The position numbers were made by a program, and so were the translations under genes. DNA of 35,356 nt. Source: Candidatus Zixiibacteriota bacterium (GTDB taxonomy: Bacteria > Zixibacteria > MSB-5A5 > GN15 > FEB-12). Where the stretch lies: NCBI GenBank assembly GCA_020351995.1, contig CP070674.1, positions 2,437,858-2,473,213 of the forward strand, written 5' to 3'. The stretch's first letter is position 1, and the number at the start of each line of letters is the position of its first letter. The notes below the pieces were generated by a model, which ran no database searches, had not been told where the DNA came from, and saw only the letters and a program-made list of their open reading frames with translations. Shown here one piece after another: positions 1 through 35,356 of this stretch.

Positions 1-274
1 CGAAGGCCTCCGGCGACTCCGGTTTTACGATATTCGAGAGGTCACACTTTATCCATCTGCGATTGAGCCTCTCGTACTCCTCGCGCGCTTCCTGCCGATC
101 CTCTATGGCGCCGGTAACGCTGTCGCGGTAGTCTTCCCTTTCTTCATTGAGCTTCCGTAGTTCCTCGTTCACCGGATCGAGATATTTGGGAACATATTTC
201 ACCGTATCGGTCTGCCCCCAAGCCGGCGCTGACATAAACACCAACGCCAAAACGAACGTGATTTTCTTGCCCAT
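1..274 (-). CDS. Exported protein, 3' part outside the window
   Basis: Only the first 91 codons are present; the gene runs off the left edge. The ATG at 272-274 is preceded by a good AGGAG ribosome site. The protein begins with a Sec signal peptide (MGKKITFVLALVFMSAPAWG, cleavage probably after the glycine). A charged, Glu/Arg-rich helical stretch follows, rich in EER and REEYERLNRR-type segments, then a segment ending KPESPEAF at the edge. No catalytic domain is visible. A C1-like (bleomycin-hydrolase type) exported peptidase is a weak guess from the style of the N-terminus and the peptidase next door. It lies 34 nt beyond the C69 peptidase on the same strand, so the two may be cotranscribed. 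Existence of the gene is well supported; its function is unknown. Confidence 0.7.
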   Translation of the reverse strand, partial: MGKKITFVLALVFMSAPAWGQTDTVKYVPKYLDPVNEELRKLNEEREDYRDSVTGAIEDRQEAREEYERLNRRWIKCDLSNIVKPESPEAF

Positions 275-308
275 CTTTTACACTCCTGTCATGACCTTCT
301 GATGTATT

Positions 309-1949
309 TCAATCAACTAATTTCCAGTCGGCCGTACTCGTATCCGGTGGCGCCAGGCGATACCTGTCACCACTTTCGCCTATCACCCTTCGGTACCATC
401 CTTCTGGATACCCCTTGTCCGCCGCACGGCCCTCCTCGTTTTTCTTATATCCATCATTGTATTTGGTTATCAGGTGCTCTGCCAGCTCCCGCCAGCGATT
501 GAACACATTTTCACCAGCAGTCACCGAGGCTTCCGTCAGATATTGTGAGGCTTGTTCCGCCTCACCCTCGTACAGGGTCAATGCGATATTGTCCACAACC
601 TGTTGAAACCCGTAATAACTGGATTCGAGTTCGCTCTGAACCGCCTGTATTTCAGGCATCATATGAGAATAAGCGAGATTGGCGTAATTAGAAACCAGGT
701 TAAATACCCACCAGGCCGATTCCCATGAGAATTTACCCAGCTCGCCAACCGTGAACGGTTCCGGCACCTGTTTGATACCACAGTAGAGTGGCACGTAGCA
801 GGTCATGTAAGTGTCATCCACGCCATACCACAAAACACCACCGATAGGGTCCGGCAGCCACGCCCGCGACTGCGAGACGAACGAGAAGGCTGTCTGCTGG
901 GTGGAAATGGCCCGTTCCCAGCAATATTCGACACTGTCGATCGTCCACTTCAGCGGCCGCCAGCGGTAAGGCGAACCATACAACCCGGCATCGACCCCCC
1001 TGGTCATATCGAGCTCAGTCCCTTCATAGTGGTCGCGCATCAGGTCGATCACATCCGGCAGGGCAAGTTTCTTATCGGGCTTGATCCACAATGGGTACGG
1101 TTCGGCTCCGCGAACCGCGCGGTGGTAATCCGGAGAGAACGCCTGCGATGGCGCCACCCGTCTGAACATGCTCCACACCCTGGCTTCACACACCCGGAGG
1201 TTAAAGGGTGTGGGCGGGCAATACACGTCGCAAAACCTGAATGGCTCTCCCGATTCAGGGTCGTAATAACCCTTTTCAACGGCAAAAGAAATAACATTGT
1301 CCGAATAAAGGCAATTCTCCGGGTCATCGAGGGGAAACTCACCGATACGGGCCTTATTGGCATGGGCCGATATGTACCCGTCCGGTACCCTCACTGCCAC
1401 CCATTCGGCCCCCGTGCCGCCCGGCCCGGGACCGATAATCTCGAGAATCCACGCTTCATTGGGATCGCCAATAGATATCGATTCCCCGGTGGACCGGTAA
1501 CCATATTCCGCAACCAGTTCGGTCATAACCTCAATAGCTTCCCGGGCCGTCTTCGCTCTCCGCAGGGCCAGATCCATCAGGTCCCAGTAATGAAGCAAGC
1601 CATCGGGGTTGCGCAGCTCTTCTCTTCCGTCGAAAGTAGTCTCGCCTATAACGAGCTGATGTTCATTCATCAGATGAACAACAGCATAAGTGTGCTCGAC
1701 CTGTGCTATCTTCCCTCGAACCTCGTCGTCCCAGTTCACTATCGCCACCGAATCGTCAGGGTTATGGTCGGCGGCTGGAGTGTATTCGAGGTGTGGGTGA
1801 AATTCACCGTCGCAGGTGTAAGTTATCATAACGGAGCCATCGGCAGAGGCTCCTTTTGTTACCAGCAGGCTGCTACAAGCGCTCAAACTCGAGTAAATAA
1901 GAGCGGTGCCCAGAAAAAGGCACACAGCGGCGCGTCGAGGTTTAATCAT
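309..1949 (-). CDS. Peptidase family C69 (dipeptidase-like Ntn hydrolase), exported
   Basis: The 546-residue protein matches the C69 dipeptidase family (PepD type). These are Ntn hydrolases that expose an N-terminal cysteine nucleophile after processing and cleave dipeptides or short peptides. The family N-terminus is visible as CSSLLVTKGASADGS starting at Cys25. The conserved segments SIGDPNEAWILEIIG and VPDGYISAHANKARIG follow. I chose the ATG at 1949 over the longer reading (2003) because GAAGGAATCAAAGCT precedes it and it starts a proper signal peptide (positive n-region MIKPRR, then a hydrophobic core). The cleavage region LSAC also fits a lipobox, so the same Cys25 could be either the catalytic residue or a lipidated anchor. 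The downstream neighbour is another exported protein, consistent with extracytoplasmic peptide degradation. Family assignment is firm; the substrate is unknown. Confidence 0.88.
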   Translation of the reverse strand: MIKPRRAAVCLFLGTALIYSSLSACSSLLVTKGASADGSVMITYTCDGEFHPHLEYTPAADHNPDDSVAIVNWDDEVRGKIAQVEHTYAVVHLMNEHQLVIGETTFDGREELRNPDGLLHYWDLMDLALRRAKTAREAIEVMTELVAEYGYRSTGESISIGDPNEAWILEIIGPGPGGTGAEWVAVRVPDGYISAHANKARIGEFPLDDPENCLYSDNVISFAVEKGYYDPESGEPFRFCDVYCPPTPFNLRVCEARVWSMFRRVAPSQAFSPDYHRAVRGAEPYPLWIKPDKKLALPDVIDLMRDHYEGTELDMTRGVDAGLYGSPYRWRPLKWTIDSVEYCWERAISTQQTAFSFVSQSRAWLPDPIGGVLWYGVDDTYMTCYVPLYCGIKQVPEPFTVGELGKFSWESAWWVFNLVSNYANLAYSHMMPEIQAVQSELESSYYGFQQVVDNIALTLYEGEAEQASQYLTEASVTAGENVFNRWRELAEHLITKYNDGYKKNEEGRAADKGYPEGWYRRVIGESGDRYRLAPPDTSTADWKLVD

Positions 1950-2092
1950 AGCTTTGATTCCTTCATACTCTTGAGGTTGACCTTGTAATAGTACGTAAAA
2001 CACGCCTGCCTGACAACCAAAAACCGATTTACTATTCTTGCTACCCTCCTACGTTTTTCGTACTTTGTCCGTGATATACAACAGGGTGATAC

Positions 2093-3421
2093 ATGGACTA
2101 TCTGCAAATTCTCTACCTGATCGTCGGCGGACTCATCGGTTTATTTATTGAGTCGTTTTCGATTACTTCTCTTCGCGAAAATCAACTCCGCGCCGCTACT
2201 CTCTCATCGACCCTGTTCATGGTCTTCGCGCTTATCTGGTTTGCCTCCTATTTCATTTTTTCTCCGCCCGATATTATCCTGATCGTTGCTTTGATCGTCG
2301 TTCTTGTTCTTGCGACCCTGTTCTTCATGCCCGTCGGTTCCACAAGTTCTCTGAAAGCTGGCCCTGTTACCGGGCGCTTCGATGAGCGCGACGTGGTTTT
2401 CTCACGAGAAGAGTACCAGCCGGGATCCGATAGATACGGTCAGTACTACTCCATGCATCCTGAATACCGCTCCGTCGATGACGCCATTCGCAAATTACCT
2501 GAGCTACTTCAGCCGGGTGGGCGTTACTATGATCCCATCGAATCGGCAAGAATCGACGCTATCTTTGACGAAATTCAAACCATGACCACCAGGGTGGACG
2601 GCCCCGTGTCGAACCCCCGGCAACAGGTCGACCCAACAGAAATCACGAAGGCGATCAAACAAAACGTTCTTCAAATGGGCGCAGATGACGCCGGTATCGC
2701 CGAGCTAGACCCGATGCATGTTTACTCTCACGTCGGCCGAGGTCCGCACCCGTGGGGTGAACCCATCGTGAACAATCACCGCTATGTTGTCGCCTTCAGT
2801 CTTGAAATGCGTTACGACCCGGTGCAGACAGCGCCGGACCTGCCCATCACGGCTGAAACCGCCTCCCGGTACCTTTTGGGCGCGCAGATTTCGATTGAGC
2901 TTGCGGAATATATCCGAAGTCTTGGATATCCTGCCCGGGCGCACATCTCAGGCAGCAACTACCAGATTATCCTTCCCGCCGTTGCGCACAACGCCGGGCT
3001 GGGCGAACTCGGCAGAATGGGATATCTAATCTCTCCCCGATTGGGCGCCAGAATCCGACTCGGTGCCGTCACCACTGACTTGCCGTTGGTGGTGGATAAA
3101 CCGGTCCCTTTCGGAGTATGGGATTTCTGCAAGCGCTGTCTCAAGTGCGCCATTAACTGCCCGGCCGGCGCCATTTCTGCTGCCGGTACTTCAGATGTTC
3201 GCGGCGTCCACAAGTGGCAACTCAACGCCGAGCAGTGTCTGCGCTACTGGCGCACTATAGGCACTGACTGCGGTATATGCATGAAAGTCTGCCCGTACAG
3301 TCATCCCCCCTCATTCGTTCATAACATTGTCAGGGCCGCCATTCGCCGTTCATCGTTTGCCCGAACGGTTTCAGTTTGGGGGGATGAATTTTTCTATGGC
3401 AGGAAGCTGGCGGTCAATTAA
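2093..3421 (+). CDS. Membrane-anchored reductive-dehalogenase/QueG-like protein with two [4Fe-4S] clusters
   Basis: The 442-residue protein has two parts. The N-terminus contains about three hydrophobic segments (roughly residues 3-24, 40-61 and 63-83), with no Tat signal. The rest resembles the RdhA/QueG superfamily, which binds a corrinoid in a nitroreductase-like domain and feeds it electrons through ferredoxin clusters. Cluster 1 is C346-x2-C349-x2-C352-x3-C356-P. Cluster 2 uses C382, C393-x2-C396-x3-C400-P. The preceding region (SGSNYQIILPAVAHNAGLG, LGELGRMG) is typical of this family. The start at 2093 has a modest AGGGTGAT ribosome site. It lies 105 nt upstream of a corrinoid methyltransferase operon on the same strand, so it might be a dehalogenase-type reductase or a reductive partner of those corrinoid proteins. 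The family is confident; the reaction is not known. Confidence 0.8.
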   Translation: MDYLQILYLIVGGLIGLFIESFSITSLRENQLRAATLSSTLFMVFALIWFASYFIFSPPDIILIVALIVVLVLATLFFMPVGSTSSLKAGPVTGRFDERDVVFSREEYQPGSDRYGQYYSMHPEYRSVDDAIRKLPELLQPGGRYYDPIESARIDAIFDEIQTMTTRVDGPVSNPRQQVDPTEITKAIKQNVLQMGADDAGIAELDPMHVYSHVGRGPHPWGEPIVNNHRYVVAFSLEMRYDPVQTAPDLPITAETASRYLLGAQISIELAEYIRSLGYPARAHISGSNYQIILPAVAHNAGLGELGRMGYLISPRLGARIRLGAVTTDLPLVVDKPVPFGVWDFCKRCLKCAINCPAGAISAAGTSDVRGVHKWQLNAEQCLRYWRTIGTDCGICMKVCPYSHPPSFVHNIVRAAIRRSSFARTVSVWGDEFFYGRKLAVN

Positions 3422-3526
3422 CCCCTGCCGGCGTGACAAGAAAATCCTTGCCGCCCCTTTCAGTGGCCGTTAGTTTAAGCACTGATAGATCTGAACGCTT
3501 CACATACCCGAAAAAGGAGGTTTACC

Positions 3527-4984
3527 GTGCGACCGACACTCAGGTTTCTCACGGATGAACTGATAAATAAGATTGTCGATGAAGCCCGCTCGCTTCTTGC
3601 GAGTTTAGGTGTCGAAATTCACAATGATAGCGTCCTGTCGATGCTGGCTGACCACGGGGCCAGGGTCGATATGGAAGGTCACCATGCCTGGCTCACCGAT
3701 GACATCATCGACCGCGCCCTGAAAACCGCTCCGGCTTCCTTTAAACTCTATGACACCCTCGGCAACGAGGCCGTCAACCTGGCCGGTTACGAATCCAACT
3801 TCACACCGGGCTCAACGGCCATAAACATCCTCGATCAGGACGGCAAACTGAGCCGCCGACCGGTCGCCGATGACTATGTGCGTTATGCCAAGCTTATGAC
3901 CGGGATGCATCACATTGCTTCTCAGTCGACGGCGATGATGCCAACCGATGTTCACGAGAAAATCTCCGATAGCTACCGCCTGTACCTGAGCCTGATGTTT
4001 TGCGAAAAACCTGTCATCACCGGCACCTTCACCATCGAGGCCTTCGAAATAATGAAAGATCTTCAGCTCGCCGTTCGCGGCACCGCCGGGGAGCTGGCAG
4101 CTAAACCGCTCACGGTGTTTTCTGCTTGCCCGACCTCACCGTTGAAGTGGAGCGATGTTACCTCGCAAAATCTCGTCGACTGCGCCAACTGGTCAATCCC
4201 GGTCGAGTACATCTCCATGCCGCTTTCCGGATTCATGGCCCCTGTCACTCTGGTCGGGTCTCTTATTCAACACACTGCCGAGACTCTGAGCGGTCTGGCT
4301 ATCAGCCAGTTGACCAAACCCGGCGCTCCGGTTTTGTATGGAGGCTCACCGGCCGTATTCGATTTGAGGTACGAGACCACACCCATGGGAGACGTCGGAA
4401 CAATGATGCAGGATTGCGCTTACAACGAAATAGGTAAATATCTCAACCTTCCGACTCAGGCATATATCGGTCTCAGTGATGCCAAGCTTCTCGACGCCCA
4501 GGCCGGCCTCGAAACATCGATGGGCGCCACCCTGGCCGTGCTGGCCGGCATAAACAATATTTCGGGACCGGGAATGCTTGATTTTGAGAGTTGTTTCAGT
4601 CTTGAAAAGCTGGTCGTCGACAATGAAATTTGCGGCATGACATTCCGCATGGCAAAGGGCATCGAACCCAGGGACGATTTTCCCTCTCAGCCGTTATTCG
4701 AAGAACTGATCGCCGAACAGCATCTGCTGATCGCTGATCACACCCTACGCCATCTGAAAGATGAAGTCTTTTTCCCCGGACCTTCCATTGACCGGGCCAA
4801 CCGGTCGCGGTGGAAGGAAGAAGGCGGTCGAACTCTTTTCAAGAGAGCCAACAGCGAAGTCGATCGAATCATTGCCGAATACACGCCAGCCAGGCTCAGC
4901 GATGATGTCACCGCCGAGCTAACCAGACTGATGGAAACCGAGGCCCGCCGTCATGGAATGGATAAGTTGCCAGAGGTTAACTGA
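3527..4984 (+). CDS. MttB-family (trimethylamine-type) corrinoid methyltransferase, non-pyrrolysine
   Basis: The 485-residue protein belongs to the MttB superfamily. Members transfer a methyl group from a methylated or quaternary amine to the cobalt of a partner corrinoid protein. Family features include the N-terminal helical region with SLGVEIHNDSVLSMLADHGA, a TIM-barrel body and the segment GLSDAKLLDAQAGLETSMG. The length matches MttB (about 490). No in-frame amber codon interrupts the gene, so this is the pyrrolysine-free branch, whose known members act on glycine betaine, proline betaine, carnitine or related compounds. The start is GTG at 3527 behind an excellent AAAGGAGG. The stop overlaps the next ATG by one base (TGATG), indicating translational coupling with the reactivation-like protein. 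The substrate cannot be read from the sequence. Confidence 0.9.
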   Translation: MRPTLRFLTDELINKIVDEARSLLASLGVEIHNDSVLSMLADHGARVDMEGHHAWLTDDIIDRALKTAPASFKLYDTLGNEAVNLAGYESNFTPGSTAINILDQDGKLSRRPVADDYVRYAKLMTGMHHIASQSTAMMPTDVHEKISDSYRLYLSLMFCEKPVITGTFTIEAFEIMKDLQLAVRGTAGELAAKPLTVFSACPTSPLKWSDVTSQNLVDCANWSIPVEYISMPLSGFMAPVTLVGSLIQHTAETLSGLAISQLTKPGAPVLYGGSPAVFDLRYETTPMGDVGTMMQDCAYNEIGKYLNLPTQAYIGLSDAKLLDAQAGLETSMGATLAVLAGINNISGPGMLDFESCFSLEKLVVDNEICGMTFRMAKGIEPRDDFPSQPLFEELIAEQHLLIADHTLRHLKDEVFFPGPSIDRANRSRWKEEGGRTLFKRANSEVDRIIAEYTPARLSDDVTAELTRLMETEARRHGMDKLPEVN

Positions 4985-5697
4985 TGCGTCAAACTTTTGA
5001 CATTTCACCCGCACGCGTCACCCCTTCGGTGGAAGTCATTTTGAAAAACCAGGGTATACCGTTGGGCACGGACATAAACCGGCGAATCCACGAGCTTGCT
5101 GGAGAGGCTCTGTCGAAATATGAGCGTCTGGCACGGCCAAAGGCTCTTCTGATGCGCATCTCGCAGGGGGAATTCGAGCCGGTTTACCGCGGCCTGGGGC
5201 GCAACGAAACACCCGCCCCCCTCGATGCCATCTATCATGCTGCCAGCACCCTGGCACTTTTTGCCGTTACCATCGGGGAACCCATTTGTGAAGAGATAAG
5301 CCGCCTTTTCGAGACTCAGGATTACGCCGCCGCCGCTATGCTCGACGCCGCCGCGTCCGAAGGCGCCGAGTTGATTGCCCACGAGGCCGAGTGGCGCCTC
5401 CGAGACCAGCTGAACGAAAACGAACAACTCCCCACCGGGCACGGCTCGATGGCGTTTAGTCCTGGATACTGTGGCTGGCATATAAGCGCGCAAGCTAAAC
5501 TGTTTGATGTCCTGCGTCCCGAAGAAATCGGCATATCCCTCAATGACTCATTCCTGATGAACCCGTTGAAGTCCGTCACCGGCGTGATAGTAGTGGGCCC
5601 GAAAGAGATTTTCGACTTTGACGATAGTTTCCGCTTCTGCGGCGAATGCAGAGCACACACTTGCATTGATAGACTGAAGATACTCAGAGAACAATAA
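4984..5697 (+). CDS. MetH reactivation-domain-like protein
   Basis: The 237-residue protein resembles the free-standing version of the C-terminal activation domain of cobalamin-dependent methionine synthase. That domain binds S-adenosylmethionine and remethylates the inactive cob(II)alamin form. The family signature SPGYCGWHISAQAKLFDVL (about residues 158-176) is followed by GISLNDSFLMNPLKSVTG, matching the MetH pattern (SPGYP..., L..S..M.P..SVSG). The C-terminus adds C219-x2-C222-x4-C227 (FCGECRAHTCIDR), a possible metal or iron-sulfur site not found in the MetH domain. The start overlaps the MttB gene by one base, and the corrinoid-protein gene follows 28 nt later. It probably maintains the corrinoid protein of this operon in its active state. 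Confidence 0.8.
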   Translation: MRQTFDISPARVTPSVEVILKNQGIPLGTDINRRIHELAGEALSKYERLARPKALLMRISQGEFEPVYRGLGRNETPAPLDAIYHAASTLALFAVTIGEPICEEISRLFETQDYAAAAMLDAAASEGAELIAHEAEWRLRDQLNENEQLPTGHGSMAFSPGYCGWHISAQAKLFDVLRPEEIGISLNDSFLMNPLKSVTGVIVVGPKEIFDFDDSFRFCGECRAHTCIDRLKILREQ

Positions 5698-5725
5698 AAC
5701 GTCAATTGACGGCGGAGGAGATCCC

Positions 5726-6364
5726 GTGGATATATTGGAGAACATATCGCAAAGCCTGCAAAACGGCGAGCCCGATACCGTCGCTGAGCTGACCGGAAAA
5801 GCCCTTGACGATGGAGTGCCCGTTAAAGAACTTCTCCATAAGGGCTTGTTATCAGGAATGGAAGTTGTTGGTGAGAGGTTCAAAGCGCATGAAATATTCT
5901 TGCCCGACGTTCTTCTGGCCGCCAAAGCCATGTACGCCGGCATGGAGGTCCTCAAACCGCTCATGGTAGGTGAAGAAGCAGCTACCTCGGGCACGGTCGT
6001 TATCGGCACCGTTCAAGGTGATCTGCATGACATCGGCAAGAATCTCGTCGGAATCATGCTCCGCGGAGCCGGTTTCAACGTGGTCGACCTCGGCAAAGAC
6101 GTCCCACCGGAAAGGTTTATAGAAGAAGCACAAAGGACGGGCGCCCGGGTAATCGGAATGTCGGCCCTGCTTACGACCACCATGCCGGTCATGGGACTGG
6201 TCGTAAACCTCGCCCGAGAGCGCGGCCTTCTCGGTAAGGTCAAGATTATTGTCGGTGGCGCGCCGCTGTCCGATGAATATGCTCAACAAATTGGCGCCGA
6301 CGCCTATTGCTTCGACGGTATGAATGCCGTTGATTGCGTCAAGGGCTTTTTGGGGATCAACTAG
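5726..6364 (+). CDS. Methyltransferase corrinoid protein (MttC/MtbC family)
   Basis: The 212-residue protein has the classic two-domain layout of the methylamine corrinoid proteins and of the MetH cobalamin module. A helical cap domain spans about residues 1-85 (LLHKGLLSGMEVVGERF, IFLPDVLLAAKAM), followed by a Rossmann B12-binding domain. The cobalt-ligating motif is D-x-H-x-x-G in GDLHDIGKN, with His101 as the predicted lower axial ligand. The SALLTTTMP and VGGAPL segments complete the B12 site. The start is GTG at 5726 with a GGAGGAG ribosome site. It sits between its predicted reactivator and a homocysteine methyltransferase, so it is the likely methyl carrier between the MttB enzyme and homocysteine. 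Confidence 0.93.
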   Translation: MDILENISQSLQNGEPDTVAELTGKALDDGVPVKELLHKGLLSGMEVVGERFKAHEIFLPDVLLAAKAMYAGMEVLKPLMVGEEAATSGTVVIGTVQGDLHDIGKNLVGIMLRGAGFNVVDLGKDVPPERFIEEAQRTGARVIGMSALLTTTMPVMGLVVNLARERGLLGKVKIIVGGAPLSDEYAQQIGADAYCFDGMNAVDCVKGFLGIN

Positions 6365-6365
6365 T

Positions 6366-7265
6366 ATGCGACCGCTACTCGATCGCTTATCGGATGGAGA
6401 AGTACTTCTGGCCGATGGTGCCATGGGGACTATGCTATTTGCCAGTGGACTGAAACCGGGCCAGTGCCCGGAGAAAGTCAATCTGGATCGGCCTCAACTT
6501 CTTCGTCAGATAGCCTCGCTATATCTCGACGCCGGTTCGGATATCATTAGCACTAACACATTCGGTGGATCTCCTTTGAAGCTTGCCCAATATGATCTGG
6601 ACGACAGAATAGAAGAGATCAACGCCACCGCTGTTCGCGCCGCGCGCGAGGCTGTAGGTGATGATGCTTATGTTGCTGCCTCCATTGGCCCCTGCGGACG
6701 TCTGCTGGAACCATACGGAGATACCAGCCCCGATATCGTAGCCGAGGGATTCAGGCGTCAAATCAAAGCCGTTGTGGCCGAAGGTGTCGACGCCGTGTTC
6801 ATCGAGACTATGACCGACCTGACCGAAGCCACTCTCGCCATAAAAGCCGCCCGGGATATCTCGCCAACGATCCCGGTAAGCGCTACCATGACCTTCGATA
6901 TTACGTCAAAAGGTTTCTATACAATCATGGGGGTAAGTGTCGAGCAAGCCTGTCAGAACCTGGCTGACGCCGGGACTGACATCATTGGCTCCAATTGCGG
7001 CAACGGGATCGAGAATATGGTCAAAATAGCTGCCGAGTTCGCAAAGCACAGCAGCCTTCCTGTCATAATCCAGTCCAACGCCGGACTGCCTGATATCAGC
7101 GGAGGAACTACCGTTTATGCCGAGAGCCCCGATTTCATGGCCGCCCGCTGCTGTCAACTGCTCGATCTCGGCGTCCGTATTATTGGTGGATGCTGCGGCA
7201 CAACGCCCGAGCATATTGCCGCCTTCAGGAAAACGATTAACGACCGACTGGGAATCGAAAAGTGA
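6366..7265 (+). CDS. Homocysteine S-methyltransferase (MetH N-terminal-type, zinc-dependent)
   Basis: The 299-residue protein corresponds to the homocysteine-binding module of cobalamin-dependent methionine synthase. It is a TIM barrel that activates homocysteine on zinc and accepts a methyl group from methylcobalamin. Three predicted zinc ligands are present: Cys211 (GSNCGNG) and Cys276-Cys277 (GGCCGTTPEH). The N-terminal LLADGAMGTMLFASGL and DIISTNTFGG motifs are also canonical. The ATG at 6366 begins one base after the corrinoid gene's TAG stop; a longer reading from 6324 would only overlap that gene. It contains no pterin-binding, corrinoid or reactivation module. The latter two are separate genes just upstream, and the folate-binding module is missing from the operon. 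Its end overlaps the next gene by four bases. Confidence 0.92.
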   Translation: MRPLLDRLSDGEVLLADGAMGTMLFASGLKPGQCPEKVNLDRPQLLRQIASLYLDAGSDIISTNTFGGSPLKLAQYDLDDRIEEINATAVRAAREAVGDDAYVAASIGPCGRLLEPYGDTSPDIVAEGFRRQIKAVVAEGVDAVFIETMTDLTEATLAIKAARDISPTIPVSATMTFDITSKGFYTIMGVSVEQACQNLADAGTDIIGSNCGNGIENMVKIAAEFAKHSSLPVIIQSNAGLPDISGGTTVYAESPDFMAARCCQLLDLGVRIIGGCCGTTPEHIAAFRKTINDRLGIEK

Positions 7266-8230
7266 CCGCCAAAAAGAATCCCGACAAACTCATTAAAGTC
7301 GGTATCAGCACCTGCCTGCTGGGCCAGAAAGTTCGTTTTGACGGCGGTCATAAGAGAGATCGCTATATCACTGACATCCTCGGCGACTTCTTCCGCTTCA
7401 TCCCTGTTTGTCCCGAACTCGAAATCGGCATGGGGGTGCCGCGTGAAGCCGTCCGACTGGAAGGAACCGCCGACTTACCCAGAATGGTCGGCACCAGGAG
7501 CGGCAAAGACTGGACCCTCCGCATGAACCGTTACACCGAACGCCGGGTGCGCCGCCGCGACCTGTCGGACATCTGCGGATATATTCTCAAAAAGGACTCC
7601 CCCAGTTGCGGGATGGAGCGCGTAAGAATCTACGACTCATCAGGAGTGCCTCAGCGCAATGCCGTTGGTCTATTCGCCGCCGGGCTGATCAAGGAACATC
7701 CGCTGTTACCTGTCGAGGAAGAGGGTCGCCTCAACGACCTGAAGCTGAGAGAGAATTTCATCGTTCGGGTCTTCGGTTACAGCCGCCTGCGCGATCTGTT
7801 CAAAGGCCGGTTCACCATCGGTAAGCTGGTTAAATTCCACACCGCCCATAAATATCTTTTGCTCGCTCATAGCCCCCGGCATTATAAGAAGCTCGGGCAA
7901 CTCGTGGCGGCGGCTAAGCGATATTCCGAGGAAAATCTGCGCCTCAACTACAGCACCCTTTTCATGGAAGCCCTTAAACTAAAAAGCACGACGTCGAAGA
8001 ACGTTAATGTCCTTCACCACATACTTGGTTTCCTGAAGGAACACCTTGGTCCTGGAGAAAAGAAAAGTATCCTGGAGAGCATCGAGGATTATGGGAAAAA
8101 TCTGGTGCCGCTTGTCGTACCCTTGACACTTCTCAGGCACTATGTGACGCTTTATAACGTCGAATATATTCAGGAGCAGGTGTATCTTAATCCGCATCCC
8201 AAAGAACTCATGCTTCGCAGCCATGTCTGA
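7262..8230 (+). CDS. DUF523-DUF1722 protein (TudS-YbgA-like)
   Basis: The 322-residue protein joins two domains. Residues about 12-160 are DUF523, the family of the iron-sulfur thiouracil desulfidase TudS. Its three conserved cysteines are present (Cys18 in STCLLG, Cys50 in PVCPELEIGMGVPRE, Cys116 in DSPSCGM) and can bind a [4Fe-4S] cluster, with the conserved glutamate in CPE. Residues about 190-310 are DUF1722 (YbgA), of unknown function, with KFHTAHKYLLLAHSP. The fused arrangement is common in bacteria. The start is GTG at 7262, overlapping the stop of the homocysteine methyltransferase by four bases, so the genes are coupled. Why a desulfidase-like protein ends a corrinoid operon is unclear; it might be sulfur or thiobase salvage. 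Confidence 0.85.
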   Translation: MTAKKNPDKLIKVGISTCLLGQKVRFDGGHKRDRYITDILGDFFRFIPVCPELEIGMGVPREAVRLEGTADLPRMVGTRSGKDWTLRMNRYTERRVRRRDLSDICGYILKKDSPSCGMERVRIYDSSGVPQRNAVGLFAAGLIKEHPLLPVEEEGRLNDLKLRENFIVRVFGYSRLRDLFKGRFTIGKLVKFHTAHKYLLLAHSPRHYKKLGQLVAAAKRYSEENLRLNYSTLFMEALKLKSTTSKNVNVLHHILGFLKEHLGPGEKKSILESIEDYGKNLVPLVVPLTLLRHYVTLYNVEYIQEQVYLNPHPKELMLRSHV

Positions 8231-8260
8231 GTTCTCCCCACTGGTAACATCGAAATCTAA

Positions 8261-9145
8261 TTAGTGCTTGACGGAAGGAAACGATGGCAACCCATGTCTG
8301 GTTAACCGGTGATTGATCACTTTGTCGAGAATCTCGAGAGATATTTCTTCGATCGCCCTGCGGGTAACATCGACCGTATCCCACTTCTGCCGGGAGAAAA
8401 GATTACGGCAGAACTTCAGATCTTCGCGTATCTCCTGAAGATCATAGTATTCTCGCAGTTCCACCTGGCGGGGCGCGGTCTTGGCCAGGAACAGCAACCG
8501 TTCTTCTCTGACGTGAGCCAGCACCTCCGGATGCATCATCAGTCCGAAAATCCGTGTCTGATCAAGGGGGTCTAGCCTTGCCAGCAGGTTGGTTTCCATC
8601 GTGGGGTCACGAACAATAGGAATGTTCGCCACCTTGATACCATGGTTACAGGCAAGATACATGGCGATCGGTGTTTTGCACGTCCGCGATAGACCCACCA
8701 AAATGATATCAGCCTGGTCTATCATCGCCCCCCGGCCGTCATCGTGTTCGACGGTATATCCAATGGCGTCGACTTTACGATAATACCTGTCATCTATCTT
8801 CTGTAGTAGTCCCGGCTGATAATCCGGATGGACACCCAGGAACTTGGACATCGTACCAAGCATTGGCTCCAGGACGTTCAGATGAAGAATCCAGCGCTCG
8901 GCCAACTGTTCGTGAAAGTACCGGCTCAGGTTCTCCGAAATTATCGAAAAGATCACCAGATAATCGCTGTCGATTTCCATGAGAATTTTGTCAATGGTTT
9001 CCTTATCACGAACTTGCTGATAGGTTTCTTGCAGAGTATACCCGACCTCGTTTTCCGAATATTGTGCCAGCACGGCATCCATCAGCCGCTCGGCCGTCTT
9101 ACCCGTACCGTCCGAGACAATAATTATCTTTTTCTGTTCACACAT
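8261..9145 (-). CDS. ppsR: PEP synthase regulatory protein (DUF299; kinase/pyrophosphorylase)
   Basis: The 294-residue protein is a member of the DUF299 family. These bifunctional enzymes inactivate PEP synthase or pyruvate phosphate dikinase by ADP-dependent phosphorylation of a threonine and reactivate it by phosphate-dependent dephosphorylation. Motifs visible are IIIVSDGTGKTAERL at the N-terminus and VGLSRTCKTPIAMYLACN, the family's P-loop-like segment. IPIVRDPTM and FGLMMHPEVL follow. The ATG at 9145 is preferred over a longer in-frame start at 9205 because the protein then begins MCEQKKIIIVSDG as in the family, with a GAGAG upstream. It is divergent from the large hybrid kinase. Its target enzyme is not in the window. 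Confidence 0.88.
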   Translation of the reverse strand: MCEQKKIIIVSDGTGKTAERLMDAVLAQYSENEVGYTLQETYQQVRDKETIDKILMEIDSDYLVIFSIISENLSRYFHEQLAERWILHLNVLEPMLGTMSKFLGVHPDYQPGLLQKIDDRYYRKVDAIGYTVEHDDGRGAMIDQADIILVGLSRTCKTPIAMYLACNHGIKVANIPIVRDPTMETNLLARLDPLDQTRIFGLMMHPEVLAHVREERLLFLAKTAPRQVELREYYDLQEIREDLKFCRNLFSRQKWDTVDVTRRAIEEISLEILDKVINHRLTRHGLPSFPSVKH

Positions 9146-9536
9146 AAGTTGTTCTCTCGAAATCCGTAACGACTGCACAAAGTACAAACAGACGGCGAAA
9201 TTCACAAGACAAAAACGGGCCGTTCGGGTTCAGGCGTCCGTCGACCCGCAACCGGATATTTTTTCGTATCAGGTACACTTCGTGTGCAAATTATGAACAG
9301 CCTCTTGTTCGGTTTGATGGTGACAGGGTTTCGCGTTTAATCTTAAGCGGGCAAACGGATTACTCACGTTAAGTTTTCGCGGTGAACGTCGATTTCATAG
9401 GTATGGACCCGGCGGCTGAGAACCGGCTGTGAGGATAAGGGTAGCGTGCATACGCAACGCAGTCTTTCGCCGCCGACACATTCGCTTATGGCGGGGACAG
9501 TCCCGTGGGGCCGCTGACAATTCTAACGGAGAGCAT
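9146..9536. other. Divergent intergenic region, ppsR / hybrid kinase
   Basis: No gene is supported in these roughly 390 bases. It must hold promoters for both flanking genes, but I see no convincing -35/-10 pair. A short hairpin-forming stretch (CCGCC ... GGCGG, about 9470-9496) lies in the probable kinase leader. I compared the region by eye with GEMM (c-di-GMP) and cobalamin riboswitch consensus elements and found no match. A long in-frame reading of the kinase from GTG 9429 would cover the last 100 bases, but the translated segment there is Arg-rich and has no ribosome site. Confidence 0.4.
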
Positions 9537-12500
9537 GTGGGTTCACTTACGGAAATACTAGCACTGGCGCGGAAAAGACCGTTAGCCGCTGTCCTTGCTT
9601 GCAGTCTGTCGCTTGCCGCCACGGCCTGGATGGCCTTGGCGCTGGCCGACTACTACCGATCACACGACAGCTCTTTCTGGGAAAGTCTCTTCGCTCTGAC
9701 CCCCGAACAGCTACTTCCTCGCTTGCTCATCACCGCCCTGTTTCTGGTTTTCGGCGGATATGCGCAGTGGGTCATAATTAGGCGCAGTCGCTCACCACAT
9801 ACGATCTTTGGCCCGGAAACCCTGTACCGCACACTTCTGAATACCACTCCTGAAGCGGTGTTGATTGCCGACGTCGACGGCAGCATTTCCTTCATATCAC
9901 CCAGGGGCCTCGAATTATTCGGTTACGACCGGGAACAATTGCTGGGTAGATCAACCCTTGACCTGATAAGCAAAGATGACCACCGCCGCGCCGCCGAGAA
10001 TTTTAAACAGCGGTTGAGCCACAAAGCTATTCCTGCATCCGAATATAAGATGGTCTGCCGCGATGGTACCGTTTTCCCGGGCGAATTAAGCGCCACCCTG
10101 ATCTGCGATGACGACGGCAAACCCCGAGCCGTCATCGCCACTATCAGAGACATCAGCGAGAGCAAGAAAGCCTCGGAGGAACTCCAGTATCGGCTCAATT
10201 TCGAACGAATAATTACCTCCTTGTCATCGAGATTCATAAGGCTCGCTCCCGATGAAATAAATGATAATATCGTGTATGCCATACAGACTGTTGGAGAATT
10301 CGCTTTTGCTGACCGGTGCTACGTCTTCCAGTTGTCGAAGGATCAGAAGACAATGGACAACACCCACGAATGGTGTACCGACGGCATCGAGCCACAGATT
10401 GACCAACTCAAGAACGTCCCGGTTGACACCTTCTCGTACTCGCTGAAAATGATGAGCGATGGGAAACTACTTACAATACCGCGCGTAGCCGACCTTCCGC
10501 CGGAAGCAGCCGCCGAAAAAGCCGAGTTTGAACGGGAAGGAATCCGGTCGGTGGTCTGCGTTCCCATGATCAGGGGCGGAACCGTTATCGGTTTTATCGG
10601 ACTGGACTCGGTTCGCCGGGAAAGGACCTGGTCCGATGATGAAATCGCCCTCGTGACCGTCGTTAGCGAGATGCTCACAACCGCCCTCGAGCGCGAGAAG
10701 GTCGAACGCGCCCTCAGAGAAAGTGAAGAAAAATACCGTTCCTTTGTACAGAACTTTCAGGGTATGGCCTATCGCAGCCGCATGGACTGGGTCCCCCTCT
10801 TTTTCCACGGAGCCGTAGAAAACATTACCGGGTACACGGAAAAAGAACTGATTGCCGGAAAACCCCGCTGGGATCAGGTTATTCACCCCGATGACTGGCC
10901 GAAAATTCAGGATTCAGCCCATAAAATTGCCACCGTCCCGAACTACTCAGTCGAGCGCGAGTATCGCATTCATCGCAAGAACGGGCAGGAGCGCTGGATC
11001 CATGAGCTATCCCAGAACATCTGCGACCGTCACGGCCAACCCTACCTGGTGCAGGGCGCCATCTACGATATCACCGAACGAAAACGAATGGAAAAAATTC
11101 AGGCGGCTTTTTTCAAGATTTCCGAGGCCACCAACCTGTCCGACAACCTCGAGGAACTGCTCAAAACCATTCACGAAATCCTGGGAACACTCATTGACAC
11201 CACCAACTTCTACGTCGCCCTGTACAACGCTGAAAGCGACATGTACACCTTCCCATACCTGGTTGACGAGTACGACGACGGTACTGACCTGCAGCCGGAG
11301 CAATTGAAGAAAAGCCTTACCGACTATGTCCGAAAAACCGGTAAACCTCTTCTGGTCGACGAGAAACTGCATCAGGAACTGGAAGCTCAGGGCGAGATTA
11401 CCCTCGTAGGTGAGGCCTCGCCTATCTGGCTGGGCGTGCCCCTTCAAACACCTCACGGCGTAATCGGGGTCGTTACGGTACAGAGCTACAGCGACCCGAC
11501 TCTGTATAAAGACAGCGATATGGATCTGATGACCTTCGTGTCCGGCCATATCGCCATGGCTATCGAGCGTAAACAGGCCGAAATGCTTATACGAAACTCC
11601 GAACAGGAACACCGTACCCTCGTCGAAACCATGCGCGATGGTGTCATGAAAGTCGATACCAGCGAGAACATCATCTTTGCCAACCCCGCCGCCTGCTATA
11701 TCCTTGGCTACGAACACGGAGAACTGGAAGGCCTCAATCTCAGCGACATTGTTATCGAACAGGATATGGATCGGGTCGTGGTGGAAACACAGAAGAGACT
11801 CCATCAACAGCGCAGCCGGTACGAACTTACGGTGCGAAGAAAAGACAGTGAGAAACGCCAGGTTTCAATCTCAGCCGCTCCCTACATGGACGAGCGTGGC
11901 AATGTTGTCGGAAGTGTCGGCGTTTTCACCGATATCACCGAACTAAAGAAAGCTCAGGAAGAAGGCCAACGCCTCCGAGAAAAACTTGCCAACGCCCAGA
12001 GAATGGAATCGCTCGGCGTGCTCGCCGGGGGCGTGGCCCATGACCTCAACAACATTCTCGGACCGCTCGTAGGCTACCCCGAACTCATAAAGCGACGACT
12101 GCCACTGGACAGCCCCGTCAAGGAACAGATCGCCAAAATCGAAGAATCAGCGAAGCGGGCCGCCGAGATCGTCCAGGATCTGTTGACTATGGGCAGAAGA
12201 GGACGGTATGAAATGGCCCATACCGATATAAACCGAATCATAGGCAGCTACCTGGAATCGCCGGACTTCGCGCGCAAGAAATCCCGCTATCCGGGAATCG
12301 ATACCGAGATAAAACTCGATCCGTCATTACCATCGGTCTATGGGTCCGACACCCATCTGTCCAAGGTCATAATGAACCTGGTCCTGAACGCCCTCGACGC
12401 TATGCCTGACGGTGGCTGTTTGACAATCAAGACAGAGTGCAAATACCTCAAACAACTCTACGGCGGTTACAGCAATATTGAACCCGGCAAATACAACATT

Positions 12501-13154
12501 ATCTCCGTCAGCGACACCGGCATCGGAATCGACGAAAATGATACCAAGCGAATCTTCGATCCCTTCTTCTCCAAGAAAAAGCTCGGCAAGAGCGGTAGCG
12601 GCCTCGGTCTTTCCGTAGTGTATGCCGTGGTCAAGGATCATAATGGCTATGTTGACGTCCAGAGCGAACTGGAGAAAGGCTCCGACTTCATCATCTATCT
12701 GCCCGCCATTGAGGCCACCTCTTCGTCGGGTCAGGAGTCGCCGGTTTACGACATCAAGGGCAATGAGAAGATTCTGGTTGTTGACGACGTAGCCGAACAG
12801 CGCGATCTGGCCGTGACTCTACTCGGCAGCCTTGGATACGAGATGAACGCGGTCTCCAACGGACACGAGGCCGTTGAATATCTCAGGACCAACACCTGTG
12901 ATGTTCTCCTGCTCGACATGATCATGGAGCCCGATTTTGACGGTCTTGACACCTACCGTGAGATCGTGAAGATGCACCCGGGACAGAAAGCTGTCATAGT
13001 GAGCGGATTCTCGCAGACCGACCGGGTGCGTGAGGCCGAAAGACTCGGTGTTACCAAGTATGTGAAGAAGCCTTACACTATGCAAAAGCTGGGTAAGGCC
13101 ATACGCGAGGTACTCGCCTCGGCCGCTGAGCGCAAACAAAAAGTGAACGCCTGA
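9537..13154 (+). CDS. Hybrid sensor histidine kinase, PAS-GAF-PAS-GAF-PAS-HisKA-HATPase-REC
   Basis: The protein is about 1205 residues long. Two membrane helices lie near residues 15-37 and 61-81. They are followed by PAS1 (about 95-215), GAF1 (218-388), PAS2 (395-515), GAF2 (520-681) and PAS3 (687-805). The HisKA domain has phospho-acceptor His835 in GGVAHDLNN. The ATPase domain shows NLVLNALDAMPDGG, DTGIGID and GSGLGLS, and the C-terminal receiver has Asp1127 in LLLDMIMEP. It should sense intracellular signals and relay phosphate to its own receiver and then to an unidentified partner. No response regulator lies adjacent. I chose GTG at 9537 because ACGGAGAG precedes it and membrane helix 1 then sits near the N-terminus; a GTG at 9429 is possible. 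The gene ends one base from the convergent ABC-F gene. Confidence 0.92.
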   Translation: MGSLTEILALARKRPLAAVLACSLSLAATAWMALALADYYRSHDSSFWESLFALTPEQLLPRLLITALFLVFGGYAQWVIIRRSRSPHTIFGPETLYRTLLNTTPEAVLIADVDGSISFISPRGLELFGYDREQLLGRSTLDLISKDDHRRAAENFKQRLSHKAIPASEYKMVCRDGTVFPGELSATLICDDDGKPRAVIATIRDISESKKASEELQYRLNFERIITSLSSRFIRLAPDEINDNIVYAIQTVGEFAFADRCYVFQLSKDQKTMDNTHEWCTDGIEPQIDQLKNVPVDTFSYSLKMMSDGKLLTIPRVADLPPEAAAEKAEFEREGIRSVVCVPMIRGGTVIGFIGLDSVRRERTWSDDEIALVTVVSEMLTTALEREKVERALRESEEKYRSFVQNFQGMAYRSRMDWVPLFFHGAVENITGYTEKELIAGKPRWDQVIHPDDWPKIQDSAHKIATVPNYSVEREYRIHRKNGQERWIHELSQNICDRHGQPYLVQGAIYDITERKRMEKIQAAFFKISEATNLSDNLEELLKTIHEILGTLIDTTNFYVALYNAESDMYTFPYLVDEYDDGTDLQPEQLKKSLTDYVRKTGKPLLVDEKLHQELEAQGEITLVGEASPIWLGVPLQTPHGVIGVVTVQSYSDPTLYKDSDMDLMTFVSGHIAMAIERKQAEMLIRNSEQEHRTLVETMRDGVMKVDTSENIIFANPAACYILGYEHGELEGLNLSDIVIEQDMDRVVVETQKRLHQQRSRYELTVRRKDSEKRQVSISAAPYMDERGNVVGSVGVFTDITELKKAQEEGQRLREKLANAQRMESLGVLAGGVAHDLNNILGPLVGYPELIKRRLPLDSPVKEQIAKIEESAKRAAEIVQDLLTMGRRGRYEMAHTDINRIIGSYLESPDFARKKSRYPGIDTEIKLDPSLPSVYGSDTHLSKVIMNLVLNALDAMPDGGCLTIKTECKYLKQLYGGYSNIEPGKYNIISVSDTGIGIDENDTKRIFDPFFSKKKLGKSGSGLGLSVVYAVVKDHNGYVDVQSELEKGSDFIIYLPAIEATSSSGQESPVYDIKGNEKILVVDDVAEQRDLAVTLLGSLGYEMNAVSNGHEAVEYLRTNTCDVLLLDMIMEPDFDGLDTYREIVKMHPGQKAVIVSGFSQTDRVREAERLGVTKYVKKPYTMQKLGKAIREVLASAAERKQKVNA

Positions 13155-13155
13155 T

Positions 13156-14700
13156 CTAGACCAGTCTCAACCTCCCGCCTCGCAACACGTACAATCTATC
13201 GCAAACGTTCGCCGCAAACGCTCTATCATGACTGATAACCAGAAAGCCCCCGTCGAATTCATTAAGGACCCGTTCCAGAACCTCTATTGACTCCACATCG
13301 AGGTTCGACGTCGGCTCGTCCAGCAACAGAAACTCCGCGCGTAACAGTACGCACTTCGTTACCGCCGCCCGCATCAGCTCCCCCCGCGAGAACTTCTCAA
13401 CCGGATTATACACCTTGTCGCGGCGAATCATCACCGAACCAAGGTGCTGACGAACGGTGGACTCCGGCATACCGCAATCACCAAAATTATCCAGCAGCGT
13501 ATCGCCGGTGAAGAAGTCATCCAGGTCTTGCGGTATGTATGCGAGCTTCAGCTTATCATTCGTGTGTACTCGGCCCGAGCTCGGCGATAACATCCTCTGA
13601 ATCAATTTTATGATCGTCGTTTTCCCGCTGCCGTTATCACCCATCAGGCAAATCCTGTCACGGGTCGTGGCAGCGAAAACCACTTCGTTCAGCAGCATCT
13701 CCCCTGCGTCACGAGCGCCCTTGTAACCAAAGGAGACATTCTCAAAGCGAAACACATTGCGATTGCGTACCTTGTAACGAGGGAAACACAAATCGAGCTT
13801 TTTCGGCACAAATGGCTTGGATTGTGCCAATTCTTCGGTCTTCTTCTCTATCCTCCTCTCAACCACCTTGGCTCGTTTTGCCATTCGTTTGGATAGTTTG
13901 GCGAAGTACGGCTTGGACATCCCCCCGCCCATTTTTCGACTTTCGCTCCTGGCGGACCATCCCGCTTTCGCCCGTGCGTCCTGTTGAAGCTGCTCGATCT
14001 TCTTGCTTATTTCTTTGGCCTTGTGACGGCGAGATTCGACGCTGACGGCTTCGAGCGCCTTTACCGCTTCGGCCCCTCCTACCGTTGCATATATCCCCCG
14101 TCCTGTAATAAGAATTGTTCGGTCGGCCAGATTATTGGCCAGGGCGCGGTCATGCGTGACAGCCAGAATGCCTTTGCCCGATTCCTTTAACCGTGACAGA
14201 TGGTATTCGAGCGCTGTTATGCCGCCGATATCAAGATAGTTGGTCGGCTCATCAAGAAGATAAAGCGCGGCGGCGGAAGCTAATACACGAACCAGCCCCA
14301 GCTTTTGAAGCTCCCCCCCCGATAACACATCCAACGACCGGTCTGGCCCGGTTATTCCGAAATCCTGAGATAGTCTGGCCAGTACCGAGCGACTGCCACT
14401 TCTCGCGCCATCGGCTGACAAAGCCGCTCCGGTTATCTTCTGGGGAAGGTACGCCGGAATTGTGCCGGGAGGCATCATGATACTTCCGTCCACGGCGAAA
14501 GTCGTATCATTCACCATGTAGGGCCGACCGGTCGCGCGGGCTATAATCAGATTCAGAAGAGTGGTTTTGCCGCAACCGTTCCCGCCGATCACCGCCACCA
14601 GCTCGCCCGGCTCAATTGAAAGCGACAACTCCTCGAACAGCCGTTCACCGGACATTGTGACAGAAAGGTCCTTGATATTTAGAAGAGGCGCTGAGGGCAT
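13156..14700 (-). CDS. ABC-F family ATPase
   Basis: The 514-residue protein has two ABC ATPase domains and no membrane segments. This is the ABC-F layout, whose members act on ribosomes in translation control or antibiotic protection. Domain 1 has Walker A GGNGCGKTT (39-47), signature LSGGE (126-130) and Walker B LYLLDEPTNYLD (146-157). A charged helical linker (about 215-310, Lys/Arg-rich) corresponds to the P-site interaction motif region. Domain 2 has Walker A GDNGSGKTT and Walker B FLLLDEPTSNLD, but its signature reads FSRGE instead of LSGGE. The ATG follows a near-perfect AGGAGGTGACAGA. It starts 40 nt after the aldehyde dehydrogenase stop on the same strand, so it may be read through from that operon. 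The subfamily cannot be named from the sequence alone. Confidence 0.9.
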   Translation of the reverse strand: MPSAPLLNIKDLSVTMSGERLFEELSLSIEPGELVAVIGGNGCGKTTLLNLIIARATGRPYMVNDTTFAVDGSIMMPPGTIPAYLPQKITGAALSADGARSGSRSVLARLSQDFGITGPDRSLDVLSGGELQKLGLVRVLASAAALYLLDEPTNYLDIGGITALEYHLSRLKESGKGILAVTHDRALANNLADRTILITGRGIYATVGGAEAVKALEAVSVESRRHKAKEISKKIEQLQQDARAKAGWSARSESRKMGGGMSKPYFAKLSKRMAKRAKVVERRIEKKTEELAQSKPFVPKKLDLCFPRYKVRNRNVFRFENVSFGYKGARDAGEMLLNEVVFAATTRDRICLMGDNGSGKTTIIKLIQRMLSPSSGRVHTNDKLKLAYIPQDLDDFFTGDTLLDNFGDCGMPESTVRQHLGSVMIRRDKVYNPVEKFSRGELMRAAVTKCVLLRAEFLLLDEPTSNLDVESIEVLERVLNEFDGGFLVISHDRAFAANVCDRLYVLRGGRLRLV

Positions 14701-14740
14701 TCTGTCACCTCCTGAATCCAGCGTCGCACTTTACGAGCGT

Positions 14741-16162
14741 CTAAATCTGCGGAAGATAGAAACAAACTACTTTCGGTTCGGTCATCTCCTGAAGCGAGAA
14801 CTTCAAGCCTTCACGACCGAGCCCCGAATACTTCACGCCGCCGAACGGCATCGAGTCAAGACGATAATCGGTCGAGTCATTAATCATAACACCGCCGCAA
14901 TCCAGTTCGTACGACGCCTTGAAAGCCACGTCGACATTGCTGGTGAAAATCGCGGCCAGAAGTCCATATGGAAGCGAGTTGGCTTCTTTGATCGCCTCGT
15001 CCAGATCATCGATCTCGTAAAGGTTCACCGTCGGACCGAAAACCTCCTCACAGTGAATTTTCATCTCCTTCGGGACCTTCTCCAGCACGGTCGGTTCATA
15101 CAGCGCCCCTTTACGCTTACCGCCGGTCAGCACCAGCGCCCCTTTGGCCTTGGCCTCGTTGACCCACTTCTCGACCCGGATCGCTTCTGCTTCCGTGATC
15201 ATCGGGCCCATATTAGTATCGTCTTTGAGCTTGTCGCCGATCTTGTACTGTTTGGTGCGGGCCACGAATTTCTTCTTGAACTCGTCGTAGATGTCTTTGT
15301 GAACCAGCAGCCGCTGAACACCTATGCAGTTCTGACCGGCGGCCCAGAAGGCTCCCGATACACATGATTCCGCGGCAAGGTCAACGTCGGCGTCTTTCCA
15401 GACAATGACCGGCGAATTAGAACCGAGTTCCATTCCAATCTTCTTAATCCCGGCTAACTTGGCGATATGCTTACCGGCTTCCACGCCCCCCGTAAACGAT
15501 ATCATGCGCACCCGTTCATCGGATACCAGGGCGTCACCAATCTCATGACCATACCCTGTTATAACCTGAATAGCCTGTGGTGGCAAACCGGCTTGAACCA
15601 TTGCCTCTACCAACTTGACAGCCGAGAGCGGCGTGACCGTGGCCGGTTTCAGAATTACCGAGTTTCCGGCGGCAATCGCCGGTCCCAGCTTGTGGGCCAC
15701 CAGATTGAGAGGATCGTTGAATGGCGTTATGGCCAGAATTACCCCGATGGGAAAACGATAATAATACCCCCGGCGTTTCTCGCCGCCGGGAAACGAGTCA
15801 AAGGGGATTGTCTCACCCAGAATTCTCTTCGCTTCCTCGGCCGACGCCGTAATGGTATTGACACACCGCGAAGCCTCCTTGCGAGCTTCAGTAATGGTCT
15901 TCGACCCTTCCTGCGCGATCGTCGTCGCGAATTCCTCGAGATTATCCGAAATAATAGCGGCCGTTTTGAAAAGTATCTGCGCCCTCTCATACACAGTCAT
16001 TCGTCTGGTAATCTCAAATCCCTTGACCGCCGCCGCCAGAGCCGTCTCCACATCTTCCTTGGTAGCCGCGGGTACGGTATCGATCAACGAATTGTCAAAA
16101 GGGTCGGTCACATCTATCTTCTTATCCCGGTCAACCCACTGACCATCAAGAAGCATCTTCAT
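14741..16162 (-). CDS. NAD(P)-dependent aldehyde dehydrogenase
   Basis: The 473-residue protein is a full-length ALDH superfamily enzyme that oxidises an aldehyde to a carboxylate. The catalytic cysteine is Cys279 (AAGQNCIGVQR) and the general base is Glu245 (IGMELGSNSP). The cofactor motif ITPFNDPLN, the KPAT lysine and the SFTGG segment are all present, as is the C-terminal MPFGGVKYSGLGREG. By eye the sequence is closest to the lactaldehyde/glyceraldehyde-type ALDHs. Its ATG overlaps the end of the homoserine-dehydrogenase-like gene by four bases, indicating coupled synthesis and probably a shared pathway. The physiological aldehyde is unknown. Confidence 0.9.
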   Translation of the reverse strand: MKMLLDGQWVDRDKKIDVTDPFDNSLIDTVPAATKEDVETALAAAVKGFEITRRMTVYERAQILFKTAAIISDNLEEFATTIAQEGSKTITEARKEASRCVNTITASAEEAKRILGETIPFDSFPGGEKRRGYYYRFPIGVILAITPFNDPLNLVAHKLGPAIAAGNSVILKPATVTPLSAVKLVEAMVQAGLPPQAIQVITGYGHEIGDALVSDERVRMISFTGGVEAGKHIAKLAGIKKIGMELGSNSPVIVWKDADVDLAAESCVSGAFWAAGQNCIGVQRLLVHKDIYDEFKKKFVARTKQYKIGDKLKDDTNMGPMITEAEAIRVEKWVNEAKAKGALVLTGGKRKGALYEPTVLEKVPKEMKIHCEEVFGPTVNLYEIDDLDEAIKEANSLPYGLLAAIFTSNVDVAFKASYELDCGGVMINDSTDYRLDSMPFGGVKYSGLGREGLKFSLQEMTEPKVVCFYLPQI

Positions 16163-17178
16163 CGCTTACCTCCTGCGTGAATGATGTCAATCAGGGCGCT
16201 GTAACCGGTTTCGGACCTGCCGGCACCCGGCCCCACGATGGTAACATCGCCGAGAATATCGGTCGTAAAGGTAATGGCGTTCGTTCCGCCCATCACCCCC
16301 GCCAGCGGATGCGACATATCTACCTCCTCCGGGGCCACACTGGCCTTAACTGCGTCCCCCTCGCGCCAGACTTTACCGATAAGTTTGAAGCGCTTGCCCC
16401 GCGCTTTAGCGTCGGCAATAGCCTCCGCCGTGATTTCCGTGATTCCTCTGCACGGAAAATCGTCGGGCTTGGCCTTCACCCCGAACATCGCATTAGCGAT
16501 GATCGTCACTTTCGCCAGAGCGTCCCAGCCCAGTACGTCGGCGTCGGGAACCGCTTCGGCATAACCCAGTTCCTGTGCTTTCTTCAGGGCATCCTCGTAC
16601 GCCAGGCCCTCTTCCATCCGGGTAAGGATGTAATTGGTCGTGCCGTTCAGTATCCCCTTAACCTGGGTGATGTTACATCCCGCCAGCGTCTCGCGCGCCA
16701 GGTTCAGCATCGGCGAGCCACTCATAACCGTACCCTCGTACAGGAATTTCACGCCCTTCTTCTTGGCAAGCTCGTTCAACTCCGACAAAAACAAGGCTGT
16801 CGGACCTTTGTTGGTCGTCGTGACATGCATTTTTTTATTCAGGGCCGCCCGGATGTGCGACGTCGCCGGTTCGCCGGTCTTGATATCCGTGTAAGTTGCC
16901 TCGACCATCATGTCCGCTCTGGCCTTCGCGATTAACGCCAGCGCATCCCCCTCGAAAGCACCCGGCAGGTCGGAAATTTTCTTGCCCGCCTTGGCCACCT
17001 CGAGAACTTTATCCAGATCGAGACCCTTCGCATCATACAGGCTTCCCTTGAGCATATCCGATATACCCACCACCTGGATGTCCAGCTTATACTGCTCGAG
17101 GAGCGTGTTCCTCTTTTCTATCAGAAGTTCGGCCAGCCCCTGACCAACTGTCCCAAATCCTATTAACAGCAGCTTCAC
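16159..17178 (-). CDS. Homoserine dehydrogenase-like oxidoreductase
   Basis: The 339-residue protein has the homoserine dehydrogenase fold. The N-terminal nucleotide-binding motif is GFGTVG (7-12). The catalytic-domain signature GILNGTTNYILTRME and EAVPDADVLGWDALAKVTI match the conserved substrate region of the family, and the conserved lysine is in TTTNKGP. The C-terminal ACT domain of many biosynthetic enzymes is absent. Homoserine dehydrogenase reduces aspartate semialdehyde. However, this copy is embedded with an aldehyde dehydrogenase, a cupin and an unknown enzyme, not with threonine or methionine biosynthesis genes. It may therefore act on a related hydroxy-amino acid or run in the oxidative direction. 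It is coupled to the ALDH by a four-base overlap. Confidence 0.85.
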   Translation of the reverse strand: MKLLLIGFGTVGQGLAELLIEKRNTLLEQYKLDIQVVGISDMLKGSLYDAKGLDLDKVLEVAKAGKKISDLPGAFEGDALALIAKARADMMVEATYTDIKTGEPATSHIRAALNKKMHVTTTNKGPTALFLSELNELAKKKGVKFLYEGTVMSGSPMLNLARETLAGCNITQVKGILNGTTNYILTRMEEGLAYEDALKKAQELGYAEAVPDADVLGWDALAKVTIIANAMFGVKAKPDDFPCRGITEITAEAIADAKARGKRFKLIGKVWREGDAVKASVAPEEVDMSHPLAGVMGGTNAITFTTDILGDVTIVGPGAGRSETGYSALIDIIHAGGKR

Positions 17179-17228
17179 GTACTACTCCTTTTTTACGAAA
17201 CCAGTGCTCGAGCCGGTTCCATGCAATG

Positions 17229-17588
17229 CTATTGCTTCGCCTTCCAGCGATCGGGTTCGCTGAAGACATCGATCACACTGACACGCGTCAGAAAATTCGC
17301 TGAATGCATCACTCCTTCCGGAATGTAATACCAGTCACCGCTCCGATAGATCTTCGTTTCATCACCGATAGTCAGTTCCATCTCCCCTTCAACCACGATA
17401 CCCCACTGGGCACCATGCGAATGCGCCGGCACCGCGCCAACCGGTTGGATATCAAAAAAGACCACCTGCTTCGCGCCGGCCTGCAATAACCAGCCCCGCA
17501 CACCGTCGAAGGGAACGTCTATTTCCGGCAAGCCGCGTATCCACTCCGGGAAAGTCGTGCCCTCCCATTTTGTCATAAGTTCCTTCAT
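17229..17588 (-). CDS. Small single-domain cupin protein
   Basis: The 119-residue protein is one cupin beta-barrel. The metal-binding motif 1 appears as PAHSHGAQWGIVVEGEMEL, with two histidines in HSH. Motif 2 is YYIPEGVMHSANF, with one further histidine. Such small cupins bind sugars, amino acids or metals and may be isomerases, dioxygenases or sensors. The gene lies 4 nt after the end of the 413-aa gene and 50 nt before the homoserine-dehydrogenase-like gene, inside one operon. Its role is presumably in the same pathway; no activity can be assigned. Confidence 0.8.
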   Translation of the reverse strand: MKELMTKWEGTTFPEWIRGLPEIDVPFDGVRGWLLQAGAKQVVFFDIQPVGAVPAHSHGAQWGIVVEGEMELTIGDETKIYRSGDWYYIPEGVMHSANFLTRVSVIDVFSEPDRWKAKQ

Positions 17589-17592
17589 TAGT

Positions 17593-18834
17593 CTATCCTT
17601 GTGTTTTGTAAGCTACTCCCGCGAATCGTGCCTCGTGACCGCGGCGCATTATCTCGCGGGCGTCTTTGTCGCAGCGAATACATTTATGGTATATGACATC
17701 TCCAATCAGGTCGGCTTTGGCATCGCGCTCTTCATCCGACAGGAAATAAGCCTCCATAGTGTCATACGGCCTCGATTCTCCGTCGCTCTCGTACTTGATT
17801 GTAATATTGGTGCCACTGTCGAGAACTTTGTGCGCGTTGTCGGTCCAGTTGAAATCCTCCATGCCCAGATCCGGGTTGATTCTCAGGTGCGCCGTGAGCG
17901 AAATACCGGGAAGACCCGACTCCTGAAGGTCCTTGGCGCACTGGATGAACGTTTCCGGGCCGGCGGCGTTGCCGATGTTTACCTCATATATGGGGGTCGT
18001 GCCGTCATCGCGGAGAAATTCCTTAACGATATTCATCAGCATTCGGAACTGGACGGCATTCTGAGTCGAAAGAAGCATCGAAATCTTAAAAGTAACTGCC
18101 GGAACCAGCCTGCCGTAGTAACAGGCGGCCACGATAGTCGACCAGCTTGGATTCAAAAAGAAATTGGCCCCGGTCTCCAGGGCTGCCCGGGTGATACCAT
18201 CAAGGTAAACCAGGTGGTTGTTATCACCTACCTCGACACCCCCAAGATTGCCGAAGGCCGTTCCCATGTTCTTGAGTATCAGCTGGCTCATCCCGCCACC
18301 AAGATCACGCCGGTCGAATTTTTCACCGGTGATCTTCTCGATTCGGGCGAAACGATGTTCCGGCAGGGGAATTCCAATCAAATTGGTCGAGCAGAACTTG
18401 CTGGCTTTCAGAATATTCTCGGCCATAGCCTGTGTCGCCAGCAGATCCCCGGAATAAACATAGTGGTCGGTGAGAGCCACCACCGATATCATTTCCGTTG
18501 GAAAAAGTACGTCGCGATTCTGCGCCACCCGCCGCATACAGTCCAGGGTCACTCTCGAGCCCTGAAATCCTGACACCTGCGTTGTACAGACACCCGGCTT
18601 GGTCGCTTTTATTCCCTCCTTGGCGATGAAATCTTCCACTTTCGGGAAATCCTTGGCGTACCCTTCGGCTTGTTCAAGCATCTCGCCATAGCCTTTGTCG
18701 CCGGCGATCCTCTTGCGCGTCCCATAGTCTCTCATTTTCTCAATCTTATCGCATACTTCCTGACTCCCGCCAAAATCATCAACGAGGGTGTCTATGGCCT
18801 TAAGATCGCGGTCGCTCAGTAACTTAAAATGCAT
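17593..18834 (-). CDS. Uncharacterised 413-aa cytoplasmic enzyme
   Basis: I do not recognise this protein. It has no signal peptide or membrane segment and reads like a TIM-barrel enzyme, with alternating strand/helix segments such as FPTEMISVVALTDHYVYSGD, HLVYLDGITRAALETGANFF and GPETFIQCAKDLQESGLPG. Conserved-looking glycine-rich stretches include RRDLGGGMSQLILKNMGTAF. The C-terminus has Cys-x2-Cys in YHKCIRCDKDAREIM, followed by a basic tail. It is the first gene of an operon with a cupin, a homoserine-dehydrogenase-like protein and an aldehyde dehydrogenase. It may therefore be a lyase, aldolase or mutase supplying the substrate of those enzymes; this is inference from context. The ATG at 18834 has GGGAG about 12 nt upstream. 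Confidence 0.75.
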   Translation of the reverse strand: MHFKLLSDRDLKAIDTLVDDFGGSQEVCDKIEKMRDYGTRKRIAGDKGYGEMLEQAEGYAKDFPKVEDFIAKEGIKATKPGVCTTQVSGFQGSRVTLDCMRRVAQNRDVLFPTEMISVVALTDHYVYSGDLLATQAMAENILKASKFCSTNLIGIPLPEHRFARIEKITGEKFDRRDLGGGMSQLILKNMGTAFGNLGGVEVGDNNHLVYLDGITRAALETGANFFLNPSWSTIVAACYYGRLVPAVTFKISMLLSTQNAVQFRMLMNIVKEFLRDDGTTPIYEVNIGNAAGPETFIQCAKDLQESGLPGISLTAHLRINPDLGMEDFNWTDNAHKVLDSGTNITIKYESDGESRPYDTMEAYFLSDEERDAKADLIGDVIYHKCIRCDKDAREIMRRGHEARFAGVAYKTQG

Positions 18835-18853
18835 TATCTCAGTCTCCCGGTTT

Positions 18854-18881
18854 ATTGAAAAAGGGGGTTTATTTTTGTCAA
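18854..18881 (-). promoter_or_regulatory. Possible sigma-70 promoter for the 413-aa-enzyme operon
   Basis: On the minus strand an exact TTGACA lies at 18881-18876. A 16-base spacer follows, then TTCAAT at 18859-18854 (4 of 6 matches to TATAAT). It sits about 20 nt upstream of the first gene's ATG, which makes for a short leader. The -10 is weak, so confidence is limited. Confidence 0.35.
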
Positions 18882-19152
18882 GTCGATAAGGAAAGTTCCT
18901 CTCGCAGGCGGTAACTGCCCGGCATTTTCAAGCCGGAAGTTAAGCCAAAGGCCGACCCTTTTCAAGCGATTTTCAAAAAAACTGCCCGGTCTGCTTGGCC
19001 CTTCAAGTTCTTATGCCATAATCCGATAATTAAATAAAACGTCGGAGCGCCGACGCGGGGCTGGTGCCTGATTGCGCCCGGGGGATATCGGCGACGTACT
19101 CGACAAAAAATGGTGAGAAGCAAGTTAGTTATACAGGTGATCATGAAGCATC

Positions 19153-19170
19153 TTGTGAACGATGTCACAA
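19153..19170 (+). promoter_or_regulatory. CRP/FNR-type operator palindrome
   Basis: The sequence TTGTGA-ACGATG-TCACAA is a perfect inverted repeat. It matches the E. coli CRP consensus TGTGA-N6-TCACA at every position. It is centred about 120 bases upstream of the cytochrome ATG. A TTGCCA at 19176-19181, followed 17 bases later by TAATTT at 19199-19204, is a weak candidate core promoter just downstream. A CRP/FNR-superfamily regulator (cAMP, redox, NO or CO responsive) could control the cytochrome from here; no such regulator gene is in the window. Confidence 0.6.
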
Positions 19171-19280
19171 AATTGTTGCCAAGAGTTTTGTCATTTCCTA
19201 ATTTCCAATCCGTACCTCGAAATGATTGCCGCGCTGCCGTATTTATGGAGAGCAGCTCCGCAAACCAGGAGAGTTGGACA

Positions 19281-22124
19281 ATGAAGCGCAACCTGAGAGC
19301 TTTCTTCCTCTTTTCAGCACTTGCTTTCTTTTCCATCAGTGCCGTTGCTCAGGACATGCCCCACGAGGACATCAATTTCGAATGCGAGGTCTGTCATTCC
19401 CTGAAAGAATGGTCTGGGGTCAGGTTTGACCATGCCGATAGCACCGGGTTCGTTCTTGAGGGTCGCCACGCTAGTGCTGAGTGCAAAGGCTGCCATACCC
19501 TGACAGATTTCTCCATCATTGACCAGCAGTGCGTTGCCTGTCACAAAGATATTCATGAAGCTAAACTCGGGCCGGATTGCGCCAGGTGCCACACCCCCGA
19601 CGGCTTCACGATTTTCAATATCGAAGACATCCATGCTCAGACCAACTTCCCTCTTATGGGTCGCCATGCCCTGGCCGACTGCCAGAGCTGTCACCGGGGA
19701 TTGCCGCGAGGTGACCTGTCATTCGAAACCACTCGCTGTGTCGGCTGCCATCAACAGAACTATCTCGAGGCCGCCAGCCCCAATCACGTCTCGGCTGGTT
19801 TCTCCACCGATTGTGATAACTGCCACCAGATGAGCTCATGGCACCCGGCCATGATAACCGAGCACGACATATTCTTCCCCATCTTTTCAGGTGAACACGC
19901 CGGTGAGTGGGACGATTGTTCCACCTGCCACATAAACCCTGATAACTTCGCCGAATTCAGTTGCTTCGGCTGCCATGAACATAACCAGACCGATACCGAC
20001 GCGGACCACGTCGGAATCCCGGCATATAATTATAATAGCGAGGACTGCTACCTTTGCCATCCAAGAGGTACCGCCGACGAGTTTGTCGCACATGACGCGC
20101 TCTATTTCCCGATATATACCGGGGCTCACGCCGCGGTATGGGATGATTGCTCCGATTGCCACATCGACCCCAATGATAAGTCGGTCTTTTCCTGCACCGT
20201 TTGTCACGGGCAGTCCGAAACCAACCCGATACACGGCGGCATAACTTCTTATGTCTGGGAAAGCAGCGCCTGTCTTACCTGCCATCCGACCGGATCCGGC
20301 GGGGAATATACGGAGCACGATGTTGCCTATTTCCCCATCTATACCGGGACCCATGGCGGCACCTGGGACGATTGCACCACCTGCCACACCAACCCCGCCG
20401 ACCGTTCCGAATACACCTGCCTGGTCTGCCACCCGCAGGGGACAATTGACCCCATACACCTCGGTATGACCAGTTACAGTTACGTGAGCACGGCCTGTTT
20501 CTCATGTCATCCCCAGGGCGTGGTTGAAGATTATCTTGAGCACGATGCCGACTTCTTCCCGATATATTCCGGCACTCACAGCGGTGAGTGGAGCGACTGC
20601 TCTCAATGTCATACCGACCCGGCCGACAAGAGCGTCGTAAGTTGCCTGACCTGTCACGATCAAACCACCACCGACGAGATTCACTCCGGCATTACGTCAT
20701 ACACTTACGAAACCAGCGCCTGCCTGACCTGCCATCCGACAGGCTCAGGTGGAGAGTTTACAGAGCACGACGTGACCTATTTTCCGATATACTCAGGCAC
20801 CCACAGCGGAGCCTGGAGCGATTGCGCTCAATGCCATATTAACCCGGCCGACCGTACCGAATATGATTGCCTCGGCTGTCACCTGCAGGGCACAATAGAC
20901 GTCATCCATCAGGGTATGACCAGCTACAGTTATCTAAGTACTGTTTGCTTCACCTGCCACCCACAGGGAGTAGTGGAGAACTACCTCGAACACGACGCGG
21001 ACTTCTTCCCCATCTACTCCGGCGACCACAGCGGCGCCTGGGCAGAGTGCGCCACATGCCACACCGACCCGGCTAATCGGTCCGTTTTTACCTGTCTGGT
21101 TTGCCATGATCAGGGTACGGTTGATCCGATACATCTGGGAATGTTGAGCTACTCTTACGAAAGCTCGGTCTGCTATAGCTGCCATCCGGCTGGTGTCGTT
21201 GAAGATTACACCGAGCACGACGCAGCCTTCTTCCCGATATATTCCGGCGCTCATTCCGGTACATGGGTGGATTGCTCGACCTGCCACACCGATCCGGGCG
21301 ATAAATCGGTATTCACCTGTCTCGTTTGCCATAACCAGACAGACATGGATAATATGCACGTGGGAATCTCCGGCTACGTTTACAACAGCACCGACTGCCT
21401 GACCTGTCATCCCGACGGCAGTGAGATTGAGTTCACCGAACACGAACTCTCGTATTTCCCGATATACTCCGGTGCTCACGCCGGCGTCTGGGCTGAATGC
21501 GCAACCTGCCACACCGTTCCCGGCGACCGCACCATCTACGACTGTCTCGCCTGTCACGACCAGACTTCGGCGGATGGCATCCATCTGGGCATGCCCGAGT
21601 ATTTTTACCAGAGCGACGTGTGCTATTCCTGCCATCCGCAGGGAGTGCCGGAGGATTATCCACAGCACGATGTCAACGGCTTCTTCCCGATATACTCGGG
21701 GAACCACGCCGGTGTCTGGGCCGAATGCGCTACCTGTCATACCGATCCGACCAGCAAGACCGTATTCACCTGTCTGGTTTGCCATGAGCAGGCCGTCATT
21801 GAGCCATACCACCTGGGGATGCCAAGCTACCTGTATGAGAGCAATGCTTGCTACAGTTGCCATCCCAACGGGATCATCGAAGATTATCTGGAGCACGACG
21901 ACGAAGGCTTCTTCCCTATCTATTCGGGCACCCATGACGGTAGATGGACCTCCTGCGCCACATGTCATATTGTCCCTACGGATAAGAGCGTCTTCTCATG
22001 TCTGGAAACGTGCCACCAGAATCCCCAGACTGACAACTGGCATACCAGCCCCACTCCTGTTCCCGGCTATACGTATGACAGTGAGGCCTGTTACGCCTGT
22101 CATCCCAGGGGTGAGTACCCGTAA
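19281..22124 (+). CDS. Giant multiheme c-type cytochrome, 37 predicted haems
   Basis: The 947-residue exported protein has a Sec signal peptide (about residues 1-23, cleavage after SAVA). I count 36 CxxCH motifs and one CxxxCH (CLETCH, from residue 907), giving 37 covalent haem sites. The first seven lie in an irregular N-terminal region (to about residue 190). The other thirty are in ten tandem modules of 75-77 residues. Most modules have three CxxCH plus three further conserved histidines (in EHD, G-x-H after FPIYSG, and HxG), enough for bis-histidine ligation of each haem. Such proteins move electrons across the periplasm or cell surface. The ATG at 19281 is chosen for its AGGAG and signal peptide. 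A beta-barrel gene follows after 15 nt. No substrate-reduction domain is seen. Confidence 0.93.
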   Translation: MKRNLRAFFLFSALAFFSISAVAQDMPHEDINFECEVCHSLKEWSGVRFDHADSTGFVLEGRHASAECKGCHTLTDFSIIDQQCVACHKDIHEAKLGPDCARCHTPDGFTIFNIEDIHAQTNFPLMGRHALADCQSCHRGLPRGDLSFETTRCVGCHQQNYLEAASPNHVSAGFSTDCDNCHQMSSWHPAMITEHDIFFPIFSGEHAGEWDDCSTCHINPDNFAEFSCFGCHEHNQTDTDADHVGIPAYNYNSEDCYLCHPRGTADEFVAHDALYFPIYTGAHAAVWDDCSDCHIDPNDKSVFSCTVCHGQSETNPIHGGITSYVWESSACLTCHPTGSGGEYTEHDVAYFPIYTGTHGGTWDDCTTCHTNPADRSEYTCLVCHPQGTIDPIHLGMTSYSYVSTACFSCHPQGVVEDYLEHDADFFPIYSGTHSGEWSDCSQCHTDPADKSVVSCLTCHDQTTTDEIHSGITSYTYETSACLTCHPTGSGGEFTEHDVTYFPIYSGTHSGAWSDCAQCHINPADRTEYDCLGCHLQGTIDVIHQGMTSYSYLSTVCFTCHPQGVVENYLEHDADFFPIYSGDHSGAWAECATCHTDPANRSVFTCLVCHDQGTVDPIHLGMLSYSYESSVCYSCHPAGVVEDYTEHDAAFFPIYSGAHSGTWVDCSTCHTDPGDKSVFTCLVCHNQTDMDNMHVGISGYVYNSTDCLTCHPDGSEIEFTEHELSYFPIYSGAHAGVWAECATCHTVPGDRTIYDCLACHDQTSADGIHLGMPEYFYQSDVCYSCHPQGVPEDYPQHDVNGFFPIYSGNHAGVWAECATCHTDPTSKTVFTCLVCHEQAVIEPYHLGMPSYLYESNACYSCHPNGIIEDYLEHDDEGFFPIYSGTHDGRWTSCATCHIVPTDKSVFSCLETCHQNPQTDNWHTSPTPVPGYTYDSEACYACHPRGEYP
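19860..22121 (+). repeat. Ten tandem three-haem modules (225-nt period) inside the cytochrome gene
   Basis: Module starts, taken at the E of the EHD motif or its equivalent, fall at 19860, 20088, 20313, 20538, 20763, 20988, 21213, 21438, 21663 and 21891. The spacing is exactly 225 nt for most and 228 nt twice. Each module reads EHD...FFPIYSGxHxGxW, CxxCH, CLxCH, HxG, then CxxCHPxG. The nucleotide sequences have diverged but the spacing is conserved, which indicates selection on module length. The long antisense open frames across this region are by-products of the repeat. Confidence 0.9.
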
Positions 22125-22139
22125 TGTGAGTTTGAAGGT

Positions 22140-23741
22140 ATGAAAGTAGCCAAATACATAATCGCTCTTTTCCTAACGATACTCGCAGGCAATGTGATTG
22201 CCGCCGACGGCCAGACACAGCCCAGCGTGACTTATATTTCGCCGGAGGCGATCTATTTCGACGGCGGTCTGTATGCCGGTATTGGCGTGGGTGATACAGT
22301 TGCCTTCATAAGGGATCGCCAGACAGTTGCCGTCGCTATCGTGACCAAAGCCGCTGATATGGCCGCCGCCGCCGAACTCTGCCAGCAGAAATATCCCGTC
22401 AAGGTGGGTGACCGGGCTGCTCTCCTTGCGGACGTCCCCAGGTTGACCGCCCCGATGGCGACGATGGCATCTTCCACCACCATTTCCGCCGCCGCCACCG
22501 AGCCTCAAAAACCCCGGCCGCAAAAGCCGAGTCAATTGAAAGGCACCCTGTCAATCGAGAATTTCTACCGTAAAGATATGACTGATTCCGAACTCGATCG
22601 TACCCAGCCCGGAATCAGAACCCGTCTGTCCGTCACAAATGTCGGCGGGACTGACCTGACTCTCAGACTGCGCCATCGCACCCGCCTGTACCACCGCGCC
22701 CGGTCACTCTACACTGATCAGGAAACCAACGAGTGGGTTCACCAGGTTTACGAGTTCGGCCTCTTCCATGAGGTGGAAGATGCCCGCACCGAGTGGGCCA
22801 TTGGACGGGTGCTCTCGCCGTACGTTCGCGGCGTGGGATATGTCGATGGTGGCTATCTTGCCCATCAATTGAATCCGCACTTCAAACTGGGGCTTGCCGG
22901 CGGTACCGTTCCCGATCGGCTTACCTCCGAACCTGATTTTGACCGGAGAAAATTCGGTTTGTTCGCTTCATGGGAAACTGGGACTTATTCAACTCAGAGA
23001 CTAGCCTTCACGGCGGCTGTCTCAACTGAATATGACAAGCAGACCGTAAGCCGCGATTTCCTGTATTTCCAGACTACCTACTCAAAGAAGGGTTTGATGT
23101 CACTTTACCAGTCAGTCGAAATCGATCTCAACCGGGGATGGCGATATAAGAGCGCCGGGGAACGCTTTACTTTCACCAATTATTATGCTAACGCCACGGT
23201 CAATCTGACGTCCACGGCTTCCTTATTCGCCTCCTACGATGCCCGCAAGAATATCAGGTATATCGAGCTTATGGATACCCCCGACAGCCTGTTTAACGAC
23301 GATGTGCACCAGGGTGTCAGGGCTGGATTCAACTGGCGGCCGACGCAGCGTCTGTACATCCGCGCCAATGGAGGCATCAGGTTCCGCGAAGGTGAATTCG
23401 ATAATAACCGGTTCGTATCCGGCACTATACGGATAAACCGCTTCCCGGCTCCTCGTCACTCGGTTACCATGTCGATGCACGTTACCGAGACTCATTTCAC
23501 TACCGGGTACCGGCCGATGCTCAGTTATCGATTCCCGGTTTCACGGAAGATGATTCTGAATCTTACCGGTTCCGGCTATATTTACAAAACCGGCTCGAAG
23601 AGTACGAAGTACTATTACGGTGATATCAGCACCCACTACAATTTCGGTCGCCGCTACTATCTGTCCGCAAATGTCCGCCAGTATTTCGACAGCAAACTCG
23701 AATCCATCGAACTCCGCACCGAACTTGGCATCCGGCTCTGA
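22140..23741 (+). CDS. Outer-membrane beta-barrel protein, partner of the multiheme cytochrome
   Basis: The 533-residue protein has a signal peptide (about residues 1-22). A small beta-rich periplasmic segment (about 25-105, GIGVGDTVAFIRDRQTVAVA) is followed by a Pro/Ala/Thr-rich linker. From about residue 130 to the end there are many alternating amphipathic strands with aromatic girdles, for example LTLRLRHRTRLYHRARSLY and YYLSANVRQYFDSKLESIEL. The C-terminus ends in a strand (ELRTELGIRL), typical of outer-membrane barrels. It begins 15 nt after the cytochrome stop and is almost certainly cotranscribed. The ribosome site is weak (GAAGG very close to the ATG), which may imply coupling. By analogy with porin-cytochrome conduits it could carry electrons or cytochrome across the outer membrane. 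It is not recognisably MtrB. Confidence 0.8.
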   Translation: MKVAKYIIALFLTILAGNVIAADGQTQPSVTYISPEAIYFDGGLYAGIGVGDTVAFIRDRQTVAVAIVTKAADMAAAAELCQQKYPVKVGDRAALLADVPRLTAPMATMASSTTISAAATEPQKPRPQKPSQLKGTLSIENFYRKDMTDSELDRTQPGIRTRLSVTNVGGTDLTLRLRHRTRLYHRARSLYTDQETNEWVHQVYEFGLFHEVEDARTEWAIGRVLSPYVRGVGYVDGGYLAHQLNPHFKLGLAGGTVPDRLTSEPDFDRRKFGLFASWETGTYSTQRLAFTAAVSTEYDKQTVSRDFLYFQTTYSKKGLMSLYQSVEIDLNRGWRYKSAGERFTFTNYYANATVNLTSTASLFASYDARKNIRYIELMDTPDSLFNDDVHQGVRAGFNWRPTQRLYIRANGGIRFREGEFDNNRFVSGTIRINRFPAPRHSVTMSMHVTETHFTTGYRPMLSYRFPVSRKMILNLTGSGYIYKTGSKSTKYYYGDISTHYNFGRRYYLSANVRQYFDSKLESIELRTELGIRL

Positions 23742-23916
23742 TACCTGGACCCGGTCTTCTCAAAAAACCCGAAGGACCCAGAGTTTCATTTTGGCCATCA
23801 CACGTCGCCGGTCCCTCCAACTCAACAGTTCTTCTCATGAAAACGGAATTAACACGACAAATGCGATAAGTCTTGTCTCTTTTGGAGAAAGATTTTCCTC
23901 GTGGTCTCTTTTTTCC

Positions 23917-23970
23917 TTGACATCCGGGCCGCGACTGCTCTAAATTGGCGGTATATCACGGTAGATATAC
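23917..23970 (+). promoter_or_regulatory. Sigma-70-like promoter with downstream operator dyad
   Basis: TTGACA at 23917-23922 is followed after 16 bases by TCTAAA at 23939-23944 (4 of 6 matches to the -10 consensus). Directly downstream, covering the expected transcription start, is the perfect inverted repeat GTATATC-N6-GATATAC (23951-23957 and 23964-23970). A repressor bound there would block initiation. The transcript would have a leader of roughly 255 bases before the secreted-protein gene at 24209. Confidence 0.5.
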
Positions 23971-24077
23971 GCGGGGAATAGAACCATCATCGGCAGACGT
24001 TAAGTAAGTTTTCCTGTGGGAAATGGATTTCCTTTAAGAAAAATTAACCGAACCTAATTGTGCTCTGTTAAGTAACA

Positions 24078-24156
24078 GGCATCTGAAGAACGACACACCA
24101 GCATCTGAGGGGCGACACACCAGCATCTGAGGGGCGACACACCAGCATCTGAGGGG
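24078..24156 (+). repeat. 22-bp tandem repeat, about 3.6 copies
   Basis: The unit is 22 bases, with core GCATCTGAGGGGCGACACAC. Copies run 24078-24099 (degenerate, AGAA replacing GGGG), 24100-24121, 24122-24143 (identical to the second) and a partial copy 24144-24156. It abuts the palindrome CTGTTAAGTAACAG at 24065-24078. It is non-coding and sits about 50 bases upstream of a start codon. It may be an intergenic repeat family or a multi-site regulator target. Confidence 0.8.
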
Positions 24157-24208
24157 TATTCTAGGCGACCCGCGTGACATCACACGAGCACTTTCGGGGA
24201 GAATATGA

Positions 24209-25078
24209 ATGTATAGTATAATTCGCGGCGCCGGATGCGGATTCATCCTCGTCAGTCTCCTCGTATCGAATGTTGCGGGGATAGATTTTCCGAGCAACAT
24301 CTCCGGCGACTGTATGTATGATGAGGCTACCGACAGGACCATTTGCACCTATGTAGTGGCCTCGGGTACACCGGCACTCAGCCACCTCATAATACCTTTT
24401 TCTGAAAACTGTATCGATAAGTTCGAAGTGACCAGCTCCTTCTTCAGATTTGAAAATCCCCAGGCTTACGACGATCCGTTTTGCGGTGAGATATATGGCA
24501 TCAAATCCGACCGGGAAATGGGCGACGGACAGGTGGAAACCTTTACCATCTCTTATGTCGGCAACTGGATGCACAAGGTTGGCATGGATGTAGTATACGC
24601 TGCCCTGAAAGCCGCCAATAATTGCGAGGTATATCCCGTACCGGGAGTCGCGGACTGTGACTTCGTCCCTCAGTGTGAATTCTCCGTAAACTTTACTGTA
24701 TCCGAGTTCTATACTCGCAAACCGGGAGACTATGCCGGCCCGATCGTTTGCCTGACTGCTACCTCGAACCTGCCGATCAACATCACCTTCGATTCCTTTG
24801 GCGATCTTTATCCTCAGGCTTCCTTCGGCACTGGTTTCATACCGGCGCTTTACCAGACCGCTCCGGTGGAGCAGGTTCAACCACCACCTGCGTTTCTGAC
24901 TCCGGCTGAATTTAACGAGCAGAAGGTCATTATACCTGACGACGAAGAAGAGCACAGTTTTTGTATCTGGTGGAAGCTATCGCTCGGACCTGAAATATCT
25001 GGCTGCGAATATAGTGATGACGCCGCGATCGTCATCGAAATAGAGAACCTTGAACAGTATATCGAACTTGAACCTTGA
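24209..25078 (+). CDS. Secreted protein of unknown function, paralogue A
   Basis: The 289-residue protein has an N-terminal signal peptide (about residues 1-24) and is rich in cysteine and acidic residues. I do not recognise a domain. The C-terminal 130 residues resemble the next gene's product. Shared segments are RKPGDYAG (170-177 here; RKPGIYAG there), a following SN...I.. strand, FGDL/FEDL, a CIWWKL/ICWKLW segment and CEYSDDA near the end (266-272). The start ATG at 24209 has GGGGAGAA upstream; a nearer ATG at 24205 is out of frame. It is probably a surface or extracellular beta-rich protein. The gene order with a chaperone-like protein and a secretin suggests it may be a substrate of that apparatus, which is inference. 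Confidence 0.75.
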   Translation: MYSIIRGAGCGFILVSLLVSNVAGIDFPSNISGDCMYDEATDRTICTYVVASGTPALSHLIIPFSENCIDKFEVTSSFFRFENPQAYDDPFCGEIYGIKSDREMGDGQVETFTISYVGNWMHKVGMDVVYAALKAANNCEVYPVPGVADCDFVPQCEFSVNFTVSEFYTRKPGDYAGPIVCLTATSNLPINITFDSFGDLYPQASFGTGFIPALYQTAPVEQVQPPPAFLTPAEFNEQKVIIPDDEEEHSFCIWWKLSLGPEISGCEYSDDAAIVIEIENLEQYIELEP

Positions 25079-25193
25079 GGAGAAGATAGTAACTGGAGAG
25101 GAGGGCTTATCGAACTTTACGACCGAAAAACCGAAAAACTTACATCGTAGTGTATACACAAAACCATTAAACACTCCAAAATAGGGGGACATT
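25079..25193. promoter_or_regulatory. Spacer between paralogues A and B with a 10-bp palindrome
   Basis: The 115-base spacer contains the perfect palindrome GTGTATACAC (25150-25159) about 35 bases upstream of the next start codon. A strong AGGGGGA ribosome site precedes the ATG at 25194. The palindrome is short and could be chance; it would suit a small repressor. Confidence 0.3.
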
Positions 25194-25910
25194 ATGCAGA
25201 GGTTTCTCGCAATATTCGTCGCCTCCTTGATCTTCATGGCTGCTGGAAGCGTCTTGGCACAGCATGTGCCAATCGATCCCACCCTGCCGGGAAGCCAGGA
25301 AAGTGCTACCTGGTACTGGGATGGAGCGGCGTGGATCGCGCACTCCATGTTGGATCCTGAAGACGTCAACGCACGGCTGTGGCGGTCGGGTGACGAAGCT
25401 ACGGGTAACTGCAACAAGAAATGGTGGACTATAAATGTCGCCGTGACAGCATCAGTTGCCCAGTGGGTGGATTTCGATCTGGATTGGAACCAGTTTGACT
25501 GGTTCGTCCGCAAACCCGGCATCTACGCCGGCAACTGCATCGAGGGTTGCGTCGCCTCCAACAGTGACATTCTCATTGACTATGAGGGCTTTGAAGACCT
25601 TCAACCGATTCTTGCGGGCAATAATCCAATTGAAGTCTACTACGGCTTTGAAACCGCCCAGATGAATCCACTGGACCCGGCTTATCCCTGGGTTCGCTCA
25701 TTCGATCTCAATTTCGATGATGATCTCATCATCGATTGTGAAGATCTTCACTACGGTATCTGCTGGAAACTGTGGAACAAGATTACGGTGATCGAATGCA
25801 ACAGCGCCTGCGAGTATCGCGATGACGCTGAGATCATCCTGACCCTGCTGAACCAGAAAGAGTGGATCGATTGGGATGACGGCTTCTGGTGGGATACACC
25901 AAAACCGTAG
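25194..25910 (+). CDS. Secreted protein of unknown function, paralogue B
   Basis: The 238-residue protein has a clear signal peptide ending MAAGSVLAQ (about residues 1-23). It is unusually rich in tryptophan and aspartate. It shares with paralogue A the RKPGIYAG motif (106-113), the FEDLQP segment, the ICWKLW segment and CEYRDDAEIILTLLNQKEWID (from 206) near the C-terminus. Its region before RKPG (FDLDWNQFDWFV) differs from A. Paired cysteines (115, 119, 182, 190, 202, 206) suggest disulfides. No family is recognised. It precedes a chaperone-like protein and a secretin, and may be exported or displayed by them. Confidence 0.75.
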   Translation: MQRFLAIFVASLIFMAAGSVLAQHVPIDPTLPGSQESATWYWDGAAWIAHSMLDPEDVNARLWRSGDEATGNCNKKWWTINVAVTASVAQWVDFDLDWNQFDWFVRKPGIYAGNCIEGCVASNSDILIDYEGFEDLQPILAGNNPIEVYYGFETAQMNPLDPAYPWVRSFDLNFDDDLIIDCEDLHYGICWKLWNKITVIECNSACEYRDDAEIILTLLNQKEWIDWDDGFWWDTPKP

Positions 25911-25993
25911 TTCATTCAGAAGCTGGATCGCCAGAGGGACAATCAAGTGTTAATTGTATCCAAAGCTTGTATATCCCTCAGGGTGTAATTCTT

Positions 25994-26023
25994 TCGACGC
26001 CGGAGACTTGTCCCCGGCGTCGA
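25994..26023 (+). terminator. GC-rich hairpin, possible terminator
   Basis: CGACGCCGG (25995-26003) pairs perfectly with CCGGCGTCG (26014-26022) across a 10-base loop, and one more T-A pair extends the stem. It lies 84 bases after the paralogue B stop and before the next promoter, as a terminator would. No T-run follows, so it is not a canonical rho-independent terminator. Confidence 0.45.
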
Positions 26024-26099
26024 GCCATATTCATAAAGACGCCTATGAAGACCTTTTTTGCCACATTGATATCACGACTACGGTATACCAAACAATGGC

Positions 26100-26130
26100 T
26101 TGACACGCTCCTGGCTGCCCGCTATATAAT
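26100..26130 (+). promoter_or_regulatory. Sigma-70-like promoter for the chaperone-like/secretin genes
   Basis: An exact TTGACA at 26100-26105 is followed by TATATAAT at 26123-26130. The -10 can be read as TATATA with a 17-base spacer or TATAAT with a 19-base spacer. It lies 40 bases upstream of the preferred ATG at 26170. This is the strongest promoter-like sequence I see in the window. Confidence 0.6.
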
Positions 26131-26169
26131 AGCAGTATTCCCACCAAATCGATGAGAAAGCAGGGCTTT

Positions 26170-27861
26170 ATGATAGTTTCACAGAAACCGTTAAAGGCAC
26201 CCAGGAAATTCTCGAAAGGCGGAATAACCGCGTGGCTAGCCATAGCACTTGTGATACTGACGGCCACACCGGCTTTCGGCCAGTTTGATGTTCTTCTGTC
26301 GCCCCAGGTAGGTCAACTTGAATTGCGCCCCGGTTCACGTTCAATGACACGCTTCAGCTTGACTAATCAGGAGCCGGAACAGTCCCTGACGGTGAGGATT
26401 TTTGCCAGAGACTCCTATCAAGGTGAACGCGGCGAATACAAACTGTCCGATTCCGCGATGGCGTATTCCTGCGTTGAATGGCTTACCCTTACCGATACTT
26501 TGATTGACATCGAACCGGGAGCTACACGTCAGATCATGGTCGGCATTGAGGTACCACCCAGGGCCATGGGCGGAGCCTATGGCGCCGTTGTCTTTGAATT
26601 CTTGCCCAAGATCGAGCGGACCACTCAGCCAGGCGCCATGGCAACGCGATTTGACTATCGCTTTCAGATTCCGGCCTGGCTGGAAATCACCGTCAAGCGG
26701 ACCACCGGGGCTATTCGCAGGCTGGCTCCGGGAGGAATAACGGTCACCCCCAGTGCCGAGATCCCTTCTCTGCAGAGGCGCGTGGGCGACCGCGGCATCA
26801 GGGTCAGCCTGGACGTAGAGAATACCGGCAACATCCATGTCTTCACCGAGGGTAGAGTAATAGTCCGTGACCAGAACCGCCGTCTCATACAGGACACCCG
26901 TCTTGGGGCCGGCCGTGGGTTGGTTCTACCGGGTAACAGGGTGCCCTTGAGATCTGTTTTGCCTCTCCCTCCTCCGGGTCAGTATACCGTCAAAGCCTTC
27001 GTCGAATACGGCGGGCGATCCCCGGCAATTGCCCAGACCACTTTCGAAATCAGCGATGACCGGAAGTCACGGGTCGGCCAATCGGAAGTGGCCATGCCGA
27101 TATATCTGGATTACCGGCCGGAGAAGTTCGAGCAGCCGGTTCCAGCCGTCGGCTTCCGAACCTTCGCCATTAGCCTGATGAACCGCGAACAATCACCGGT
27201 GACGGTTGATGTATCGACAGGACTGCTGACCTTTACCCGTGAGGGTCATATGTGGATCTCTGAAGAAGAAACTCCGCGCGAACGAAGCTGTCTGCCATGG
27301 ATGACTTTTGAACCCGCACAATTTACAATTGACCCCAACCGGCGATTGAATGTTAGAGCTACTCTCGCTGTTCCCGATTCCGCCAGGGGAGGCTACTACG
27401 GTTGCGTGGTCCTCAACGCCCATCTGACGACTGATACCAGCCAGTCCACACTCTCCTCTCCATTATATATCCCGATTTATGTCACCGTGCCCCCCGATCT
27501 CGAACACAACGGGGAGATTGTCGATGTCGTAATTGATCAGGTCGGACAGGCCGTCACCCTTAAAACGGAATTCAAAAACACCGGTAATATCCATGAGCTT
27601 CTCACGGGAAGCGTGAAAATTCAAATGTGGATGGAACCGGAATCGGTCGAAGGCATAGAAATCGTGGGCGAAGCACGGTTTGCAGATTTCATTAGTCTGC
27701 AACTGGAAACAGACAGCTCCTACGTACTACCCGGAGAGTCTCGCCTGATATCTTCGCAGAGAGCTGATGGTCTGGTCGCCGGACGGTACCGCGCTGAAGT
27801 AAGCGTTCACTACGGCGGCGAAAAACCTGTTAAACTGGAACGGGAATTCACTATTGAATAA
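26170..27861 (+). CDS. Exported protein with duplicated immunoglobulin-like (pilus-chaperone-like) halves
   Basis: The protein is about 563 residues long with a signal peptide (cleavage after TPAFG, about residue 36). The mature part contains two homologous halves. Each begins with a strand-rich domain (FDVLLSPQVGQLELRPGSRS; MPIYLDYRPEKFEQPVPAVG). Each then has a segment of the type GGAYGAVVFEF / GGYYGCVVLNA and a second Ig-like domain with ENTGNIH / KNTGNIH. This recalls DUF916-like or PapD-type periplasmic proteins, though no donor-strand motif can be confirmed. The ATG at 26170 is preferred (CAGGG upstream); an ATG at 26152 is also in frame but lacks a ribosome site. The gene overlaps the secretin by eight bases, so the products probably work together. 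Confidence 0.7.
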   Translation: MIVSQKPLKAPRKFSKGGITAWLAIALVILTATPAFGQFDVLLSPQVGQLELRPGSRSMTRFSLTNQEPEQSLTVRIFARDSYQGERGEYKLSDSAMAYSCVEWLTLTDTLIDIEPGATRQIMVGIEVPPRAMGGAYGAVVFEFLPKIERTTQPGAMATRFDYRFQIPAWLEITVKRTTGAIRRLAPGGITVTPSAEIPSLQRRVGDRGIRVSLDVENTGNIHVFTEGRVIVRDQNRRLIQDTRLGAGRGLVLPGNRVPLRSVLPLPPPGQYTVKAFVEYGGRSPAIAQTTFEISDDRKSRVGQSEVAMPIYLDYRPEKFEQPVPAVGFRTFAISLMNREQSPVTVDVSTGLLTFTREGHMWISEEETPRERSCLPWMTFEPAQFTIDPNRRLNVRATLAVPDSARGGYYGCVVLNAHLTTDTSQSTLSSPLYIPIYVTVPPDLEHNGEIVDVVIDQVGQAVTLKTEFKNTGNIHELLTGSVKIQMWMEPESVEGIEIVGEARFADFISLQLETDSSYVLPGESRLISSQRADGLVAGRYRAEVSVHYGGEKPVKLEREFTIE

Positions 27862-29143
27862 AATGTATGCCTGCCGCGGGGCTTCTTTGACGGTCTGGGC
27901 CGTCTGCCTGACCCTGGCTGCCACATTCGGACTGACCGGCTCCGCTCTGGCGCAGCCGGCCGGTGATAGTGACTCTTCCAAAATCGCCCCCGTCGACATT
28001 CGCGAATGCCTTGTCACAAATGTCTTCTACGACGCTCATATACGCGAAATTCTCAATACCCTGTCTGCTCAGTGCTTTGTAAATATTGTCGCCGATGAAA
28101 CCTGTGCCGGCATCGTGACTATTGAGCTCACCGACGTCCCGCTGGAAGAAGCCATGCGACGGATTCTGATGCCACTCGGACTCACTTATCGCTGGCAGGA
28201 CGGCTACTACCTGGTCGGCTCACCACGTCCGGAAAATCTATCTTTTCCCCTCCTGACCGAGACCGAACTATATCGCCCCAATTATATCAAGGCGGCCGAT
28301 GTCCCCAAACTGGTATCCACCTTCTATGAACCTTTCATGAAGGTTAATGAAAAAACAAATACCGTTGCCCTGACCGGATCCCCGGAATTGCTGGAACGGC
28401 TCAAAGCCGACCTGGCCATGGTCGACCGGCCCGCTCGCCAGATAATGATCGAAGCTCTCGTCACCGAGATCTCCAGTGACTATCTCCAGGAGGTCGGACT
28501 CGGCTTCCTCTTTACTGGAACAAGAGATAACCGGCAGGGTGTCCTGAACATCCCCCTCAGTTCGGTCAGTGACAGCGCTATTGTCATCACTGGCACCAGG
28601 CTTGACGACGTCTGGGGCAAATGGTCAGTCGACTACCAGGCCGCCGTCAGGGCTCTCATATCCGACGGTAAGGCAGACATCCGAGCCAATCCCAAGCTGG
28701 CCACTAAGGAAGGCCAGAAAGCGCGCATTTTCGTCGGTCAGGACCAGTATCACACTATCGCCACCGGCACCGAACCGTATTACTACACCCGGCTGGAGGT
28801 AATCAAGGTCGGAATCGCGCTGGAGATCACCCCTTACGTCGCCAGCAACGGAGATATCTCCGTGGAAATCATTTCGGTTGTCAGCGACGTCACCGGTATG
28901 GGAGCCACCGGCCTTCCACTGGTTAACACCAGGGATGTCATCACGAGTATTACCGTTCCTGACGGTGAAACAATTGTCATTGGCGGCCTTCAGACCGACA
29001 ACACCCGTAAGACCGTCAAAAAGGTACCGTTGCTGGGAGACATTCCCGTCCTGGGTCATCTGTTCAGAAACACCAGCACCGAGGTGCGAACATCGCAGAT
29101 CGTCATAATGATTACTCCCCATCTGCTGGAAGACCAGAACTGA
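27854..29143 (+). CDS. Secretin (GspD/PilQ/CpaC family), short form
   Basis: The 429-residue protein has a signal peptide (to about residue 37, ending SALAQ). A short N-terminal STN/N0-like domain (about 50-115) contains IREILNTLSAQCFVNIVADE. One secretin_N-like domain (about 140-205) contains NTVALTGSPELLERLKADLA. The conserved secretin beta-barrel domain spans about 215-425, with ANPKLATKEGQKARIFVG, TRDVITSITVPDGETIVIGG and VPLLGDIPVLGHLFRN. Secretins form large gated pores in the outer membrane for type II/III secretion, type IV pili or phage. No ATPase, pseudopilin or inner-membrane platform is in the window. The TTG start at 27854 has GGGAA upstream; the ATG at 27863 is an alternative. 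It overlaps the chaperone-like gene. Confidence 0.88.
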   Translation: MNKMYACRGASLTVWAVCLTLAATFGLTGSALAQPAGDSDSSKIAPVDIRECLVTNVFYDAHIREILNTLSAQCFVNIVADETCAGIVTIELTDVPLEEAMRRILMPLGLTYRWQDGYYLVGSPRPENLSFPLLTETELYRPNYIKAADVPKLVSTFYEPFMKVNEKTNTVALTGSPELLERLKADLAMVDRPARQIMIEALVTEISSDYLQEVGLGFLFTGTRDNRQGVLNIPLSSVSDSAIVITGTRLDDVWGKWSVDYQAAVRALISDGKADIRANPKLATKEGQKARIFVGQDQYHTIATGTEPYYYTRLEVIKVGIALEITPYVASNGDISVEIISVVSDVTGMGATGLPLVNTRDVITSITVPDGETIVIGGLQTDNTRKTVKKVPLLGDIPVLGHLFRNTSTEVRTSQIVIMITPHLLEDQN

Positions 29144-29162
29144 CCGTTATCAGCTTAATAAC

Positions 29163-32100
29163 CTAGGCCTCTCCCCCGTACTGCCTCCAGCTACGAATCT
29201 GGAGCTGATCAAGCGGAACCCGATGAAGTGACTCGGCCAAGCGTTGCGCTAACTGTATATTGGTAATAAGCGGCACACCGAAATCAACTGCCGTGCGGCG
29301 AATAAGATAATCGTTGGTCAACTCTTCCTTGCGGTAATCCTTGGGGATATTGATCACCAGATCAATCTTCCCATCCCTGATATAATCCAACGCATTCGGC
29401 TCCCCTCCGTCAAGTGGCCAGCGCAGTACTTTTGAATCGATATTGGATCGGTTCAAAAACTCCGCTGTCCCCTGCGTCGCATAAAACTCCACTCCAAGCT
29501 CTCTTAGCCCGGCGGCGCTCTCAAGAAAAGCCGCCTTGCTCTCGACCGGGCCCGTAGACAGCAACACCGTCTTCAACGGGAAACGATAACCCACCGATAT
29601 CAACGCCTTCAGAAACGCTTCATCGAAATCCCATCCAAGGCAGGCCACCTCCCCCGTCGACGACATCTCCACCCCCAGCGTGGGATCAGCGCCGTCGAGG
29701 CGGCTGAATGAAAACTCCGGAGCCTTGACCCCCACATAATCCAACTCGAGAAAGGATTGATCGACCCGTTCCACGGGATGCCCCATGATCACGCGAACCG
29801 CCGCATCGACAAAGTTCCGCTTAAGCACCTTCGACACGAAAGGGAAACTCCGAGATGCGCGAAGGTTACACTCGATCACCATCACCTGATTGTTCTTGGC
29901 CAGAAACTGGATATTGAACGGTCCGTTGATTGACAGTGAGCTGGCGATTTCGGTGCTCACTCTCCTGACTTGCCGCATTGTTTCCAGATAGGTGCGTTGC
30001 GGAGGCAGCACCAGGGTGGCATCTCCCGAATGCACCCCCGCGTTCTCCACGTGCTCGGATACCGCCCAGCACATCAGTTTACCGTCACGCGCCACGGCAT
30101 CGATGTCGATCTCTTTGGCGTTTTCGATGAACTTGCTCACTACCACGGGATGTTCCGGCGATACGTTAACGGCCTTTTTTAGATACCGCTCCAACTCCTC
30201 GTCATTCCCCGCTACCGCCATCGCCGCCCCTGACAAAACATACGAGGGCCGGATTATGACCGGGTACCCCGTCCCTTCCGTGAATTGGCGAATCTCTTCG
30301 AGCGATGTCAGTTCACGCCAGGGCGGCTGCGGGATGTCCATCTTCTCCAGCAGGCTCGAAAACTTGTGGCGGTCCTCGGCCTGATCGATGTGATGCGGTG
30401 ATGTTCCCAGCACCCGCATCCCCGCCCGGTGGCACTTCATCGCCAGGCTGTTGGGAATCTGCCCGCCCATGGATAGTATCAATCCGACCGGATTTTCCTT
30501 GTCATATATCTCCGCCACGGTCTCGAACGTCAGCTCATCGAAATAAAGCCGGTCACACTCATCGTAGTCGGTACTGACTGTCTCGGGATTGTAGTTAACC
30601 ATTAAGGTTCGATAACCCAATTCACGCAGCGTTCGCACGGCGTTAACACAGCACCAGTCAAATTCCACGGAACTGCCTATCCGGTAGGCCCCGGGGCCAA
30701 GTATCATCACGATGCCCTCTTCCCCGAACTCGATGTCGTCCTCGGAACCGTTGTAGGTCAGGTAAAGGTAATTGGTCTTTGCGGGGTATTCCGCCGCGAG
30801 GGTGTCAATTTGCTTCACAAATGGGCGCACACCGAAGCTACGACGTTTCTCTCTTATTGCGGGCTCATCGCAGCCCATGGCGACGGCCATCTGTTTATCC
30901 GAAAAACCGTGCTTCTTCGCCACTGTGATAAGCTCTTTGCCTATATTGTCCACGGTGACTGCGCGGAGTTTTTCCTCGATGCCCACCAGGTTGCCAATCT
31001 TCTCAATGAACCATCGGTTGATATTGGTAATCCTGTGAATGTCATCCGCGGACATTCCGGACTTGAGGGCCTCCGCCACCGCGAAAATCCGGCGCTCTGT
31101 GGGTTCTTCGAGGGCCCCCTTGAGGTTATCGAACTGGATGCCGTTGTTTAGCACCACTCCCCTCGCGCCAGTCTCTAACATCCGAATCGCTTTCTGCAGC
31201 GCCTCCTCGAACTTCCGACCGATAGCCATCACTTCACCGACCGACTTCATCGCCGACCCGATTCGCTCCGATGCCCCGGGGAATTTCTTGAGATCCCACC
31301 GGGGAGCTTTCACGACGACATAATCAAGTGCCGGCTCGAAGCAGGCCCAGGTCTTCTGCGTCACCGAATTCTTGACCTCGGTCAGCGATTTTCCCAAAGC
31401 CAGCTTAGCAGCCACAAACGCCAGCGGATACCCGGTCGCCTTAGAGGCCAGGGCGGAACTGCGGGAAAGCCGCGCGTTAACCTCGATCACACGATACTTG
31501 CGCGAATCCGGTGCCAGGGCGTATTGAATATTGCACTCACCAACAATCCCAAGGTGGCGCACCACTCGAATCGCGATGCTACGCAACATCTGGTACTCTT
31601 CATTGGTCAGTGTCTGGCTGGGGGCAACGACTATACTCTCACCGGTATGGATTCCCATCGGATCGAGGTTCTCCATATTACATACCGTCACGCAGTTATC
31701 ATATGAGTCGCGAACAACCTCATACTCAATCTCTTTCCACCCTTCCAGATACTCCTCAATTAATAACTGGCTGGTATGAGCAAAGGCCTTCCGGGCGATA
31801 GACTCGAGTTCATTCTCGCTCCGGCAAATACCTGAACCGAGTCCTCCCAGGGCAAAGGCCCCGCGCGCCATGACAGGAAAACCGATCTCCCTCCCCGCCT
31901 CGATAGCTTCAGCGACATTTACGGTCGAGTGACTCCGCGGAACATCAACCTCGATTTCACCCAGTCTCGATATAAACCTCTGGCGGTCCTCGGTATCGAG
32001 AATCGATTCTACTGGCGCTCCCAGAATCCGGACCGCGTAGCGCTCGAACACTCCCCGCCGGTGGAGTTCTATGCCGCAGTTAAGGGCGGTCTGGCCACCG

Positions 32101-32378
32101 AATCCCAGTAGGATCCCGTCCGGTCGCTCGGTTTCGATTACTTTCTCAACAAACTCCGGTGTAACCGGCAGGAAATACACCTCGTCGGCAAACCGGTCTG
32201 ACGTCTGGATGGTGGCGATGTTGGGGTTGATAAGGATGGTGCCGACGCCTTCTTCCTTGAGGGCCTTTATCGCCTGACTCCCTGAATAATCGAACTCCCC
32301 GGCCTCACCTATCTTGAGTGCCGAGCTTCCCAGGACGAGAACTGATTCGGGCAGGTGTACTTTCTTTGACTGCGGCAT
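29163..32378 (-). CDS. carB: Carbamoyl-phosphate synthase, large subunit
   Basis: The 1071-residue protein is full length for CarB, which makes carbamoyl phosphate from bicarbonate, ammonia and two ATP for pyrimidine and arginine synthesis. The two homologous halves are clear: LGSSALKIGEAGEFDYSGSQ (about 16-35) and LGPGAYRIGSSVEFDWCCVN begin the two synthetase units. Each half carries an ATP-grasp domain (GFPVMARGAFALGGLGSGI; GYPVIIRPSYVLSGAAMAV). The C-terminal MGS-like allosteric domain (about 930-1060) shows FYATQGTAEFL and DLVINIPKD. The gene begins 2 nt after the carA stop, so the subunits are coupled. It is convergent with the secretin gene, 19 nt away. Confidence 0.97.
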   Translation of the reverse strand: MPQSKKVHLPESVLVLGSSALKIGEAGEFDYSGSQAIKALKEEGVGTILINPNIATIQTSDRFADEVYFLPVTPEFVEKVIETERPDGILLGFGGQTALNCGIELHRRGVFERYAVRILGAPVESILDTEDRQRFISRLGEIEVDVPRSHSTVNVAEAIEAGREIGFPVMARGAFALGGLGSGICRSENELESIARKAFAHTSQLLIEEYLEGWKEIEYEVVRDSYDNCVTVCNMENLDPMGIHTGESIVVAPSQTLTNEEYQMLRSIAIRVVRHLGIVGECNIQYALAPDSRKYRVIEVNARLSRSSALASKATGYPLAFVAAKLALGKSLTEVKNSVTQKTWACFEPALDYVVVKAPRWDLKKFPGASERIGSAMKSVGEVMAIGRKFEEALQKAIRMLETGARGVVLNNGIQFDNLKGALEEPTERRIFAVAEALKSGMSADDIHRITNINRWFIEKIGNLVGIEEKLRAVTVDNIGKELITVAKKHGFSDKQMAVAMGCDEPAIREKRRSFGVRPFVKQIDTLAAEYPAKTNYLYLTYNGSEDDIEFGEEGIVMILGPGAYRIGSSVEFDWCCVNAVRTLRELGYRTLMVNYNPETVSTDYDECDRLYFDELTFETVAEIYDKENPVGLILSMGGQIPNSLAMKCHRAGMRVLGTSPHHIDQAEDRHKFSSLLEKMDIPQPPWRELTSLEEIRQFTEGTGYPVIIRPSYVLSGAAMAVAGNDEELERYLKKAVNVSPEHPVVVSKFIENAKEIDIDAVARDGKLMCWAVSEHVENAGVHSGDATLVLPPQRTYLETMRQVRRVSTEIASSLSINGPFNIQFLAKNNQVMVIECNLRASRSFPFVSKVLKRNFVDAAVRVIMGHPVERVDQSFLELDYVGVKAPEFSFSRLDGADPTLGVEMSSTGEVACLGWDFDEAFLKALISVGYRFPLKTVLLSTGPVESKAAFLESAAGLRELGVEFYATQGTAEFLNRSNIDSKVLRWPLDGGEPNALDYIRDGKIDLVINIPKDYRKEELTNDYLIRRTAVDFGVPLITNIQLAQRLAESLHRVPLDQLQIRSWRQYGGEA

Positions 32379-32380
32379 CG

Positions 32381-33490
32381 CTATCTCTTGATCCGACTTA
32401 CAAACTCGTCGAAAATCCAGCCGGTATCTTCCGGCCCGGGCATTGACTCGGGATGAAACTGCACCCCCACAAAAGGTTTGCTGACATGCCGAATTCCCTC
32501 AACGGTGCCATCGTTGGCGTTTCTAAACCAGACCCGCCAGTCTTCCGGCAACCCCTCCTCGCGCACCGCATAACCGTGATTCTGCGAGGTAATAACACAT
32601 CGCGCAGTGGGCGAATTCTTAACCTCGGAACTGTACTCGACTTCCAGGCAGGGCTGGTTCTGACTGCGGTGTCCGAATTTCATCTTGTAGGTTTCCGCTC
32701 CCACCGCTCGCGCCAGAAGCTGATTTCCCAGGCAGATACCGAGAATGGGCTTACCGACCGCCAGCGCGTGCCTGATATTGCGGATAGTGGATTCCAGCAT
32801 CTTGGGATCACCCGGGCCGTTGGAAATCACCAATCCATCGAACTGGAGATTGAGAAAATAGTAGTCATGTGGTACCCGGATAACATTCAGTCCCCGACTG
32901 AGGAGGCTACGGGCTATTGCTACTTTGCAGCCACAATCTAGCAGTACTACCGTAGGCGCTGGCTCGCGACCATTCGCCTCATGCTCGAGTACTTCTCTCA
33001 CGCTCACGGTGGCTGCCAAATCCGTAAGGTTAGGATTGAAAAACTCCGTCTGCTCGCGACCGGTCTCGATTTTCCCCAGCATTGAACCGTGTTTCCTGAT
33101 CCGTTTGGTTAAGGCTCTGGTGTCGATACCCGAGATTCCCGGTACCAGGTTTTCCGCAAGCCACTGCGAAAGGCTTATACTGGCACTGTGATGACTGAAA
33201 CAGCCTGAATGTTCGGAGACAACCAATCCCGAGACTTGAACCCGGCCCGATTCGAAACCTTCCGGTAAGCCGAGACTGTCCAGGCGCATTGTAGGCACAC
33301 CATAATTGCCTATTAACGGGTAAGTCAATACGAGAATTTGGCCGCGGTAGGAAGGATCGGTGAGAGCTTCGGGATAGCCGACCATGCCGGTATTGAAGAC
33401 GACTTCGCCTGCCGCAGCTACGGGATGCCCGAAGCCGATGCCTTCTAAGACTGTGCCGTCTTCCAATATCAGCCGGGTGTCAGCCGACAT
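32381..33490 (-). CDS. carA: Carbamoyl-phosphate synthase, small (glutaminase) subunit
   Basis: The 369-residue protein hydrolyses glutamine and channels ammonia to CarB. The N-terminal CarA domain shows LILEDGTVLEGIGFG and VFNTGMVGYPEALTDPSY, followed by the class I glutamine amidotransferase domain. Cys253 in LGICLGNQLLARAVG is the nucleophile, and VQFHPESMPGP carries the catalytic His and Glu. The residue after CLG is Asn, where E. coli has His (CLGHQ), a tolerated variation as far as I know. Start is ATG 33490 with a GGTGG-like ribosome site somewhat far upstream. It forms an operon with carB. Confidence 0.96.
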   Translation of the reverse strand: MSADTRLILEDGTVLEGIGFGHPVAAAGEVVFNTGMVGYPEALTDPSYRGQILVLTYPLIGNYGVPTMRLDSLGLPEGFESGRVQVSGLVVSEHSGCFSHHSASISLSQWLAENLVPGISGIDTRALTKRIRKHGSMLGKIETGREQTEFFNPNLTDLAATVSVREVLEHEANGREPAPTVVLLDCGCKVAIARSLLSRGLNVIRVPHDYYFLNLQFDGLVISNGPGDPKMLESTIRNIRHALAVGKPILGICLGNQLLARAVGAETYKMKFGHRSQNQPCLEVEYSSEVKNSPTARCVITSQNHGYAVREEGLPEDWRVWFRNANDGTVEGIRHVSKPFVGVQFHPESMPGPEDTGWIFDEFVSRIKR

Positions 33491-33890
33491 ATGTTAAGGT
33501 TCCACCCTGAACATCGCGTAACATTAATAAAATTACGCACTGACGCAAGTTTGTTGTTATAGTATTTTCATACTTCGGATGACCAGTCCGCAACCTCGGC
33601 TGCCATTCTTTTCCGTTGTCTTTTAATCTCATGTTCCGATCTAATTCTCACGGCGGCCAGGACCTTACCCAATGGTTACTGATTATCTTACTGTATACCT
33701 GCTTTACACCTGAGACACTGCCCAACATACCCGCCAGCCCAGCTAAGTCCATGTGGATATTTACCATACGGCCAAACACAACCTTTGGCATCGCCATTGC
33801 TATGCTAACGACTGAGAATGTTGAAATAAGACGCAGAGTTCGACTCTGAAAAGTGCGAATTTCTTTTTTGAACGGGAGGAGAATAGTAGA
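33491..33890. other. Divergent intergenic region carA / small membrane protein
   Basis: About 400 bases, AT-richer than the surrounding genes. It contains a 6-bp dyad GCGTAA-N11-TTACGC (33516-33538) close to the carA start, a possible operator. A short hairpin CAGAGT-TCG-ACTCTG (33834-33848) lies before the next gene. A 77-codon frame at 33616-33849 has no ribosome site and no recognisable features, so I do not call it a gene. I see no PyrR-type attenuator in the carA leader. Confidence 0.4.
33516..33538 (-). promoter_or_regulatory. Dyad upstream of carA, possible operator
   Basis: GCGTAA (33516-33521) and TTACGC (33533-33538) form a perfect inverted repeat around an AT-rich centre, 26 bases upstream of the carA ATG. 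The position suits repression of carAB, but no known arginine or pyrimidine operator consensus is matched. Confidence 0.3.
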
Positions 33891-34466
33891 ATGCGCAAGT
33901 CACTTATCATTGCGATCTGCTTGTTGGCGGTTTCCGTGTACACCGTAAGTGCTCAGGAGACCGGCCCCAAGTGCCCGAAAGCCGCCACGTCCCGGGCGCT
34001 GATCTGGACTCTTGTTCCCACTGCCGCCGGTCTCGGCCTCTGCCTCACCGGATTGCGGAGTTCCGGTGGAGGACAGCCGTGGGAAAATGACGAAAGCTTG
34101 ATTGTTCTCGGCGTAGGCGTTGGAGCCTTCGGCCTTTTGTTTGGCCCCGGGACTGGTCATGCTTATGCCGAGCGGTCAAGGCCTTACAAAGGCGCTCTGA
34201 TCCGACTGGGTGGTGGCGCTATTGTTTTTCTTGGCTCTATTGGCGTGGCCATGGCTAGTTGGGGTGGACAAGGAATAGGCCCGGGAGTTGGCATTATTGT
34301 CGCCGGCGGAGGTCTGTGCCTCTACAGCGTCATTAGGGATATTGTTACAACTGCCAAATCCGTCGACGAATACAATCTCCGCCATGGTTTTGCATCCATA
34401 TCGATATCGCCGACCTATTTCGCATCGGACAACGCCCCCGGCTTCACTGTTAAGCTAAGTTTCTAG
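33891..34466 (+). CDS. Small membrane protein of unknown function
   Basis: The 191-residue protein starts with a signal peptide (MRKSLIIAICLLAVSVYTVSAQ). About four glycine-rich hydrophobic segments follow (near residues 35-55, 66-85, 100-122 and 127-146; for example ALIWTLVPTAAGLGLCLTGL). It ends in a short beta-like tail (FASISISPTYFASDNAPGFTVKLSF). This pattern of Gly-rich helices behind a cleaved signal is seen in uncharacterised envelope proteins. No function can be given. The start is well supported by GGGAGGAGAATAGTAGA upstream. It is divergent from carAB. Confidence 0.75.
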   Translation: MRKSLIIAICLLAVSVYTVSAQETGPKCPKAATSRALIWTLVPTAAGLGLCLTGLRSSGGGQPWENDESLIVLGVGVGAFGLLFGPGTGHAYAERSRPYKGALIRLGGGAIVFLGSIGVAMASWGGQGIGPGVGIIVAGGGLCLYSVIRDIVTTAKSVDEYNLRHGFASISISPTYFASDNAPGFTVKLSF

Positions 34467-34478
34467 TCGTAGTGGGAT

Positions 34479-34535
34479 GGTTTCGTTGATCTTTGCCTGC
34501 TGAGGCTTTTGACCAAGTACCAGCTCAACGAAACC
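34479..34535 (+). terminator. Long-stem inverted repeat after the membrane-protein gene
   Basis: GGTTTCGTTGA (34479-34489) pairs perfectly with TCAACGAAACC (34525-34535). The 35-base loop holds a smaller hairpin (GCCT-GCTG-AGGC). It starts 12 bases after the stop codon. No T-run follows, so it could be a structured 3' end rather than a classical terminator, or an element boundary. Confidence 0.45.
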
Positions 34536-34635
34536 AAGAGACCACATCTACTGGAATGCAGGCGGACGGAAAGACAAAAAAACAATAGCGGTGCAGGGAC
34601 TTGAATTAGTTGTTCTTATGTATCATTCATAAGCC

Positions 34636-34648
34636 ATTGTGCCACAAT
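34636..34648 (+). promoter_or_regulatory. 13-bp palindrome upstream of the methyltransferase
   Basis: ATTGTG-C-CACAAT is a perfect inverted repeat with one central base, 118 bases before the methyltransferase ATG. It could be an operator controlling the methyltransferase. No controller gene is visible in the window. Confidence 0.35.
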
Positions 34649-34766
34649 AGAACATTCCTGATTTTCCTCAACCCCAAGCAAAATCGTAACAACATCGAAG
34701 GTGAATGTCAAACGGGGCCACCTCTGCAGACAGCACCGTTAGTGTGGATTAAAGAGGACATTGCCC

Positions 34767-35356
34767 ATGGCAAGCATAAGTGATCTTGTCTGGAAGATTT
34801 CAATCCCTCCAGTTCATGTTGAAGAACGCGGAATACTCTACCACTCCGATTTTCGAGAGGTGGTAGCTGATTTGCCCAACGAATCGATTGACCTCATTGT
34901 CACGGATCCCCCGTATGGAATCAATTACCGCGGTTGTAAGTTAGGGGCTCACAGATGTGATACTGGAAACTCGTGGCGGACTGCATCCCCCATAAACTTG
35001 ATAGAGAATGACGATTATCCTACAGCGTTGAACCTCTTCGAGAGTCTACTGAGACATTCGTCAAGAGTTTTGAGGAAAGGTGGCTGCTTCTGCGCTTGCT
35101 GCCCCGCCGGTGGACGGCACCTGAAAGCATTCACGGCTTGGGTTCGACTTACCGAGGAATACCTCGGTGTCAAAAATGTGGTCGTATGGGACAAGTCTCA
35201 CATAGGACTCGGAAGCCATTACCGAAAAGCTTATGAGCTTGTTTTGATTGGCAAAAAGCCGGGAGCGCCTTGTACATGGAACGGAGGCATGACAACCCCC
35301 AACATCTTCCGATGTAAGCCTGTGAACCGACTATGTAATACCCATCCCACTCCAAA
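34767..35356 (+). CDS. DNA methyltransferase (amino-methyltransferase, beta-type order), 3' end outside the window
   Basis: The frame is open from ATG 34767 to the right edge (196 codons). Motif IV is TDPPYGINYRG (about residues 46-56), the catalytic DPPY motif of N6-adenine or N4-cytosine methyltransferases. A helix-strand segment with RVLRKGGCFCACCP follows (the usual LKPGG-like position), then VVVWDKSHIGLGSHYRKAYELVLIG. HPTP at the very edge corresponds to the HPT-x-KP motif that precedes the AdoMet-binding FxGSGTT in beta-class enzymes. That last motif must lie beyond the edge. The start has AAGAGGAC seven bases upstream. Codon use looks less GC-rich than most of the window. It may be an orphan enzyme or part of a restriction-modification or phage locus; the rest of the locus is not visible. 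Confidence 0.85.
   Translation, partial: MASISDLVWKISIPPVHVEERGILYHSDFREVVADLPNESIDLIVTDPPYGINYRGCKLGAHRCDTGNSWRTASPINLIENDDYPTALNLFESLLRHSSRVLRKGGCFCACCPAGGRHLKAFTAWVRLTEEYLGVKNVVVWDKSHIGLGSHYRKAYELVLIGKKPGAPCTWNGGMTTPNIFRCKPVNRLCNTHPTP

Follow-up and report, generated by a model that had tools for sequence, protein, structure and literature searches.

Among the described systems closest to the locus presented here, MtrCAB, MtoAB and PioAB rely on decahaem cytochromes, the barrel protein MtrB counting 26 strands. Much larger cytochromes belong to the gene clusters known as PCC3, whose large, repeat-rich members were described as 'extracellular MHC' by He et al. in 2017 and carry a median of 34 haems, the largest reaching 85 (PMC5566968). 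PCC3 was also reported in Gallionellaceae (PMC10734462) and in Burkholderiales (PMC7399161), and its function has been called untested even in isolates (PMC12442390). In addition, GSU1996 and GSU0592 (12 haems each), as well as GSU2210 (27 haems), are built as chains of three-haem domains of ~75 residues within one polypeptide (PMC10138318).

The locus under study lies in a window of 35,356 nt (C1:2437858-2473213 of G000, the single-contig, 3.61-Mb genome of a member of the uncultured phylum Zixibacteria). Coordinates given below are positions within this stretch unless a contig or locus is named, and the other G numbers designate genomes of relatives. A giant multihaem cytochrome gene is followed there by the gene of a predicted beta-barrel, and we consider it probable that the cytochrome is an outward-facing electron wire of tunable length, docked in the barrel in the manner of a PCC3-type extracellular cytochrome. 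The features of the two genes are as follows.

19281..22124, + strand: 37-haem cytochrome gene, 947 aa (open frame, motif count, Pfam matches)
19281..19352, + strand: putative Sec-type signal peptide without lipobox Cys, residues 1-24 (read by eye)
19353..19850, + strand: seven-haem head, residues 25-190, 166 residues (7 CxxCH, motif spacing, conserved His)
19851..20081, + strand: module 1, 77 aa (motif spacing; positional orthologue in same-genus genomes)
20082..20306, + strand: module 2, 75 aa (motif spacing)
20307..20531, + strand: module 3, 75 aa (motif spacing)
20532..20756, + strand: module 4, 75 aa (motif spacing)
20757..20981, + strand: module 5, 75 aa (motif spacing)
20982..21206, + strand: module 6, 75 aa (motif spacing)
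21207..21431, + strand: module 7, 75 aa (motif spacing)
21432..21659, + strand: module 8, 76 aa (motif spacing)
21660..21887, + strand: module 9, 76 aa (motif spacing)
21888..22121, + strand: module 10, 78 aa, with the CxxxCH (motif count and spacing)
22140..23741, + strand: beta-barrel partner, 533 aa (AlphaFold2, Foldseek, co-occurrence)

The 947-codon frame had been read, from its letters alone, as holding 36 CxxCH and one CxxxCH motifs, and a pattern count of all frames agrees. The single CxxxCH among these 37 haem motifs is CLETCH (residue 907, 21999-22016, in module 10), no haem motif was found in the remaining frames of 19281-22124, and residue-shuffled copies of the protein reached at most 5 CxxCH in 2000 trials. 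All 74 Cys of the protein lie inside haem motifs, the chain averages ~25 residues per haem, and acidic residues number 130 against 26 basic ones. An alternative start in the same frame, at 19110, would give a longer protein of 1004 aa, the start at 19281 being favoured because of the signal peptide MKRNLRAFFLFSALAFFSISAVAQ.

The motifs of the head are spaced by 33, 16, 16, 34, 19 and 25 residues, and its seven haems are accompanied by eight non-motif His; invariant non-motif His mark the head in 18 relatives and again in 63 alignment rows. Behind the head come ten motif triplets with a spacing of 34/35-15-26/28/30, seen at the DNA level as a repeat period of 225 nt with copies 60-74% identical. 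The ten three-haem modules of about 75 residues announced by the sequence-only reading are indeed present, with sizes corrected to 75 residues for six of them, 76 for two, and 77 and 78 for the others; the three additional His expected in most modules are exactly three in nine of the ten, and four in module 1. The same reading considered the His sufficient for bis-His ligation of every haem, which is borne out by 39 non-motif His for 37 haems and by the 61 intact homologues, all of which have at least as many non-motif His as haems (excess 0-9). Across the 358 modules taken from these 61 proteins, 339 share one layout of the non-motif His: a pair precedes motif 1, the interval from motif 1 to motif 2 has none, and that from motif 2 to motif 3 has one or two. 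Haem-free AlphaFold2 modelling of residues 25-428, covering the head and three modules, gave a poor model (mean pLDDT 64, pTM 0.34), for which Foldseek returned no fold match. Since the modules have diverged from one another (43-75% identical at the protein level) and the same architecture recurs in many independent assemblies, an assembly error was rejected as the source of the repeat.

Pfam places the 37-haem cytochrome in the broad Cytochrome_C7/Cytochrom_CIII superfamily (3.2e-27 and 8.2e-27, respectively), the Cytochrome_C7 (PF14522) score of 94.6 bits, against a curated cut-off of 24.8, being summed over the repeats. A phmmer search of the PDB with the whole protein gave no match. A profile of 63 family members, the matches of which are boosted by the shared haem motif, recovered the 16-haem Hmc (4e-13), UndA, GSU1996 and MtrF, and aligned to residues 20-317 of the 318 of GSU1996 (3OV0) with a value of 1.3e-8. 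In the NCBIfam library, TIGR04257 ('nanowire_3heme') describes a three-haem domain of 75 positions; it reported nothing at E up to 10 for the whole protein, for one module or for four modules. Besides, the window module differs from PpcA (1OS6 sequence) in its His order, 2-0-1 against 2-1-0, and in its motif spacing, 15 and 26 against 24 and 14. The assignment to c7 polymers was dropped on these two grounds: the module may well work like a c7 domain of GSU1996, yet, as judged by profile and ligand order, it is not the same. The earlier assertion that no described family has a 3-haem/75-residue repeat therefore stands, within the libraries searched, for the module itself, but not for the general design, already represented by GSU1996, GSU0592, GSU2210, TIGR04257 and PCC3.

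The haem number of the family follows a simple rule. Among the 72 uninterrupted homologues with a seven-haem head, 61 contain 7+3n haems, with n from 1 to 18 and a range of 10-61, for an expectation by chance of ~1/3 and among related sequences that are not independent; most of the exceptions are visibly frame-split genes or have lost one motif. Across homologues, modules mostly recur every 72-75 residues, and the 61-haem homologue, a protein of 1521 aa from Ignavibacteriales (L141:7743-12308), displays a higher-order spacing repeat (31/32/35 pattern). Variation of the module number in relatives, a check that had been suggested from the start, was found within a single genus, with 10 modules in the window, 14 in G001 and 11 in G002, where one motif is lost, and the neighbour G018 has 7. 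Whereas the terminal modules of the window and of the same-genus genomes correspond by position, the interior ones look like block copies: module 7 of the window has two counterparts in G001, modules 6 and 11, themselves sharing 79% identity, and within the window modules 3 and 5 (75% identical) and modules 2 and 4 (65% identical) form pairs, with a 450-nt spacing also seen in the DNA. The length thus changes through duplication of interior blocks while the ends stay fixed.

Matches to the cytochrome were obtained in 25 of 98 relatives, and a scan of the collection with the head and first module yielded 80 named loci, the seven-haem head being found in 79 of them. These loci come from Zixiibacteriota, Calditrichota, Acidobacteriota, Eisenbacteria, Latescibacterota, Ignavibacteriota, Hydrogenedentota and Bacteroidota. 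The usual cluster in relatives encodes a FAD/NAD-4Fe4S protein, a membrane protein of ~292 aa, a cytochrome with 17-23 haems, the wire cytochrome and the barrel. The ~292-aa protein bears SGxxG and WX3HX13H on two helices, with four His invariant in 14 diverse sequences, a combination published as characteristic of the inner-membrane protein of PCC3 and PCC4 (PMC5566968). An inner-membrane protein of ~300 aa with the signature was found in 60 of 79 related loci and also in G001, G006 and G033; two alphaproteobacterial plasmid matches of this protein, in Roseomonas and Acetobacter, were discarded, being copper-resistance regions without annotated multihaem cytochromes. As judged by gene content and by the signature in relatives, the window cytochrome is of the large PCC3-type kind. 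The FAD/NAD(P) and 4Fe-4S protein, of ~435 aa, is linked to the cluster in Zixibacteria, Calditrichota and Emticicia (e.g. L035:12858-14165, - strand) and does not figure in the PCC3 description consulted. Its presence suggests that the cluster is coupled to NAD(P)H or ferredoxin of the cytoplasm.

In a tree of the heads, the window type, marked by a first spacing of 32-33 and by modules of 34-15-26, falls into a clade of 16 rows (support 97/97) that stands apart from the remaining PCC3-type heads. Both head subtypes are encoded in one cluster in three loci (L089, L133 and L156), where a common-type cytochrome with 19 or 22 haems precedes a short one of the window type with 10 haems.

The barrel gene adjoins the cytochrome gene in the window, whose genome holds it in a single copy. 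AlphaFold2 predicts a signal helix, a small N-terminal beta domain at residues 29-95 and 22 long strands at residues 132-532 with a mean pLDDT of 90.4, and the best Foldseek matches of this model are outer-membrane ushers and porins (E 4e-9). Of the 80 loci retrieved with the cytochrome head, 59 also yielded a homologue of the barrel, and many of the other 21 stop at a contig edge. The two genes are also paired in G001, G003 and G018; in G002 (apparently L085; C1:550393-551745), the closest relative, the barrel gene lies ~17 kb from the cytochrome gene. More generally, the pairing spans several phyla, even where other cluster genes have been lost.

Two other regions of the window may be mentioned. 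The segment at 24209-29143, between the barrel gene and carB, encodes a PilQ/GspD-like secretin together with a 569-aa protein and two secreted proteins that contain Cys. A role of this secretin region as export partner was weighed and set aside: the segment is missing at that place in the same-genus G003, where the carB homologue directly follows the barrel gene, so that it is not a conserved part of the locus. The stretch at 3527-7265 looks, by eye, like a row of genes for a trimethylamine-type methyltransferase, a corrinoid protein and a homocysteine methyltransferase, which would serve C1 methyl transfer.

As regards the rest of the conduit, a profile search for the PCC3 inner-membrane protein gave no match in G000, G002, G003 and G018, the 20-haem cytochrome of a relative used as query matched in G000 the window gene only, and no periplasmic MHC of ~21 haems lies beside that gene. 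These absences are firmest for G000 and G003, since G002 and G018 are 80% and 71% complete, respectively. The window clade appears to keep the barrel and the wire, with no sign of the remaining conduit. G001 combines a full PCC3 with, elsewhere, a stand-alone barrel/cytochrome pair, the cytochrome of which has 49 haems. On a tentative reading that we regard as less likely than not, barrel and length-tunable wire would constitute a stand-alone two-gene device, working without the inner-membrane and periplasmic components of PCC3, whose cytochrome would be a single-chain extracellular nanowire of ~10-60 nm across the family, with a ligand topology unlike that of c3 or c7.

As no inner-membrane or periplasmic match was found in G000, another periplasmic cytochrome would have to feed the wire there. 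The genome encodes cytochrome c assembly genes, and candidate donors include NapC/NrfH-like proteins, cytochrome-b-linked multihaem genes, a Qrc-like cluster and a DmsE/MtrA-like decahaem protein. At L073:5322-8979 (- strand, C1 ~1852321-1855978), genes for a DmsE/MtrA-like decahaem cytochrome, a 523-aa protein in the position of MtrB and a hexahaem, lipoprotein-like cytochrome likely form a separate, MtrABC-like conduit. Another giant cytochrome, of 1064 aa with 42 haem motifs, is encoded at L075:4924-8118 (- strand, C1 ~2706923-2710117); it is of the paired-CxxCH type, with ~25 residues per haem and a layout unrelated to that of the window gene.

Taken together, these data lead to the following model. 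The protein would be a secreted c-type cytochrome binding 37 bis-His haems in one chain, whose conserved seven-haem head would dock on the 22-strand outer-membrane barrel of the adjacent gene, or inside it, while the ten modules would extend from the membrane as a single-polypeptide wire. Electrons could then pass to or from an external target, for example another cell, an iron mineral or a redox-active solid. In most relatives, they would travel between an inner-membrane di-haem b protein, a periplasmic cytochrome of fixed size (20 or 23 haems) and the barrel with its wire, and wire length would be set in evolution by steps of one module via internal block duplication. With linear packing of the haems presumed, and by extrapolation from GSU1996, which measures 12 nm for 12 haems (cited in PMC10138318), the 37-haem chain would have a length of the order of 35-40 nm. 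No experiments on any family member were found in the literature.

Because neither a lipobox nor a known surface-export signal was identified in the 37-haem cytochrome, its surface exposure is argued indirectly, and we infer the extracellular placement from two features, the pairing with the barrel and the length variation. The barrel is the most constant companion of the cytochrome, and the partner cytochrome keeps a fixed size, with 20 haems in 36 loci and 23 in 23, while the module array varies freely; a fixed size suits a periplasm of fixed width, and the varying part would therefore face the open side. An unlikely alternative is that the chain serves as an electron store, a capacitor or carrier, within the periplasm, the barrel being used for export or for an unrelated purpose. 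The three-haem chains of Geobacter, GSU1996, GSU0592 and GSU2210, are indeed periplasmic and proposed as electron stores (PMC10138318), the signal peptide of the window protein is an ordinary Sec one without lipobox, and its genome yielded no periplasmic PCC3 partner. Nevertheless, the association with the barrel persists across several phyla, including where other cluster genes are lost, and at ~1 nm per haem the long forms of a family ranging from 10 to 61 haems would exceed the width of the periplasm.

It seems highly improbable that the cytochrome follows instead an MtrA-like route, threading the barrel as its transmembrane element with modules that fill the periplasm rather than the outside. 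Such a route would accord with a cytochrome reaching inwards in G000, where no periplasmic PCC3 cytochrome was found, and with the DmsE/MtrA decahaem profile TIGR03508, which matches weakly (E 1.3e-14, 54.3 bits for a cut-off of 192.2); the match of TIGR03507 is also far below its cut-off. However, the clusters of relatives already include another cytochrome, whose fixed size would fit the periplasm, and the module number is unconstrained. Least probable of all is a subunit of extracellular filaments like those of OmcS, OmcE or OmcZ, placed end to end or as bundles of chains, since, despite the high haem density and the repeat structure, known subunits carry 4, 6 or 8 haems (PMC10138318), the window protein matches no solved structure, the family profile prefers Hmc, UndA, GSU1996 and MtrF to filament cytochromes, and a variable chain length is hard to square with a conserved polymer interface.

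If the preferred model of an outward-facing wire is correct, the exact three-haem steps from 10 to 61 haems, in otherwise equivalent clusters, would provide a natural series in which the rate of electron transfer can be related to length. A wire made of a single chain also sidesteps the question of polymer assembly that clouds OmcS-type filaments, and the distribution of the family over several uncultured or little-studied phyla suggests that cells exchange electrons with the outside in groups for which this is rarely assumed. A testable isolate is at hand in the cultured Emticicia oligotrophica DSM 17448 (Bacteroidota; WP_015031199.1, annotated as 'cytochrome c3 family protein'), whose head is of the other subtype, with a first spacing of 36 residues. 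Its plasmid pEMTOL02 (L162, NC_018749.1 78197-89995) carries a complete homologous cluster with ccsA, the inner-membrane protein, the NAD(P)/FeS protein, a 23-haem and a 40-haem (7+33) cytochrome, and a gene in the barrel position.

Compared with known systems, the locus resembles MtrCAB, MtoAB and PioAB in associating a cytochrome with an outer-membrane barrel for electron passage, although 22 strands are predicted here against 26 in MtrB. With GSU1996, GSU0592 and GSU2210 it shares tandem three-haem domains of ~75 residues in one polypeptide; GSU1996, however, has one His-Met haem per domain while the window protein has enough His for all its haems, and the GSU1996 group is periplasmic and devoid of a barrel partner, whereas the window cytochrome has a barrel neighbour. 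The likeness to PCC3 lies in ~25 residues per haem and a variable haem number, as well as in the clusters of relatives, with their barrel, very large repeat-rich cytochrome, periplasmic cytochrome of ~20 haems and ~300-aa HX13H/SGxxG protein. In the window, the barrel (directly downstream) and the large, low-ratio repeat cytochrome are present, but not the periplasmic MHC of ~21 haems nor the ~300-aa inner-membrane protein. Further differences from PCC3 as published are the host range, Alpha-, Beta- and Gammaproteobacteria there and other phyla for the window family, the extra FAD/NAD-4Fe4S protein in the clusters of relatives, and the haem counts, those of Gallionellaceae (10-18, 26-35) not following the 7+3n rule that the window family obeys. 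Single-polypeptide three-haem wires and large PCC3 cytochromes are therefore already known, and what is new is the distinct three-haem module, the 7+3n rule, the duplication of interior blocks and a clade that has its wire and barrel without the rest of the conduit.
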